From the NCBI GenBank assembly GCA_902567235.1, contig CACFLX010000005.1, positions 1 to 64,000 of the forward strand: a DNA stretch of 64,000 nucleotides, given 5' to 3'. Shown here one piece after another: positions 1-64,000 of this stretch. Origin of the DNA: an uncultured Pelagibacteraceae bacterium (GTDB taxonomy: Bacteria > Pseudomonadota > Alphaproteobacteria > Pelagibacterales > Pelagibacteraceae). The notes under the pieces were generated by a model. The model saw only the letters and a program-made list of their open reading frames with translations. It searched no databases and had not been told where the DNA came from. The translations under genes were made by a program, and so were the position numbers. Within the stretch, counting starts at the first letter, position 1. Every line of letters starts with the position of its first letter.

Positions 1-164
1 CCACTGAACCTTTCTCCATATATATTTAAAATATTTTTTTCCCACTTGGGCCAATTTTCAATTAAATGAAAAGCATAATAATTACTTTTGCTTACATAAA
101 AATCATTATAATTAAAATTTTGTTTATGTTTAAAATTTAATAATAATTGATTCAAATCTTTCAC
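1..164 (-). CDS. hda: Hda-like DnaA regulatory inactivator (partial, N-terminal 54 residues)
   Basis: Only the first 54 codons lie inside the window; the gene runs off the left edge. The product begins VKDLNQLLLNFKH and continues with FYVSKSN, an NWPKW segment and LNIYGERFSG, which leads into where a Walker A motif would follow. This matches the N-terminus of the short DnaA-like AAA+ proteins (Hda) that stimulate ATP hydrolysis on DnaA after initiation. I chose a GTG start because it gives a GTGA overlap with the stop of the upstream DUF2066 gene, and no ATG fits the conserved N-terminus. The DUF2066-hda pair upstream of purMN is a common alphaproteobacterial order. The AAA+ core itself cannot be seen, so the call rests on the N-terminus and context. 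Confidence 0.75.
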   Translation of the reverse strand, partial: MKDLNQLLLNFKHKQNFNYNDFYVSKSNYYAFHLIENWPKWEKNILNIYGERFS

Positions 165-1237
165 TCGACTCTCCAAACTGAATTGTTTGTATTCAATATA
201 ATACTGCTGTTAGCAAATTCATTTATAAATTTATCAGGAGTACTATTATAAATTATTTTATAAACTATTTCTTCATTTGAGAAAGTGTCTATATAATAAT
301 TAGAAACCAAATCTAACTCATAAAGCTTTTTATCAAGTTCTTGTATTAATTTGTAATCTTTGGATTTAATAGATAGAGTTATCGGCAACTTAATTGATAC
401 ATTAATAATATTTAATTTTTTCCAATACGTTTCAAATTCGATTTTTAAATTTTTAATTATATTTTCAACTGAATCTTCTTCACCCCAATTAAACTTTTTA
501 TTAGATATGATTAATTTATTATTTAGATTAATTTTCATAAGAGCATTAATATTATTTTCATTTTGAAACAAAATAAGTATTATATAATCTTTAATTGCAT
601 ACTTTTTGACAATTTCATTAAAATTATACTGCTCTATATTATTAATATTTTTTTTTATTATTTTAATATCTTCTATATCCTCATTTGGTAAAATATAATT
701 TAAAAGATAATATTTTTCATTAAACTCATTCCAATTTTTATAAAAAATATTTTCAGAAAATAATTGTAATTGATTTGATTTGTTATTAATTAAAATAGGT
801 ATTAAAAGCAAATCTCTTTCATTTGGAATTGATGGAAAGATATTTTTACTCTCTAAATATCTAAACAAATTTCTTTTGTTAAACTCAACCTCAAATTTTG
901 AGATATACTTATTGTCAACAAACTTTTCATCTACAATTGAAAATGATTCGATTAAACTATAAATATTTTTTAAATTTGTTAATTTATCTAACTCTTCTAT
1001 TTTTAGTGTAGTAATTCTTAAAATAAGTTCCTGAAAAGCTTCCTCAAAAGCAGTATCGATAACTTTTTCTTTATTAAATTTTTTATCATACGGTTTTGTT
1101 ATTTCTAAATCTAATATCTTAAAAGAATTTGCTAATACATTGATTGTGGAAAACTTAATAAAAAATATTAAGAAAAATAAAAAAAATATATAAATTGAAT
1201 TAATTAACTTATATTTATTTTTAAAAAAGTTGATCAT
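161..1237 (-). CDS. DUF2066 domain-containing exported protein
   Basis: Encodes 358 residues starting MINFFKNKYK, then a long hydrophobic stretch (IYIFFLFFLIFFI) ending near VLANS, which looks like a signal peptide or N-terminal anchor. The rest is a lysine/asparagine-rich soluble domain consistent with DUF2066 proteins, which usually sit beside hda and purMN in alphaproteobacteria. The function of the family is not known. An upstream in-frame ATG (24 bases earlier) would place the start inside purM, so I prefer the ATG whose first base is only 3 bp from the purM start. It overlaps hda by 4 bases and is probably cotranscribed with it. Its promoter must lie inside the purM coding region. Confidence 0.7.
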   Translation of the reverse strand: MINFFKNKYKLINSIYIFFLFFLIFFIKFSTINVLANSFKILDLEITKPYDKKFNKEKVIDTAFEEAFQELILRITTLKIEELDKLTNLKNIYSLIESFSIVDEKFVDNKYISKFEVEFNKRNLFRYLESKNIFPSIPNERDLLLIPILINNKSNQLQLFSENIFYKNWNEFNEKYYLLNYILPNEDIEDIKIIKKNINNIEQYNFNEIVKKYAIKDYIILILFQNENNINALMKINLNNKLIISNKKFNWGEEDSVENIIKNLKIEFETYWKKLNIINVSIKLPITLSIKSKDYKLIQELDKKLYELDLVSNYYIDTFSNEEIVYKIIYNSTPDKFINEFANSSIILNTNNSVWRVE

Positions 1238-1239
1238 CA

Positions 1240-2265
1240 ATGAAAAATAATAATCTAACATACGAAAAAAGTGGAGTTAATATTAAAGCTGCTGATAAAT
1301 TCGTAAATTATATATCTTCAATATCAAAAAAAGGACAAAATAGTAAGAAATTTCAAAATATAGGTGGATTTGGTTCAATAACAAAAATACCAAAAAATAT
1401 AAAAAATCCTCAACTCGTTGCAAGTACAGATGGTGTTGGAACTAAAATTGAAGTAGCAAATGAATTAAATAAATTTAGTACAATTGGTATAGATCTAGTT
1501 GCAATGTGTGTTAACGATTTAATTGTACAAGGAGCTAAACCAATTATTTTTTTAGACTATATTTCAATAAATAAAGTTAACTTAAAAAAACTAAAACAAA
1601 TTATTAAAGGAATAAACAAAGGTTGTAAAATTTCTAATTGCGAATTAGTCGGTGGCGAAACAGCCGAAATGCCCGGAACTTACTCAAAAAATAAATTTGA
1701 TATTGCTGGTTTCTCAGTCGGAATAGTTGATAAAAAAAAAATCCTAAATAAGAAAAAAATTAAAGTAAATGATTTAATTGTTGCGGTCCCTTCTAGCGGA
1801 ATACATTCTAATGGTTTATCTTTGGTTAGACATATACTTAAAAAAAAGAGAATTAATTTAAAAAATAATAAATTTTTAAAAAAAGAATTAATTAAACCAA
1901 CTAAAATTTATGTTAAAGAAATTTTAAAGTTGATTGATAAAAAAATAATTAATGGGTGTGCTCATATCACTGGTGGTGGACTAAAAGATAATATTAGAAG
2001 AATTTTACCAGATGACTTAAATGCGAGTATTGACTTAAAAGAAATAAAAATAAATAAAATTTTTAAATGGATACATAATCAAGGAGTAACTGATAGTGAA
2101 ATGCTAAAAACATTTAATTGTGGTGTTGGTTTCTGTATTATAGTAAACAAAAAAAAACTAAAAAAAATAAAAAAAAATTTTTCAAAAAATTATCAACCTT
2201 ATGTAATCGGTAAAATAAGTCACGGAAAAAAAAATGTTGTATTAAATGGAAAAATTAAATGGTAA
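1240..2265 (+). CDS. purM: Phosphoribosylformylglycinamidine cyclo-ligase (AIR synthetase)
   Basis: Converts FGAM and ATP to aminoimidazole ribonucleotide, the fifth step of de novo purine synthesis, in the cytosol. The 341-residue length is normal for PurM. Family signatures are clear: YEKSGVNIKAADKFV at the N-terminus, the glycine-rich STDGVGTKIEVA near residue 65, VAMCVNDLIVQGAKP near 87, GGETAEMPG near 140, SSGIHSNGLSLVR near 188 and HITGGGLKDNIRRILP near 244. The gene is followed by purN with a 20-base overlap in another frame, so the two are translationally coupled. The start is 2 bp from that of the divergent DUF2066 gene. Confidence 0.96.
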   Translation: MKNNNLTYEKSGVNIKAADKFVNYISSISKKGQNSKKFQNIGGFGSITKIPKNIKNPQLVASTDGVGTKIEVANELNKFSTIGIDLVAMCVNDLIVQGAKPIIFLDYISINKVNLKKLKQIIKGINKGCKISNCELVGGETAEMPGTYSKNKFDIAGFSVGIVDKKKILNKKKIKVNDLIVAVPSSGIHSNGLSLVRHILKKKRINLKNNKFLKKELIKPTKIYVKEILKLIDKKIINGCAHITGGGLKDNIRRILPDDLNASIDLKEIKINKIFKWIHNQGVTDSEMLKTFNCGVGFCIIVNKKKLKKIKKNFSKNYQPYVIGKISHGKKNVVLNGKIKW

Positions 2266-2833
2266 AAAAAAATTAAATGTTTCTGTATTAATATCTGGGA
2301 GAGGAACTAATTTAAAATCTTTAATTAATTTCTCAAAAAAAAAGAATTCTCGAATTAATATATGTTTAGTTATTACCAATAACAAAAATGCAAAAGGATT
2401 AAATTTTGCAATTAAAAATAATATTAAATACCTAATATTAAATTATAAAAATAAAAAAAAAGCAGAAAGTAAAATATTATTTAATTTAAAGAGAAAAAAA
2501 ATTAATTTAATTTGTCTTGCGGGGTTTATGAAAATTTTGTCAAAGAGAATTATTAATAAATACAAAGGTAGAATTCTTAATATTCATCCTTCTTTGCTAC
2601 CTAAATATAAAGGCCTAAATACACACGAAAGAGTTATTAAAAATAAAGAAAAATATACAGGATGTACTGTCCATATTGTAAATTCAAAATTGGATGATGG
2701 TAAAAAAATTCTTCAGTCAAAAATTAGGATATATAAAAAGGATAATGAAAAATCTCTTGCAAAAAGGCTTCTTAAAGTTGAAAATAAACTATATCCTAAA
2801 GCTGTAAAAAAGTTTTTAGATACTAGTCTTTAA
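2246..2833 (+). CDS. purN: Phosphoribosylglycinamide formyltransferase
   Basis: Transfers a formyl group from 10-formyl-tetrahydrofolate to GAR (third step of purine synthesis). The 195-residue protein has the N-terminal VSVLISGRGTNLKSLI, the folate-site segment LAGFMKIL, the catalytic NIHPSLLPKYKG (Asn-His pair) and TVHIVNSKLDDGKKILQ with the active-site Asp. The start ATG lies inside the end of purM and yields a short lysine-rich extension before the conserved Rossmann strand. Its 3' end overlaps the convergent ndk by 11 bases, leaving no room for a terminator between them. Confidence 0.95.
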   Translation: MEKLNGKKKLNVSVLISGRGTNLKSLINFSKKKNSRINICLVITNNKNAKGLNFAIKNNIKYLILNYKNKKKAESKILFNLKRKKINLICLAGFMKILSKRIINKYKGRILNIHPSLLPKYKGLNTHERVIKNKEKYTGCTVHIVNSKLDDGKKILQSKIRIYKKDNEKSLAKRLLKVENKLYPKAVKKFLDTSL

Positions 2834-3233
2834 AAAAAAATTCTATTTCAATCTTAGCATTTTCAGGGCTATCTGAGCCATGTACTGAATTTTTATCAAT
2901 TGAAACTCCATATTTTTTTCTAATTGTGCCTTCTTTTGCTTCTTTTGGATTAGTTGCACCCATTAATTCTCGATTTGAGAGCACGGCATTTTCTTTTTCT
3001 AAAATCATTACAACAATCGGGCCAGAGGATAAATACGCACACAAATCATTATAAAATGGTTTTGTTTCGTGAACTTTATAAAATTTTTCAGCATCAGATT
3101 TTTCAAGTTGTATTTTCTTTTCTTTTATAATTTTAAAATCGTTGTTTAAAAAAATATTTTTAATTTCTTGATCTAAATTTCTTTCAACAGCATCAGGTTT
3201 TATTATTGACAAAGTTTTTTCTAAATTACTCAT
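2823..3233 (-). CDS. ndk: Nucleoside diphosphate kinase
   Basis: Balances nucleoside triphosphate pools by transferring the gamma phosphate from ATP to NDPs through a phospho-histidine. The 136-residue protein begins with EKTLSIIKPDAVERNL and carries the catalytic-histidine motif NSVHGSDSPENA near residue 115, followed by the usual EIEFFF end. The first 8 bases overlap the end of pepA, so ndk follows pepA in the same transcript. It is tail-to-tail with purN. Confidence 0.97.
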   Translation of the reverse strand: MSNLEKTLSIIKPDAVERNLDQEIKNIFLNNDFKIIKEKKIQLEKSDAEKFYKVHETKPFYNDLCAYLSSGPIVVMILEKENAVLSNRELMGATNPKEAKEGTIRKKYGVSIDKNSVHGSDSPENAKIEIEFFFKD

Positions 3234-4689
3234 AATTATCCTCTACAAATTTATTTAATAGTCTTACTCCATATCCTGTAGCTCCTCCAGAATTTAGGGC
3301 ACCAGCATATTTTGAAAATGCCATACCAGCTATATCGAGATGTGCCCAAGGAGTTTTGTTAAGAATAAATCTTTGTAAAAATTGTGCTGCCGTTGTTGAT
3401 CCAGCTCCACCGACATAATTTATGTTTTGCATGTCTGCATTTTTGGAGTCCATAAGTTTGTCAAAATTTTTGTGAAGAGGCATTCTCCATAATTTTTCAT
3501 CAACTTTTTCCCCAGCTTCAAGTAATTGCTTTGATAGTTTGTCATCGTTAGAAAAAAGCCCTGCATACTCTGAGCCCAAAGAAACAATGATAGCGCCAGT
3601 TAGCGTTGCTAAATCAACCATTAATTTAGGTTTAAATTTTTTTTCAGTAAAAGTTAAAGCGTCTGCTAAAACTAATCTACCTTCAGCATCAGTATTTAAT
3701 ACTTCTATAGTTTTTCCACTATAAGATTTTACAATATCTCCTGGTCTTTGAGCATTTCCACTTACCATATTCTCAACAAGGCCTACTGCACCAACTGCAT
3801 TAATTTTTGCTTTTCTTAAAGCTAAAGTTTTCATTAAACCTACTACTGCAGCTGAACCTGCCATATCATAAGTCATATCTTCCATAAATCTTGCTGGTTT
3901 TAGAGAGTAACCACCAGTATCAAAACAAACTCCTTTTCCTACAAATGCTAAAGGTTTTGATTTTGATTTATTTCCTTTCCATTCAATGGTTACAAGATAA
4001 GAACCTCTTATACTTCCCTGACCAACTCCTAATAAAGCATTACATCCTAATTTTTTTAATTTTTTTTGATCATAAACTGTAACTTTTAATCCATACTTTC
4101 TTAACTTAGTTAATCTTTTTGTATATTCATCTGGATGTAAAATATTACCTGGCTCCGAAACCAAATCTTTTGTAAAATTTATACCGTTTAAAACTGCTTC
4201 TAAATTATTTTTAATATTTTTATTAATTTGATTTTTATTTTTTAAAATACTTATATTGATTTCTTTTTTGTTTTTTTTTGTTTTATACAAATTAAATTCA
4301 TAGGCTTTTAATTCTACTCCATGGATAAATTCATTAAATTTTATATTATTTTTTACTGTTGAAAAATTTGATCCTAAAAGTAAAACATTATTTACATTAT
4401 TTTTCTTAATATAGTCGTAAAACTTGGCACCTAGTTTTTCTGAATGCAAACTATCATTTTTTTTAGCAATTAAGATTATTATTAATAATTGATCAAATTC
4501 TATGTTAAGTGAGAAAATTTTGTCTTCTTTAGTTTTTTTATTATTTTTTAAAAAATTAAGTATTTTTTCATTTATTTTATCGTTAAAATTCCCTTTAAAA
4601 TCAGAAAATTTTGAGTCCTTTGACAAAAAAATTGCTGTATTCTTTGAGGAACTCTTATGTCCATCTAAATATTTTATTTTTAAGCTCAT
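3226..4689 (-). CDS. pepA: Leucyl aminopeptidase (M17 family)
   Basis: Cytosolic dinuclear-metal aminopeptidase that removes N-terminal residues from peptides. The 487-residue length fits the family. The weakly conserved N-terminal domain covers about residues 1-165. The catalytic C-terminal domain carries VGKGVCFDTGGYSLKP (about 251-266, metal-binding Lys and Asp), MTYDMAGSAAV, and the family signature NTDAEGRL (about 333-340). The late GAGSTTAAQFLQRF and HLDIAG segments are also typical. It is the first gene of a leftward pepA-ndk unit and shares a 57-bp divergent spacer with lptF, which must contain both promoters. Confidence 0.96.
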   Translation of the reverse strand: MSLKIKYLDGHKSSSKNTAIFLSKDSKFSDFKGNFNDKINEKILNFLKNNKKTKEDKIFSLNIEFDQLLIIILIAKKNDSLHSEKLGAKFYDYIKKNNVNNVLLLGSNFSTVKNNIKFNEFIHGVELKAYEFNLYKTKKNKKEINISILKNKNQINKNIKNNLEAVLNGINFTKDLVSEPGNILHPDEYTKRLTKLRKYGLKVTVYDQKKLKKLGCNALLGVGQGSIRGSYLVTIEWKGNKSKSKPLAFVGKGVCFDTGGYSLKPARFMEDMTYDMAGSAAVVGLMKTLALRKAKINAVGAVGLVENMVSGNAQRPGDIVKSYSGKTIEVLNTDAEGRLVLADALTFTEKKFKPKLMVDLATLTGAIIVSLGSEYAGLFSNDDKLSKQLLEAGEKVDEKLWRMPLHKNFDKLMDSKNADMQNINYVGGAGSTTAAQFLQRFILNKTPWAHLDIAGMAFSKYAGALNSGGATGYGVRLLNKFVEDNYE

Positions 4690-4746
4690 TTATAATAAAT
4701 ATAGTATAGGTTGAAACGTATATATGTATCAAAATAATAAATTTCA

Positions 4747-5868
4747 ATGAAAAAATTAATTTTTAGAAATTTTTTTAAAGATATAACTTATTTCTTTATT
4801 ATTACTTCTTTATCTTTAACTCTGATTGTGTGGGTTATTCAAGCCGTAAATTACTTAGATTTTGTATCAGAAGACGGACATAGTTTCAGTGTTTATTTTA
4901 TGTACTCTTTGCTGTCGTTGCCAAAAATATTTAGCAAATTAATTTTATTCGTTTTTTTTATATCAGTATTTTTTACTTTAGCAAAATATGAAGAAAATAA
5001 CGAAATTTTAATTTTTTGGACATTTGGAATTAAAAAATCTGAGTTTTTAAATAAAATTGTTAAATTTTCTTTAATATTTTTTTTAATGAGTATAATTTTA
5101 AGTGTATTTTTAGTTCCTAAAACTCAAGATATTGCAAAATCTTTTATAAGGGATTCTAATATTGATTATTTACCTTCATTAATTAAAACACAACATTTTA
5201 ACGACGCTGCAAGTGATTTAACAATTTTTGTTGAAGAGAAAAATCAAGAAGGATTTATAAAAAATATTTTTATTAAGGATAATTCTTCAGAAAATTCACA
5301 AATTATAAGTGCTAGAAGTGGAATGATAGCAAAAAAAAACGAATTATATTATTTAATTTTATATAACGGAAATATTGTTAATTTAAGTAAAAAAAATACA
5401 AATGTGATTAAGTTTGATAAAACAGAATTTAATTTGTCTAAGTATGGAACTAAATCAACTATATTCCCTAAAATTCAAGAAACTAGTTCGATAAAATTAG
5501 TAAATTGTTTAAGTATTTTTTTTAAAACTAAAATAGGTTATGAACAAGGTAAATTTAGATGCAATCAAAGTTCTATAGATGCAGTCTTTAAGGAAACTTA
5601 TAAAAGATTAATTTTACCTTTTTATGTTATACTGATTGCATTTATTACTGGTTGCCTTGTAATAAAATCAAAATCTCAAATTAACTTTTCTAAATTTAAA
5701 ATATTTATATTTATATCTGGATTTATAGTGATTGTTTTTTCTGAAGGATCTACCAACATTTTAAATTTTTTTAATTTATACAAATCCTCATTGGTGTTTA
5801 TACCTTTTGTATTAATTTTATTATTATACTTAACAATAATTAAAAACAAAAAAATACAGTCTTCATGA
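4747..5868 (+). CDS. lptF: LPS export ABC transporter permease LptF
   Basis: Inner-membrane subunit of the LptB2FG transporter that extracts lipopolysaccharide from the inner membrane and pushes it along the Lpt bridge. The 373-residue protein has the YjgP/YjgQ architecture: three predicted membrane segments in about the first 120 residues, a periplasmic beta-jellyroll domain (about 125-275), then three C-terminal segments. The motif EENNEILIFWTFGIKKSEF corresponds to the coupling-helix region seen in this family. It is translationally coupled to lptG by a 4-base overlap. The upstream spacer contains a TTGAAA at 4711, a plausible -35 element. Confidence 0.93.
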   Translation: MKKLIFRNFFKDITYFFIITSLSLTLIVWVIQAVNYLDFVSEDGHSFSVYFMYSLLSLPKIFSKLILFVFFISVFFTLAKYEENNEILIFWTFGIKKSEFLNKIVKFSLIFFLMSIILSVFLVPKTQDIAKSFIRDSNIDYLPSLIKTQHFNDAASDLTIFVEEKNQEGFIKNIFIKDNSSENSQIISARSGMIAKKNELYYLILYNGNIVNLSKKNTNVIKFDKTEFNLSKYGTKSTIFPKIQETSSIKLVNCLSIFFKTKIGYEQGKFRCNQSSIDAVFKETYKRLILPFYVILIAFITGCLVIKSKSQINFSKFKIFIFISGFIVIVFSEGSTNILNFFNLYKSSLVFIPFVLILLLYLTIIKNKKIQSS

Positions 5869-6947
5869 AACTGAAAATTTATAAATTATATATTTTAAAA
5901 ACCTATTTATATTATTTTATGGTTATTAGTTTTATTTTTTTTACATTAAGCTTCTTTTTAAATATTTTAGAAGAAATTATTTTTCTAGAAAAATTTGATG
6001 TAAATCTTTTTTACCCTTTTTTATTGACATTTTTAAACACACCGTCAATTTTATTTGAGTTATTTCCTTTTATCTTTTTAATTACTTCTCAATTATTTTT
6101 TATCCGTCTTCATGAGGCAGAAGAATTAAATTTATTAAAAATTTCTGGAGTACACAACTTTTCATTATTAAAATCAGTAATTTTTATTTCTTTAATTTTA
6201 GGATTTTTTATAACAATTTTCTTCTACACAATATCATCAAATTTAAAATACAATTATTTAACAATTAAAAATAAATTCACTAATGATAACAAGTATCTTG
6301 CCGCAATAAACGACAATGGCTTATGGATCAAAGATGAATTTGATGATAACAAATATGTTATAAACGCTGACGAATTTACAAATAATCTATTAAAAAATGT
6401 CACAATAAACCAGCTAGATAGAGAGTTTAATTTAATTAGTATAATTATTTCTGAAGAAGCAAATATAGAGAATAAAGAATGGAAACTTAAAGATGTAAAA
6501 ATTTTTTTTAGTGATGGAAAAAAAGAAAAATTAGAAAAACTTAATGTAAATACAAATTTTAATAGAGAAAAATTAAATAGTATTTTTTCAAATTTAACTT
6601 CGCTTAATATATTGCAATTAATTAATTTAACCGACGATTATAAAAAACTTGGATTATCTAATATTGAAATTAAATCTCATTTATATAAATTATATTTATT
6701 CCCTATATTCGTTTCGATAATGGCATTAATTGGATCGATTTTAATGTTAAATTTTAAATACAAAAGATCTAAATTTTATAATTTATCAATAGGAATATTG
6801 TTCTCTGTGATTATTTACTATATCAATTATTTTTTTAATTTATTGGGTATGACTGGGAAAACTTCTTTAATGTTGTCAATTTTAACACCATTAATTGTAT
6901 TAATTTTATTTTGCTTTATTTTTATTATTAGGATTAATGAAAAATAA
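5865..6947 (+). CDS. lptG: LPS export ABC transporter permease LptG
   Basis: Partner permease of LptF. It has 360 residues and the same layout of three N-terminal membrane helices, a periplasmic domain (about 125-265) and three C-terminal helices. The segment HEAEELNLLKISGVHNFSLL is the LptG counterpart of the cytoplasmic coupling helix. The order lptF-lptG-lptD with overlapping ends supports the assignment of this second YjgP/YjgQ protein as LptG. It overlaps lptF by 4 bases and lptD by 11 bases. Confidence 0.92.
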   Translation: MKLKIYKLYILKTYLYYFMVISFIFFTLSFFLNILEEIIFLEKFDVNLFYPFLLTFLNTPSILFELFPFIFLITSQLFFIRLHEAEELNLLKISGVHNFSLLKSVIFISLILGFFITIFFYTISSNLKYNYLTIKNKFTNDNKYLAAINDNGLWIKDEFDDNKYVINADEFTNNLLKNVTINQLDREFNLISIIISEEANIENKEWKLKDVKIFFSDGKKEKLEKLNVNTNFNREKLNSIFSNLTSLNILQLINLTDDYKKLGLSNIEIKSHLYKLYLFPIFVSIMALIGSILMLNFKYKRSKFYNLSIGILFSVIIYYINYFFNLLGMTGKTSLMLSILTPLIVLILFCFIFIIRINEK

Positions 6948-9408
6948 AATTTTTAATTTTTTAATAGTTTGTTTAATTTTTTGTAATTTAAATGCAAATG
7001 CAGAAGATTTTGTAATTGAATCATCTGAAATAAAAGTGTTAGACAAAGGTAATGTCACTCAAGCAACAGGTGAGGTAAAAATAACTTCAAATGATGGTGT
7101 TGAAATTACTGGAAGAAAATTAATTTATAATAAAAAAAAATCGATCTTAAAAATCTTTGGTAATGTAATTTTAAATGACAAAAAAAATAATATTATTACC
7201 GAAGGAGAAGAATATATCTACTTAAGGAATGAAGAAAAAATTAAAATCTTTGGTAATGTTATTTTAAATGACAAAAAAAATAATATTATTACCGAAGGAG
7301 AAGAATATATCTACTTAAGGAATGAAGAAAAAATTTTAGCAGTTGGAGAGTCAACGTCAAATATAAAAAATACTTACTATTTAAAAGGAAGTGATTTAGT
7401 TTATGAAAGAAAAAAATCAGAAATTTATTCTGAAGAAAAAACTGAAATTAAAGATGTAAATAATAATATTTTTACTGCTGACCAATTTAAATTTGATATA
7501 AATAATAGTAATCTTAAAGCTAAAAATTTATCATTATTAGATAATGAAAATAATGAATATAATTTAAATTTTGCAATAGTTAATTTAAAAGAAAAAAAAT
7601 TTCTAGGTTCAGACATCTTTATTGATTTTAATGACTCTATATTTGGTAATAACAAAAATAATCCAAGATTAAATGCAAATAGTTTAATTTCTGAAGAGAA
7701 TGAAACAAAGTTATACAAAGGTAATTTTACGACATGTAACCAAGAAAAAGATAAATGTCCTCCGTGGGCTATTTATGCAGAGGAAGTTATTCATAAAAAA
7801 AAAGAAAAAAAAATAGAATATAAAAATGCTTGGTTAAAAATTTACGATAAACCAGTTTTATATTTTCCTTACTTTTTTCATCCTGATCCAACTGTAAAAC
7901 GTCAATCTGGTTTTTTAATGCCAACATTTCAAAATTCAAATAATTCCGGTGCTTCATTGCAAATACCTTACTATAAAGTAATTTCAGATCGAAAAGACGT
8001 TACTTTCTTTCCAAGACTTTTCTTTGATAATGAGATTTTATTACAAACAGAATATAGACAAGCTAATAAAAATTCTGATCTAATACTAGATTTTAGTATA
8101 AATAATGATGAATCTAGCACGAAGAGGCATTTTTTTGTAGATCTGGAATCTAATAAAGATAATAAAGAAATTAATTTTCACCTAGAATCTGTTTCAAATG
8201 ACACTTATTTAAAAGAAAATAATATAGAGTCTTCAATAAATAATGATTTATCCTTGCTTTATTCATACTTAAGTTACAGCTCAAATGAAACTGATAGTTC
8301 TCTAGATATAAGTATTGAAGCTTATGAAGACTTAAACAAAAGAAAAACAGATAGATTTGAATATATATTCCCAAATTTTGATTATGAAAAAAATTTAAAC
8401 AGTGCTGATTTGTCAGCTAAAGGTGATCTTATATTTAATACAAGAGGTTTTAATAAAAATTATAATACTAATTCTGATGAAACTATTTTAATAAATGAAT
8501 TACAATATTTTTCATTTTCTTCAATAAGTTCTTATATAGATGGGTTGCAAAATAATTATAAATTCTTATTAAGAAATTTAAATTCTAGTACTCAGAATTC
8601 GACTAATTTCAAAGATGGTGATGATCAACAATTATTATCAACTATTGTATTTGAATCAAATCTTCCATTAAAAAAGATAAATCAAAAGTTTGATAGTTAT
8701 CTTACTCCTAAATTTTCAGCTAGATATAGCCCCAATTCAACAAAGAATAATTCTAATTTAAACCAAAAGATAAGTTACGAAAATATTTTTTCTTTGGATA
8801 GAATCGATGATAGTGCAGTTGAAGGAGGAGAGTCACTTACATTAGGAATAGAATACTCATCAAAACACAAAACGGGCAATGATTTTATTAATTTATCATT
8901 TGCGAATATCTTGAGACTAAATGAAAATCCAGACTTGCCAATAATACATGGTATTTCTAATAAAAGGTCAGATATAATTGGAAAATTTGATTTTATTCCA
9001 TCTAAATTTTTTGATTTGAGTTATCAATTTTCTTTAGATAAAAAACTTGAGTCATCAAACTATGATTTAATTAAAGCAAATTTTAATATAAATAATTTTG
9101 TTACATCATTTGAGTATCTAGAAGAAGATAATTATTTAAATGAAAACAGCTATATTAAAAATGAATCAAAACTAAAATTTACCGACAATTATTCAATTGG
9201 ATTTAGTACATCTAAAAATTTAGATCAAAATATTACTGATTATTATAATTTAATATATGAATATGAAAATGACTGTCTAACTGCAGCTATTGAGTATAAT
9301 AAAAGTTACTATTCTGATGGAAGCTTAAAGCCAGATGAAAACATTTTATTTTCTATTAAAATTATACCATTTGGAAAAATTAACAGCCCAGCTATTAATA
9401 AAAAATGA
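6937..9408 (+). CDS. lptD: LPS-assembly outer membrane protein LptD
   Basis: Outer-membrane beta-barrel that, with LptE, inserts LPS into the outer leaflet. It has 823 residues: a signal peptide ending near ANA/ED (residue 22), an N-terminal OstA-type beta-jellyroll (about 25-200), then a barrel of alternating polar/hydrophobic strands. Conserved LptD features are visible: CNQEKDKCPPW (cysteine pair near 267 and 272), WAIYAEEVIH, YFPYFFHPDPTVKRQSGFLMP, and a late barrel segment containing a Cys (NDCLTAAIEYNKSYYSD). Residues 72-102 are duplicated as 103-133 (31 residues, see the repeat entry), lengthening the jellyroll. It overlaps lptG by 11 bases and surA by 4 bases. Confidence 0.94.
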   Translation: MKNKIFNFLIVCLIFCNLNANAEDFVIESSEIKVLDKGNVTQATGEVKITSNDGVEITGRKLIYNKKKSILKIFGNVILNDKKNNIITEGEEYIYLRNEEKIKIFGNVILNDKKNNIITEGEEYIYLRNEEKILAVGESTSNIKNTYYLKGSDLVYERKKSEIYSEEKTEIKDVNNNIFTADQFKFDINNSNLKAKNLSLLDNENNEYNLNFAIVNLKEKKFLGSDIFIDFNDSIFGNNKNNPRLNANSLISEENETKLYKGNFTTCNQEKDKCPPWAIYAEEVIHKKKEKKIEYKNAWLKIYDKPVLYFPYFFHPDPTVKRQSGFLMPTFQNSNNSGASLQIPYYKVISDRKDVTFFPRLFFDNEILLQTEYRQANKNSDLILDFSINNDESSTKRHFFVDLESNKDNKEINFHLESVSNDTYLKENNIESSINNDLSLLYSYLSYSSNETDSSLDISIEAYEDLNKRKTDRFEYIFPNFDYEKNLNSADLSAKGDLIFNTRGFNKNYNTNSDETILINELQYFSFSSISSYIDGLQNNYKFLLRNLNSSTQNSTNFKDGDDQQLLSTIVFESNLPLKKINQKFDSYLTPKFSARYSPNSTKNNSNLNQKISYENIFSLDRIDDSAVEGGESLTLGIEYSSKHKTGNDFINLSFANILRLNENPDLPIIHGISNKRSDIIGKFDFIPSKFFDLSYQFSLDKKLESSNYDLIKANFNINNFVTSFEYLEEDNYLNENSYIKNESKLKFTDNYSIGFSTSKNLDQNITDYYNLIYEYENDCLTAAIEYNKSYYSDGSLKPDENILFSIKIIPFGKINSPAINKK
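7150..7335 (+). repeat. 93-bp tandem duplication (two copies) inside lptD
   Basis: Copy 1 spans 7150-7242 and copy 2 spans 7243-7335. They differ at a single position (A at 7167, T at 7260), which is synonymous because both codons encode Val. Each copy encodes 31 residues beginning KIFGNVILND and ending LRNEEKI. The duplication is in frame and lies in the periplasmic OstA domain. Confidence 0.97.
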
Positions 9409-10337
9409 AAAAAAAATTAATTCAAATTTTAACTTTAGTTTTATTATTTTTGCTATTAACAAATTACGTAAGAAGTGAAAATAAAATTATAATAAAATTT
9501 CAAATAGAAAATGAAATTTTAACGAACTTAGATTTTTTAAATGAAGAAAAATATCTATTAGCTTTAAATAATAATTTAAAAAATATACCAAAAAACCAGC
9601 TCAAGCAATTGTCAAAAGATTCACTAATAAGAGAAAAAATAAAAAAAATTGAATTATTAAAATATTTTGATTTTTCGGAAGAAAACAAATATGGAGATGA
9701 ATTATTAAAAGATTTTTATATAAGATTAAATTTTAACAATGAGAAAGACTTTGAATTATATTTAAAAAAATACAATCTCGATATAGTAAATATAAAAGAA
9801 AAATTAAGAATTGAATCTTTGTGGAATGAATTAATCTATAAAAAATTTAACAATCAAGTAAATGTCAATGAAGAAAAATTAAAGAAAAAGTTATTATTAC
9901 AAAAAAACCTTATAACTGAATATAATTTAAGCGAAATACTTTTTGAAATAAAAGATAGTGAAAAAATAGATACAAAATATAAATTAATATTAAAAAATAT
10001 TAGTGAGTCTGGTTTTAATAATTCGGCAAATATTTATAGTATAAGTAATAGCTCAAAATTTGGTGGGGATTTAGGATGGATAAATGAAACTCAACTAAAT
10101 GAAAATTTGTTAAATAAAATAAAATCATTAGATATAAAACAATTAACAAAACCAATACAAGTAACAAATGGATACTTAATAATTAAATTAAATGATAAGA
10201 GAGAAAGAAAAATGAAAATTGATTTTGAAAAAACTTTAAAAAAAATGATTTTAGAAGAAAAAAATAGACAGCTTAATCAATTTTCATTAATTTATTTTAA
10301 TAAAATTAAACAAAATACATTTGTTAGTGAAAAATAG
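9405..10337 (+). CDS. surA: SurA-like periplasmic peptidyl-prolyl isomerase/chaperone
   Basis: Periplasmic chaperone for outer-membrane proteins such as LptD. The 310-residue protein starts with a lysine-rich signal peptide (KKKLIQILTLVLLFLLL). It has an N-terminal chaperone-like helical part (about 25-165) and one parvulin/PpiC domain (about 170-265), recognisable from the NLSEILFEI strand, the GGDLGWINETQL segment and PIQVTNGYLIIKLNDKRE. E. coli SurA has two parvulin domains and is over 400 residues, so this is a reduced version. Gene order lptD-surA-pdxA-ksgA is the classical SurA context. It overlaps lptD by an ATGA junction. Confidence 0.88.
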   Translation: MKKKLIQILTLVLLFLLLTNYVRSENKIIIKFQIENEILTNLDFLNEEKYLLALNNNLKNIPKNQLKQLSKDSLIREKIKKIELLKYFDFSEENKYGDELLKDFYIRLNFNNEKDFELYLKKYNLDIVNIKEKLRIESLWNELIYKKFNNQVNVNEEKLKKKLLLQKNLITEYNLSEILFEIKDSEKIDTKYKLILKNISESGFNNSANIYSISNSSKFGGDLGWINETQLNENLLNKIKSLDIKQLTKPIQVTNGYLIIKLNDKRERKMKIDFEKTLKKMILEEKNRQLNQFSLIYFNKIKQNTFVSEK

Positions 10338-11307
10338 TCCTTTATTAATTGTTCTTGGGGAGCCAAATAGTATTTTTTCTGAAATATTATTCAAAGCTTA
10401 TAAAAAAAAAATTATACAAAGATTTAATAGACCTATTGTTATAATTGGGTCTGAAAATTTATTAAAATTACAAATGAAATTTTTAAAATATTCAATAAAA
10501 ATTCGAAAAGTTAATATTCTTGATTTAAAGAATTCAAATTTAAATAAAAAATATTTAAACGTAGTTAATGTTAATTATAAATTTAATAAAGTATTTAATA
10601 AAATCTCTAATAATTCAAATAGATACATTAATAATTGTTTTAAGATTGCTTTAAAATTATTAAAAGAAAAATCTGCTTTTGCTTTACTCAATGGACCAGT
10701 ATCTAAAACACATTTTTTAGAAAAAAAATATTTAGGAATTACTGAATATTTAGCAAAAAAAATTAAAATTAAAAAAAAACCAACTATGCTAATTTATAAT
10801 TCTTCTTTTTCAGTATGCCCAATAACAACACATTTACCTATAAAATTTGTAAGTAAAAATCTAAACAAAAAAAAAATTATCAATGATATTGTGAATATTG
10901 ATCTCTTTTATAAAAAAAAATTTAATAAAAAAGCTAATTTTGCCGTTTTAGGTCTTAATCCTCATTGTGAATCGATTTCAAAAATAAGTGAAGAAGAAAA
11001 AATAATAAAACCAGCATTAAAATATTTGGTAAATAAAAGAATTAAAGTAAAAGGACCTTTTTCTGCGGATACTTTTTTTACCAAACGCAATTTAACCAAA
11101 TACGATGTTGCAATAGGAATGTATCATGACCAAGTACTTACACCAATGAAAACTCTATTTGGTTTTAATGCAATAAATTTAACATTAGGTCTACCCTTTT
11201 TAAGAGTTTCCCCAGACCATGGAACGAATAATTCAATGATTGGAAAAAATAAGTCAAATCCAGAGTCTTTAATTTCATCAATTAATTTTTTCAAAAATAT
11301 TAAATGA
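10327..11307 (+). CDS. pdxA: 4-hydroxythreonine-4-phosphate dehydrogenase
   Basis: NAD-dependent oxidation of 4-phosphohydroxy-L-threonine in pyridoxal-phosphate synthesis. About 326 residues. The three metal-binding histidines of the family can be assigned to TTHLPI, GLNPHCES and GMYHDQVL, and the C-terminal NLTLGLPFLRVSPDHGT is typical. The N-terminal family motif, usually GDPAGIGPE, is degenerate here (GEPNSIFSE). I chose a GTG start at 10327, overlapping surA by 11 bases; a TTG at 10321 in the same frame is the alternative, and there is no ATG. Identity is sure; the exact start is not. Confidence 0.9.
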   Translation: MKNSPLLIVLGEPNSIFSEILFKAYKKKIIQRFNRPIVIIGSENLLKLQMKFLKYSIKIRKVNILDLKNSNLNKKYLNVVNVNYKFNKVFNKISNNSNRYINNCFKIALKLLKEKSAFALLNGPVSKTHFLEKKYLGITEYLAKKIKIKKKPTMLIYNSSFSVCPITTHLPIKFVSKNLNKKKIINDIVNIDLFYKKKFNKKANFAVLGLNPHCESISKISEEEKIIKPALKYLVNKRIKVKGPFSADTFFTKRNLTKYDVAIGMYHDQVLTPMKTLFGFNAINLTLGLPFLRVSPDHGTNNSMIGKNKSNPESLISSINFFKNIK

Positions 11308-12098
11308 AAAAACAACATCCTAAAAAAAGTTTAGGACAAAACTTTTTAACAGATCAAAATATCATAGACATTATTGTAAACAAAGGGAATATAAATCAAA
11401 ATGACGTAATATTAGAAATAGGACCGGGAACAGGTAATCTTACAGAAAAAATATTATTTCAAAAACCATTAAGATTATATGCTATTGAGAAAGATAAATT
11501 CTTAGCAAAAAAGCTAAGAGAAAAATTTAATAAAAAAATAAACTTAATTAATGATGATGTGCTGAGTGTGGATGAAAAAATTTTTTCTTGTAATTCAATA
11601 GTTGTTTTTGGAAATTTGCCATATAATATTTCTACTCAGATTTTAGTTAAGTGGATACGATTAAACAACTTAAACAAAATTTTTAAAAAATTTATTTTAA
11701 TGTTTCAAAAAGAAGTGGCAGAAAGAATAATTGCCAGCACAAATAATAAAAAGTATGGCAGATTATCAATCTTAACTTCATGGAAAATGAATGTAAAAAA
11801 ATTGCTAGAAGTTTCTCCTGGTTCTTTTTACCCTATACCTAAAGTTAAAAGCACTGTTTTACTTTTGGAGCCAAAAAATGAATTTTTTAAAATAAAAAAT
11901 CCAAAGAATTTAGAACATATTACTAACGTTTTTTTTAACCAAAGGAGAAAAATGATAAAACATCCTTTAAAAATCCTTTTTAAAAATACAGATAAAATTT
12001 CTAAAAAACTCAACATAAATATAAATGATAGACCTCAAAATTTATCTCCATTAAAATATTTTGAACTATGCAAGGAATATGAAAATTTAACTTTTTAA
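11304..12098 (+). CDS. ksgA: 16S rRNA (adenine1518-N6/adenine1519-N6)-dimethyltransferase
   Basis: RsmA/KsgA dimethylates two adjacent adenosines near the 3' end of 16S rRNA during 30S maturation. The 264-residue protein starts [15 protein letters not shown] and has the SAM-binding [10 protein letters not shown] (about residue 39), the acidic VLSVD segment, and the catalytic motif NLPYNIST (about 105). The C-terminal helical domain with [15 protein letters not shown] is also characteristic. It overlaps pdxA through an ATGA junction and is the last gene of the lptF-ksgA run. Its end overlaps the convergent gmk by 12 bases. Confidence 0.96.
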
Positions 12099-12719
12099 TT
12101 TTTCAATATGAGAATTAATTTTATCTTTGTCAAAATTACAATTTAAATTTCCAACTTTTTTATTAATAAAATCAATTATTTCTAAATAACATCTTTGAAG
12201 ATCATCGTTAATTACAACAAAATCATAGTTTTTCCAATGATTAATATCTTCATTAAACTGCTTCATTCTTTTTTCTACTATATTTTTATCTTTCATATCT
12301 CTATTTCTCAATCTGTTAAACAATTCAGTTTTGCTTGGAGGTAGAATAAAAAATGAAATTAATTTAAAACTTAGTTTCTTTTTTTTTATTAACTCTGTGC
12401 CCTGCCAATCAATGTCAAAAATTACATTTTTTCCATTTTTTAAATTTTCTATTACTTTGCTTTTTGATGAACCATATAGGTTTTCAAAAACCTTTGCGTA
12501 TTCCAAAAATTCTTCTTTTTTAATTAGATCTGTAAATTCTCCCTCAGAAACAAAATAATAATCTTCACCATTTTTTTCGTTACTTCTTGGTTTCCTTGTT
12601 GTGTGAGAAATTGAAATCTTAAAACTATTTTCTTTTGCAATTTTTTTAACTAGAGTTGTTTTTCCAGCTCCAGACGGAGATGATAATATGACAATTATCC
12701 CGTCTTTTTTTAAAGACAT
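12087..12719 (-). CDS. gmk: Guanylate kinase
   Basis: Phosphorylates GMP to GDP, linking purine salvage and synthesis to GTP. The 210-residue protein has the P-loop [11 protein letters not shown] (about 13-23), the GMP-binding [19 protein letters not shown] segment, and the lid motif [10 protein letters not shown]. It lies 15 bases downstream of acpP on the same strand and may share its transcript. It is tail-to-tail with ksgA. Confidence 0.96.
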
Positions 12720-12734
12720 TTTAAAATTGATTTT

Positions 12735-12974
12735 TTAATTTGCTTTGCCTTCAATAAATTTTACAGCATCACCTACTGTTAGAATTTTTTCTGCTTCACT
12801 ATCTGATATTTCAGAACCAAATTCTTCCTCAAAAGCCATTACTAGTTCTACTGTATCCAAACTATCTGCACCCAAGTCATCAATAAAGCTTGATTCCTCT
12901 GTAACCTTTGCTTCATCAATTCCTAAATGGTCTGCTACTATTTTCTTAACTTTGCTTGCAATATCATCTGACAT
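12735..12974 (-). CDS. acpP: Acyl carrier protein
   Basis: Carries growing acyl chains on a 4'-phosphopantetheine arm for fatty-acid and lipid A synthesis. The 79-residue acidic protein contains the modification site in [20 protein letters not shown], the Ser of the DSL motif near residue 37. The gene order fabD-fabG-acpP on the same strand is standard. A perfect TTGACA element overlaps the fabG stop codon upstream, so acpP probably has its own promoter in addition to any read-through from fabG. Confidence 0.97.
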
Positions 12975-12996
12975 ATAAATCCTTTGTGTTTATTCG

Positions 12997-13024
12997 TTAA
13001 TAATTTATTAAATGCTTTTGTCAA
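12997..13024 (-). promoter_or_regulatory. Candidate sigma-70-type promoter for acpP
   Basis: On the minus strand TTGACA (13024-13019) is followed, after 16 bases, by TATTAA (13002-12997), about 22 bases before the acpP start. The -35 element matches consensus fully; the -10 element matches four of six positions. The -35 element overlaps the last codons of fabG. This rests on sequence pattern only. Confidence 0.5.
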
Positions 13025-13755
13025 GCCATATACATGCCTCCATTAACATGTAAAGTTTCTCCAGTGATATATGAGGCTTGGTCAGATGATAAAAAAACTA
13101 CTGAATTGGCCACATCTTCACCATTTCCCAGTCTAGACATTGGTATTCTAGAAGTTAAAACAGCTTTTACACTTTCAACAATATTGTCTGTCATTCTTGA
13201 TTGTATAAATCCAGGTGAAACACAATTTAATGTAATATTTTTTTTTGCATATTCTATTGCTAAAGATTTTGTCATCCCGACAATTCCTGCTTTTGACGCA
13301 GCATAATTTGATTGTCCCAAATTTCCTGTATGCCCAACCACAGAAGTAATATTAACTATTCTTCCATATTTGTTTTTTAACATTTTTTTTATCCCATATT
13401 TACTTAATAAAAATGTTGAAGTTAAATTAATATCAATTACTTTTTTCCATTCTTCATCTTTCATACGTAAAGATAAATTGTCCATATTAGTCCCAGCATT
13501 GTTCACTAGAATATCTAATCCGGTTAATTGAGTTGAAGCATTATCTATAAATTCTTCAATTTTAGAATGATCTGAAATATCAAATTTTATTACATTAACA
13601 TTAGGAAAATCTTTTTTTAACAAGTCTAGTTTTTCTATATTTGTTCCAGTTGCCACAACACTACCTTCTAAAGAAATGAATTTTTTAACTATTTCTCTTC
13701 CGATTCCTCCTGTAGCACCTGTGACTAATATTTTTTTATTTTTAAAATTAATCAT
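13021..13755 (-). CDS. fabG: 3-oxoacyl-[acyl-carrier-protein] reductase
   Basis: NADPH-dependent reduction of 3-ketoacyl-ACP in the elongation cycle. It is a classical 244-residue SDR: the cofactor motif TGATGGIGREI (about 13-23), the NNAG motif in LDILVNNAGTN, the catalytic Ser in ITSVVGHTG and the YAASKAG Tyr-Lys pair (about 151-155), then SPGFIQSRMTD and a C-terminal ITGETLHVNGGMYM typical of FabG. It overlaps the end of fabD by 8 bases and precedes acpP by 46 bases. Confidence 0.96.
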   Translation of the reverse strand: MINFKNKKILVTGATGGIGREIVKKFISLEGSVVATGTNIEKLDLLKKDFPNVNVIKFDISDHSKIEEFIDNASTQLTGLDILVNNAGTNMDNLSLRMKDEEWKKVIDINLTSTFLLSKYGIKKMLKNKYGRIVNITSVVGHTGNLGQSNYAASKAGIVGMTKSLAIEYAKKNITLNCVSPGFIQSRMTDNIVESVKAVLTSRIPMSRLGNGEDVANSVVFLSSDQASYITGETLHVNGGMYMA

Positions 13756-14680
13756 TCAATTTTATATCATTTAAATCTTCAAGTTTGTTTATGCTATTTA
13801 CTTTAACTGTTTTATCTATTCTTTTTACTAAACCAGATAATACTTTTCCAGGGCCAATTTCAATAAAATTTGTAACTCCATTTTTTATCATATAAATTAC
13901 GCTTTCTCTCCAGCGAACTGGGCTTTCAATTTGTTTTATAAGCAAATCTTTTATTTCCTCTGTTTCTTGAGTTCCTGTTCCCGTCACATTTGAAATAATA
14001 ACGTTTTTGGGCTTTAAAAAATTTGTATTATTGATTTTATCAGTCATAATAGAGGTTGCTTTATTCATTAACTTACAATGAAATGGTGCGCTTACTGGAA
14101 GTTTTATATTTTTAATTTTTTTTTCTTTTAAAAAAATGGCGAGTTTGTCTACATCTGTATTAAGTCCACTCAAAACTGTTTGTCCATTTGAATTATCATT
14201 TGCAATATAACATTTATAATTATTTTCGTTTTCTTTTAGCAAATTACTTATTTCATCTATATCTATACCCAAAACAGCTATCATACCTCCAGTGCCCTTT
14301 GGTACCGCTGTTTGCATCGCTTTACCTCTTTGGTTTAAAAGCTTTATTGCATTTCTAAAGTCCAATGAATCACTTGTAGCTAAAGCTGAGTACTCACCCA
14401 ATGAATGACCAGCAAAATATTTTGCATTTAATAAATTAATATTACTTTCCTTTTTGATCATTTCGAATATTGAATAACTTGTTAAAAAAATTGCTGGCTG
14501 TGTATTTTCAGTTAAATCTAAGTCTTCCTTGGGGCCTTCTAATATTATTTTACCAATTGAATAACCTAATGCATCATCTGCCTGATTGAACAAATCCTTA
14601 ACATAAGGGAAATTATCATATAGTTCTTTGATCATGCCCACAGATTGTGAACCTTGACCTGGAAATATTACTGAAAACAT
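13748..14680 (-). CDS. fabD: Malonyl CoA-acyl carrier protein transacylase
   Basis: Transfers malonyl from CoA to ACP to supply elongation. The 310-residue protein starts FSVIFPGQGSQSVGM and carries the nucleophile elbow AGHSLGEYSALA with the catalytic Ser near residue 92, the Arg-containing LNQRGKAMQ segment, and the catalytic His in SAPFHCKLM (about 200). It heads the fabD-fabG-acpP-gmk run. It diverges from rpsF across an 84-bp spacer. Confidence 0.96.
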   Translation of the reverse strand: MFSVIFPGQGSQSVGMIKELYDNFPYVKDLFNQADDALGYSIGKIILEGPKEDLDLTENTQPAIFLTSYSIFEMIKKESNINLLNAKYFAGHSLGEYSALATSDSLDFRNAIKLLNQRGKAMQTAVPKGTGGMIAVLGIDIDEISNLLKENENNYKCYIANDNSNGQTVLSGLNTDVDKLAIFLKEKKIKNIKLPVSAPFHCKLMNKATSIMTDKINNTNFLKPKNVIISNVTGTGTQETEEIKDLLIKQIESPVRWRESVIYMIKNGVTNFIEIGPGKVLSGLVKRIDKTVKVNSINKLEDLNDIKLND

Positions 14681-14728
14681 AGATAAAATTATTAAAATTT
14701 AATGTTTTTTGTGTTGTAATTGAAATTT

Positions 14729-14734
14729 TATAAT
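14729..14734 (+). promoter_or_regulatory. Candidate -10 element upstream of rpsF
   Basis: A perfect TATAAT lies 31 bases before the rpsF ATG, in the 84-bp spacer that diverges toward fabD. No good -35 element is visible at the expected distance. The spacer holds nothing else I can recognise. Confidence 0.4.
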
Positions 14735-14764
14735 TGTATATCCCTTTTTTTACAACTTTAAATT

Positions 14765-15109
14765 ATGAACTATTACGAACATACAATTATTGCTAGACAA
14801 GACAGTAGCCCAGCTCAATTAAAGCAAATTCAGGAAAAATATACTAATTTGGTAAATAAAAATGATGGAAAAGTAGTAAAAACAGAGAACTGGGGTCTTT
14901 TAAACTTATCATATTTAATAAAAAAAAATAGAAAAGGAAATTATATTCATTTTAAAATTGAAGGTAAAAACAAAACAATTAATGAACTAGAAAAAAATGA
15001 AAAAATAGATAAAAATCTATTAAGATATTTAACTGTAAAAGTTAAAAAGTTAGATTTAAAAACAAATTATTTTGAAAAAAAATCAGAAGAAACAAAAAAA
15101 ACAAATTAA
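14765..15109 (+). CDS. rpsF: 30S ribosomal protein S6 (bS6)
   Basis: Binds S18 and the central domain of 16S rRNA. The 114-residue protein starts with YYEHTIIARQDSSPAQLK and contains KTENWGLLNLSYLIKKNRKGNY, characteristic of bS6, plus a lysine-rich C-terminal tail. It is the first gene of the conserved rpsF-rpsR-rplI operon, with 3 bases before rpsR. Confidence 0.95.
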   Translation: MNYYEHTIIARQDSSPAQLKQIQEKYTNLVNKNDGKVVKTENWGLLNLSYLIKKNRKGNYIHFKIEGKNKTINELEKNEKIDKNLLRYLTVKVKKLDLKTNYFEKKSEETKKTN

Positions 15110-15112
15110 ATA

Positions 15113-15379
15113 ATGAAACATTCAAATAAAAAAAAATCAAATCAAAGTAATTTTGCAAAACTAAGTATTTTTCAGCCACAGAAATTTAAATTTAAAAAAA
15201 AATGCCCTTTATCTATTAAAGGTGCTCCAATAATTGATTATAAAAATATAAAACTATTAAAAAAATATGTTACAGAAAATGGAAAAATAATGCCCTCAAG
15301 AATTACTTCTGTGAGTCAAAAAAGACAGCGAGAATTATCTCTTTCAATAAAAAGAGCAAGAAACTTAGCATTATTATAA
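15113..15379 (+). CDS. rpsR: 30S ribosomal protein S18 (bS18)
   Basis: Ribosomal protein that forms a heterodimer with S6 on the 30S platform. The 88-residue basic protein has the family core with [18 protein letters not shown] and [20 protein letters not shown], followed by ARNLALL. Its N-terminus is extended and very lysine-rich. The stop and the rplI start overlap by one base (TAATG). Confidence 0.96.
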
Positions 15380-15834
15380 TGAAAGTAATTTTATTAGAGA
15401 ATGTTAGAAAAATTGGATCGATTGGCGATGTTATAAACGTCAAAAGAGGTTTTGCTCGAAACTATTTAATCTCAAAAAAGAAGGCGCTTTTTGCTTCAAA
15501 AGAAAATATTAAAGAAGTTGAAAAGTTAAAAAATGAACTTTCCAAAAAAGATCAAGAAAAAAAGAAGGAAGCTAAATCTATAAATGAAAAAATTCAAAAC
15601 AAAGAGTATGTTGTCAAAAAATTAGCAACTGAAAATAAAGAGCTCTATGGATCTGTTAAACCAACTGAAATTGCTAAAACTTTAAATGAGTTTGAAAAAA
15701 TCGAAATAAATCCATCGTTAATACAACCTGTTAAAGAAATTAAATCTATTGGAACTTTTAAAGTTATTTTAAACCTTCATCCTGAAGTTCAATCTACAAT
15801 ATCTATAAAAGTTGTATCTGAAGACAACAAATAA
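15379..15834 (+). CDS. rplI: 50S ribosomal protein L9 (bL9)
   Basis: Ribosomal protein of the 50S L1 side. The 151-residue protein has the N-terminal domain [18 protein letters not shown] with KRGFARNYLI, a long charged connecting helix (about 45-75), and a C-terminal rRNA-binding domain containing LYGSVKPTEIAKTL. It is the third gene of the S6-S18-L9 operon and is followed by a possible hairpin and dnaB, the usual neighbour. Confidence 0.96.
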   Translation: MKVILLENVRKIGSIGDVINVKRGFARNYLISKKKALFASKENIKEVEKLKNELSKKDQEKKKEAKSINEKIQNKEYVVKKLATENKELYGSVKPTEIAKTLNEFEKIEINPSLIQPVKEIKSIGTFKVILNLHPEVQSTISIKVVSEDNK

Positions 15835-15852
15835 TTATACAATTTTTTCCCC

Positions 15853-15881
15853 AACTATTATTTAGTATTGTAATAATAGTT
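15853..15881 (+). terminator. AT-rich hairpin between rplI and dnaB
   Basis: A perfect 10-bp inverted repeat (AACTATTATT / AATAATAGTT) with a 9-base loop lies 18 bases after the rplI stop. It is followed by a short T-containing tail rather than a clean T run. It may terminate or attenuate the ribosomal-protein transcript before dnaB. The stem has only two G-C pairs, so it is weak. Confidence 0.45.
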
Positions 15882-15901
15882 TTGTTTAACTATTAAATTA
15901 C

Positions 15902-17317
15902 ATGGTCAATAATTTAAATATCATACAAAGCGAAATAAACGAACTTCCTAATAATATTGAAGCAGAACAGTCAGTAATTGGTTCAATCCTTGTTTCAAAT
16001 GAGATATTTGATGAAATTAATATGATCTTAACAGGTAAAAATTTTTATGATCCAATGCACCAAAAAATTTTTGCTGCTATAGAAAAATTAATTTACAGTG
16101 GAATGTTGGCAAATCCAATAACGCTAAAAAATTATTTTGAAAAAGAAAAGGATGAAATAGATGTTCCAGATTATTTAGTCAAAATTACTAAATTTTCAAC
16201 TTCCTCACGTCAAACAATAGAATATTCAAAATTGGTATATGATCTTTATGTAAAAAGAGAATTAATTAAAATCTCTGAAAATATAATTGATACTGCTAAA
16301 TTAAATGACTTGGATCATGATGGTCAATCAATCATAGAAAATTTTGAAAAATCTTTATTTGATTTAGCTGAAAAAGGATCTTTCAGCTCTTCATTGATAA
16401 AGTTTGATGAAGCAATGAAAATGACTATTGAGATGGCTTCCAACGCATATAAAAATGATGAAGGTATAGTTGGGGTACCTACTGGATTAACTGATCTCGA
16501 TGATAGACTTGGAGGATTACATAAGTCTGATTTATTGATCATAGCTGGGAGACCTTCTATGGGTAAAACTGCATTGGCAACCAATATTGCTTTTCATGCA
16601 GCTAAAAAAATTCAGGAAGATGGTAGAAGATCTACTATTGCTTTTTTTTCACTTGAGATGTCTTCAGAACAACTTTCCACAAGAATTTTAGCAGAACAAT
16701 CAAGAATTAGATCCAATGACATTAGGAGAGGAAGAATTTCAGAAGATCAATTTGACAAGTTCATTGAAACCTCTAAAGATATTGCAGACCTTCCCCTTTA
16801 TATAGATGAAACGCCAGCAATAAGTATTGCAGCTTTAAGCAACAGGGCACGAAGAATAAAAAGACTCTATGGGCTAGATATGGTGGTAGTTGACTATATA
16901 CAATTAATGAGAGCTGCAAATTTTAGAGATGGAAGAGTACAGGAAATTTCTGAAATCACCCAAGGATTAAAAGCTTTAGCAAAAGAATTAGCTGTCCCAG
17001 TATTGGCTTTGTCACAACTTTCAAGAGCGGTTGAACAAAGAGATGATAAAAAACCTCAACTAGCTGATCTAAGAGAATCTGGGTCAATTGAACAAGATGC
17101 TGATGTTGTAATGTTTGTTTTCAGAGAAGCTTATTATCTTGAAAGAAAAGAGCCTCAACCAGCAACAGTTGATCATGCTGAGTGGCAATCTAAAATGAAT
17201 GATGTGGCAAATCGTGCTGAAATAATTATAGGTAAACAACGACATGGTCCAACAGGCAATGTTTTTCTTGAATTTGAGCCTGCGTTTACAAGATTTAAAG
17301 ATATTCAAAATAGCTAA
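15902..17317 (+). CDS. dnaB: Replicative DNA helicase DnaB
   Basis: Hexameric 5'-3' helicase that unwinds the replication fork. The 471-residue protein has the N-terminal collar domain (NNIEAEQSVIGSILV) and the RecA-like C-terminal domain: Walker A GRPSMGKTALA (about 216), a catalytic FFSLEMSSEQL, Walker B VVVDYIQLM, and the arginine-finger region DLRESGSIEQDADVV with late KQRHGPTGNV. Length and motifs are normal and no intein is present. Confidence 0.97.
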   Translation: MVNNLNIIQSEINELPNNIEAEQSVIGSILVSNEIFDEINMILTGKNFYDPMHQKIFAAIEKLIYSGMLANPITLKNYFEKEKDEIDVPDYLVKITKFSTSSRQTIEYSKLVYDLYVKRELIKISENIIDTAKLNDLDHDGQSIIENFEKSLFDLAEKGSFSSSLIKFDEAMKMTIEMASNAYKNDEGIVGVPTGLTDLDDRLGGLHKSDLLIIAGRPSMGKTALATNIAFHAAKKIQEDGRRSTIAFFSLEMSSEQLSTRILAEQSRIRSNDIRRGRISEDQFDKFIETSKDIADLPLYIDETPAISIAALSNRARRIKRLYGLDMVVVDYIQLMRAANFRDGRVQEISEITQGLKALAKELAVPVLALSQLSRAVEQRDDKKPQLADLRESGSIEQDADVVMFVFREAYYLERKEPQPATVDHAEWQSKMNDVANRAEIIIGKQRHGPTGNVFLEFEPAFTRFKDIQNS

Positions 17318-17342
17318 TTTTAATTATATAAGTTGGTAATAG

Positions 17343-19727
17343 ATGTTTTCACATTTTTACCAAAAAAATATAATTGAAAAACCAAAGATAATTATTGTAA
17401 TTTTACTAGCTTGTCTTCTTGGTTTTGGATTTTTTTCAAAAGATTTCAAATTAGATGCATCATCAGAAACTTTGCTAATTGATGGAGATCCAGATTTAAA
17501 GTATCTAAAAGAAATAAACGAAAGATATAATTCAAAAGAATTTCTTGTTTTAACATACTCTCCAAATGAAGAAATAATTTCCGAAAGTTCTATTAATAAC
17601 TTACTTAGTTTAAAATATAAGATTCAAAGTTTAGATTGGGTTCATAATGTTATAACTATTTTAGATATTCCTCTTCTAAATAGTACTGATGAAAAGTTGA
17701 CGGATAGATTGCAAAATTTTACCACACTAAAAGATGATGGAATTGATAAAAAAAGAGGGTTTAACGAAATCTTAAATAGTCCAGTTTTTAGAAACTTTGT
17801 AATTAGTGAAGATGGTAAAACAAGTGGAATAATTGTAAATATAAAAAAAAATAAAATTCCCAAAGAAGTTACAAATAAAAAAGAATTAGAAATTTATAAA
17901 GACAAATTAAAAAAAAAAAATCACCAAAACATTATTGAAATAAGAGAAATTATAAAATCATATAACAATTCGGCTAAAATACATTTAGGAGGAATTCCAA
18001 TGATTGCTGATGATATGATGACTTTTATAAAAAGTGATATTCTTGTTTTTGGCTTTGGAGTGTTGATATTTATAATAGCTACACTGTGGTTTATATTTAA
18101 AAAAATTATTTGGATTATAGTTCCAATAAGCAGTTGTCTATTCTCAGTTATTATAATGATGGGTCTACTTGGTTTATTAGGTTGGAAAGTTACAGTGATA
18201 TCTTCAAACTTCATCGCGCTAATGTTAATTTTAACTATGGCAATGAATATACATATGAGCACTAGATTTTTACAGCTATCTAAAGAAAAACCTAATCTAA
18301 GCAAAAAAGAAATAATTCTTAAAACAACAAATAAAATGTTTTGGCCAATTCTTTATACAGTTCTTACTACAATTTTTGCATTTCTGTCTTTAATCATTAG
18401 TGAAATTAAACCAATTATAGATTTTGGCTGGATGATGACATTAGGTTTGATTGTTTCATTTATTGTCACCTTTAGTTTATTACCAGCTTTAATTAGCTTT
18501 GTTTCAGATGTAAGTGTAAATATTAATGAAAACAGAAACTCAGTTTTTACAAATCTATTAGGAAAATTATCAATTAATAATAAAAGTTTGATTTTTACTG
18601 CAAGTATTTTAATATTTTTTATAAGTGTTTTTGGAATTTCCAAGCTTGAGGTTGAAAATAGTTTTATAAATTATTTTAGTAAAGATACTGAAATTTATAA
18701 AGGTATGAAACTTATGGATGAAGAGCTAGGTGGAACAACACCACTTGAGGTTATTATAAAGTTTCCAAAAAAAGAAAATGATGAAGATATTGCAGATGAG
18801 GATGATGATTGGGGAGAGGATGAAAAACAAGAAGATGATTCAAAATATTGGTTTACTAAAGATAAAATAGATAAAATTGATAAAGTTCATAAGTATTTGG
18901 ATAGTTTACCTGCGGTTGGTAAAGTATTATCTTTTTCTTCTATAATTGAAGTAGCAACACAACTAAATGATAATAAGCCACTTGGTAGCCTTGAAATGGG
19001 AGTGCTATATTCTAAAATTCCTGATTCAATAAGAAAAGAGATAGTCGATCCTTATATTTCAATTAAAGATTCTGAGGCAAGAATTAATTTGAGAATCAAA
19101 GATTCAAATGAGGGACTAAGAAGAAATGAACTAATAAATCAAATAAAATATGACTTATCAAATAAAATAGGGCTCAAAGAAGAAGAATATAAATTGGCAG
19201 GAGTCCTTATTTTGTTCAATAATTTATTGCAAAGTTTGTTCAAATCTCAAATTTTAACTCTCGGTTTTGTTATGGCTGGAATATTTGCAATGTTTTTAAT
19301 TTTATTTAAAAATGTTAAATTATCTTTAATAGGAGTTGTTCCAAATTTTATTGCAGCTTTTTTCATACTAGGAATTATTGGAATAGCAGAAATTCCTTTA
19401 GATATGATGACTATAACTATTGCTGCTATAACAATAGGAATAGCTGTAGATAATAGTATTCATTATATTTATAGATTTAAAGAAGAGTATAGAAAAATTA
19501 ATGACTATAAAATAACTTTAGAAAAATGTCACTCTACTGTAGGCGTTGCAATATTAAATACTTCAATAACTATTATTTTTGGATTTTCAATTTTAGTTTT
19601 ATCTAATTTTATACCTACTATATATTTTGGAATATTTACTGGCATTGCTATGCTGTTGGCAATGATTTCTGTGTTAACTTTGCTGCCAGCATTATTACAA
19701 GTATTCCAGCCATTTGGGAGTAAATAA
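17343..19727 (+). CDS. MMPL/RND-superfamily transporter protein
   Basis: A 794-residue membrane protein with the two-fold RND/MMPL plan: one N-terminal helix (about 15-33), a first extracytoplasmic domain (about 35-225), a block of membrane helices (about 228-395), a second single helix (about 415-432), a second extracytoplasmic domain (about 435-630) and a final block (about 635-790). The second block contains AITIGIAVDNSIHYIYRF, the conserved acidic helix of MMPL-type proteins. The second extracytoplasmic domain holds a strongly acidic stretch (about 475-500, many Asp/Glu). Family members move lipids or hopanoids or act as efflux pumps; the substrate cannot be told here. It sits 25 bases after dnaB. 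Confidence 0.8.
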   Translation: MFSHFYQKNIIEKPKIIIVILLACLLGFGFFSKDFKLDASSETLLIDGDPDLKYLKEINERYNSKEFLVLTYSPNEEIISESSINNLLSLKYKIQSLDWVHNVITILDIPLLNSTDEKLTDRLQNFTTLKDDGIDKKRGFNEILNSPVFRNFVISEDGKTSGIIVNIKKNKIPKEVTNKKELEIYKDKLKKKNHQNIIEIREIIKSYNNSAKIHLGGIPMIADDMMTFIKSDILVFGFGVLIFIIATLWFIFKKIIWIIVPISSCLFSVIIMMGLLGLLGWKVTVISSNFIALMLILTMAMNIHMSTRFLQLSKEKPNLSKKEIILKTTNKMFWPILYTVLTTIFAFLSLIISEIKPIIDFGWMMTLGLIVSFIVTFSLLPALISFVSDVSVNINENRNSVFTNLLGKLSINNKSLIFTASILIFFISVFGISKLEVENSFINYFSKDTEIYKGMKLMDEELGGTTPLEVIIKFPKKENDEDIADEDDDWGEDEKQEDDSKYWFTKDKIDKIDKVHKYLDSLPAVGKVLSFSSIIEVATQLNDNKPLGSLEMGVLYSKIPDSIRKEIVDPYISIKDSEARINLRIKDSNEGLRRNELINQIKYDLSNKIGLKEEEYKLAGVLILFNNLLQSLFKSQILTLGFVMAGIFAMFLILFKNVKLSLIGVVPNFIAAFFILGIIGIAEIPLDMMTITIAAITIGIAVDNSIHYIYRFKEEYRKINDYKITLEKCHSTVGVAILNTSITIIFGFSILVLSNFIPTIYFGIFTGIAMLLAMISVLTLLPALLQVFQPFGSK

Positions 19728-19733
19728 TTTTTA

Positions 19734-20276
19734 ATGGAATGGTTTTTCAAAATTTTTGAAAATATTTCTAGTTTTGATTTAATATATATTTTTTTTACAA
19801 TATTATCTTTAATCAAATGTACTAGAAAAGGTTTTGTTCTTAGTTTAATTGCAGCTTCTAAATGGTTGTTAGCTTATGTAATAACTCTAATAATTTTTCC
19901 TAAAATAAAGCCATTAGTTGAAGGTATAATTGATAGTGAGTATGTTTTGGATATTATTTTGGGAGTAGGAATTTTTGTTATTATAATTTTTTTAATTTTA
20001 ATGATCAACAAAGGTATTGGTAAGGCTGTGACATACTCCGGTCTGGGAACGCTAGACAAAGTATTTGGATTCTTTTTTGGTTTTTTGAGATCTTATATTA
20101 TTTGTGTATGTATTTTTTCAACTATAAGTATAATTTATAATCATGATAAGTGGCCAATCAATTTAGAAAAATCCTTTACCTTTCCATATGTTGAAAAAGG
20201 TAGTAATTATTTAATTAAAGAATTTCCAAATGAAGAAAATTACAATGATGCAAAAGATAAAGTTCAAGAACTTTAA
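19734..20276 (+). CDS. cvpA: CvpA family membrane protein
   Basis: A 180-residue membrane protein with four predicted helices and the CvpA-type segments KCTRKGFVLSLIAASKW and LDKVFGFFFGFLRSYIIC. CvpA proteins are commonly found directly upstream of purF, as here. The E. coli protein was named for a requirement in colicin V production and affects envelope homeostasis; its biochemical role is unclear. Its 3' end overlaps the beginning of purF, indicating coupled expression. Confidence 0.9.
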   Translation: MEWFFKIFENISSFDLIYIFFTILSLIKCTRKGFVLSLIAASKWLLAYVITLIIFPKIKPLVEGIIDSEYVLDIILGVGIFVIIIFLILMINKGIGKAVTYSGLGTLDKVFGFFFGFLRSYIICVCIFSTISIIYNHDKWPINLEKSFTFPYVEKGSNYLIKEFPNEENYNDAKDKVQEL

Positions 20277-21711
20277 TCCAAAGATAAAGGAAGAGTGTGG
20301 TGTATTTGGTATAAGTAATAATCACGATGCATCTGCTCTTACAGCTTTAGGTTTGCATGCCCTACAACATAGAGGTCAGGAAGGATGTGGTATTGTTACT
20401 TTTGATGGTGATCAATACCATTCTGAAAAAAGATTTGGTTTAGTTGGAGATAATTTTAATAAAGAAAAAGTATTAAAAAATTTAACAGGAAATTATGCTA
20501 TTGGTCATAATAGATATAGTACTACTGGAGGTACCACTTTAAGAAATATTCAGCCTTTTTTTGCAGATACAAACGCTGGAGGAATAAGTATTTCCCATAA
20601 TGGTAATTTGACTAATGCAATAACATTGAGATCAAGATTAGTTAAAGAAGGTGCTATTTTTTATACTACATCTGATACTGAAACTATTGTTCAGCTAATT
20701 GCTAAATCGAAAAGAACTAAAACTATAGATAAAATCATAGATGCATTATTTCAAATACAAGGAGGTTATGCCCTGGTCATGCTAACCCAAAAAAAATTAA
20801 TAGGAGTTAGGGACCCTTTTGGAATAAGGCCGCTAGTTATTGGAAAGTTAAAAAATTCATATGTATTAGCATCAGAAACTTGTGCTTTAGATATAATTGG
20901 TGCAAAATATTTAAGAGAAGTTGAAAATGGAGAAATTGTGTTGATTGAGGATGATAAGATTGAGAGTATTAAACCGTTTCCAAAACAAAAAGTTCGACCA
21001 TGTGTGTTTGAATATATTTATTTCTCAAGGCCAGACAGTATTTTGAATGGTAAAACAGCATATGAATATAGAAAAAATTTAGGAATTGAACTAGCTAAAG
21101 AAGATGATGTTGAGGGAGATGTTGTTGTTCCCGTTCCAGATTCAGGTAATGCAGCAGCTTTGGGCTACAGTCAAAAAGCCAATAAAAATTTTGAATTAGG
21201 TTTAATTAGAAATCATTATGTTGGAAGAACTTTTATTGAGCCTTCTCAAAAAATTAGAAGTCTTGGTGTTAAGCTTAAATTAAATCCAAATAAAACATCA
21301 ATAAAAAATAAAAAAATTATTTTAGTTGATGATTCATTGGTTAGAGGAACAACAAGCTATAAAATTGTAAAAATGCTATATGATTCAGGGGCTAAAGAAG
21401 TTCATGTAAGAATAGCAAGCCCAGAAATTAGATATCCCGACTTTTATGGGGTTGATACGCCTACAAAAAAAGAACTTTTGGCAGCAAATAAAAATAATGA
21501 TGAAATTTGTAAATATATAGGAGCAAAAAGTTTGAAATACTTATCGATAAATGGACTTTATAAAGCGATGGGATTTGAAAGTAGAAATAAAGACTATCCT
21601 CAATTAACAGATCATTATTTTACTGGGGATTATCCGGTTAAACCAATAGATAATTTGGGTGATGATAAAATTACACAACTGTCTTTACTAAGTACTGGTT
21701 CAAATAATTAA
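20245..21711 (+). CDS. purF: Amidophosphoribosyltransferase
   Basis: First committed step of purine synthesis: PRPP plus glutamine to phosphoribosylamine. The catalytic Cys of the class II glutamine amidotransferase is in EECGVFGISN, preceded by a short propeptide expected to be cleaved. Further motifs are LHALQHRGQEGCG, GHNRYSTTGG, SHNGNLTNA and ASETCALD. The phosphoribosyltransferase half has the PRPP loop IILVDDSLVRGTTS. Several ATGs are possible (20230, 20245, 20248), all within cvpA; I chose 20245 because the first one adds residues with no clear role. Confidence 0.94.
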   Translation: MMQKIKFKNFNPKIKEECGVFGISNNHDASALTALGLHALQHRGQEGCGIVTFDGDQYHSEKRFGLVGDNFNKEKVLKNLTGNYAIGHNRYSTTGGTTLRNIQPFFADTNAGGISISHNGNLTNAITLRSRLVKEGAIFYTTSDTETIVQLIAKSKRTKTIDKIIDALFQIQGGYALVMLTQKKLIGVRDPFGIRPLVIGKLKNSYVLASETCALDIIGAKYLREVENGEIVLIEDDKIESIKPFPKQKVRPCVFEYIYFSRPDSILNGKTAYEYRKNLGIELAKEDDVEGDVVVPVPDSGNAAALGYSQKANKNFELGLIRNHYVGRTFIEPSQKIRSLGVKLKLNPNKTSIKNKKIILVDDSLVRGTTSYKIVKMLYDSGAKEVHVRIASPEIRYPDFYGVDTPTKKELLAANKNNDEICKYIGAKSLKYLSINGLYKAMGFESRNKDYPQLTDHYFTGDYPVKPIDNLGDDKITQLSLLSTGSNN

Positions 21712-21713
21712 CT

Positions 21714-22268
21714 ATGAATAAAGTAAAATTTACAGAAATGAAACATGGAACGAAAGAAGATTATTTACTTTTAGAAAAACATGAAAAAAAGTACGTAGAA
21801 GAAACCGCTGATAGAATTCTTAAATTTATGTCGGGATTAACAGAAACACTAGAGGGTTATCAAGTTTCAAGATTAGAACATTCGCTTCAAAGTGCAACAA
21901 AGGCGTTAAGAGCAGGAGAAGATGAAGAAATTGTAGTTGCAGCACTTTTACATGATATTGGAGATGAATTAGCTCCTATGAACCACTCAGAGTATGCTGC
22001 AGCAATTTTAAAACCCTATGTTTCAGAAAAAACTCATTGGATAGTTGAAAAACATGGAGAATTTCAATTATATTATTATGCACATCATTTAGGTGGGGAC
22101 AGAAACAAAAGAGAAAAATATAAAGAACATAAATACTACCAGGCAACAATCGATTTTTGTGAAAAGTATGATCAAGGATCTTTTGATCCTAGTTACAAGT
22201 CCTTACCATTGGAACATTTTGAACCAATGGTAAGAAGAATATTTTCAAGAAAGCCTTACTCTAATTAA
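21714..22268 (+). CDS. HD-domain protein resembling diiron oxygenases (PhnZ/TmpB-like)
   Basis: A 184-residue HD-superfamily protein. Candidate ligands are His56 (RLEHSLQSA), His80-Asp81 (ALLHDIGDE), His91 (MNHSEYAAAIL), His114 (VEKHGEFQ) and the Asp of EKYDQGSFDP. This order matches the H-HD-H-H-D pattern of HD-type mixed-valence diiron oxygenases such as PhnZ, TmpB and inositol oxygenase, although the loop between His80 and His91 is shorter than in PhnZ as I recall it. It starts 2 bases after purF and overlaps the convergent bhmT stop by 4 bases. A plain HD phosphohydrolase is the alternative. The neighbourhood of bhmT suggests a role around betaine or other methylated amines, which is inference. 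Confidence 0.6.
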   Translation: MNKVKFTEMKHGTKEDYLLLEKHEKKYVEETADRILKFMSGLTETLEGYQVSRLEHSLQSATKALRAGEDEEIVVAALLHDIGDELAPMNHSEYAAAILKPYVSEKTHWIVEKHGEFQLYYYAHHLGGDRNKREKYKEHKYYQATIDFCEKYDQGSFDPSYKSLPLEHFEPMVRRIFSRKPYSN

Positions 22269-23335
22269 GCTTTTTCTATATAATCTTTTTGATGTTGAGG
22301 AATTCGCTCATGAGTTCCAAACAACATATGAGTGGACATATCTTCCCTATATTTGCTAGCTGGCACTTTTAAACCAACCGACTCCGCAACTTCTCTAATC
22401 AACATCGGATTTGCTCCACAACAAACACCAAGATAATTTATACCAGCTTCATAAGCGTCCTTTGCAAATTGACCGATTTCATATCTATTACATTGCATCG
22501 GGTCTAATGCTGTAGGAAATGGAGTTTTGTGAGGTGTATGGCATGTGCATCCATTATTATCAGGTAAATTAAAAAAAGTAGGATGTTCTGCTGTTGTACG
22601 ATAATTAATCGGTAGAGCAGCAACATGGCATTTTAAAGCTTTTCTAACTTCCTTAATATAAGGCATCATTGTACCAGGACCTCTAAAACAATTCATTCCT
22701 ACTACATCTCCTCCAATTTGTTCAAGCTCTTTGCAAGTATCTACTATTGAAAAACCATCTCTCATAATGTTTTCACCCATAGGTGCAATTGTAATTACAC
22801 AAGGAAGTCCAGATTGTTTCATTACTTTCAATGCCGTGAAGGCTTCTTCGGCATAATAAAAAGTTTCACCAATCAATATATCTGCCCCTTCATCAACTGC
22901 CCAACCTATCATTTCTTCAAACATTCTTTTGACCTCTTTGTTTTGAGTGGTATCTTTGTTATTCCAAATATTTGAATTTGAAATATTCCCAGCCATTAAG
23001 TTTGGTTCGACACCTTTTGGTGTATCGAGTGCAACTTTCTTTGCTATTTTTAGTGCTGACCTGTTAAGAGGTTCTAATAGTTGTTCTTTACCAATAACTC
23101 GCATTTTTTCTCTATGCCCATTATAGGTAAAAGCTTGAACTATATCTGATCCCGCATGTTGAAAATCTTTATGCAAATTTTCTAATGCTTCTGGATGTTC
23201 CAAAGAAACCATTGGAACAAATTCACCAGACGACATGTACCCTCTTCTTTCAATTTCAAAAAGAAATCCTTCTGCACATATTACTGGACCTTGGTTTAAT
23301 CTTTCAATTAAACCTCTTTTTTTATCTTTACTCAT
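22265..23335 (-). CDS. bhmT: Betaine-homocysteine S-methyltransferase
   Basis: Transfers a methyl group from glycine betaine to homocysteine, giving methionine and dimethylglycine. The 356-residue TIM-barrel protein has the zinc-binding cysteines of the homocysteine methyltransferase family: Cys216 in GMNCFRGPG and the Cys305-Cys306 pair in LGVCCGANP. SAR11 bacteria are known to depend on reduced sulfur and to use betaine-based methionine synthesis. The leader carries SAM-II, a terminator and SAM-V in series, so expression falls when SAM is plentiful. The Shine-Dalgarno sequence GGAG sits at the 3' end of SAM-V, 6 bases before the ATG. Confidence 0.9.
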   Translation of the reverse strand: MSKDKKRGLIERLNQGPVICAEGFLFEIERRGYMSSGEFVPMVSLEHPEALENLHKDFQHAGSDIVQAFTYNGHREKMRVIGKEQLLEPLNRSALKIAKKVALDTPKGVEPNLMAGNISNSNIWNNKDTTQNKEVKRMFEEMIGWAVDEGADILIGETFYYAEEAFTALKVMKQSGLPCVITIAPMGENIMRDGFSIVDTCKELEQIGGDVVGMNCFRGPGTMMPYIKEVRKALKCHVAALPINYRTTAEHPTFFNLPDNNGCTCHTPHKTPFPTALDPMQCNRYEIGQFAKDAYEAGINYLGVCCGANPMLIREVAESVGLKVPASKYREDMSTHMLFGTHERIPQHQKDYIEKA

Positions 23336-23341
23336 TTACTT

Positions 23342-23398
23342 CTCCTTTTTAGTGCTTCGACATATGTCAGGTGCACAATTTGGTTAAATACCTAGGTT
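23342..23398 (-). ncRNA. SAM-V riboswitch overlapping the bhmT ribosome-binding site
   Basis: On the minus strand an H-type pseudoknot can be drawn: AGGT (23393-23390) pairs with ACCT (23372-23369), and GTGC (23376-23373) pairs with GCAC (23355-23352). A small GACATATGTC element lies between. The second 3' strand runs straight into CTAAAAAGGAG, so ligand binding would restrict access to the Shine-Dalgarno. The core ATTTAACC...TTGTGC...GCACTAAAA matches SAM-II/SAM-V-type aptamers, and SAM-V is established upstream of bhmT in Pelagibacter. Boundaries are approximate. Confidence 0.85.
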
Positions 23399-23413
23399 TT
23401 TTTTATTAAAGAT

Positions 23414-23441
23414 AAAAAAAAACCACCTGATAAATAGGTGG
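23414..23441 (-). terminator. Intrinsic terminator between SAM-II and SAM-V
   Basis: On the minus strand CCACCT (23441-23436) and AGGTGG (23428-23423) form a 6-bp G/C-rich stem with a 7-base loop, followed directly by nine T residues. It lies between the two aptamers. The 3' arm includes CAGGT, which can pair instead with ACCTG of the SAM-II pseudoknot strand, so the stem is conditional. Confidence 0.9.
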
Positions 23442-23458
23442 CTCACATGAAACATCTA

Positions 23459-23506
23459 TTTAGCAGGTTTTTTATAGCGCCCGCAATTCGACTTAAATCA
23501 GCGCTT
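23459..23506 (-). ncRNA. SAM-II riboswitch
   Basis: The minus strand reads AGCGCTGATTTAA, then TTGCGGGCGCT, then CCTGCTAAA, which is the SAM-II consensus layout. P1 pairs AGCGC (23505-23501) with GCGCT (23480-23476). The pseudoknot P2 pairs GCGGG (23484-23480) with CCTGC (23467-23463); the two share one base at the junction, so one terminal pair is optional. The terminator follows about 20 bases downstream, consistent with transcriptional control of bhmT. Confidence 0.88.
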
Positions 23507-23551
23507 GTAAATAACGTATCATAAGCTAATGATTTTTCAATATAAATTATT

Positions 23552-24415
23552 ATGTTTCAAAAATTATCAAATCAACAAAAAGGATCGCTTTTAGCATTTA
23601 TCGGGGTTTTTCTAATCACTCCTGACTCTTTGCTGATTAGATTATCAAACATAGAAACATGGGGAATGTTATTCTATAGAGGAGCAATACCTTTTGTGGT
23701 TGTTTTAATCGGTACGTTAATTTTTTATAATAAAAATTTTTTAAAAAAACTATTTGGAATAGGTTATGCAGGAATATTTTATATTTTTAGTTTTTCTGCA
23801 TGTAATATTACTTTTATATTATCTATCCAAAACACTAATGTTGCTAATACTTTAGTAATGATTGCTTTGGCTCCAATGCTTTCTGCTATACTAGGAGCTA
23901 TATTCTTAAAGGAAGCCCCAGATAAAAAAACTTGGATTGCAATACTTATTACCTTTGCTGCTTGCGTTTATATCTTTTATGATTCTCTAAATTTAGGTAA
24001 CTTTTTAGGTGATTTCTTTGGTCTAGTTACTGCCTTTGGTCTTGCTTGTAATGCTACCTTAGCAAGATATGCTAAAGACAGGGACCTTGTTCCATCAGCT
24101 GTAATTGGTAAATTATGTGTTGCAATATTTGCATTTTTCTTTGTAGAGAACTTCACACTGGCAGGTAATGATATCATTTACATACCTTTAATGTGTGTAA
24201 TGTGCGTGGCTATCCCTTTTGTTTTAGTAACTATAGCCCCAAGATTTATAACTGGTGCCGAAGTTAATCTTTTTTTCCTTCTTGAAACCATATTGGGTCC
24301 AGTGTGGGTTTGGATGGTAATTAAAGAACAACCTAGTTTGGAAACCATTTTAGGTGGCTCAGTTATCATATTAACAATTGCAATTCATTCATTCCTAGCC
24401 TTAAAAAAAACATAA
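23552..24415 (+). CDS. DMT-superfamily transporter (EamA type)
   Basis: A 287-residue inner-membrane protein with about ten hydrophobic segments in two EamA-like halves; the second half carries LLETILGPVWVWMVIKEQPS, the usual EamA end. Family members move small metabolites, often as exporters. It diverges from bhmT, and its 5' region is the 216-bp spacer that holds the bhmT riboswitches on the opposite strand. The substrate is unknown; proximity to bhmT hints at a methylated amine or amino acid, which is only context. Confidence 0.8.
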   Translation: MFQKLSNQQKGSLLAFIGVFLITPDSLLIRLSNIETWGMLFYRGAIPFVVVLIGTLIFYNKNFLKKLFGIGYAGIFYIFSFSACNITFILSIQNTNVANTLVMIALAPMLSAILGAIFLKEAPDKKTWIAILITFAACVYIFYDSLNLGNFLGDFFGLVTAFGLACNATLARYAKDRDLVPSAVIGKLCVAIFAFFFVENFTLAGNDIIYIPLMCVMCVAIPFVLVTIAPRFITGAEVNLFFLLETILGPVWVWMVIKEQPSLETILGGSVIILTIAIHSFLALKKT

Positions 24416-24469
24416 ATCAGCACTAATTACTTGCAAAATTTTAGTTAAGTAATAATCAGGCAAATATAT

Positions 24470-25771
24470 ATGCAAAAAGAAGTAACAAGATCGTGGGCTT
24501 TATTTATTGGAATTGGAACAATCATGATTGCTCATGGTCTACAAATGCAGTTAATGGGTATTAGATCTGTTGTTGAAGATTTTAGTGTAATTACAACTGG
24601 TATATTTATGTCTGGTTATTTTATGGGTTACTTTTTAGGATCAAACACTACTCCAAAGCTAGTACAAAAAGTTGGACACATTAGAGTGTTTGCAGCTTTT
24701 GCGTCTTTAGCTTCTTTAAGTGCGTTGTTAGCAGCAGTTTATGTTAATCCTGTAATGTGGACTTTAAGTAGATTTATAACAGGAATTAGTTTGGTTAGTT
24801 GCTATATAGTTACTGAAAGCTGGTTAAATGACAGAGCTACAAATAAAAACAGAGGGCAGTTACTATCAGCTTATATGATAATTCTTTATAGCGGATTAGG
24901 AATAGGTATGCTTTTACTTAACGTAAGTGATCCTACAAATTATGAACCATTTATTTTAGTTTCAGTTCTATTATCTTTAGCCTTGGTTCCAATTCTTTTA
25001 ACAAAAAGATCCGCCCCTAAATTTAAAAAAATTGGAACAATAAGTGTAAAAGAGTTATATGAAATTTCTCCATTAGGAACTGTAAGTTCTTTTTGTACAG
25101 GCTTGATACATTCTGCTTTTTTTTCTTTGATGGCTGTATATGCTACAAAGGCAAATTTTACATTATTTGAAACTTCGATTTTACTTTTTATAGCAACAAT
25201 GGCTGGTGTTATATTTCAAGGACCAATTGGATATTTTTCAGATAAGCTTGATAGAAGAAAAGTTATAGTTGGTGTTACATTATTAAGTGCCTTTTTTTCT
25301 TTTCTTGCAATTATTTTGGGAAATCAAAGTCTTGAAAACATGTATTTATCAACTGAATTATCAATTAGTAAAATTTTATTTTTTATAGCAGTTGGACTCT
25401 ATGCGGGTTTATGTCTTCCATTATTTTCACTAAATCTTGCACATACTAATGATTTTGTACCTAAAGAAAAATTTGTAGCTGCAGGTGGTGGGTTACAATT
25501 TATATTTGGTATTGGTGCAATAAGTGGACCTATTATTTGTTCAGTGTTTATGAGTTGGTTTGATATAAATGGTTTGTTTATATTTTTAATAATTGCGCAT
25601 ATTTTAATTGGAATATTTGGTGTTTATAGAATGAACGTAAGAGATGTTGTTGAGAACCCTGACTCTACATATACTTCTATTCCAGCAACAATTACTCCAG
25701 CTGGATTAGAATTAGACCCTGATACACCTGAAACATTAGAGAATGATCAAACAGAACAAACAAAGATATGA
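24470..25771 (+). CDS. Major facilitator superfamily transporter
   Basis: A 433-residue protein with about twelve hydrophobic segments. Helix pairs typical of the MFS are seen, with the intracellular loop after helix 2 (SNTTPKLVQKVGHIRVF) and the repeat loop GYFSDKLDRRKVIVG in the second half. SRFITGISLVSCYIVTESWLNDRA resembles the YcaD-like subgroup of MFS proteins. The last 40 residues are a soluble tail rich in Thr, Pro and Glu. It follows the DMT gene by 54 bases on the same strand. The substrate is not evident. Confidence 0.8.
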   Translation: MQKEVTRSWALFIGIGTIMIAHGLQMQLMGIRSVVEDFSVITTGIFMSGYFMGYFLGSNTTPKLVQKVGHIRVFAAFASLASLSALLAAVYVNPVMWTLSRFITGISLVSCYIVTESWLNDRATNKNRGQLLSAYMIILYSGLGIGMLLLNVSDPTNYEPFILVSVLLSLALVPILLTKRSAPKFKKIGTISVKELYEISPLGTVSSFCTGLIHSAFFSLMAVYATKANFTLFETSILLFIATMAGVIFQGPIGYFSDKLDRRKVIVGVTLLSAFFSFLAIILGNQSLENMYLSTELSISKILFFIAVGLYAGLCLPLFSLNLAHTNDFVPKEKFVAAGGGLQFIFGIGAISGPIICSVFMSWFDINGLFIFLIIAHILIGIFGVYRMNVRDVVENPDSTYTSIPATITPAGLELDPDTPETLENDQTEQTKI

Positions 25772-25827
25772 AAAAAAAAAGACAGTAAACTTTGGAAAAC
25801 ACTTAAGCTTTTTGATAGCATTAAATA

Positions 25828-26637
25828 ATGTATAAAATATTAATTTATATTATTACAAGTTTTCTTGAATTCTTTTTTGCTAGAAAATTTTTATTATCCT
25901 TTAATACTGCTCTTTTGAAACTTATAATTAGGTTCCTGGGATATAATAATCATAAAAATTTTTATTCAAGTGGTGAAATATATTTTTTAAGAAAAGTATG
26001 TAAAGAAAAACCCAAAATATGTTTAGATATTGGAGCAAATGTTGGAAAATATTCTAGTTATTTGCTTGAAAACAGCTCTGCAAAAATAATAGCCTTTGAG
26101 CCAATACCAAAAACTTTTAATGAATTGATTAAAATTAAGAAAAATTATTCTAATCGTTTTTTTATTTATAATATAGGTCTTGGAGAAAAAAAAACAAAAA
26201 AAAATATATATTACGATAAAGATAATTTACAATGGGCAAATTTTAATCCTGAAGTAAATAAAATTGATTATTTAAAAAATAATAAAAAAAAAATTAAGTG
26301 TTCCTTAGATACACTTGATAATTTTACAAAAAAAAATAAAAAAATTATTAACTCTAAAATCGATCTCTTAAAAATCGATACAGAAGGTTTTGAATTAGAG
26401 GTGCTAAAAGGAGCTGAAAAAACAATCAAAAAGTTAAGACCAAAATATATTCAAATAGAATATAACTGGCATCATTTGTTTAAAAATATCAATTTATATT
26501 ATTTCTCAAAATTCTTAAAAGATTACAATACTTATAAAATTTTACCTTTTAGCAAAAAATTGTTAAAAATTAATACTGAAAGACCAGAACATAATTATTT
26601 TAACTATTCAAATATTGTTTTTATAAGAAAAAAATAA
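25828..26637 (+). CDS. FkbM-family methyltransferase
   Basis: A 269-residue protein with the FkbM-type SAM-dependent methyltransferase domain: ICLDIGANVGKYSSYL (about residues 68-83), IIAFEPIPKTFNEL (about 90) and IDLLKIDTEGFELEVLKGAE (about 180). FkbM proteins O-methylate glycans and secondary metabolites. The N-terminus (about 1-35) is hydrophobic and may associate with the membrane. It abuts the next glycosyltransferase with no gap, so the two are surely cotranscribed, suggesting a methylated surface sugar. Confidence 0.85.
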   Translation: MYKILIYIITSFLEFFFARKFLLSFNTALLKLIIRFLGYNNHKNFYSSGEIYFLRKVCKEKPKICLDIGANVGKYSSYLLENSSAKIIAFEPIPKTFNELIKIKKNYSNRFFIYNIGLGEKKTKKNIYYDKDNLQWANFNPEVNKIDYLKNNKKKIKCSLDTLDNFTKKNKKIINSKIDLLKIDTEGFELEVLKGAEKTIKKLRPKYIQIEYNWHHLFKNINLYYFSKFLKDYNTYKILPFSKKLLKINTERPEHNYFNYSNIVFIRKK

Positions 26638-27750
26638 ATGCTTAGAACAGTACATCTTTTTTATCCATCTTTTGAAAAAGGTGGTGCTACAAAAAATCTA
26701 GTAAGGATTGTAAATTTTTTACTTAAAAAAAAAATCAAAGTATTTTTCTTTTCTCGTGGTGCTAACAAAAATAATTTTATTAAAAATAAAAATTTAAAAA
26801 TTATTAATACCAAGCCTTTAAAAAAATTAAATTTTTTACCAATAAGATGGAATCTGGCAATATCATCAATGATAAATTTAAATTTTTATATAAAAAAAAA
26901 TAAAAAAAACTCAATAATTTTCTCAATGCAAAGTCATATTCCAGCAATAGTTATTGCAAAATTTAATCAATTGAAAATTGTCATAAGAAACTCTGAAGAA
27001 CCATTGGGAGCTACTTTTTATGCTGATAATAAAATATTAGGTTTTTTTGTATTATTTTTAAAAATACTTTTTTATAACTTCGCTAATAAAATTATTGCAA
27101 TCTCAACTATGTCCAAGAATTCATTGCAAAAAATAGTAATATTTAATAAAAAAATAACTTTAATTTACAACCCCTATTTAGAAAAAATACTTAAACTCAA
27201 AAAAATAAAAAAAAGTAAATTAAGTAGTTTTAATATTTTATCAATTGGGAGGTTAACTAAACAAAAAAATTTTCCTCTATTAATTAATGCTGTTATTAAA
27301 TTATCCAAAAAATATGAAAAAATAAATTTATTAATTATAGGAGATGGAAATCTTAAAAATAATTTAGTTAATAAAACTAGATATTATAAAAATATAAAAA
27401 TAATAAATTGGAAAAATAAATTGAATAAATATTACCTTAATTCAGATTTATTTGTTTTGCCTTCATACTATGAGGGTTTACCAAATGTTATGCTCGATGC
27501 TATGAACCATGAAATACCAATAATATCAACCAATTGTAGTGGTGCCAGTGATATTTTACAAAAAAATTCTGGAGGATTTATAATTCCTATAAATGATCAA
27601 AACGAATTAGAGAAAAAAATAGTTTTTGTTATGAAAAATTATTCAATAGCAAAAAATAAAATTATTAATGCTAAAAAAAAAATACATATGTTTTCTGACA
27701 AAAATCTTATCAAGTACTATGAACTTTTTTGCAATATATCTGGACATTAA
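26638..27750 (+). CDS. Glycosyltransferase family 4 (first of two)
   Basis: A 370-residue GT-B fold glycosyltransferase. The N-terminal Rossmann domain starts VHLFYPSFEKGGATKNLVRI; the C-terminal nucleotide-sugar domain has NILSIGRLTKQKNFPLLINA (split here as ILSIGRLTKQKN), LLIIGDGNLKNNL, and the EX7E-like segment LPSYYEGLPNVMLDAMNHE. Retaining GT4 enzymes build LPS or exopolysaccharide chains. The gene starts at the base after the FkbM stop. Very A-rich composition matches its neighbours. Confidence 0.87.
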   Translation: MLRTVHLFYPSFEKGGATKNLVRIVNFLLKKKIKVFFFSRGANKNNFIKNKNLKIINTKPLKKLNFLPIRWNLAISSMINLNFYIKKNKKNSIIFSMQSHIPAIVIAKFNQLKIVIRNSEEPLGATFYADNKILGFFVLFLKILFYNFANKIIAISTMSKNSLQKIVIFNKKITLIYNPYLEKILKLKKIKKSKLSSFNILSIGRLTKQKNFPLLINAVIKLSKKYEKINLLIIGDGNLKNNLVNKTRYYKNIKIINWKNKLNKYYLNSDLFVLPSYYEGLPNVMLDAMNHEIPIISTNCSGASDILQKNSGGFIIPINDQNELEKKIVFVMKNYSIAKNKIINAKKKIHMFSDKNLIKYYELFCNISGH

Positions 27751-27802
27751 TAAATTCTTAATCTAGTCAATTATGAATATTAAATAAATTAATACAAAAA
27801 AA

Positions 27803-28945
27803 ATGAAAATCGCTTTTATACCTTCTACATTTTTGCCCTGGCATGGAGGAGCAGAAATTCAGGCACATAATACAGCTAATAAATTAGCTGAACTTGGACA
27901 TGATGTAGATATATTTCTCTTAGACAAAACTAAGATTGATAATAGAAGATATAACACAATAAAATTAAATAAATTATTAATAAATATAATTTTTATTTTA
28001 AAATATTACTTTAGAATAAGTTTTAATTTTATACTTGAATATTATTTTAACAAAATTTGTATTAATAAAAAATACGATGTTTGGCATTTCCAATCAGTAA
28101 ACTTCAAAACTTTAATGTATTTAAAAGTATTAAAGCAACTTAAGCAAAAAGTTGTTGTGACTTTTCACGGAGCAGATATTCAAAAAGATGAGAGTATTTT
28201 ATATGGATATAGATTCGATAAGAAATATGAAGATTTTTTGTCTGAGACTATTCATCTTTTTGATAAAGTATTTGCAATTTCAGATGATGTTGTAAAGGAG
28301 TTAAATTTTTTTAATTTTCCCAAAGAAAAAATAATTAAAATTCCTAATTCTATTGAGATAAAAAAAATAAAAAATGTGGGCAATAATAATTTTGACCCAA
28401 AAAAACTCAATATCATTACAGTGGCTAGATTCTATGAAAAAAAAAAGGGTTTAGATTTAATTGAAAAAATATCTGATATATTGATCAAAAATAATATCAG
28501 CTTTACTTGGACTCTAGTTGGAAGAAACTCTAATTTATTACTAAAAAAAAAATTTATAAAAGATAATAAAAATTATTTTAATATTAAAGATGAAATAAAA
28601 AATACTAATGAAATATTTTTTCCTCATTCAGAATTAATAAATTTATATAAGAGTAATAATGTATATGCTAATTTAGCAAGAATTGAGTCATTCGGTATAA
28701 CTATAATAGAAGCAATCGCTGCTGGACTTCATGTTGTTTCTTTTAATACAAAAGGAGCAAATGAAATTGTAATAAATAACCAAAATGGATACATAGTTGA
28801 TGAATATACCCCTGAAAAAATGGCAAATACTTTAATAAATAAATTTAATGATAATTCATTTAATAAAATCAATGAAAGCAAGGAAATTATGAAATATGAA
28901 TTAGAGTTAAATACAAAACTTTTGCTAAAAAATTATGCAAGTTAA
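27803..28945 (+). CDS. Glycosyltransferase family 4 (second of two)
   Basis: A 380-residue GT-B glycosyltransferase with PSTFLPWHGGAEIQAHNTAN at the N-terminus, VVVTFHGADIQ, IPNSIEIKK, ITVARFYEKKKGLDLIEK and the donor-site segment LARIESFGITIIEAIAAG with the conserved glutamates. It belongs to the same small surface-glycan group as the two preceding genes, separated by 52 bases. The acceptor and sugar cannot be inferred. Confidence 0.87.
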   Translation: MKIAFIPSTFLPWHGGAEIQAHNTANKLAELGHDVDIFLLDKTKIDNRRYNTIKLNKLLINIIFILKYYFRISFNFILEYYFNKICINKKYDVWHFQSVNFKTLMYLKVLKQLKQKVVVTFHGADIQKDESILYGYRFDKKYEDFLSETIHLFDKVFAISDDVVKELNFFNFPKEKIIKIPNSIEIKKIKNVGNNNFDPKKLNIITVARFYEKKKGLDLIEKISDILIKNNISFTWTLVGRNSNLLLKKKFIKDNKNYFNIKDEIKNTNEIFFPHSELINLYKSNNVYANLARIESFGITIIEAIAAGLHVVSFNTKGANEIVINNQNGYIVDEYTPEKMANTLINKFNDNSFNKINESKEIMKYELELNTKLLLKNYAS

Positions 28946-28954
28946 CAAAGTAGT

Positions 28955-29182
28955 GTGAATAAAGAAAACGCAAGTAAACTGTGGAAAATTATTCAAGAAG
29001 CTGGCGATTATTTGGAAGGACAATTACCAGATCACCCAAACCATCCCAAAGGAAGAAACCCTTATGCGCATGTAGCTATATGTGTGAAAAGTAAATTTAA
29101 TTCTAGTTATAAAGATATCGATGATGAAAAAATTGATGAAGTTATTAAATATATTGAATTTTTAAAACAGAATCCTAGTTAA
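28955..29182 (+). CDS. Small conserved-looking protein of unknown function
   Basis: A 75-residue soluble protein with a GTG start 9 bases after the preceding glycosyltransferase. I do not recognise it. It has an N-terminal helix (KLWKIIQEAGDYLEGQL), a proline/histidine-rich centre (PDHPNHPKGRNPYAHVAICV) and a charged C-terminal helix (DDEKIDEVIKYIEFLKQ). The HPNHPKGRNPYAHV stretch looks like a constrained functional loop. It ends exactly where the convergent amidinotransferase gene ends. Confidence 0.6.
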   Translation: MNKENASKLWKIIQEAGDYLEGQLPDHPNHPKGRNPYAHVAICVKSKFNSSYKDIDDEKIDEVIKYIEFLKQNPS

Positions 29183-30298
29183 TTACTGTTTTGGAAAATA
29201 ATCTACTAATTTACCTTCCCTGTAAACATCTGCTGTACAACAATGAAGTCCACCACCAAAAGCATACGCATCCCTCAGTTCTACTGGCACAACTTCCATT
29301 CCAAGCTTGTCTAATTGTTCTGCTTGGTAAACTTCACTTTTTTCTACACATACTGTTTTTGGATCTAAAACTAAAACATTCATAGAAAGCCAAACAGATG
29401 AGTAGCATAGTGGTGGTGGAGAATTATGAGCTGGTTGAGCTGAATCAACAATTTTCCAACCATTATCTTCAAAAAGTTTTCTTTGCTCTTTTGGTAATTT
29501 TCTCTGTGGATTATTAATAATTAATCCTTCCTTGATAGGTGTAAAAGTTGCATCAATATGTATGGGATAAGGATCACCAGGAAAGTTTACTGCATGCACT
29601 CTGTGATTTTTATAATGCCTTTTTAACCAGTCTATTCCTTTTAAATTAGTTGTAAAACCATGTTGAACAATTAAATCTTTACCAAATCTAAGTATATCTG
29701 CAGCATCAAACAAAGGTTCTTCTTCGGTGGTAACAAAAAATTTTTTTTCAGTCCATTCAAGTCTTTTTTGATCTCCTATTTTATCTGATAAATAATCTTT
29801 TCTATAATCGTCATCGGTTAATCTTGGCTTAGGAGCTGATTCATGCCTCATGTTTGGATCCGAATTATAATATTTTTGAATAAGAGGTCTATAATTTAAA
29901 TATTCAAACCATCTGCATCTATAGCTCATTGTTGCTTCTAGCATTTCGTTTCCTACAGTAAGAATAACATCCCTTGCAGGCATACAACCAAACATGCTTT
30001 CCGCTTTCCAGTCTGGTGTTGATATTTTTTGATTAAAATTTATAGGTAGAGGTCTATCTACTTTAATTCCTCTTTTTACAAGCATGTTAGCAAAATTGTC
30101 TAAAAGTTCATTTGCTTTATCCACTGTATCTTTTTTTCTAGGACCATATTGCCCTTTCATGTCTGAATCTTCTGGTACCTTTGCATCCAAAGCGGGTTCG
30201 GGTGCAGGAATACAGCATCCGTCAGCCTTTCCAACAATTACATGTTTTAAAGGATCCCATTCATTCCAGCTATTAACAATAATTTTTTCTGAACTCAT
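29183..30298 (-). CDS. Glycine amidinotransferase family protein
   Basis: A 371-residue member of the amidinotransferase superfamily, closest in pattern to L-arginine:glycine amidinotransferase: NEWDPLKHVIVGKADGCC at the N-terminus, EATMSYRCRWFEY, FDAADILRFGKDL, the catalytic His in HIDATFTPI, and the nucleophile region FGGGLHCCTADV with Cys353/Cys354. Such enzymes transfer an amidino group from arginine to an amine such as glycine. It is encoded 4 bases after a DMT permease on the same strand, suggesting that the product or substrate is transported. The true acceptor is unknown; inosamine amidinotransferase is an alternative. Confidence 0.82.
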   Translation of the reverse strand: MSSEKIIVNSWNEWDPLKHVIVGKADGCCIPAPEPALDAKVPEDSDMKGQYGPRKKDTVDKANELLDNFANMLVKRGIKVDRPLPINFNQKISTPDWKAESMFGCMPARDVILTVGNEMLEATMSYRCRWFEYLNYRPLIQKYYNSDPNMRHESAPKPRLTDDDYRKDYLSDKIGDQKRLEWTEKKFFVTTEEEPLFDAADILRFGKDLIVQHGFTTNLKGIDWLKRHYKNHRVHAVNFPGDPYPIHIDATFTPIKEGLIINNPQRKLPKEQRKLFEDNGWKIVDSAQPAHNSPPPLCYSSVWLSMNVLVLDPKTVCVEKSEVYQAEQLDKLGMEVVPVELRDAYAFGGGLHCCTADVYREGKLVDYFPKQ

Positions 30299-30302
30299 TA
30301 AA

Positions 30303-31208
30303 TTAGTTTAATGCAATAAATCTTCTATTACTTTTTATTACCAAGCTATAATAAAAGATAGCTAAAAATATCAGAAAGCCACCTACAATAGTATTTGTTG
30401 CTGGAACTTCATTAATTCCTAACCATGGAAGCCAAACCCAAAATATTCCTCCAATAACTTCTGTTAAGGAAAGCAATGTTAGTTCTGCTGCTTGAATATT
30501 TTTTGACGCAATTGCATATAAAATCATACCTAAACAAACTAACGTTCCATGCACAGCAAACAATGCTTGATTTTTATTTGATGAAATTAAGCTTAAATCT
30601 TTGTTGATAACCACAATTAAAGATACAAGAAAACAAATTAAGCCAGCAATTGAAACAGTTGTAAATTTTGGGGTTTCTTTTCTCCACCTTAAACTTACTG
30701 AAAAGACTGAAAATCCAATTGCAGAAATTATTCCAAGTATAAAACCTATTAATGTATTTTTTTCATGATTTCCAGCCGCCATTATTATAATTCCTACTGA
30801 AGCGATCCCAATCGCTACCCAAACATTAATTGATATTTCCTCCTTTAAAAATAGAAAACCTAACAAAGCTGTAATGAATGGCATTGCTGCAAGACAAAGA
30901 AGAGTTATTGCAGCTGATGTATTAGTTATAGACCAAATAAAAGTAATCATAGCAAAGGCTAAACCTGTAGCTCCCACAATTCCTGAAATACCAATTTTTT
31001 TATAATTTTTAATAAAATTAATTCCTTCATCCAAATAAAGATAAAAATTAAGCAAAATAAAAATCACCAAACCTCTTGTAAATAAATATTGCCAAGGAAC
31101 TAAATGTGCTTCATCGATGTTTCGAACAACATAAGGGCCAAACGACCAGAAAATACCTGCTATTAAAACGACCGGTACTGCTAGTTTTGGATTTTTTAAT
31201 TCGCCCAT
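30303..31208 (-). CDS. DMT-superfamily transporter (EamA type), paired with amidinotransferase
   Basis: A 301-residue membrane protein with about ten helices and two EamA repeats; SITNTSAAITLLCLAAMPFITALLG (given here in part as AAITLLCLAAMPF) in the first and LTEVIGGIFWVWLPWLGINE in the second are typical. It lies just upstream of the amidinotransferase with a 4-base gap, so the two are almost certainly one operon. An exporter for the amidino product is a reasonable guess. Confidence 0.8.
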   Translation of the reverse strand: MGELKNPKLAVPVVLIAGIFWSFGPYVVRNIDEAHLVPWQYLFTRGLVIFILLNFYLYLDEGINFIKNYKKIGISGIVGATGLAFAMITFIWSITNTSAAITLLCLAAMPFITALLGFLFLKEEISINVWVAIGIASVGIIIMAAGNHEKNTLIGFILGIISAIGFSVFSVSLRWRKETPKFTTVSIAGLICFLVSLIVVINKDLSLISSNKNQALFAVHGTLVCLGMILYAIASKNIQAAELTLLSLTEVIGGIFWVWLPWLGINEVPATNTIVGGFLIFLAIFYYSLVIKSNRRFIALN

Positions 31209-31268
31209 TTCGGATTATTAATACCAATTAATAAAATCCACAACATAATTTGATTAATTAATATTAAT

Positions 31269-32508
31269 TTAAATTATACCTGTGAGTGTATAACACTTGA
31301 TAAAATCATTCTTTTTGAATTTAGATTTCCCATTAGGGAATAAGCCCCATGCATTTGACTTGGTAAATGGTTTAATTCTAAATGACTCTTGACCTTTTTG
31401 AACTCTAAACTCAGCCACACTTTTATTTGAGAATGATAATTGACCTTTAATAAATCTAGTAAAATTTTTTTTCTTTATAAATTTTTGTTTAAGTTTAGCA
31501 TTTATAGGTTTATTTTCGCTCATCTCTAGAGAAAAATGCAAATATGGTAAAACAAAAAAATCTAAAACATGCAGCAGAAGAAATTGGATTTCCAGGTAAT
31601 CCAAAAAAAGCTTTGTTATTTATAAATTTTGCAAACATTAATGGCTTTCCAGGACGTATATAAGCACCTTTAAAAGAATATTTTAATTTAAATTTTTTAA
31701 TAATCATAGGAACAAAATCAAATTTGCCTGCAGACACTGCGCCTGATGTTAAGATTAAATCATTTCTTGATTTTAAGTTTTTTTTAATTTCATTTTGAAA
31801 TTTATTTAGATCATTATCTCTTAAAATTTTCTTTTCTACAAAATCAAAAGGTAAATTTTTTAAAAGAGATTTTAAATAGTAACTATTTGAATTTCTAACT
31901 TTCCAATTAGGTAATTTGTTATTATTAGATATTTCATTTCCAGTTGTGTAAAAAACTATTTTTGGTTTCTTTTTTACGATTATCTTTTTTATGCCTAAAG
32001 TTTTAAATGCTAAAATATGTTGAGAGTTTATAATTTCTCCTCTTTTAATTACAATTTCACTCTTTTTAAAATCTGATCCTACAAATCTTATAAAATTATT
32101 TTTTTTTATTTTTTTATTTATAATTAAATACTTAGGTTTTGCTCTGCTTGGAAAAAATTGTGCCTCTTCTACAGGAATTATAGTATCAAATGGTTTTTTG
32201 ATTATAGCTCCTGTCATCACCTCAATTGTTGAAAATTTTGGAACTTTTTTAATATTTGGATTATCTCCTGCAGCTAAAGTTTTTATAATTTTAAATTTTT
32301 TTTGATTTTTATTATTAATTTTGATTGTTTCCTTTGAGTTGATAGCAAAACCATCAAATGCGGTATTATTAGCAGCTGGGTAATTATTTGGTGAATTTAC
32401 ATTGATTGATGAAATTCTATTTAATGATTTTTCTACTGTAACTATTTCTGATTTTATTTTAATTTTATTTTGCTTTAATTTTGAAAGTGCATTTTTATAG
32501 TGTATCAT
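31269..32508 (-). pseudogene. moeA: moeA, molybdopterin molybdotransferase, disrupted by one frameshift
   Basis: MoeA inserts molybdate into molybdopterin. The first part reads well through AFDGFAINS, MTGAIIKKPFDTIIPVEEA, VFYTTGNEIS, ILTSGAVSAGKFDFV and FFGLPGNPISSAACFRFF, then hits a stop at 31510. The missing C-terminal domain IV continues in another frame to 31269 (VLPYLHFSLEMSENKP through LFPNGKSKFKKNDF). The frames meet at a run of seven A on the plus strand (31554-31560); six would restore one continuous protein. It lies 1 base after mobA, and the neighbouring formate dehydrogenase needs the cofactor. A sequencing error, a recent mutation or slippage are all possible. Confidence 0.85.
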
Positions 32509-32509
32509 T

Positions 32510-33121
32510 TTAAATCTTATCTATATTTTTTTTAGCTTTTTTTAAATCTTCTTTAGTATTTATGTTTAAAAACATATCAAATTCTTTTGTATTTATATTT
32601 ATATTTTCACAACCAATTTTATCTGCCCAGATTTCTACTTTTCTTAAGCCATTTTTAATATCTTCTTCTAATGTCTCGATTAAATCAATAGACCATAAAC
32701 CAAAAATATTATGTCTTTTTTTATCACTATTTAAAAAAATAAGTTTTTCTGATGTTTCTTTAATTTTTATCTTTAACTCACTTATAAATTTCATATCAAA
32801 AAAAGGTGTATCGCATGGAAAAGAAGCTATCCATTTATAATTTTTGTTATTTTTTTTAACCCACTTCATTGCTGTGAGTATGCCAACTAATGGTCCAAGC
32901 TGTCCTTCTATACAATCCTCTACAACATGAATTTTATTATTTTTAAAATTGAATTTTTTATTATTTGAAATTACTAATATTTCATTAAATTCATTTTCTA
33001 TTTTATTTACAGTGTGATCTAATAAAGTTTTATTGCCTAATTTTGCAGTTGATTTATCTTCACCAAATCTACTTGATTTGCCTCCTGCGAGAATTATACC
33101 TAGAATGTTGTTTTCAATCAT
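32510..33121 (-). CDS. mobA: Molybdenum cofactor guanylyltransferase
   Basis: Adds GMP to molybdopterin to form the MGD-type cofactor used by DMSO-reductase-family enzymes such as formate dehydrogenase. About 203 residues with the nucleotidyltransferase signature IILAGGKSSRFGEDKS at the N-terminus, GPLVGILTAMKW and the metal-binding SFPCDTPFF. I chose the ATG at 33121 over a TTG one codon earlier. It diverges from the formate dehydrogenase operon by 44 bases and leads into moeA. Confidence 0.9.
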   Translation of the reverse strand: MIENNILGIILAGGKSSRFGEDKSTAKLGNKTLLDHTVNKIENEFNEILVISNNKKFNFKNNKIHVVEDCIEGQLGPLVGILTAMKWVKKNNKNYKWIASFPCDTPFFDMKFISELKIKIKETSEKLIFLNSDKKRHNIFGLWSIDLIETLEEDIKNGLRKVEIWADKIGCENININTKEFDMFLNINTKEDLKKAKKNIDKI

Positions 33122-33165
33122 CAAAAGAAATATAAATTATTAATTGTTTATTAAAAGAATTTAAA

Positions 33166-33564
33166 ATGGACCTAAAAATTTTACAAATTGCGTCAAATAC
33201 TGAAAATAACAAAGTAATTAAAGACCACACTCATAAAGCGACGCACAAAAACTCTATTTGTGGAGATCAAATGGAGATAAGCTTAAAAGTTAAGGAAAAT
33301 AAAATTGTAGACTTTGGATATCAATGCAAATCTTGTGTATATTGTCAGGCCTCAGTAAGTCTTTTGTCAAGTAGTTCAATTAATAAGCCAGTCGAAAGTA
33401 TTAAAAATTTATTAAATGTAATTGAAAATTTTTTTGAAGATAATCTTACAAATATCCCTAAAGAATGGAAAATTTTTAAAAAAATTTTTGATAAAAAGAA
33501 TATTGCTAGGAAAGATTGTTTGTTGCTACCTTTTAAAGCAGTTTCAAAAGCATTAAAATTATAA
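33166..33564 (+). CDS. NifU/IscU-like iron-sulfur scaffold protein
   Basis: A 132-residue protein resembling the NifU N-terminal (SufU/IscU) fold. The three cysteine positions expected for a scaffold are in ICGDQMEI (about 39), CKSCVYCQAS (about 63-69) and RKDCLLLPFKA (about 117). It is the first gene of the formate dehydrogenase operon, 1 base before the HPP gene. A role in supplying Fe-S clusters to the dehydrogenase subunits, which carry many cysteine clusters, is suggested by position but not shown. Confidence 0.78.
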   Translation: MDLKILQIASNTENNKVIKDHTHKATHKNSICGDQMEISLKVKENKIVDFGYQCKSCVYCQASVSLLSSSSINKPVESIKNLLNVIENFFEDNLTNIPKEWKIFKKIFDKKNIARKDCLLLPFKAVSKALKL

Positions 33565-33565
33565 A

Positions 33566-34030
33566 ATGAAAAATCAAATTATTATAAAAGCTTTAATTGC
33601 TGGGTTATTTTCTGCAATTACAATTGGTTCATTAACTCTTCTTACATATAAAACAGAATTTGGAATTTTTTTAATTGCTTCCTTTGGTTCTACTATGGTT
33701 TTGCTTTATGGATATCCCGAAAGTCCATTTGCACAACCGAAAAATATTTTTTTTGGACATCTGGCAACCTCTTTAGCTGGTCTGTTTGTACTTTATTTTA
33801 TTCCTTTGCCTTTATATATTAATTTGCCTATAGCAGTTGGAGCAGGTGTGGCTTTGATGATTATGTTAAATATAACTCATCCCCCAGCAGGTGGTAATCC
33901 CATAATTGTAATAATGGGCAGTGTATCTTTAGATTATATAATAAATCCAATTATTTCAGGTACTATTATTGTTTTAATTTTTGGAGTAGTTTTAAATCGA
34001 TTGATTTTAAAAAAGAAATACCCTTTGTAA
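33566..34030 (+). CDS. HPP family membrane protein
   Basis: A 154-residue integral membrane protein with four to five hydrophobic segments and the family name motif in NITHPPAGGNPIIVIMGS, plus FGSTMVLLYGYPESPFAQP. Some HPP proteins transport nitrite in cyanobacteria and plastids. It is packed between the NifU-like gene (1-base gap) and fdhD (no gap), so it is expressed with formate dehydrogenase. Movement of formate, another small monovalent anion, is a testable inference. Confidence 0.85.
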   Translation: MKNQIIIKALIAGLFSAITIGSLTLLTYKTEFGIFLIASFGSTMVLLYGYPESPFAQPKNIFFGHLATSLAGLFVLYFIPLPLYINLPIAVGAGVALMIMLNITHPPAGGNPIIVIMGSVSLDYIINPIISGTIIVLIFGVVLNRLILKKKYPL

Positions 34031-34867
34031 ATGGACATAAAATATAATGTTGTAAAGTTAAAAGGAAGTTCTACAGAAGAAATAAAAGATTCTGTTTCGG
34101 TAGAAGAACCTCTTGAAATGAATCTTAAATATAAGGTTGATGGAAAGTGGGAAACTGATCAACTATCCATTACAATGAGAACGCCAGGAAATGATGAAGA
34201 TTTAATATCTGGCTTTTTATTTAATGAGAGAATAATAGAAAATTTTTCTGATATAGAAAATATCGAAAAAATAGGGGAAAAGGTAGGAGATTTTAATATT
34301 CAAAATAAAATAGTTGCAACTATAAATAATACTAAAAAAATTGATATCGCAAAAATAAAAAGAAATTTTATAACTAATTCTTCATGTGGAGTTTGCGGAA
34401 AAACCTCTCTTGAAACAGTTGAAGTAATTAAAGAAAATAAATTAGATATCTCTTATCCTAAAATTAAAAAAGAAATTATTTTAAAATCTCCAGAACTACT
34501 AACAAGCGAACAATCTGAATTTTCTAAAACAGGTGGTATTCATGCAAGTTCTTTAATCGATGAAAATGGAAAAGTGATTGCAACAAGAGAAGATGTTGGA
34601 AGACATAATGCTTTAGATAAACTTATAGGCCACTCTCATAAAAAAAAACTAATTGATAATCGTTCTCAATTTATTGCCTGCTCAGGAAGATTAAATTTTG
34701 AACTAATCCAAAAAGGACTAATGTCCAATATTGGTCTTATGGCAGGAGTTGGTGCGCCAACGAGTCTTGCTATAGATCTAGCAAAAAGGTTTAAAATGAC
34801 ATTATTAGGCTTTGTAAAAAAAAATAGTTTTAATATATATACAAACAAAGAAAGAGTTTTATTTTAA
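34031..34867 (+). CDS. fdhD: Formate dehydrogenase accessory sulfurtransferase FdhD
   Basis: Transfers sulfur from a cysteine desulfurase to the molybdenum cofactor of formate dehydrogenase. The 278-residue protein has the conserved cysteine pair in NSSCGVCGKTSLE (about 119-122), the N-terminal TMRTPGNDEDLISGFLFNE, GGIHASSLIDENG, REDVGRHNALDKLIG and the late GVGAPTSLAIDLA. It sits directly before the two structural subunits, as expected for a dedicated maturation factor. Confidence 0.95.
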   Translation: MDIKYNVVKLKGSSTEEIKDSVSVEEPLEMNLKYKVDGKWETDQLSITMRTPGNDEDLISGFLFNERIIENFSDIENIEKIGEKVGDFNIQNKIVATINNTKKIDIAKIKRNFITNSSCGVCGKTSLETVEVIKENKLDISYPKIKKEIILKSPELLTSEQSEFSKTGGIHASSLIDENGKVIATREDVGRHNALDKLIGHSHKKKLIDNRSQFIACSGRLNFELIQKGLMSNIGLMAGVGAPTSLAIDLAKRFKMTLLGFVKKNSFNIYTNKERVLF

Positions 34868-34871
34868 CTAT

Positions 34872-36530
34872 ATGTCAAAAAATATAAGCAAATTATCTGG
34901 AAGAATAGGTTTAAAAGATAATTTATTTCAAAAATTATCTGAAAGATCTTTAAATTCCAAAAACGGTGAGGGAATGAAAGAGATTGCAGATAAATATCAT
35001 GTGGGAGTTTCTACTTTACATGGAGCTGAGAGTTTCTATGAATTTTTAAGACCTGCTCATAGAGAGAAAAAAGCTTTTGTTTGTAATGGAAGTGCATGTA
35101 TGTGTGCTGGAACACAAGAGCCATTAAAGAAAAAATTAAAAGATAAACTTGGTGATGATAAAGTTGGTGAAATGTTTTGTTTAGGATATTGCTATGAAAA
35201 TAATGCTTTCCATTATAATGGACAAAACTATGCTGGAAACGACATAAATAAAATTGATGATATAATTAAAGGTAAAGATTTAGAACAAGAAAAATTTTTT
35301 TCAAAGAGCTTTGCTTCAACAAGTTTTTTAATGGATGATGAGACTTCAGATCTTGATAAGTTTAAACAACATTTAATAAAATTTATAAATGCTGACAAAC
35401 AAACAATAATTAAATCTCTTTTAGATTCAAATTTAACTGGTAGAGGTGGCGCTGGTTTTCCAACTGGAATGAAATGGGATTTTTGCAGTAAAGCAAAATC
35501 AGAAAAAAAGTATGTTATTTGCAATGCAGATGAAGGTGACTCTGGAGCTTATTCAGATAGATATTTACTAGAGGATCAGCCCTTAAAAGTAATATTTGGC
35601 ATGATTATCTGTGGCTATGTTATTGGAAGTGATGAAGGAGTTTTGTATATTAGAGGTGAATATCCTAAATCAATTGAAGCTTTAAATGCTTCAATTAATT
35701 CTTTAAAAAAAGAGGGCTTGCTAGGAAATAACATTCTTGGAACAAAATTTTCTTTCGACTTAAATATTTGTATTGGCCAAGGAGCATATATATGTGGAGA
35801 GGAAACAGCATTAATTGCATCTATAGAAGGTAGAAGAGCCGAAGTTGATGTCAGACCTCCCTTCCCTGTTACCGAAGGCTTATATAAAAAACCTACTGTT
35901 GTTAATAATGTGGAAACGCTCGCAGCAGCAACTGGAATTCTAATAAATGGACCTGAAAAATTTTCAGCTATTGGAAATAAAAAATCAGCTGGTACAAAGT
36001 TAGTTTGTCTTGATAGTTTTTTTAATAATCCAGGTGTTTATGAAATTGAAATGGGAACGCCGATGAAAAAAGTTTTGTATGATATAGGCGGAGGATTTAA
36101 AGAGCCCATAAAAGCTTTACAAGTTGGAGGACCTTTAGGAGGAGTGATACCTATAAAAGAAGTTGAAAAATTAAACCTTGATTTTCAAGAATTTACTGCA
36201 GCTGGTTTTATGTTGGGCCATGCAAGTATAGTAAGTATACCAAAAGATTTTCCTATGGTTGATTATATTCATCATTTATTTGAATTCACTGCAGAAGAAT
36301 CATGTGGAAAATGTTTTCCAGGAAGACTTGGTTCTTACAGAGGAAAAGAGATGTTTGATCAATTAAAGAATAAAACATCCAAAATCCCTCTAAAACTACT
36401 TAATGAATTGTTAGTAACAATGAAAAAAGGTTGTTTATGCGCCTTATGTGGAGCAATACCTACTCCTATAATGAATATACTAAAGTATTTTGGAGATGAA
36501 ATGAAAAATGATATGGTAAAAGAAAATTAA
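34872..36530 (+). CDS. fdsB: NAD-dependent formate dehydrogenase, diaphorase (beta) subunit
   Basis: Passes electrons from the catalytic subunit to NAD+. The 552-residue protein joins a thioredoxin-like [2Fe-2S] NuoE-type domain (CNGSACMCAG and CLGYC, about residues 71-107) to a NuoF-type domain: the NADH/FMN region GRGGAGFPTGMKW (about 192-204), NADEGDSGAYSDR, GAYICGEETALIASIEG, and the [4Fe-4S] motif ESCGKCFPGR (about 478). No separate NuoE/FdsG gene is in the cluster, so this fusion probably serves both roles. It overlaps the alpha subunit by one base. Confidence 0.9.
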   Translation: MSKNISKLSGRIGLKDNLFQKLSERSLNSKNGEGMKEIADKYHVGVSTLHGAESFYEFLRPAHREKKAFVCNGSACMCAGTQEPLKKKLKDKLGDDKVGEMFCLGYCYENNAFHYNGQNYAGNDINKIDDIIKGKDLEQEKFFSKSFASTSFLMDDETSDLDKFKQHLIKFINADKQTIIKSLLDSNLTGRGGAGFPTGMKWDFCSKAKSEKKYVICNADEGDSGAYSDRYLLEDQPLKVIFGMIICGYVIGSDEGVLYIRGEYPKSIEALNASINSLKKEGLLGNNILGTKFSFDLNICIGQGAYICGEETALIASIEGRRAEVDVRPPFPVTEGLYKKPTVVNNVETLAAATGILINGPEKFSAIGNKKSAGTKLVCLDSFFNNPGVYEIEMGTPMKKVLYDIGGGFKEPIKALQVGGPLGGVIPIKEVEKLNLDFQEFTAAGFMLGHASIVSIPKDFPMVDYIHHLFEFTAEESCGKCFPGRLGSYRGKEMFDQLKNKTSKIPLKLLNELLVTMKKGCLCALCGAIPTPIMNILKYFGDEMKNDMVKEN

Positions 36531-39298
36531 TGAGCTCAGAAAAAAGAAAAATTGCTTATATAGATGGTAAACCATATGAAATTGGTTCTAAACATACTTC
36601 TATTTTAAAATTTGTAAAAAGTTATCTTGGAGAAAAAAAAGTACCAACTTTATGTGACGATCCTAATCTAGCACCTTACGGAGCTTGTAGAGTTTGTTCA
36701 GTTGAAGTCGCTTTAGAGAAAGACGGTCCAACAAAAGTAGTAGCTTCATGTCATACTCCTGTTGGTGAAAATCAACATATTTTTACCAATAATGAAAATT
36801 TAACAGATTTAAGAAAAAATATTGTTGAATTAGTTTTAACAGATCATCCAATGGAATGTGGAACTTGTGAAGTTAATAATAATTGTGAACTTCAAGATGT
36901 TGCTAACGACTTAGGTATATCTGATCATAGATATAATAGTCCAAAACAACACAAGGGCATTCCTAAAGATACATCTCATGATTACATGAGAATGAATCTA
37001 GATAATTGTATTAATTGTGGAAGGTGTGTAAGAGCTTGTGATGAAATTCAAGGTTCATTTGTTTTGACCATGAGTGGCAGAGGATTTGAATCTAAAATTA
37101 CAACAGATAACGATATGTTATTTGGAGACTCGTCTTGTGTATCATGTGGTGCTTGTGCTCATACATGTCCAACAGATGCAATATCAGATGTGTTTCAATC
37201 AAAATCAGTTGCCGTTGATGAAAAAGTAAGAACTACATGTTCTTATTGTGGTGTTGGTTGTAACTTAGAAGCTTCTATTAAAGATAATAAAGTTATTGCA
37301 ATAGATACTCCAAAAGAAACAGAAGTAAATGCGGGACACACATGTATTAAAGGTAGATATGCGTTTGGTTTTTATGATCACCCAGATAGATTAAAAACTC
37401 CATTAATTAAAAGAAATGGTAAATTTGAAGAGGCATCATGGGATGAGGCATATGACTTTATTAAAAAAGAATTAAATAGAATTGTAAAAGCAAATGGTCC
37501 TGACGCAGTTGCTGGTATTTCTTCAGCTAGATGTACTAATGAAGAAAATTATGTTTTCCAGAAAATGATCAGAGCAGCAGTTGGAACTAATAATATTGAT
37601 TGTTGTGCAAGAATTTGTCACTCACCTACAGCTTGGGGAATGCAGCAAACTTTTGGTACTGGAGCGGCAACAAATTCTACAGAAGATATTTACCATGCAG
37701 ATTTATTTATGGTTATTGGTGCTAATCCAACAAATGCCCATCCTGTAACAGGTGCAAAAATCAAACAACAAGTAATGAAGGGTAAAAAATTAATAGTATT
37801 AGATCCTATTACCACTGAACTTGCTAAACTTGCCGATTATCATATTAAGTTAAGACCTGGAACGAATGTGGCTGTATTAAATATGATGTTGCATTTTATT
37901 ATAAAATCAAAACTTTATGATAAAGACTTCGTCAGAGATAGAACCGAAGGTTTTGATAATTTTTTAAAAGAAATTGAAAGACAGGATATTGATCAACTAG
38001 CAAAAGTTGCGGGTGTGGATAAACAAATGGTTAAAGAGGCAGCTATTGCTTATGCTACAGCGAAAAATTCAATGGAGTTTCATGGTCTTGGGGTTACTGA
38101 ACAAGAACAAGGGTCTAAAACTGTAATGTTAATTGCTGATCTTGCAATGATAACTGGAAATATTGGGAGAAAAGGAGTTGGAGTTAACCCTTTAAGAGGA
38201 CAAAATAATGTACAGGGTGCAGCTGATATGGGATGTCAGCCTCACCAGGGAGCAGGATATTTTGAAGTTTCAGATAAAAAAAATCAAAATTTTTATACAG
38301 AAAAATATGGAGTGGTTCATCCAACAAAAGCTGGGTTAAAAATTCCTCAAATGTTTGATGCGGCCATCAACAAGGAAGTTAAAGCGGTTTGGATAATTGG
38401 AGAAGACATTGTACAAACAGACCCGAATAGTGCTCATGTAGTGGATGCCATGAATTCTCTTGATTTATTAGTAGTTCAAGAAATTTTTATGAGTGAAACT
38501 GCAAAACTTGCAACTGTAGTATTACCAGGAACAACTTTCTTAGAAAAAGATGGAACATTCACTAATACTGAAAGAAGAATTCAAAGAGTTAATAAAGCAG
38601 TTCCTCCACTTCCAGGAACAAAGCCAGATGGTGTTATTGTAACTGATATGATGCAAAAATTAGGATTTGACCAGCCAACTTACGATGCTGATCAAGTATT
38701 GGCTGAAATAGCAGACGTTGTCCCGTTCTTTAAAGGAGTAACAAGAGAAAGACTTGGAAAATTTGGTTTACAATGGCCTGTACAAGAAGATGGAACTGAT
38801 ACTCAAATTTTACATAAAGAAACATTTAAACTTGGAAAAGGAAGACTAAAGAGTTTTGATTTTAAAGAATCCACAGAAATTGAAACTAATCAAAAAGATT
38901 ATCCACTAATTCTAACTACAAGTAGAGTTCTTCAACATTATAATGCTGCTACAATGACGAGACGTACTAGTAATATTAATATTGTTTCGGAAGATGTATT
39001 ATTAATACATCCTAAAGATGCTAAGAAAAGAGATTTAAATACTGGTGATATTGGTAGACTTTATTCTGGCCGTGGAGAAGTAGCTTTAAAAGTAGAAGTT
39101 ACAGATAAAGTTAAAGAAGGAATTGTTTTTACAACATTTCATTTTCCTGAACATATGGTTAACATGGTGACTGGACATGGTAAAGATGAAGAAACTATGT
39201 GCGCTGAATATAAAGTTTCATCTGTAGAAGTCCAAAAAATATCCAATCAATTTAAAACTGAAGTTAAACCAAAAGAAAACCAAGCAGAAGTAAGCTAA
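36530..39298 (+). CDS. fdsA: NAD-dependent formate dehydrogenase, catalytic (alpha) subunit
   Basis: Oxidises formate to CO2 at a molybdopterin guanine dinucleotide centre. The 922-residue protein has a NuoG-like N-terminus with [2Fe-2S] cysteines (YGACRVCSVE), a CGTCEVNNNCELQ cluster site, two ferredoxin-like motifs (NCINCGRCVRACD and CVSCGACAHTCPTDA), then the catalytic domain from CSYCGVGCN. The active-site residues are Cys363-His364 in CCARICHSPTAW, so this is a cysteine rather than selenocysteine enzyme. FdhD, MobA and MoeA nearby fit its maturation. Confidence 0.94.
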   Translation: MSSEKRKIAYIDGKPYEIGSKHTSILKFVKSYLGEKKVPTLCDDPNLAPYGACRVCSVEVALEKDGPTKVVASCHTPVGENQHIFTNNENLTDLRKNIVELVLTDHPMECGTCEVNNNCELQDVANDLGISDHRYNSPKQHKGIPKDTSHDYMRMNLDNCINCGRCVRACDEIQGSFVLTMSGRGFESKITTDNDMLFGDSSCVSCGACAHTCPTDAISDVFQSKSVAVDEKVRTTCSYCGVGCNLEASIKDNKVIAIDTPKETEVNAGHTCIKGRYAFGFYDHPDRLKTPLIKRNGKFEEASWDEAYDFIKKELNRIVKANGPDAVAGISSARCTNEENYVFQKMIRAAVGTNNIDCCARICHSPTAWGMQQTFGTGAATNSTEDIYHADLFMVIGANPTNAHPVTGAKIKQQVMKGKKLIVLDPITTELAKLADYHIKLRPGTNVAVLNMMLHFIIKSKLYDKDFVRDRTEGFDNFLKEIERQDIDQLAKVAGVDKQMVKEAAIAYATAKNSMEFHGLGVTEQEQGSKTVMLIADLAMITGNIGRKGVGVNPLRGQNNVQGAADMGCQPHQGAGYFEVSDKKNQNFYTEKYGVVHPTKAGLKIPQMFDAAINKEVKAVWIIGEDIVQTDPNSAHVVDAMNSLDLLVVQEIFMSETAKLATVVLPGTTFLEKDGTFTNTERRIQRVNKAVPPLPGTKPDGVIVTDMMQKLGFDQPTYDADQVLAEIADVVPFFKGVTRERLGKFGLQWPVQEDGTDTQILHKETFKLGKGRLKSFDFKESTEIETNQKDYPLILTTSRVLQHYNAATMTRRTSNINIVSEDVLLIHPKDAKKRDLNTGDIGRLYSGRGEVALKVEVTDKVKEGIVFTTFHFPEHMVNMVTGHGKDEETMCAEYKVSSVEVQKISNQFKTEVKPKENQAEVS

Positions 39299-39304
39299 TT
39301 TAAA

Positions 39305-40756
39305 ATGACCATTGGTTGGCGCTTTGATAATACTTATTCAAAGCTGCCTGATCCTTTTATTTCTAACACATCTCCTATTCCGGTTAAATCACCAGAATTA
39401 ATTATTTTAAATGATAATTTGGCAAAACAATTAGGACTAAATTTTTCTTTGATTAGCAAAAAAGATTTATCAAATTTATTTTCAGGAAATTCATTACCTG
39501 AAGGATCTAAATCTATTGCGCAAGCTTATGCGGGTCATCAGTTTGGTCATTTTACAATGCTAGGAGATGGTAGAGCAGTTTTAATAGGAGAACATATTTC
39601 AAAAAACAACGAAAGATTTGACATTCAATTTAAAGGATCAGGTCAGACACCTTTTTCAAGAAATGGTGATGGAAGAGCTGCACTTGGTCCAATGCTTAGA
39701 GAATATATTATTAGTGAAGCAATGCATTCTTTAAATATACCAACAACAAGAAGTTTAGCAGTAGTTAAGACAGGTGAAGACGTAGTAAGAGAAAATATAT
39801 TACAAGGTGCAATACTAACAAGAGTTGCCTCTAGTCATCTAAGAGTAGGAACATTTCAATATGTGGCTATGAGGAAAAATGAAAATGAATTAAAAACTTT
39901 AGTTGATTATACAATAGATCGTCATTACCCAAATATTAAAAAATCTAAAAAAAAAGCAATTGATTTATTAAAAGTTTTAATTGAACTTCAAATTGACTTG
40001 GTGGTTAATTGGATGAGAGTTGGTTTTATCCATGGTGTTATGAACACAGACAATATGTCTATATCAGGTGAAACTATTGATTATGGCCCATGTGCCTTCA
40101 TGGACACTTATGATCCAAAAACTGTTTTTAGTTCAATAGATGAATTTGGTAGATATGCTTATTTTAATCAACCAAGTATCACTAAATGGAACTTAGCAAG
40201 ATTTGCTGAATGTTTAATACCTCTTATTGATACAAACAAAGAAAAGGCAATTGAAGTTGCAACTGAATTAATAAATAGTTTTGATAAAAGTTATGAGACT
40301 AAATGGATTAATATGATGAGAGATAAACTAGGTTTATTTGGTCAAGATTCAAAAGATCAAGTTTTAATATTAGATTTATTAACCTGGATGCATAAAAATA
40401 AGGTTGACTATACAAATACGTTTTGTTTTTTAATGAATGAAAATTTTCAACACAATAAAATCTATAATGATGAAAACTTTCTTGCATGGAAAGAAAGATG
40501 GAAGGAAAGATTAAAGCTTAATAATAATACGCCTGAAAAGTACTTAAGTTTAATGAAGTCAGTTAATCCTTTAGTTATTCCAAGAAACCATAAAGTTGAG
40601 GAAGTATTAGAATCTGCAAATAACGATGATTTATCTCCATTAAAAAAATTAATTAATGTATTAGAAAAACCATATGAAAAAACAAAAGAAAATATTGATT
40701 ATCAATCCCCTGCTCCAGTTAGCGATAAAAAATATAAAACTTTTTGTGGTACTTAA
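39305..40756 (+). CDS. selO: Protein adenylyltransferase SelO (YdiU family)
   Basis: A 483-residue pseudokinase-fold enzyme that transfers AMP to Ser, Thr or Tyr of target proteins; linked to redox stress in E. coli. Motifs include AQAYAGHQFGHFTMLGDGRA, QFKGSGQTPFSRNGDGRAA, SSHLRVGTFQY and GVMNTDNMSISGETIDYGPC with the metal-binding Asn and Asp residues. It ends in FCGT with a C-terminal cysteine, in place of the selenocysteine of eukaryotic SelO. It begins 6 bases after the formate dehydrogenase alpha gene and may be in the same transcript. Confidence 0.93.
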   Translation: MTIGWRFDNTYSKLPDPFISNTSPIPVKSPELIILNDNLAKQLGLNFSLISKKDLSNLFSGNSLPEGSKSIAQAYAGHQFGHFTMLGDGRAVLIGEHISKNNERFDIQFKGSGQTPFSRNGDGRAALGPMLREYIISEAMHSLNIPTTRSLAVVKTGEDVVRENILQGAILTRVASSHLRVGTFQYVAMRKNENELKTLVDYTIDRHYPNIKKSKKKAIDLLKVLIELQIDLVVNWMRVGFIHGVMNTDNMSISGETIDYGPCAFMDTYDPKTVFSSIDEFGRYAYFNQPSITKWNLARFAECLIPLIDTNKEKAIEVATELINSFDKSYETKWINMMRDKLGLFGQDSKDQVLILDLLTWMHKNKVDYTNTFCFLMNENFQHNKIYNDENFLAWKERWKERLKLNNNTPEKYLSLMKSVNPLVIPRNHKVEEVLESANNDDLSPLKKLINVLEKPYEKTKENIDYQSPAPVSDKKYKTFCGT

Positions 40757-40761
40757 AAATA

Positions 40762-41865
40762 TTATAAAACGTAAGGTTCAGGCCTAACCTTATTATCTAA
40801 AACTCTTTCAACAGCAAAATCACTAATATCAATTGTTTGATATGATCCAGTTGTAATTAATTCAGTTAATGCTCTGCCTATTCCTGGAGCTTGCATTAAT
40901 CCTCTGCCAGTAAAACCTGATGCTAAATAAACGTTTTCATATTTAGGGTGCTTACCAACAACAGCATTATTATCTAATTTATTACAATCATAATATCCTG
41001 CCCATCCACCAGTTAATTTTAATTCCTCAAATGCAGGAATTCTTTTTGCAAGAGCTGGCCAAACTAGTTCTTCGTAATCATTCCATGCTGGTTCCAAATC
41101 TGTTGCATCAAATACAGAATGAGGTGATCCAGCTAAATATTCTTTTCCCTCCGGTCTCCAATAAACGCCTGTTGTTAAATCTCCAGTTAAAGGCATTTCG
41201 GGAATATGTTTTGGGCACTTAACCCTAAATACAGTATGCTTTTGTGGAACTACCGGAATGTCATCTAGCAATTCTTTTGTCCAACACCCAGCTGCTGAAA
41301 TAATAGTTTTAGCTTTTATTTCTGAAATACTTTTCACTTCACCTTTAATAAACTCTGCTCCAAGTTCTATAGCCTTACTTTTTAAAGCGCTATGAAACAT
41401 AAATGGATCAATCCAACCTTCACTTTTGTTATCTGTGAAAGTTGCTGTTTCAATTCCTTCATTATTAATATATGGAAATACTTTTGTTAATTCAGAGCCT
41501 TTAATATTTTTAGTTCCTGCTTCACAAGCTTTATGATTTTCTAATGCTCTGTATTGCTCTTCAGCATGCTCAGGCCCAAACATTAATAAATATCCATTTG
41601 GGACCATGCTTGCAGTAGGATTAGGATTTTTATCCGTTTTTAGCAACTCTGGTATTTGATAAATAAATTCTCTAGCAAATTTACCAAGCAAAATATTCTC
41701 TTTTTGAAAAAATTGTCTTCTAAAACCCCCTAGAGATAATGGAAAAGAAGCATTTTTGTATGTTGGGTCTCTTTCTATAACTTTTACTTTTCTTCCTTCC
41801 TTAGATAAAAAATAAGCACTTGCTGCTCCAATTATGCCGCCTCCAATAATTACAACATCATCCAT
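40762..41865 (-). CDS. FAD-dependent oxidoreductase (DAO family)
   Basis: A 367-residue flavoprotein with the FAD dinucleotide motif VVIIGGGIIGAASAYFL at the N-terminus, SLGGFRRQFF, a central substrate domain and the C-terminal GGWAGYYD and ASGFTGRGLMQAPGIGRAL, typical of the glycine/D-amino acid/sarcosine oxidase group. Members oxidise N-methylated amino acids such as sarcosine or dimethylglycine. The latter is the by-product of BHMT, but this gene is 18 kb away and the link is speculative. It is convergent with selO with a 5-base gap. Confidence 0.85.
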   Translation of the reverse strand: MDDVVIIGGGIIGAASAYFLSKEGRKVKVIERDPTYKNASFPLSLGGFRRQFFQKENILLGKFAREFIYQIPELLKTDKNPNPTASMVPNGYLLMFGPEHAEEQYRALENHKACEAGTKNIKGSELTKVFPYINNEGIETATFTDNKSEGWIDPFMFHSALKSKAIELGAEFIKGEVKSISEIKAKTIISAAGCWTKELLDDIPVVPQKHTVFRVKCPKHIPEMPLTGDLTTGVYWRPEGKEYLAGSPHSVFDATDLEPAWNDYEELVWPALAKRIPAFEELKLTGGWAGYYDCNKLDNNAVVGKHPKYENVYLASGFTGRGLMQAPGIGRALTELITTGSYQTIDISDFAVERVLDNKVRPEPYVL

Positions 41866-41931
41866 ATATAAATATTATAAATTTAATTTATTCATAAATA
41901 TAACTATGTAAATATGTTATAGTTTCAAATT

Positions 41932-42691
41932 ATGAAAAAAGTAATATGGATAACTGGCGCAAGCAGTGGGATTGGTAAAGCTTTAGCATTAAAATTTGCG
42001 AATGAGAACTGGAATGTTGCAATCTCTGCTAGAAGAGAAAATATTTTAAAAGAAATATCCGAATCTCATGAAAATATTAAATCTTTTCCATTAGATGTTA
42101 CTGATCAAGCAAAATGTAAAGAAGTATTTGAACAGGTTAAAAGTCATTATGGGGATGTGGACATCTGTTTTTTTTCTACTGGAACTTGGAATCCAAAAAA
42201 AGAGAAAGATATAGATGTTGAGCAAATAGAGAATGTTTTTAAGGTTAATTTCTTTGGGACAGTCAATAGCATTAAGGCTGTTGAAGAATATTTCAAAAAT
42301 AAGAATAGCGGAATAATTACTATTGTATCCTCAATTGCTGGATATAGAGGTTTACCTAATTCAACAGGATATGGTCCTTCAAAATCAGCTTTAAACAATT
42401 TAGCTGAGAGCTTATATTTCGACTTTGGAAGACACAATGTAAGAGTTTGTTTGGTCTCTCCAGGTTTTATTAAAACACCAATGACAGACAAAAATGATTT
42501 TAAAATGCCATTTTTAAAAACTTCAGAATTTGCAGCTGATAAAATTTATGATGGTTTAATAAATAAAAAATAATTTTGAAATACATTTTCCTAAACAGCT
42601 TACATTAACTCTTAAGTTGTTTGGCCTTTTACCAAGTAAAATTTATTTTTATTTAGTGAAAAAACTTACAAAATTTCAAAAAAAAAATTAA
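41932..42691 (+). pseudogene. Short-chain dehydrogenase, C-terminus displaced by one frameshift
   Basis: An SDR with the cofactor motif WITGASSGIGKALAL, an ISARRE segment, the catalytic Ser in VSSIAGYRG and the YGPSKSAL Tyr-Lys. The reading frame stops at 42573, but another frame continues without interruption to 42691, encoding NNFEIHFPKQLTLTLKLF and LLPSKIYFYLVKKLTKF, which looks like the usual C-terminal tail of this SDR group. The frames meet at six A (42565-42570); five would restore continuity. The Rossmann core and active site are complete, so even the short form might be active. The restored end overlaps the convergent lipoprotein by 4 bases. Confidence 0.75.
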
Positions 42692-43215
42692 TCTTTAACA
42701 AACATAACTGTAAGTTCAGCAACTTTTATACCAAACTTAGTCATTGTTGCTCTGTTGATTGCAACTCTTTCATCTTGCATAAATATCCAGTCATCAAAAG
42801 TAATTTTCATTTCTCTGCCTTTAACTGGTACTAATAAAACATACTCAAATTTAAATGCTGGTCCATATGAATAACCTTTTGCAGTTCCTACAACATCTCC
42901 CGCTGTACCTTCATAATTATGTTCGTCAATTTTATTAATTTTCCACTGCCTTGTTTGAATTTCTCCATCATTCCAAATAAACTTTTCATCTAAAATTAGT
43001 TGTTTGCCATCCCATGTACCATTAAGATCAGCAGAAAATTGTCTTGTTACTTTTCCCGATCTATTTTGTAAAATTCCCCAAGCTTTTACATTACCTGACA
43101 TATATTCTTCTATAATTAATCTTGGTTTTTGATCTTTAAAGTCTATTGGTTTCATATTGTTTCCTGAACAGTTAGTTAATAAAATTAGTGCAATTAATGC
43201 AAATATAATTTTCAT
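42688..43215 (-). CDS. DUF3833 family lipoprotein (internal start in the fused frame)
   Basis: Starting at the ATG at 43215 gives 175 residues with a lipoprotein signal peptide MKIIFALIALILLTNCSG; the lipobox Cys is residue 16. The mature part has a beta-rich domain with GNVKAWGILQNRSGKV, KQLILDEKFIWNDGE and GTAKGYSYGPAFKFEY, consistent with DUF3833. These proteins recur beside CFA-synthase-like and DUF1365 genes. It is probably an independent gene whose upstream neighbour has lost its stop by an indel. Confidence 0.75.
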   Translation of the reverse strand: MKIIFALIALILLTNCSGNNMKPIDFKDQKPRLIIEEYMSGNVKAWGILQNRSGKVTRQFSADLNGTWDGKQLILDEKFIWNDGEIQTRQWKINKIDEHNYEGTAGDVVGTAKGYSYGPAFKFEYVLLVPVKGREMKITFDDWIFMQDERVAINRATMTKFGIKVAELTVMFVKD

Positions 43216-44400
43216 TCTATTTATTTGTTGCATAAAGAAAAATTGTATTAAATCTATATTTTTTGATTTAAATCCTGCTTCACAGTAAGATAGATAAAAT
43301 TCCCACATTTTTTTAAAATTTATATCAAATCCTTGTTTTTTAATTAAGTCCCACTTTTTTATAAACTCTTTCCTCCAAATTATTAAAGTATCTGAATAGT
43401 GTTTTGAATACGAATTATACCCATTAAATTTCAATCCATTATCATCTGCATATTTATGCAGGCTTTTTTTTGAAGGTAAAAAACCACCAGGAAAAATATA
43501 TTTTTGAATGAAGTCTTGTTTATTTTTATATCTATCAAACAAACTATCATCGATAGTAATAGCTTGAATTCCAGCATTACCGTTAATAGAAAGATTTTTT
43601 TTAATTGTATTAAAATAGCTTTGTAAATAATTCTGACCTACTGCCTCGATCATTTCAATCGATGCTATAGAATCATATTTTCCTTTTAAATCTCTGTAAT
43701 CTTTTATTTCTAAATTTATTTTTTCATTAAGGCCTGCTTTATAAATTCTTTCTTTAGCAAACTCATACTGTTTTTTAGATATTGTAATACAATCTAATTT
43801 AACATTGTAATTTTTACCTAAGTATTCTGCAAATCCTCCCCAGCCACATCCTATCTCTAAAACTTTGCTATTATCTCTTGGTTTTAAAAGATTAATTAAC
43901 TTTTGATATTTGTTATTTTGAGCTTCAGATAAAGTTTGTCTATCATTTTCGAATATTGCACTTGAATAAGTTAAAGTTTCATCAAGCCATAAAGAAAAAA
44001 AATCATTTCCAAGATCGTAGTGTTTAGCTATATTTTCTTTACTTCTTTTTTTTGTATTTTTAATAATTTTATTTTTTAAAAAATTTATTGCAGAAAAATC
44101 TAAAATTCCTGAAAACTTATAAATTAATTTTATATTTTTTGCTGTAATCTCTATTAAATTTGAAAGATTATTGGTTTCAAAATAACCTTGCATATAACTT
44201 TCTGCTAAACCAATGCTACCTTTTCTAATTAAATTATAGTTTAAACTTGGGTGCTTAATTTCTATTCTTGCTTTAAGTTGTTCATTTGCATCTCCAAATT
44301 TTAATACCTCACCATCGAAATCAGTTATTTCTAGGAAGCCATGTCTTAAGTTTTTTAATGTTTGAAAGACTATTAAATCTGAAATTTTATTTACAATCAT
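42688..44400 (-). CDS. Cyclopropane-fatty-acid-synthase-like methyltransferase, fused in frame to a DUF3833 lipoprotein
   Basis: One open frame of 570 residues. Residues 1-395 form a CFA-synthase family methyltransferase that adds a methylene or methyl group from SAM to unsaturated phospholipid acyl chains: NIAKHYDLGNDFFSLWLD, LTYSSAIF, the SAM site KVLEIGCGWGGFAEYLG, SIASIEMIEAVG, IQAITIDD and QKYIFPGGFLPS. Residues 396-570 are a complete lipoprotein with its own signal peptide and lipobox (see next entry). A signal peptide in the middle is implausible for a working fusion. In an adjacent frame a TAG at 43219-43217 would end the methyltransferase just before the lipoprotein ATG. Confidence 0.8.
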   Translation of the reverse strand: MIVNKISDLIVFQTLKNLRHGFLEITDFDGEVLKFGDANEQLKARIEIKHPSLNYNLIRKGSIGLAESYMQGYFETNNLSNLIEITAKNIKLIYKFSGILDFSAINFLKNKIIKNTKKRSKENIAKHYDLGNDFFSLWLDETLTYSSAIFENDRQTLSEAQNNKYQKLINLLKPRDNSKVLEIGCGWGGFAEYLGKNYNVKLDCITISKKQYEFAKERIYKAGLNEKINLEIKDYRDLKGKYDSIASIEMIEAVGQNYLQSYFNTIKKNLSINGNAGIQAITIDDSLFDRYKNKQDFIQKYIFPGGFLPSKKSLHKYADDNGLKFNGYNSYSKHYSDTLIIWRKEFIKKWDLIKKQGFDINFKKMWEFYLSYCEAGFKSKNIDLIQFFFMQQINRMKIIFALIALILLTNCSGNNMKPIDFKDQKPRLIIEEYMSGNVKAWGILQNRSGKVTRQFSADLNGTWDGKQLILDEKFIWNDGEIQTRQWKINKIDEHNYEGTAGDVVGTAKGYSYGPAFKFEYVLLVPVKGREMKITFDDWIFMQDERVAINRATMTKFGIKVAELTVMFVKD

Positions 44401-45167
44401 TAATTTTCTATGCTTATATTATTTTTAATTTTTAATTTTTTTTTTACAAATTTAATGCCTTTAATCCATAATTTAAATGCTTCAAAATGTATTGCGGCAA
44501 TAATTTTGAAGGTCATTAAAGGATGGCGTAAATAAGATAAAATTAGATTTTTATTATTAAGATCTACTCTATTTCCATCTTGTGATGCATAAAGTATTTT
44601 GCCTTCATCATCATATTGATCAATTATTAATGAAATTTTGTTATTTGGCTTCAAAATCTTGAAAAAATACGTACAATTCATTTCAATAAATGGAGAAACA
44701 TGAAATTTTTTTTTACAAGTATTTTTAATTAAATTATCATTTTCATTTATTTTAAATATATAAGTATGTTGTTCGCCAAAAGTATTTTTAACCTCATATA
44801 AAATTGATATTAATTCTGAGTTCTTATTGTAAATGAAAAAAATACTTAAAGGATTAAAAACATACCCAAAAATTCTAGGATAACATAGGAGTTTAATCTT
44901 AATTTCTTCAGTATTAATTTGATTTTCTATTAGATTTTTTATAACCCATTCCTTTAATGAAGTTCCGTCTCTTGGGCCATGATCAACATCATAAAAACTA
45001 ATAATATTAAATTTATTATATGAAAAAATTTTTAATGATTTGTCTAATAAGCTAATCTCAGATAAATCTAATAATGTTGAAAAAACTTTATATTTAAAAT
45101 AGTGAACTTTAGGTTTAAATCTTTTATGAATTACTTTACCAATATAAATTGAGGATTCCTTAATCAT
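44400..45167 (-). CDS. DUF1365 domain-containing protein
   Basis: A 255-residue protein with the DUF1365 pattern: SSIYIGKVIHKRFKPKVHYF at the N-terminus, the DHGPRDGTSLKEWV segment, LLCYPRIFGYVFNPLSIFF and YEVKNTFGEQHTY, then FHVSPFIEMNCTYFF. The biochemical function is not established. It lies between an FAD oxidoreductase (8-base overlap) and the CFA-synthase-like gene (overlapping TAATG-type junction), the standard order for this lipid-modification group. Confidence 0.88.
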   Translation of the reverse strand: MIKESSIYIGKVIHKRFKPKVHYFKYKVFSTLLDLSEISLLDKSLKIFSYNKFNIISFYDVDHGPRDGTSLKEWVIKNLIENQINTEEIKIKLLCYPRIFGYVFNPLSIFFIYNKNSELISILYEVKNTFGEQHTYIFKINENDNLIKNTCKKKFHVSPFIEMNCTYFFKILKPNNKISLIIDQYDDEGKILYASQDGNRVDLNNKNLILSYLRHPLMTFKIIAAIHFEAFKLWIKGIKFVKKKLKIKNNISIEN

Positions 45168-46404
45168 TGATGCTTTTCATCATTTCAATGGAAGATTTTA
45201 ATCCATCTTCATGAAATCCATAACCAAAATAACTTCCACAAAATAAAATATTTTCTTTATTTTGAATTAAATTAAGTTGATTTTGATGATCTAGTGCTTG
45301 TTTGTCATAATAAGGATGTCTGAACTTAACTTTTTTTAATATTTTACTTTCTGATATTTCTGAAAAAGGATTGATAGTTAAAAAAATATTTGTGTTAATA
45401 TTTAAATTTTGTAACTGATTAAGCCAATATGTTACTGATGTTTTGTCATTATTTTCTATACTCATAGACGAATTCCAGGAGCACCAAGCTTTTCGATTTA
45501 TTGGCATTATTGATTCATCAGTGTGAATAATCGCCATATTTTCTCTATATTTAAAGTTTTTTAATATTCTAAGCTCTTCTAATGTGGGTTTTTCAATCAA
45601 TTTTAATGCTTCATCTGCGTGTGTTGCAATAACTACTTTATCATAGTTAAAAAATTCATTTTCTTTTCCATAAAATATTTTTAGACCCCGTGTATTTCTT
45701 TGAATTTTATTTATTGGATAGTTTTTGTAGTACTCTCCAGATATTTGATTAATTATTTTATCTACATAACTTTTGCTTCTTTTAGCGACAGTATACCATT
45801 GAGGTCTATTTTTAAATTTAAACAATCCATGATTTTTAAAAAAATTTATAAAAAAACTTAAAGGCATTTGTGAAGCTTCGTAAGGTGGCATTGACCAGAT
45901 TGCTGAAACCATTGGTATTATGTGGTAATTAACAAAATAATCAGACATTTTTAGACTTTTTAAATATTCTCCTAGAGTTCTTGATTCGTTATTATCTATA
46001 TTTAGTTTTTCACAATTATTATAAAAACTAATTATTTCAAAAAACATTTTAATAAACTTGGGTTTTAATAAATTTTTTCTATTTGAAAAAATACCATTTA
46101 ATCCTTTTCCACAATATTCAATACCACTATCCTTAACAGATACAGAAAATGACATATCGCTTCTTTCAATTTCAATCTTATTATCAAAAAAAAATTTTAT
46201 TAAATTAGGATAGGTTTTTTTATTAAAAACCATAAATCCTATATCAATTGCTACTTCTTTTTTATTTTCTACTGGAATTTTAATAGTATGAGCATGGCCA
46301 CCAAAATGATCATTTTTTTCAAATAAATCTATGTGATATTTTTTTGATAAATTATAAGCTGCGCCTAAACCTGATATTCCTGATCCAACAACAGCTATCT
46401 TCAT
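45160..46404 (-). CDS. FAD-dependent amine-oxidase-like protein of the CFA/DUF1365 cluster
   Basis: A 414-residue flavoprotein with the dinucleotide motif AVVGSGISGLGAAYNLSK, FGGHAHTIKI, DIGFMVFNKKTYPNL and the late FCGSYFGYGFHEDGLKSSI that places FAD at the C-terminal end. It resembles flavin amine oxidases/desaturases. I used the ATG at 46404 rather than the TTG one codon upstream. It leads a tightly overlapped operon with DUF1365 and the CFA-like methyltransferase, which suggests oxidation or desaturation steps on a modified fatty acid. Confidence 0.87.
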   Translation of the reverse strand: MKIAVVGSGISGLGAAYNLSKKYHIDLFEKNDHFGGHAHTIKIPVENKKEVAIDIGFMVFNKKTYPNLIKFFFDNKIEIERSDMSFSVSVKDSGIEYCGKGLNGIFSNRKNLLKPKFIKMFFEIISFYNNCEKLNIDNNESRTLGEYLKSLKMSDYFVNYHIIPMVSAIWSMPPYEASQMPLSFFINFFKNHGLFKFKNRPQWYTVAKRSKSYVDKIINQISGEYYKNYPINKIQRNTRGLKIFYGKENEFFNYDKVVIATHADEALKLIEKPTLEELRILKNFKYRENMAIIHTDESIMPINRKAWCSWNSSMSIENNDKTSVTYWLNQLQNLNINTNIFLTINPFSEISESKILKKVKFRHPYYDKQALDHQNQLNLIQNKENILFCGSYFGYGFHEDGLKSSIEMMKSIND

Positions 46405-46539
46405 CAATTTTTGTGATTTTCTCCAGGTATTAAAATAAATCTTTATTTCTATACTAAAATATTTTTAACACAGAAAATAAAACTCTTCCAACTAAATCAA
46501 TAGTTTGAGTTTCAAATAAAGTCTAATTAAATAGCTAAA

Positions 46540-46716
46540 TTAGTGTGTTTTAGCTATTGAGGCAATTTTGTCTTTAAGGGCTAATTTTTTTTTCTTTAAT
46601 GCCCTTAAACTAATCCAAGAACTTGAGGTTCTATCGTTTAACCTTGCTTTTGTTATTTTTTTAATTTGGACGTCTATTTGTTTTTTTTCTTTTGATAAGT
46701 CTTTAATTAAAGACAT
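46540..46716 (-). CDS. Small DUF465 (YdcH-like) protein
   Basis: A 58-residue basic helical protein starting MSLIKDLSKEKKQIDVQIKK and ending with a LRALKKKKLALKDKIASI segment, the coiled-coil pattern of the DUF465/YdcH family (residues LxxLKxxKLxLKDxI). Length and charge are typical. The ATG at 46716 fits the family start; an ATG four bases upstream is in another frame. It stands alone in the spacer between the FAD oxidoreductase and a DMT permease. The stretch 46405-46539 beside it holds no gene I can see. Confidence 0.8.
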   Translation of the reverse strand: MSLIKDLSKEKKQIDVQIKKITKARLNDRTSSSWISLRALKKKKLALKDKIASIAKTH

Positions 46717-46762
46717 CCATAATATATATCACATTTATAAAAAAATTTTAATTTAAGAAAAT

Positions 46763-47623
46763 TTATTTTACAATTTTAAGGTTAAAAAATTGTAATAGAA
46801 CTGCTGATATAACGATAACACCTCCTAACAAGACAACCAAAGGTGGAGTTTCATTTATAAATAACCACGCCCAAAGAGGTCCTAATACAGCTTCCGTTAA
46901 CATTATGATTCCAACCAAGGCAGAGGGAGTAGTTTTTGCACCTATTGTTATAAATATAAAACCCAAACCAACTTGAAAAAAGCCTGCTATAAACCCTAAA
47001 AATATATCATGAGAAGAAATTATAACTTTTGATGAAAGCAAATATCCTATTATAATAGCACCAATTCCAGCTATTAATTGTAGTGGTATCATATCGACGC
47101 TAGGGTATTTTCTTACAATTAGTATTAAAACTGCAAAAGAAAGAGGCATAACAAATGCAGCAATATTACCAAGCATTTGTCCTGTGGTTAATGAGCCTCC
47201 AAGCATTAAAAAAATTCCACAAAAAGCAAGAAATATAGAAGCTAATGTTAACCTGGATATTTTTTCTTTGAGAAATATATATCCAAAAATAGCTAAAAAA
47301 ATTGTTTGAGTTTGTATAATAAAATTGGCATTTGCTACAGTTGTATTATACATGGCAAAAACATATCCTGCATATCCACAAGATAAAACTATGCCGCCAA
47401 AAAGACCCGGCGCACCTATTCTATATATTGAATTAAAAATATTTTTTTTATAACTAACAATTAAAAAAAATAAAACAACAAGTGAAAAAAATACCGATCT
47501 CCAAAATAAAATTTGCCAAAGATTTGCTCCTTCGAATGATTTAACAATTAAACCACCAAAACTTAAGGTGCATGCACCTAAAAAAACTAAAAAAGGTCCT
47601 GGTACCCTATTTAAAAAACTCAT
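46763..47623 (-). CDS. DMT-superfamily transporter (EamA type) of the 5-oxoprolinase locus
   Basis: A 286-residue membrane protein with about ten hydrophobic segments; the first half has NTTVANANFIIQTQTIFLAIFG (seen here in part as NFIIQTQTIFLA) and the second LTEAVLGPLWAWLFINETP. It overlaps the end of pxpC by 4 bases, so it is part of the pxpB-pxpC transcript. Uptake or export of 5-oxoproline or a related compound is suggested by position only. Confidence 0.8.
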   Translation of the reverse strand: MSFLNRVPGPFLVFLGACTLSFGGLIVKSFEGANLWQILFWRSVFFSLVVLFFLIVSYKKNIFNSIYRIGAPGLFGGIVLSCGYAGYVFAMYNTTVANANFIIQTQTIFLAIFGYIFLKEKISRLTLASIFLAFCGIFLMLGGSLTTGQMLGNIAAFVMPLSFAVLILIVRKYPSVDMIPLQLIAGIGAIIIGYLLSSKVIISSHDIFLGFIAGFFQVGLGFIFITIGAKTTPSALVGIIMLTEAVLGPLWAWLFINETPPLVVLLGGVIVISAVLLQFFNLKIVK

Positions 47624-48571
47624 CTTATTTGATTTAAAATATTATTAGTTTCAATTTCATACAGATTATAAAGATTTTCTGCTTCCTTTAATTCAACTAA
47701 TTTAAATTTGATTTTTGATCCTGGTGTTAATTGAGTTAATCTATCATAGTCAGCAGATATAACTACTGCGATTTTTGGGTAACCTCCAATTGTTCCATGA
47801 TCAGATAACATAATTATTGGGTTGCCATCTGCAGGAACTTGAATAACTCCTTTAATTAATCCTTCAGATCTAATATTTGTTTCAACACAATTTTCAATTT
47901 TTGGTCCTTCTAATCTCATGCCCATCCTATCAGTAAGTTTTGATACTTCAAATTGATTAGAAAAAAAATAATTCTGTAGCTTTTTTTGAAAAAAAATTAA
48001 AATTAGTTCCTTTTAAAACTCTTATAAATTCAATTTTAGAATTTAAATAATTAATTTTTTTAAGATCTGATAAACTTTCTTTTTTATTAATATAAACTTT
48101 TTGTTTATTTTCAAATTTTTCTCCATTATTTGATCCAATTTTTGCCTTTGTATTAGTAGAACAACTTTCCCAAATATACTTTCCAGTAAAACCATTTTTT
48201 ATGGAAAAGTATCCATAAACTGATCTGTTTGTAGATATTATATCTAACATATCGCCATCGTTTAGCACGAAGGTTTCATAACATACACCTTTATCAATTT
48301 TAGAGTTTTTTCTAATAATATTAAAAGTTACATTTCCAGTGATTACACCACTTGCATTTCCTGAATGAAATTTCATCAGTGGTCCTTGATAAGCAAATTC
48401 TAATGAAGCTTCATTAAAATTGTTTCCTAATAGTTTGTTGCCAATTAAATAATTTCTTTTATCCATAGACCCACTAAAAGGAATCCCTATATGATATTGA
48501 TTGCTTCTACCTAAATCTTGTAATGTAGAATGAATTCCTGGTCTTATAATTTCAAAAAATGCTTTACTCAT
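47620..48571 (-). pseudogene. pxpC: pxpC, 5-oxoprolinase subunit C, disrupted by one frameshift
   Basis: Subunit of the ATP-dependent 5-oxoprolinase PxpABC, which opens 5-oxoproline to glutamate. The N-terminal part has RPGIHSTLQDLGRSNQYHIG, GSMDKRNYLIGNKLL and NEASLEFAYQGP, then stops at 47957. Another frame resumes with SNQFEVSKLTDRMGMRLEGP and continues through QVPADGNPIIMLSDHGTIGG to 47620, the conserved C-terminal half. The frames meet at eight A on the plus strand (47961-47968); seven would give one intact protein. Everything else in both halves is well conserved, so decay is recent or the indel is technical. Confidence 0.87.
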
Positions 48572-49238
48572 TAAATTTTAAATATTCATCCTTTTCAATT
48601 TTATAAAAGATTACTCTGTCACCTGGACTAATTATTATTGGATTTTCTTGATTAAATTTATCAAAAACTTTTATTGGAGTATTTCCTATAATATTCCACC
48701 CACCAGGACTTTCAAATGTATAAATATTGCAAAACTGTTCGGTTATTCCTATAGATCCCTTTGGAACCTTCACTCTTGGCGTTTCTAATCTTTGTAATCT
48801 TATTGTGGTATCAGTATCTCCCAAAAAAGGCATACCAGCAATAAAACCTGTCATATAACAAAAATATTCTTTGTTAAGAAAAGTTTGAATAATTTTATCT
48901 TTTTCAATTTTTAATTTCTCAGATAGTCTATTTAAGTCTAGTGAGAATTTATCATCTAGGCAGATAGGTATTTTAACTATTTTTTCTTCCTTATTTTCTG
49001 TTTGTATTAATTTAAGATTTTTTATTTTTTCTTTTAATTCTTGAAATTTGATAATTGATAAATCAAATGAAATAATTAGTTTATTATATGATGGTGTAAT
49101 ATTTGTAACACCTTTTAATTTTAGTTTTTGTAAAGTTTTAAAATACTTAATAACATTTGAATTAGTTTCCTTATTAACTTCATTGCCAAAATCACAATAT
49201 AAAGCTGCGTCACCAAGATTTAATATATTTTTAAGCAT
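48564..49238 (-). CDS. pxpB: 5-oxoprolinase subunit B
   Basis: A 224-residue cyclophilin-like-fold protein (KipI family). It has NLGDAALYCDFG at the N-terminus and the conserved C-terminal FIAGMPFLGDTD, TPRVKVPKGSIGI and FESPGGWNIIGNTP segments, ending with ISPGDRVIFYKI. It acts with PxpA and PxpC to hydrolyse 5-oxoproline with ATP. It overlaps pxpC by 8 bases. It is intact, in contrast to its two partners. Confidence 0.9.
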   Translation of the reverse strand: MLKNILNLGDAALYCDFGNEVNKETNSNVIKYFKTLQKLKLKGVTNITPSYNKLIISFDLSIIKFQELKEKIKNLKLIQTENKEEKIVKIPICLDDKFSLDLNRLSEKLKIEKDKIIQTFLNKEYFCYMTGFIAGMPFLGDTDTTIRLQRLETPRVKVPKGSIGITEQFCNIYTFESPGGWNIIGNTPIKVFDKFNQENPIIISPGDRVIFYKIEKDEYLKFNE

Positions 49239-49265
49239 GTCATGTTATAATTCAAAATTATTATT

Positions 49266-50041
49266 ATGGAAATTAATATAAATTGTGATTTAGGTGAAAA
49301 ATCGAAACACCATTCAAATCATAATGATCCTAAATTATTAGATATTGTTAACTCAGCTAATATTGCCTGTGGGTATCATGCTGGCGATGATCAATCCATG
49401 AATCAAGTTGTAGAAATTTCCAAAAAAAAATCAAGTCAGTATCGGCGCCCATCCTTCTTTTAATGATCCAGAAAATTTTGGAAGAAAAAAGAATGAATTT
49501 ATCTTCGTCTGAAATAAGAAGATTAATAATTGATCAGTACGCTATTCTACAAAATATAGCCTCTAAACATGGAGAAAATGTTACTCATATTAAACCTCAT
49601 GGTGCTTTAAATAATATGGCATGTGAAGATATTGAGCTGGCCACAATAATTGCAAAAGCAATATATGAAATAGACAAAAGTTTGATTTATCTTGTTCCTA
49701 CTGGTTCTAAAATGGAATTAGCAGCGAAAAAGTTAAATATGAATATCGCTTGCGAAATATTTGCAGATAGAAACTATGAGGACGATGGTAATTTAGTTTC
49801 AAGATCTAAACCTCATGCTTTAATTACAGACCCTGAAGTTGCCAAAAAGCATGTTCTAACTATGGTAAAAAATCAGGCTATAAATTGTCACAGTGGGAAA
49901 CAGATACCTTGCGAAATAGATTCTGTATGTATACATGGAGATAATGAAAGTTCATTAGCAACAGCAAAATCTATCAAAGAAAACCTGTTAGAAAATGGGC
50001 TTAAATTAAAACCTTTAAACATTATGAAAAAATTTATTTAA
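49266..50041 (+). pseudogene. pxpA: pxpA, 5-oxoprolinase subunit A (LamB/YcsF), disrupted by two frameshifts
   Basis: The metal-binding subunit of 5-oxoprolinase. Three frame segments are needed: [17 protein letters not shown] through [21 protein letters not shown]; then [18 protein letters not shown]; then MNLSSSEIRRLIIDQYAIL onward through HIKPHGALNNMA to 50041. The first shift is at nine A (49432-49440; eight fits), the second at six A (49485-49490; five fits). Both are single-base insertions. The restored protein is about 257 residues, the normal PxpA length. It diverges from pxpB across 27 bases. Confidence 0.87.
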
Positions 50042-50043
50042 AT

Positions 50044-50526
50044 ATGAAAAAAATTTTTTTTGCTATATTCATAATCTTTTCATTAGTTGGTAGTTCGTAT
50101 GCGGCCAGCTCATCTTCAGATACAAAAACTTCATCCAATTATGATAAAGCAGTAAAATTAATTAAATTTGCAAAAAAATATGAGAAAAAAGGTAAAGTTG
50201 ATAAAGCAAATAAAAGATATGAAAAAGCTCTCGAACTATTATTAAAATCTAATAAAAAAAAACCAAATAACGCTGATGTTTTAAATTACTTAGGATTTAC
50301 AACAAGAAAACTTGGAGATTTTGAAAAAGGTGAAGAATATTATCTTGAAGGTTTAGCCATAGAGCCAGACCATATAGGTATAAATGAGTATCTAGGTGAG
50401 CTTTACGTGGCTACTAATAGAATAGAACTTGCAAAAGAAAGATTAGAAATCTTAAAAGGTTGTAATTGTGAAGAGTATCAGGAATTGAAAGAAATTATTG
50501 ATGGTACTAAAAAATCTAAATATTAA
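50044..50526 (+). CDS. Exported TPR protein
   Basis: A 160-residue protein with a signal peptide (KKIFFAIFIIFSLVGSSYA) and two to three tetratricopeptide repeats, the clearest being ADVLNYLGFTTRKLGDFEKG and the next about 34 residues later (IGINEYLGELYVATNRIELA). A CNCEEY motif lies near the end. TPRs mediate protein contacts, so a periplasmic scaffold role is likely. It starts 2 bases after pxpA. The exact function is unknown. Confidence 0.8.
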   Translation: MKKIFFAIFIIFSLVGSSYAASSSSDTKTSSNYDKAVKLIKFAKKYEKKGKVDKANKRYEKALELLLKSNKKKPNNADVLNYLGFTTRKLGDFEKGEEYYLEGLAIEPDHIGINEYLGELYVATNRIELAKERLEILKGCNCEEYQELKEIIDGTKKSKY

Positions 50527-50543
50527 TTAATTTATAAATTTGT

Positions 50544-50927
50544 ATGCATATTGTTGAAGCATTTGGAAGGATATTTATTTCCACACTTTTTATTGTAGAA
50601 GCTATACGAAAAATTTTATTTAAAGAAGAAACTATTTTTTATATGGAAGAGTATGGTGTTCCAGAAATTTTATTTTATCCATCATTAATTTTCGAATTAG
50701 TTTTTCCAATATTATTAATTATTGGATATCAAACAAGAATTTCTGCAGTTGCAATTTTTATATTTACTATAGTTGTTACGGTAATTTTTCACTACGATTT
50801 TGAAAGCCAGACTCAATTTATATCGCTTTTAAAAAACTTATCAATAGCAGGTGGACTTTTAATAATTGCCTCTAATGAACCCAAAATTTGTACTTTGGAT
50901 TATTATTTGAAAAGTAAACAATCTTAA
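50544..50927 (+). CDS. DoxX family membrane protein
   Basis: A 127-residue membrane protein with four hydrophobic segments and the DoxX-type opening EAFGRIFISTLFIVEAIRK, followed by MEEYGVPEILFYPSLIFELVFPILLIIG (given in part here as VPEILFYPSLIFELV). Members have been tied to thiosulfate oxidation or redox stress, but most are uncharacterised. It follows the TPR gene by 17 bases and overlaps the convergent dctM by 4 bases. Confidence 0.75.
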   Translation: MHIVEAFGRIFISTLFIVEAIRKILFKEETIFYMEEYGVPEILFYPSLIFELVFPILLIIGYQTRISAVAIFIFTIVVTVIFHYDFESQTQFISLLKNLSIAGGLLIIASNEPKICTLDYYLKSKQS

Positions 50928-52237
50928 TTATTTAAATTTTGTACCATTTGCTCTGGTAGCCATAAAGCAATTTCAGGAAAAATAATTATCATTATAACTG
51001 CTAAAATCATTAATAAAAATAAAGGGAAAGCACTTCTTGCAATGTATCCCATATCTTTATTTGCCATTCCTTGCAAAACAAAAAGATTAAATCCAACTGG
51101 AGGTGTAATTTGTGCCATTTCAACTACAACTACTAGAAATATACCAAACCAAATCATATCAAATCCTGCTTGTCTAATCATAGGCTCTATTATTGCCATG
51201 GTTAAAACTACAGCAGATATTCCATCAAGGAACATTCCCAAAATAATATAAAAAATCATTAATACAAAAATTAATAAATATGGAGAAAGCTGCATGCTTT
51301 CTATCCATATAGCTAAATTTCTTGGAAGACCTGTAAAACCCATTGCTAAAGATAAAAAAGTTGAACCGGCTAAAATAAAAGCAATCATACAAGAGGTTTT
51401 TGTTGCTCCCAATAAAGATTCTTTAAAAGTTTTTAAACTCAGACTTTTTTGAAAGTAAGAAAGAATTAGAGCCCCAACAACTCCTAACGAAGCAGCTTCA
51501 GTTGCTGTTGCAAGACCAATATATATTGAACCAATCACACCAAGTATTAAAAGTATTACAGGAAGTAATTGTTTTGATTTTTTAATTTTATCTAAAAAAG
51601 AAAATGTTTCATATGCTTTTGGCATGATTTTATTATTTATTAATGACCAAATGATTACATATGACATAAAAATTAAAGCTATCATTATTCCAGGAATAAT
51701 TCCGGCTATAAATAATTTTGCAATAGATTCTTGGACTGTCACACCGTAGATAATTAAAATAATTGAAGGCGGTATCAGCAAACCTAATGTTCCTGAGCCA
51801 GCTAAACTGCCAAGTAAAATTTTTTCAGGGTACTTTCTTTTTCTAAGTTCGGGAATCGACATTTTTCCAACTGTTGCAACTGTAGCGGCTGAAGATCCTG
51901 AAATTGCTGCAAAAAGTGCACAACCAACAACATTAACATGGATTAGTCCCCCAGGTAACTTTTGCATCCATGGAGACAAACCTTTAAATAAATTTTCAGA
52001 TAATTTAGTCCTGAATAGAATTTCTCCCATCCATACAAAAAGTGGTAAAGCAGTTAATGTCCATGAAGATGAGGTACCCCAAATTGTTGTTGCCATTGCA
52101 TCTCCAACCGGTCTTGAGGTAAAAAGTATCATGCCTATTGCAGATACTCCAATCATGCTTATTGCAACCCAAATTCCAGTTCCTAAAAAAAATAACAAAA
52201 CGGTTATAAAAAAAATTGTTAAAAAAATTTCATCCAT
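50924..52237 (-). CDS. dctM: TRAP transporter large permease (DctM)
   Basis: The 437-residue membrane subunit of a tripartite ATP-independent periplasmic transporter, which uses an ion gradient for uptake. It has about twelve hydrophobic segments and the conserved SGSSAATVATVGKMSIPELRKR, GSLAGSGTLGLLIPPSIILIIYG (in part as GTLGLLIPPSIILI) and ITPPVGFNLFVLQGM motifs. It overlaps dctQ by 8 bases. Confidence 0.92.
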   Translation of the reverse strand: MDEIFLTIFFITVLLFFLGTGIWVAISMIGVSAIGMILFTSRPVGDAMATTIWGTSSSWTLTALPLFVWMGEILFRTKLSENLFKGLSPWMQKLPGGLIHVNVVGCALFAAISGSSAATVATVGKMSIPELRKRKYPEKILLGSLAGSGTLGLLIPPSIILIIYGVTVQESIAKLFIAGIIPGIMIALIFMSYVIIWSLINNKIMPKAYETFSFLDKIKKSKQLLPVILLILGVIGSIYIGLATATEAASLGVVGALILSYFQKSLSLKTFKESLLGATKTSCMIAFILAGSTFLSLAMGFTGLPRNLAIWIESMQLSPYLLIFVLMIFYIILGMFLDGISAVVLTMAIIEPMIRQAGFDMIWFGIFLVVVVEMAQITPPVGFNLFVLQGMANKDMGYIARSAFPLFLLMILAVIMIIIFPEIALWLPEQMVQNLNN

Positions 52238-52718
52238 TGGCTTTATTTAAAATTGTTAAAATAAATTTATGAAAAATACATATAAAAAAAACAGACGAAC
52301 CTATTGCCACGCTTGTTTGCGGTATCCAGATTAATATTTCATCAGCTCCTTCGCTTCTCTCTTGAAATTTATAAGAAATAATAAGCATTTTAACAAAATA
52401 AAATGCTAAGTATCCTGAAAAAAAACTAGCAATAATCAAACACCAGGTTTCTAGATATTTTCTTTTTAAACCAGAAATTTTTTCTAAAAAAAGTGTTATT
52501 CTTATATGGCCCCCTTCAACAAATGTGTAAGATAAAGCAAAAAATGATGATGCTGCCATACAGTACCCTGAATATTCTGCTAATCCTCTTATATAAAAAC
52601 CAAATATTCTTGAAGCTATTCCAATTAAAATAAAAACAGCTACCAAAATTAAAAAAAAAGCAGCAACGTGTCCAGAAAATTTATAAATACTTTTAAGATT
52701 ATTATTTAGTTTAGACAT
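52230..52718 (-). CDS. dctQ: TRAP transporter small permease (DctQ)
   Basis: A 162-residue membrane protein with four hydrophobic helices and the family pattern RGLAEYSGYCMAASSFFAL, HIRITLFLEKI and late IPQTSVAIGSSVFF. It bridges the binding protein and DctM. It is separated from dctP by 45 bases containing a strong palindromic hairpin. Confidence 0.9.
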   Translation of the reverse strand: MSKLNNNLKSIYKFSGHVAAFFLILVAVFILIGIASRIFGFYIRGLAEYSGYCMAASSFFALSYTFVEGGHIRITLFLEKISGLKRKYLETWCLIIASFFSGYLAFYFVKMLIISYKFQERSEGADEILIWIPQTSVAIGSSVFFICIFHKFILTILNKANG

Positions 52719-52720
52719 AT

Positions 52721-52750
52721 AAAAAGGCCGTTTAATTAAACGGCCTTTTT
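52721..52750 (-). terminator. Perfect 30-base palindrome between dctP and dctQM
   Basis: The palindrome AAAAAGGCCGTTTAA/TTAAACGGCCTTTTT forms a stem with a GGCCG/CGGCC core preceded by A and followed by T on both strands. Lying between dctP and dctQ, it works as an intrinsic terminator or attenuator in the direction of transcription and would make binding protein mRNA more abundant than permease mRNA, or protect the dctP 3' end. Confidence 0.88.
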
Positions 52751-52763
52751 AATTATATTAATT

Positions 52764-53735
52764 TTATTTGTATGCGGCAAGTACACTAGCACCTCTTGAG
52801 CCAGCTTTTGCCTTCCACTCATCAGCCATAGTAGCTCCAACTTTTTGAAAATGTTTTTCTAAAGCTGAATTCACTTTGCCAACTTTCATACCTGCATCTG
52901 CAAGAGCTTTTTTATCTGCTACATTACCTTTTTTAGATAATTCCCAACCTTTTTTTTCTGCTACCGCAGCTTCAGACATGACAAGTTTTTTAGTTGCTGA
53001 ATCTAATTTGTTCCAGGCATCTTTGTTTACAATCACCATGTTTTTAGGAAACCATGCGGCAATATCATAAAAATAGCCAACACCATTTTCCCAAATTTTA
53101 CTATTTTTACCTGTAGTTGGTGATGTAATCATACTTTCTACTGCTCCAGTTGAAAAAGCCTGACTAATTTCAGCAGCTTCGATTTTTGTAGGTGCCATCC
53201 CTGTTAGCTCAGCAATTCTAATTGTTGCAGAATTGTATGCTCTGAACTTAAGTCCTTTAAGATCACTAACACTGTTAATAGCTTTCTTGCTATACAAACC
53301 TTGTGCAGGCCAAGGTACTGCATATAAAAATACCAAACCTTTTCCATCTAAACCTTTTACAATTTCTGGCTTTGATGCATTGTAAAGCTTCATTGCATCA
53401 TCATAAGATGTTGCTAGGAAAGGTTGTGAATCTACCTCGAGTAATGGATCTTCTTTACCTAAAGCTGACATAAATCTTTCACCTATTTGAGCTTGTCCTG
53501 TTCTTACAGCTCTGAAAATTTCTCCACCTTTAAAAAGAGATCCTCCAGGATGAGTAACTATTGTTAGTTTTCCTCCACTTTTTTCAGTTACATTTTTTGC
53601 AAATTCAGTTGCATTAGCAGAATGAAAATTCCCAGCTCCATAAGCAAGAGCCATGTCCCATTTTTCTGCAATAGCAATGTTAATTGACAAAATTAATGAA
53701 ACTAAAACACTTATTAAATATTTCATGAACTTCAT
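52764..53735 (-). CDS. dctP: TRAP transporter substrate-binding protein (DctP)
   Basis: The 323-residue periplasmic binding protein of the TRAP system, with a signal peptide ending near SINIAIA/EKW. Family features include GGKLTIVTHPGGSLFKGGEI, RAVRTGQAQIGE, SVSDLKGLKFRAYNS (the conserved Arg that binds a carboxylate) and FSTGAVESMITSP. A strong GGAGG Shine-Dalgarno lies 4 bases before the first ATG, unusual in this window and consistent with high expression. The substrate, likely an organic acid, is not evident. Confidence 0.92.
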   Translation of the reverse strand: MKFMKYLISVLVSLILSINIAIAEKWDMALAYGAGNFHSANATEFAKNVTEKSGGKLTIVTHPGGSLFKGGEIFRAVRTGQAQIGERFMSALGKEDPLLEVDSQPFLATSYDDAMKLYNASKPEIVKGLDGKGLVFLYAVPWPAQGLYSKKAINSVSDLKGLKFRAYNSATIRIAELTGMAPTKIEAAEISQAFSTGAVESMITSPTTGKNSKIWENGVGYFYDIAAWFPKNMVIVNKDAWNKLDSATKKLVMSEAAVAEKKGWELSKKGNVADKKALADAGMKVGKVNSALEKHFQKVGATMADEWKAKAGSRGASVLAAYK

Positions 53736-53848
53736 TTGTCCTCCATTTTTTTTTATCTTATTTCATAATGTATTAAATAATTTATCAATAAAAAAATTAT
53801 ACTACTTTTAATTGAATTATTTTAAATATCGAATATTATATTTCTACT

Positions 53849-54460
53849 TTGTTACAAGAATTACTTATATTAGCTCAAATTATTTTTATTACGATTATCT
53901 TAACAGCAGATAATGCAATAATCATTGGTGTCATTTCAGCTAATTTTATTCCAAAAAATAGAAAAAAAATAATATATTGGGGCGTAGCTGGTGCTTTAGT
54001 ATTTAAGATTATATTTGCTCTTTTTGCTACTCATTTATTTAAATTCTACTTTATAAAAATACTAGGTGGTCTACTTTTAATTTGGATAGTAAATGATTTG
54101 AGAAAAGACCTCTTTGAAATTAAAAAGATAAAATCACCAACCAAAAAATCTAAAGAACCATCTTTTATACAAAGTGTTTATAAAGTTTTGTTTGCAGACA
54201 TAATGATTAGCTTTGATAATGTGATTGGGGTGGTTGGTGCAGCTAAAGGCTATTTTGGATTTATGATATTTGGTCTTGTCTTATCTGTTGTTCTTACTGG
54301 AGCTCTAGCTACTTATCTTGCCAGCTATATTCAAAAACATATTTGGATAGTTTATGTAGGTTTAATCTTTATTTTATTAGTAGCTGTTCAATTAATAATT
54401 GGTGGTCTTGCAGACTTGGAAATTTTAAAAATAAATGAAAATTTTTTAAAATATTTCTAA
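53849..54460 (+). CDS. TerC/YjbE family integral membrane protein
   Basis: A 203-residue membrane protein with about six to seven hydrophobic segments and the paired acidic motifs LTADNAIIIGVIS near the N-terminus and ADIMISFDNVIGV in the second half, characteristic of TerC-type proteins. Some relatives export manganese. A TTG start is required; no ATG or GTG fits the conserved N-terminus. The 113-bp spacer to dctP holds no further feature I can see beyond promoters. Its end overlaps panB by 4 bases. Confidence 0.82.
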   Translation: MLQELLILAQIIFITIILTADNAIIIGVISANFIPKNRKKIIYWGVAGALVFKIIFALFATHLFKFYFIKILGGLLLIWIVNDLRKDLFEIKKIKSPTKKSKEPSFIQSVYKVLFADIMISFDNVIGVVGAAKGYFGFMIFGLVLSVVLTGALATYLASYIQKHIWIVYVGLIFILLVAVQLIIGGLADLEILKINENFLKYF

Positions 54461-55233
54461 TAAGAATATTTTTTTGTAGGGTACTTTTTACTTAGTACTT
54501 CTTTTTTAAATTTATTTACAGCTTTGCGAATATTTTTTTTTATATTACCAAATTTTTTAACAAATTTTATTTTTGTTTCGTTTAACCCAATTAAATCATC
54601 TAAAACTAAAACCTGTCCATCACAATGATGTGAAGAACCAATACCAATAGTTGGGATTATCAATGATTTAGTGATTTGTTTTGCAAGTTTTGTTTCTACA
54701 CATTCTAACACAATAGAAAATACACCTTTGTCTTGTAGTAACTTAGCATCATTAAAAATTTTATTTCTCTCTTTAATTTTTTTTCCTTTAAATTTAAATT
54801 TTCCTTTAACACTTTGAGGTAAAATTCCTAAATGTCCCATAACAGCAATTTTGTTTTTAATTAAATAATCTATTATTTTTAAAATTGATGAACCACCTTC
54901 AAGTTTAACTGCATCACATTTAGTTTCCTTTATAATTCTTTTTGCGTTTTTAAGAGCAATTTTTTTATTTCTATAAGTTCTGTAGGGCATGTCGACAACC
55001 ATTAAACTATTTTTAATACCTAATCTGGCACTCTTAGAATGTTCTATCATTTGTACTAGGTTTACGTCCCTGGTAGTTGAGTAATTGTAAAGAACTGAAC
55101 CTAGCGAATCCCCTACTAATATAATATCAGTATATGGATCAATTGCTTCAGCAATATTTTTTGAATATGAAGTTAAGCATATAATTTTAGATTTATTTTT
55201 TTTATTTAAAATTTTTTTAATTTTAGAAATCAT
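54457..55233 (-). CDS. panB: 3-methyl-2-oxobutanoate hydroxymethyltransferase
   Basis: First committed step of pantothenate synthesis: ketopantoate from alpha-ketoisovalerate and methylene-tetrahydrofolate. The 258-residue TIM-barrel protein has [28 protein letters not shown] (seen as [11 protein letters not shown]), [35 protein letters not shown] and [20 protein letters not shown]. It overlaps guaA by an ATGA junction, an unusual partner. Confidence 0.94.
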
Positions 55234-56795
55234 TCTAGTTCGATAGTACTCGGTGGCTTGGATGTTACATCATAAACTACTCTATTTATGCCTTTAATAT
55301 TATTAATAATTTTATTTGATACTTGTTGTATAAATTTCTTATTAAAATTATAAAAGTCAGCTGTCATACCATCTTCTGAGGTAATCGCTCTTAGCAAACA
55401 AATATATTCGTAAGTTCTATTATCACCCATTACACCAACAGTCTTAACTGGTAATAAAGCTGCATAAGCCTGCCAAATCTTTTTATATAAATTATTTTTT
55501 TTTAATTCATCTATAAAAATGTTATCTGCTTCTCGGAGAATTTTTATTTTTTTATCTGTAATAACTCCTGGCATCCTTATAGCTAGTCCCGGTCCAGGAA
55601 ATGGATGTCTTAAAACAATTTCTTTTCCTAATTTTAATTCAATACCTAATTTTCTGACTTCATCTTTAAATAAATATTTTAAGGGCTCTACTAATTTTAG
55701 TTTCATTTTTTTTGGTAAACCACCCACGTTATGATGAGATTTTATTTTTGATGTTTGGCTTCCAGTTACGGATTTGCTCTCTATTAAATCAGGATAGAGA
55801 GTTCCTTGAGCTAAAAATTTTACATTTTTAATTTTCTTTGCTTGCTTTTCAAAAATTTGAATAAATAAATTTCCAATTATTTTTCTTTTTTTTTCAGGGT
55901 CAGAAATATTTTTAAGTTTAGATAAGAATATATTTTTTGCATTTACGTATATAAGATTAATTTTAAATCTCTTTTTAAAAGTATTAACTACCTGTTTTTC
56001 TTCATCTTTTCTCAACAAACCTGTGTTAACAAATATGCACACTAAATTTTTTCCTACAGCTTCTTTTAATAATTTTCCAACTACACTGCTATCAACTCCT
56101 CCTGATAAAGCACAAATAACTTTTGAATTTTTTACTTGGTTTTTGACTTCATTAACTAATTTTGATTTTTGTCGCTTCGATGACCAATTTTTTTTTAATT
56201 TACAAATTGAAAAAACAAAGTTTTTTAGTAATTTTTTTCCATTTTTAGTATGTGTAACTTCTGGATGAAATTGTATTCCAAACATTTTTTTATTTAAGTT
56301 TTCAATCATTGCAAATTTTGAATTTCTAGTTGATCCTATAACTGAAAAACCTTTTGGAAGCTTAGAGACTTCATCAGAGTGACTCATCCAAACATCGCAC
56401 GTATTATTCCTATTAAAGAAATCTCTTGTTAGCACACTTTTATTTTTTTTTTTAATAGTTGCAAGACCAAATTCTCTATATTTAGATTTTTTAACTTTGC
56501 CACCTTGTTCTTTGGATAATATTTGATGCCCAAAACATATACCTAAAGTTGGAATCCCTAAATTTAAAATTCGTTTATCTAATTTTATTTTATTAGATTG
56601 GTAAACATTTAGCGGACCTCCTGATAAAATTAAACCATATACATTATTTTTTAATATATCTTTCAACTTTATTTTATTATTACTGATTATTTTTGAATAA
56701 ACACCGAGTTCTCTAATTCTTCTTGCTATTAACTGGGTAAATTGAGAACCAAAATCTATGATTAAAATCTTGTTTAGATTTTTTTCAAGATTCAT
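55230..56795 (-). CDS. guaA: GMP synthase (glutamine-hydrolysing)
   Basis: Converts XMP to GMP. It has a class I glutamine amidotransferase domain with [11 protein letters not shown], the catalytic Cys in LGICFGHQ and His/Glu in [11 protein letters not shown], then the ATP-pyrophosphatase loop [14 protein letters not shown], and the dimerisation domain with [16 protein letters not shown] and [11 protein letters not shown] at the end. I chose the ATG at 56795; a TTG at 56807 would add four residues. It follows a TPR gene that separates it from guaB. Confidence 0.96.
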
Positions 56796-57216
56796 TTTTT
56801 GCTTCAATATTTATTAGTCTTTCATCTATCGATTTAACTTTTGAACATAATGTTTTACAAATTACTTCAAAGTCATTTCTTAACTTTTTTACTTGTTCAA
56901 AATCTGATTTTTTTAGCTTAACATCAATTAGCATATACATTGCTTCTTCATTGTCTGGTTCTAACAACAATGTTGTATTAATATTTTTTTCTTTCTCAAC
57001 GTCATTTTCTTCAGTTTCATAAATTTTTGCTAAATATAAGTAAGATTTTGAGTCTTTTGGATTAAATACAATATTTCTTTGAAATAAAAATTTTGATTCT
57101 TCTATTTTCCCTTTATCAAATAAATTTTTTGCTTCTTTGAAAAAATTTTCATTACCTACTGCTTGAGTACTTATTGTAAGTAAAATTAATACAGTAAATT
57201 TAAAAAGATTATTCAT
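56785..57216 (-). CDS. Small exported TPR-like protein between guaB and guaA
   Basis: A 143-residue protein with a signal peptide ([20 protein letters not shown]) and a TPR-like region ([20 protein letters not shown], then [20 protein letters not shown] about 15 residues later). No enzymatic motif is visible. It starts one base after the guaB stop and overlaps guaA by 11 bases, so it is embedded in the guanine-nucleotide operon although it appears to be exported. Confidence 0.7.
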
Positions 57217-57217
57217 A

Positions 57218-58282
57218 TTATTTTAGAACTTGGTCTATATTATGTACCATACTTTCGTAAAAACCAGCTTTAGTTATTTTAACAAACTTTGGCTTATTTC
57301 TTAGATCTTTTATATTTTTGGATCCTAAATATCCCATTGATGACTTTAGACCTCCAGTCAATTTGTAAATAATTTTTTCAACAGTACCTTTATATTTTAC
57401 CAAACCTTCGACACCTTCTGGTACATACTTTGATGGATCTTTTTGTTTTTTTTGAAAATATCTATCAGCTGAGCCTTTGTTCATTGCGCCTATTGATCCC
57501 ATTCCTCTAAAACTTTTATAATATTTGCCATTTTTTTTTATAAGTTTTCCAGGAGCCTCTTTTGATCCTGCAAACAGTGATCCGATCATTACGGCATCAG
57601 CTCCAGCTGCTAATGCTTTTGATATATCTCCAGAAAACTTAATTCCACCATCGGCAATAAGTGTAATTTTTTTTTTTCCTAAACCTTTTTTTGCTGCTAA
57701 AATTGCACTCAATTGAGGTACTCCAATTCCAGCAACAAGTCTTGTTGTACAAATTGATCCTGGACCGATACCTACCTTAATTGCATCAACGCCAAGATTA
57801 GATAAAAATTTGGATGCTTCAGTTGTTGCAATATTTCCTGCACATAAAGTGGTTTTTTTTGATTTCATTTTTTTAATTTTCTTTACTATTTCTGCTACCT
57901 TTTTTGTATGACCATGGGCAGTATCTACAACAATTAAATCAATTTTTTCTTTAAGTAATGCTTCAGCTCTTTTAATTTCAAATGGCCCAGCACCTACAGC
58001 TGCTCCTACTTTTAAATTTTTAGATTTTACTTTTCTAATTTCTAATATTTGTTTTTTTATATCTAAATTTCTATGAATAACACCTATTCCTCCTAACTTT
58101 GCAATTTCAATTGCCATACTTGACTCAGTTACTGTATCCATTGCAGAGGAAACTATAGGTATTTTAAGATTTAAATTGTTTGATAGTTTTGTTTCTATTA
58201 TTGCTTCTGAAGGAAGAATTTCTGAATAGTTTGGGGTAAGCAATACATCATCATATGTGAGAGCTTCTTTTATAGGATCCAT
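57218..58282 (-). CDS. guaB: IMP dehydrogenase lacking the CBS regulatory domain
   Basis: Oxidises IMP to XMP with NAD+, the rate-limiting guanine nucleotide step. The 354-residue protein has [58 protein letters not shown], the catalytic loop [11 protein letters not shown] with Cys178, [11 protein letters not shown], and the flap Arg-Tyr in ADRYFQ. Typical bacterial IMPDH is near 490 residues because two CBS motifs (about 120 residues) are inserted after the first quarter; here only about 20 residues (72-92) occupy that place. Catalysis should be intact while nucleotide-dependent control through CBS is absent. Confidence 0.93.
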
Positions 58283-58321
58283 GTCCTTGTATATATGATT
58301 CTTTTAAAAAAAAAAGAGTAT

Positions 58322-58933
58322 CTAACGTAGCACACTACAAACTATAAAGCTTTCCTTGGACTCTTTTCTACTCGCTTTAGGTTTAAAAACTTTATTTTTT
58401 TTAAATATTTTTTTGGTTTCTTCAATAATTTCATTAAATGTTGAGCCAACAAATATTTTTGATACAAATATTCCATCTTTTTTCAAAATATCTTTGGAAA
58501 ATCTCATAGCATCAAGGCATAGCTCACTTGTTTGAATAGAATCTAGATTTTTATTTCCTGTAGTGTTTACTGCCATATCAGAAACAACAATATCTATTTT
58601 GTCTTGAAAAAAATTTAAAATTTTTTCTTTATAAATATCTTCTGTAAAATCACCAGTGATTTGAAACACATTCCCAATTTCATCAAATTTTTCTAGGTCT
58701 ATTGATGCTAATTTAATATTTTTATAATTTTTTAATATATATTGAGTCCAGCTTCCTGGAGCGGCACCTAGATCTAAAACAGAAGCTCCATTATGAAATA
58801 TTTTAAATTTTTGATTTATTTCTTCAAGTTTATAAACTGCTCTGGATCTATAGCCTTCTATTTTTGACTTTCTAACATAGATATCTTTTCTTTGCCTATT
58901 AATCCAATTTTTAGAAATTTTGTTTTTTTTCAA
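58322..58933 (-). CDS. rlmE: 23S rRNA (uridine2552-2'-O)-methyltransferase
   Basis: RlmE/FtsJ methylates U2552 in the A loop of 23S rRNA during late 50S assembly. The 203-residue protein has YRSRAVYKLEEINQKF, the SAM site VLDLGAAPGSWTQY, DIVVSDMAVNTTGN and SKIFVGSTFNEI, containing the conserved K-D-K-E tetrad residues. It begins directly after the glycosyltransferase-like gene on the same strand, with the stop of that gene adjoining its ATG. Confidence 0.95.
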   Translation of the reverse strand: MKKNKISKNWINRQRKDIYVRKSKIEGYRSRAVYKLEEINQKFKIFHNGASVLDLGAAPGSWTQYILKNYKNIKLASIDLEKFDEIGNVFQITGDFTEDIYKEKILNFFQDKIDIVVSDMAVNTTGNKNLDSIQTSELCLDAMRFSKDILKKDGIFVSKIFVGSTFNEIIEETKKIFKKNKVFKPKASRKESKESFIVCSVLR

Positions 58934-59845
58934 TTAATTCTTAAACCTTAGACTTTTTGAAATAGTTTTATTAGATAAAGTTTTAATGTCTATCTGGACA
59001 CTTTTATCTATTCTCATATCCTTGTCATCTTTCCATAATCCTGCTGCGAGATGCATAATACCAATTTTAGTATTTGGTAAAAAAGGTTCAACAAAATATT
59101 GATTTTGTTCGTCATATTTTGGTAATAAATTGCTAGCTATCCAATTACAAGTTAATGGAAGAAATTCTGTTTCTATTTCATCAATGTAAACACTCATGTT
59201 TATTGCAAGACCTTCTGAGCCAAAAATTTTTCCAGAACGTAAAGTAACTTTTAAATTTTCTTGCCAAATATTCCAGCATGAAGAATTTTCTTCTAGTGAA
59301 AATACTCCTATATTTATATGAGGTGCGAATGCAAGTTTTCTTGCTTTATCTATTCCAATGTTTGAACTTATTGCGTGCTTAAAATTTTGTGATTTAATAA
59401 TTGCAAATTTTCCAAATACCCATTTAACTTTGGACATAATTCTATAACCAGGACCCATTGTTTGAGTTATGCCTAGCTTACCATCGTTGCATGCTTTAAA
59501 GTATAATTCTACTGATGACCAATCATTGACCCAAGCATCACAGTCAATCCATAAATACTTTTTATATCCTGGAAAATATTTTGGTAAAAAAGCTCTAGAT
59601 ACTTGACTTTTCAACCATTCTTTTTCCCCAACTTTAAAACCTGGTACTTCAATGTCCCATTCCGCTTTTTTTATTTCCTTAACTTTTTTAGATAAAATGC
59701 TTTTTTGTTCATTTGATAATCCGGCATCAAGTATACATATATCCACTTCTTTTCCTTCGGGAAATTGTAAAATTGAGTCCACTAATTCATTTAATAAATC
59801 AAAATAGTTTGAGTCCGCTAAAGAAACTATTGTATTATTTTTCAT
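58934..59845 (-). CDS. Putative glycosyltransferase (GT8-like, DxD motif)
   Basis: A 303-residue soluble protein. The N-terminal TIVSLADSNYFDLLNELVDSI and VDICILDAGLSNEQK strands followed by KYLWIDCDAWVNDW (a DxD-type metal and nucleotide-sugar site near residue 101) resemble GT-A glycosyltransferases of the GT8 type. The late PNTKIGIMHLAAGLWKDDKD fits the family's C-terminal His region. It lies between pssA and rlmE with no gaps, so it may act on the envelope, but the sugar and acceptor are unknown. Confidence 0.65.
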   Translation of the reverse strand: MKNNTIVSLADSNYFDLLNELVDSILQFPEGKEVDICILDAGLSNEQKSILSKKVKEIKKAEWDIEVPGFKVGEKEWLKSQVSRAFLPKYFPGYKKYLWIDCDAWVNDWSSVELYFKACNDGKLGITQTMGPGYRIMSKVKWVFGKFAIIKSQNFKHAISSNIGIDKARKLAFAPHINIGVFSLEENSSCWNIWQENLKVTLRSGKIFGSEGLAINMSVYIDEIETEFLPLTCNWIASNLLPKYDEQNQYFVEPFLPNTKIGIMHLAAGLWKDDKDMRIDKSVQIDIKTLSNKTISKSLRFKN

Positions 59846-60643
59846 CTATAAAATATCTTCGTGTTCCTCATTTGAAATATTTTGTTCTTTAAAATTTTTA
59901 CTCAATTTATTGTACTGAATTAAACTGGCAGGTATCATGATAAAATATATAAGTCCTGATATTACTATTGTATTAAAAGTATAAATTAACAATAAACCAA
60001 AATATAGAACTACAGCGAGTAAGAGAAATATAGTCATATTTCTAGGCACAGATATTTTTTTTAATGCATAGGTCGGAACTTTGCTTATCAATAAAATTGA
60101 AACTAATACAAATAAAGCTGGAACAAAAAAACTATAATTAACATTAAAAATTTGAATATCACTTAAGCTATATATTAAAGGCATTAAAACTAGTACGCCT
60201 CCAGCAGGTGAAGGAACTCCTTCAAAAAAGTTATCTCTCCACGATGGTTCTTTTCCAGAATTTACATTAAATCTAGCTAGTCTCAAAGCAACGCAAACCA
60301 CATAAATCAAACATATCAGCCAACCAATTCTACCTAGCTCATTAAGTTTCCAGAAATACATTATAAAAGCTGGTGCAACTCCAAAACTAATTACATCAGT
60401 TAATGAATCTAGTTCTTTTCCAACTTTTGATGTTCCTTGTATAAGTCTTGCAATTCTACCATCCAATCCATCTATAACTGCAGCAACTATTATTGCAATA
60501 ATTGATAAGGTAAAATTTTCATCCAAAGCAAATTTAATTGAGCTTAGACCAATACATACTCCAACAAGAGTAAACATATTTGGCAAAATTACTCTAGTTT
60601 TTTTATTACTTACCAATTTAAAATTTTTATTTTGTTGTTCCAT
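59846..60643 (-). CDS. pssA: CDP-diacylglycerol-serine O-phosphatidyltransferase
   Basis: Makes phosphatidylserine, the precursor of phosphatidylethanolamine. The 265-residue membrane protein has the CDP-alcohol phosphotransferase motif DGLDGRIAR...GKELDSLTDVISFG (about residues 58-87) with all conserved aspartates, followed by several hydrophobic helices. It lies 3 bases after psd on the same strand, the usual pairing for PE synthesis. Confidence 0.95.
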   Translation of the reverse strand: MEQQNKNFKLVSNKKTRVILPNMFTLVGVCIGLSSIKFALDENFTLSIIAIIVAAVIDGLDGRIARLIQGTSKVGKELDSLTDVISFGVAPAFIMYFWKLNELGRIGWLICLIYVVCVALRLARFNVNSGKEPSWRDNFFEGVPSPAGGVLVLMPLIYSLSDIQIFNVNYSFFVPALFVLVSILLISKVPTYALKKISVPRNMTIFLLLAVVLYFGLLLIYTFNTIVISGLIYFIMIPASLIQYNKLSKNFKEQNISNEEHEDIL

Positions 60644-60646
60644 TTA

Positions 60647-61294
60647 TTATTTTTTTGCTATTAAAGTTTCCCCTGCAATAGTTTTTTGATTAACTTTCAC
60701 TAATGGTGTATAATTTTCAAAGTAAATATCGGCTCTACTTCCAAATCTAATCATTCCAATTCGATCTCCCTGTTTAAGCTCTTGACCTTCATGAGATTCA
60801 TTAACAATTCTTCTGGCAATTAATCCAGCAATTTGAACTACTATAACATCTTCTCCAAAACTATTTTGAACTTTGTAGTAGTTTCTTTCATTTTCTTCAC
60901 TTGCTTTATCAAGAGAAGCATTAAAAAACTTTCCATGTTTATAAACGATTTGTGAAATTTTTCCTGCACATGGAGTTCTGTTTACATGGCAATCAAAAAC
61001 ATTCATAAAAATACTTATCTTGGTAAATTTATTGTTTTCAAGCCCAAGTTCTCTGGGGCCATTAGTTTCTAATACTTGTAAGACTAAACCGTCTGCTGGG
61101 CTTGTTAGATAATTATCATCATCAATTGTAACTCTATCGGGATCTCTAAAAAAATAATAAACCCAAATTGATAATACAAGGCCTATAAAACCTAAAAATC
61201 CATGAATAAAATATAAAACTACAGTTGCAGCTATAAAAATAACTAAAAACTTATATCCTTCTGTGTGGATTTTTGGAAAAATTTTATCTAGCAT
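60647..61294 (-). CDS. psd: Phosphatidylserine decarboxylase proenzyme
   Basis: Decarboxylates phosphatidylserine to phosphatidylethanolamine using a pyruvoyl cofactor formed by self-cleavage. The 215-residue short-type protein has an N-terminal double membrane segment (about 15-50), TSPADGLVLQV, MNVFDCHVNRTPCAGKI, and the self-cleavage site in GMIRFGSRADIYF (Gly-Ser, about 186-187). It heads the leftward psd-pssA-GT-rlmE unit and diverges from icd across 76 bases. Confidence 0.95.
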   Translation of the reverse strand: MLDKIFPKIHTEGYKFLVIFIAATVVLYFIHGFLGFIGLVLSIWVYYFFRDPDRVTIDDDNYLTSPADGLVLQVLETNGPRELGLENNKFTKISIFMNVFDCHVNRTPCAGKISQIVYKHGKFFNASLDKASEENERNYYKVQNSFGEDVIVVQIAGLIARRIVNESHEGQELKQGDRIGMIRFGSRADIYFENYTPLVKVNQKTIAGETLIAKK

Positions 61295-61370
61295 ATTTAT
61301 TTCTTTTGGTAATTTTTAGGTTAATATGTATATAAAAACTCGAAATTCAATTAATTAGATACATCTAAAT

Positions 61371-62585
61371 ATGAGCAAAATTAAGGTAAAAAACCCAATT
61401 GTTGAGCTAGATGGTGATGAAATGACAAGGGTCATTTGGGAGTTTATTAAAAAAAAATTAATTCTCCAATATTTAGATTTAGGAATTGAATATTTTGATT
61501 TGGGAATGAAGAGTAGAGACGCCACTAATGACCAAATTACAATAGATTGCGCAAAAGCTATTAAAAAAAATGGTGTTGGAATTAAATGTGCAACTATCAC
61601 TCCTGATGAAGCAAGAGTAAAAGAATTTAATTTAAAAAAAATGTGGAGGTCACCTAATGGAACAATAAGAAATATTTTAGGTGGAACTGTTTTTAGAGAA
61701 CCAATTATATGCAAAAATATACCAAAATTAGTTCCAAGTTGGACTAATCCAATTTGTATAGGTAGGCATGCTTTTGGAGATCAATATAGAGCAACTGATT
61801 TTAAAGTACCTGGTAAAGGCAAATTAGAAATTAAATGGACATCAGAAGATGGAAGTCAAAAAAAGGAATTTGAAGTATTTGATTTTCCAGGGCCTGGTGT
61901 CGCATTATCAATGTATAACTTAGATCAATCAATAAAAGATTTTGCTAGAGCTTGCATGAATTATGGGCTTAATAGAAAATGGCCAGTTTATCTTTCAACC
62001 AAAAATACAATATTAAAAAATTACGATGGTCGTTTTAAAGATTTATTTCAAGAAGTTTTTGATAAAGAATTTAAAGAAAAATTTAATGAAAGAGAAATAA
62101 CTTATGAACATAGGCTTATAGATGACATGGTTGCATGTGCTATGAAATGGAATGGGAATTATATTTGGGCCTGCAAAAATTATGATGGAGATGTACAGTC
62201 TGATACAGTTGCTCAAGGATTTGGATCTTTGGGTCTTATGACTAGTGTTTTAATGACACCTGATGGAAATACTATAGAAGCTGAAGCTGCACACGGAACT
62301 GTTACTAGACATTACAGATTACATCAACAAGGTAAAGAAACATCAACAAATCCGATAGCATCTATATTTGCATGGGCAAGAGGTCTTTATCATAGAGGAA
62401 AAATGGATAATAATGAGGAGCTTAAAAAGTTTGTTAAAACTTTAGAAAAGGTTTGCATTGAAACAGTTGAAAGCGGTTTAATGACAAAGGATTTAGCAAT
62501 TTTGATTGGTCCTTCAAGCAAATATCTTACAACAAATCAATTTTTAGATGTGATTGATGGAAACCTTAAGAAAAAGCTAAATTAA
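61371..62585 (+). CDS. icd: NADP-dependent isocitrate dehydrogenase
   Basis: TCA-cycle oxidation of isocitrate to 2-oxoglutarate with NADP+. The 404-residue enzyme is the homodimeric type found in eukaryotes and alphaproteobacteria: [51 protein letters not shown] (seen as [14 protein letters not shown]), [32 protein letters not shown] and [11 protein letters not shown]. Its end overlaps the convergent alaS by 9 bases. Confidence 0.96.
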
Positions 62586-64000
62586 AGATTTAATTTGTTC
62601 GATAGCATTATCTATTTTTGAACTATCAATTCCACCAGCTTGAGCAAAATCAGGTCTACCCCCTCCTCCTTTTCCTCCAATAATTTCTGATCCAACTTTG
62701 ACTAATTTAACTGCATCATATATTTTTGTTAGATTTTCAGTAACACCAATTGCTAATCCAATTTTTTCATCTTTAATTGCAAAAATAACTATAACACCTT
62801 CTTTTAAATCTTTTTTTCCATTATCAACAAGTTTTCTCAAATCTTTAGGGGGTAAATCAATTACTTTTTGAAATCTAACTTTGACATTATTTATAGTTTT
62901 ATCATTAATAATATTTTTTGATTTATCGCTTAAAGTTGATTGAACTAAAAGTTGTTCATAGTGCCTTGTTAAATCTTTAATTAAAGTTTGCTGATTTTCG
63001 TTAGTGATATTAGGTTTTCCGCCTAATTTGATTATTTTTTGGGATAAATCATTAATTGTTTCTTTACTTTTCTCATTTTCAAGGTCACTGAGTTTTTCTT
63101 TTTTATTTAAATATTCTTGTAATTGTTTTTCTCTTAAAGCTTCTACTCTTCTCACCCCCGCTGCTATTGAAGATTGGCTAATAATCTTGAATTTTCCAAT
63201 ATCACCTGTATTTCTTACATGAGTTCCACCACACAATTCTGTTGAAAAATAACGTTCTTTTTCACTGCCCATTGATAAAACTCTAACTTCATCTCCATAT
63301 TTTTCGCCAAAAAGAGCTAACGCTCCATTATCAACAGCTTCTTTTGGCGTCATAATTCTTGTTTTTACTTCAGATTTTTTTTCAACCATAGAATTTACAA
63401 AGTTTTCTATTTTTTTTATTTCATCATTTGAAATAGGCTTCATATGACTAAAATCAAATCTTAATCTATCTGGTTCAACTAAGGATCCTTTTTGAGTAAC
63501 GTGAGTACCAAGCACTCTTCTCAATGACTCATGTAATAAGTGAGTTGCGGAATGATAAGCTCTAACATCGTTTCTTCTATTTACATCAATTTTCATTTCA
63601 ACATTATCATTCACTTTAATAGAACCTTTGGTTACTTTGCCATAATGAACAAATAAGTCTCCTAGCTGCTTTTGCACATCATGTACCTCAAATTTAAATT
63701 CTCCAGAGGTAATTTCTCCAATGTCTCCAACTTGGCCGCCAGACTCTCCATAAAAAGGTGTTTGATTTGTAATTATCATACCTTCATCATTATCGGATAA
63801 GTTTTTTACTTCTTTGTTATCTTTTAATAATGACAAAATCTTTCCTTCAGCATGGTCAGTTTCATAACCTAAAAATTCTGATGGACCTAATCTATCCTTA
63901 ATTTCAAACCATATCTTATTGACTGAACTATCACCTGATCCTTTCCAATTTTTCTTAGCAAGTTCTCTGCTTTCATTCATTAAAGTTTCAAATTTTTTAT
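62577..64000 (-). CDS. alaS: Alanine-tRNA ligase (partial, C-terminal part)
   Basis: The 3' part of alaS; the frame is open to the right edge (residues before [12 protein letters not shown] read KKFETL), so the true start and aminoacylation core lie outside the window. Present are the end of the catalytic half, the editing domain with [15 protein letters not shown] (HxxxH type) and [17 protein letters not shown] (Cys and His of the zinc site), and the C-terminal C-Ala domain ending with [21 protein letters not shown]. Confidence 0.95.

Follow-up and report, generated by a model that had tools for sequence, protein, structure and literature searches.

A predicted antiterminator helix between SAM-II and its terminator in the tandem SAM-II/SAM-V leader of bhmT in a SAR11 bacterium

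The leader of about 170 nt that precedes bhmT on the minus strand of the window (the whole 64,000-nt stretch of DNA analysed, from an uncultured Pelagibacteraceae bacterium) is probably a tandem SAM-II/SAM-V leader that acts at two levels, first on transcription and then on translation; we place the probability of this reading at roughly 0.78. From 23505 to 23339 the minus-strand order is SAM-II aptamer, intrinsic terminator, SAM-V aptamer and Shine-Dalgarno, followed by bhmT. The tandem architecture and the bhmT gene are already known from published SAR11 leaders, and the additions made here are a covarying antiterminator and, drawn from it, a reason that can be tested why SAM-II is inactive in full-length RNA. 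Direct support comes from the anatomy of the leader and from the antiterminator helix, which covaries and is predicted to be stable and to form early. The features are as follows (window coordinates).

22265-23335, minus strand: bhmT (betaine-homocysteine methyltransferase), the regulated gene, an open reading frame of 356 aa with its ATG at 23335
23453-23505, minus strand: SAM-II aptamer, with P1 at 23505-23501/23480-23476 and P2 at 23484-23481/23466-23463
within 23453-23505, minus strand: SAM-site segments GAUUU, AAUUGC and GCUAAA of SAM-II, read from the sequence
23456-23467, minus strand: antiterminator 5' strand, CCUGCUAAAUAG, from the minimum-energy (MFE) structure and the comparison of leaders
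23426-23437, minus strand: antiterminator 3' strand, CUAUUUAUCAGG, which spans the terminator loop and reaches into both arms (end of the 5', start of the 3')
23414-23444, minus strand: intrinsic terminator, GCCACCU (23442-23436)/AGGUGGU (23428-23422), with nine U at 23422-23414
23395-23424, minus strand: predicted linker hairpin, GGUUUUUUUU (23424-23415)/AAAAAAAACC (23404-23395), from folding of the growing leader
23339-23402, minus strand: SAM-V aptamer, with P1 at 23394-23390/23372-23368, P2 at 23376-23373/23355-23352 and CUAAAAAGGAG joined to the Shine-Dalgarno
23342-23345, minus strand: Shine-Dalgarno GGAG, 6 nt upstream of the ATG, read from the sequence
23518-23546, minus strand: candidate promoter TTTATA-17-TATGAT, about 12 nt upstream of P1, whose 9/12 matches are within chance here

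Some relatives carry TTGACA at the position equivalent to the candidate promoter. The putative identity of bhmT follows the literature on leaders of this type and not a family scan.

The elements named in a first-pass annotation of this DNA, among them a terminator with nine T and a SAM-V 3' strand joined to the Shine-Dalgarno, were all found where it had placed them. The covariance-model search that it had proposed as a check bore out SAM-V fully and SAM-II in part. SAM-V (RF01826; 23402-23339, minus strand) scored 56.5 bits against a gathering threshold of 41 and was the sole match in a gathering-level Rfam scan of the 64-kb window; the 3' strand of its pseudoknot runs into the Shine-Dalgarno (GCAC UAAAAA GGAG, ATG at 23335). 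SAM-II (RF00521, SAM_alpha; 23514-23439, minus strand) was missing from that scan and was detected only by a relaxed search, with its core kept, at 32.7 bits, under the gathering threshold of 36 (E = 5.9e-6 over the 261 nt searched). Because a homologous bhmT leader (L165) scores 34.4 bits with the same model, the sub-gathering value suggests that SAM_alpha fits SAR11 sequences poorly, not that the aptamer of the window is degenerate. The segments of the SAM-II H-type pseudoknot (GAUUU, AAUUGC and GCUAAA) are present in the comparison of 77 leaders, with P1 paired in 100% and P2 in 87.6% of cells of the alignment. On these conserved features and on homology to the SAM-binding aptamer of P. ubique, the element is called SAM-II-type. 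A candidate 3' extension of SAM-II by three pairs was paired in 90% of cells versus at most 54% in slid registers and was not clearly above shuffles. Other sub-threshold Rfam matches (PyrG leader, mir-374 and others) were set aside as chance or as re-detection of the hairpins. The terminator stem occupies 23444-23420 (minus strand), and the terminator scan returned one site versus 0.2 expected. The leader thus shows the arrangement of a bi-mechanism tandem (SAM-II, terminator, SAM-V at the ribosome-binding site), its SAM-II part being sub-gathering.

The predicted antiterminator pairs CCUGCUAAAUAG (23467-23456) with CUAUUUAUCAGG (23437-23426) in 11 of 12 columns, and it is this helix, not the terminator, that appears in the MFE fold of the leader without pseudoknots. 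Its score was equalled in only 75 of 5000 shuffles. The 5' strand consists of the P2 3' strand of SAM-II, the CUAAA that contacts SAM (by homology to the numbering of PMC11508383) and three extra nucleotides, while its partner begins with the final two bases of the terminator 5' arm, runs across the loop and ends three bases into the 3' arm. Bases 23466-23463 are held in common with SAM-II P2, and bases 23437-23436 and 23428-23426 with the terminator; since the helix uses these and CUAAA, it would exclude both the SAM-bound aptamer and the terminator. The conserved core lies between CUAAANNG (the SAM-contacting nucleotides plus three) and CNNUUUAG (the terminator loop and 5'-arm end). The first-pass annotation had read an antiterminator from the full complementarity of ACCTG (23468-23464) to CAGGT (23429-23425). 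The sequence agrees and the idea was right in kind, but the helix was under-read: the 5-mer is its less conserved, peripheral half, and a U-A pair within it forms in just 45 of 78 leaders. As sufficient evidence the 5-mer was dropped, since 17% of dinucleotide-shuffled terminator regions contain CAGGT (836 of 5000).

Leaders for comparison were obtained from 80 related bhmT loci in SAR11-type genomes, from SAM-V loci and from G066, a genome whose coordinates agree with the published positions of P. ubique HTCC1062 (PMC2704228). Alignments were made first of 79 unique leaders and afterwards, by realignment, of 77, and per-pair counts refer to 78-79. Across the 77 leaders the antiterminator was paired in 89.5% of cells and the terminator in 93.7%; antiterminator covariation was 0.165, versus 0.069 in shuffled alignments and at most 0.029 in slid registers. 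Compensated changes are frequent at two antiterminator pairs (in 16 and 23 leaders) and number 2 at a third. Pair 23457/23436 is C-G in 53, A-U in 23 and wobble in 2 of 78 leaders and is broken in none, and pair 23458/23435 is G-C, U-A or A-U in 68/78. Base 23436 retains its terminator partner in only 59/79 leaders, so it appears to be constrained more by the antiterminator than by the terminator. This comparison of 77-79 bhmT leader sequences lifts the putative antiterminator beyond chance, and the helix has the marks of an attenuator, being exclusive with aptamer and terminator and carrying compensatory changes, for which tree-aware support is weak. In the tree-aware test, pair 23457/23436 ranked first of 5253 column pairs with E = 0.1 only, and the next-best antiterminator pair reached E = 6.4; the values are weak because a tree of the leaders themselves shows about one main C-G/A-U switch. 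When the bhmT protein tree is used instead, the C-G/A-U state changes several times, both sides together. These changes were not accepted as independent events, given about one large switch on the leader tree, and whole-leader recombination may be a simple alternative to repeated mutation.

One bhmT leader (L119/L168) represents a loss in nature: its SAM-II and antiterminator are degraded, whereas its SAM-V and the 3' arm of its terminator look intact. A leader in a sister family (L142), whose downstream gene is probably metX as judged from its protein sequence, has SAM-II at 37.8 bits, above the cut-off, and an antiterminator of the same plan in other letters (GCAGCUAA with UUAGUUGU), in which the P2/SAM-site strand pairs with the terminator loop as in the window; as L142 and similar metX loci share the plan, the antiterminator design is not unique to bhmT. 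In both L142 and the Sinorhizobium metZ leader (PMC9373788), SAM-II is likewise followed by an intrinsic terminator, but these are single-stage leaders, with no SAM-V, unlike the tandem of the window.

Folding was performed with ViennaRNA, in which pseudoknots and ligand are ignored. In the window the antiterminator fold was predicted at -24.2 kcal/mol and the terminator fold at -22.1 kcal/mol; the antiterminator was the lower-energy fold in 62/78 leaders and the terminator at least as stable in the other 16/78. When the growing RNA was folded, the antiterminator appeared from nt 78 (23433), ahead of synthesis of the terminator 3' arm, and terminator probability in the window never exceeded 0.03 without ligand. 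The predicted default state without ligand is therefore read-through, and a lower-energy, early-forming antiterminator fits kinetic control of SAM-II. A separate pairing of 10 bp, low in complexity and likewise predicted, joins the U tract to the A-rich stretch before SAM-V (23424-23395, minus strand). After read-through this linker hairpin could lock the antiterminator.

For this organism we infer that SAM is bound, that termination depends on SAM, that control is kinetic and that the Shine-Dalgarno is occluded, in the following sequence. SAM-II would be made first, and SAM bound before the terminator loop emerges would keep CCUGC and CUAAA within the P2 pseudoknot. The SAM-bound P2 would then block the antiterminator, the terminator would fold and RNA polymerase would halt at the U tract. 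At low SAM, CCUGCUAAAUAG would pair with CUAUUUAUCAGG upon emergence of the loop, the SAM-II site and the terminator would both be lost, and read-through would follow. In the read-through RNA the SAM-V pseudoknot would bind SAM and mask the Shine-Dalgarno, so that translation would still be under SAM control. With the antiterminator as default, SAM would have to hold CCUGC/CUAAA already when the loop emerges, which amounts to kinetic control.

A closely similar leader has been described. The bhmT leader of P. ubique (Poiata 2009, doi 10.1261/rna.1824209, as described in PMC5069961, PMC9481103 and PMC11508383) has the same gene, aptamer order and intervening terminator, its SAM-V is joined to the Shine-Dalgarno as in the window, and a homologous leader is present in our set (L135). 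According to PMC5069961 and PMC9481103, SAM-II terminates transcription and SAM-V blocks translation in this tandem. The first-pass assignment of transcriptional control to SAM-II and then translational control to SAM-V agrees with these accounts, with that of PMC11508383 and with the annotation given here; its remark that such tandems are described from marine metagenomes holds for the arrangement and is too narrow, as these sources place it also in cultured Ca. Pelagibacter ubique, at the same gene. PMC9481103 counts 149 SAM-II/SAM-V tandems, termed bi-mechanism, and states that SAM-II was always upstream of a terminator in the original 120. The KDs cited for P. ubique bhmT in PMC5069961 are 1.2 uM for SAM-II and 120 uM for SAM-V, and that of the bhmT SAM-V was measured at 0.5 uM in PMC6061858. 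The lineages differ in the type of antiterminator, which is of an A-U type in that of the window (CUAAAUAG/CUAUUUA) and of a G-C type in P. ubique (CUAAAGCG/CGCUUUAG). In the excerpted accounts of P. ubique bhmT a hairpin before the U tract is predicted and an antiterminator is not named, although Poiata 2009 may draw one.

PMC11508383 reports that truncated P. ubique SAM-II RNA binds SAM, that the full-length RNA gives no SAM response at SAM-II in vitro, for a reason left open, and that an oligo on U83 and downstream (U tract onward) rescues SAM-II binding in the full-length RNA. When the published numbering was mapped onto the P. ubique leader, contacts U46, A47 and A49 fell inside the antiterminator strand (41-52), which pairs with 66-78 in the linker at a folding probability near 1.0. 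With the SAM contacts in the predicted antiterminator, loss of SAM binding at SAM-II in full-length RNA would be explained. Folding with blocked segments did not reproduce the published oligo rescue, the antiterminator staying at 0.98; in these predictions the antiterminator alone leaves the effect of the U83 oligo without an explanation.

The same data can be turned against the two-level reading, by supposing that SAM-II no longer senses SAM, that a very stable antiterminator leaves the hairpin to attenuate partially and invariably, and that SAM-V is the sole regulator. The silence of SAM-II in full-length RNA in vitro, the sub-gathering SAM_alpha score and an antiterminator that is the minimum-energy fold at near full probability in both the window and P. 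ubique leaders would all suit this explanation. We nevertheless consider it unlikely: the SAM-site segments, P1 and the P2 core are retained in all or nearly all of the 77 leaders, a degree of conservation at odds with decay, the P. ubique aptamer binds SAM when truncated, at the KD cited above, and bhmT mRNA rises strongly under sulfur limitation (PMC5069961). Less probable again is a hairpin that responds to something other than SAM, whether a protein, another RNA or coupled translation, with SAM-II as no more than an upstream fold; extra in vivo ligands are speculated upon in PMC11508383 and a cofactor is compatible with the present results, but in every aligned leader the antiterminator strand is the P2/SAM-site strand of SAM-II itself. 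That the terminator serves the upstream gene and has nothing to do with the aptamers was rejected as scarcely credible: nine T after a hairpin are a general mark of terminators, but the gene across from the leader (23552-24415) is on the plus strand, divergent to bhmT, so that 23444-23414 is not its 3' terminator, and the hairpin accompanies SAM-II at a kept spacing in 79 leaders.

The two-level reading may be extended, tentatively and at a confidence just short of an even balance, to a strictly kinetic SAM-II sensor and, more widely, to tandems in most SAR11 SAM-V leaders, those of metY and mmuM through a compact SAM-II-like element. Under strictly kinetic sensing, SAM would be readable only once CUAAA has emerged and until the terminator loop does so, and read-through RNA could not bind SAM at SAM-II, its SAM-contacting nucleotides being taken by the antiterminator.

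The compact element, found outside the window, is a strongly conserved pseudoknot candidate that resembles SAM-II and SAM-V and lies about 20 nt upstream of SAM-V in SAR11 metY and mmuM leaders (consensus (G/A)CCGAUUUG(A/U)UCC.UAUUGC(G/A)GG(C/U) ... GCUAAA(N2)GGA). Examples are L136:153-221 (metY, HTCC1062-like), L137 (mmuM) and non-bhmT loci among L001-L054. P1 is paired in every one of 42 unique leaders, a G-C pair being replaced by A-U in mmuM, and UCC/GGA pairs in 41-42/42 as aligned, with apparent compensation, judged by eye, in L053 (ACC/GGU) and L030 (UCU/AGA). CCGA(U) of the element can alternatively pair with (A)UCGG directly before SAM-V P1 in 41-42/42 leaders (e.g. L001, L136), a possible link between the two domains. 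A pattern search returned the element 29 times in 25 of 117 genomes, all of the genus of the window, and a reversed control pattern 0 times; all 25 genomes have SAM-V, with comparable sites directly upstream of it. Rfam gave 16.3 bits in L136 and, in a further three leaders searched up to E = 0.5, no match to the element. The element is apparently an undescribed SAM-II-like element that forms a putative new tandem with SAM-V. As SAM-II in the original 120 tandems of PMC9481103 always precedes a terminator and the metY/mmuM leaders apparently do not, the latter were probably left out of its count. In P. ubique metY (PMC6061858) the aptamer class and the proposed translational mechanism of SAM-V are as in the window, but SAM-V is preceded by the compact element and not by SAM-II and a terminator. 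In the genome of the window (an assembly about 90% complete) the bhmT SAM-V was the only one found and no metY-type element was detected, with a single one-mismatch match to the element core at C20:2772-2783.

SAR11 are among the most abundant cells of the ocean, and several of their methionine-synthesis genes are RNA-controlled. If SAM-II is strictly kinetic, this would explain the 'linker-mediated inactivation' of full-length RNA described in PMC11508383, for which the antiterminator offers a concrete and mutable answer, one that names the base pairs involved, predicts a time window and supplies a compensatory pair.
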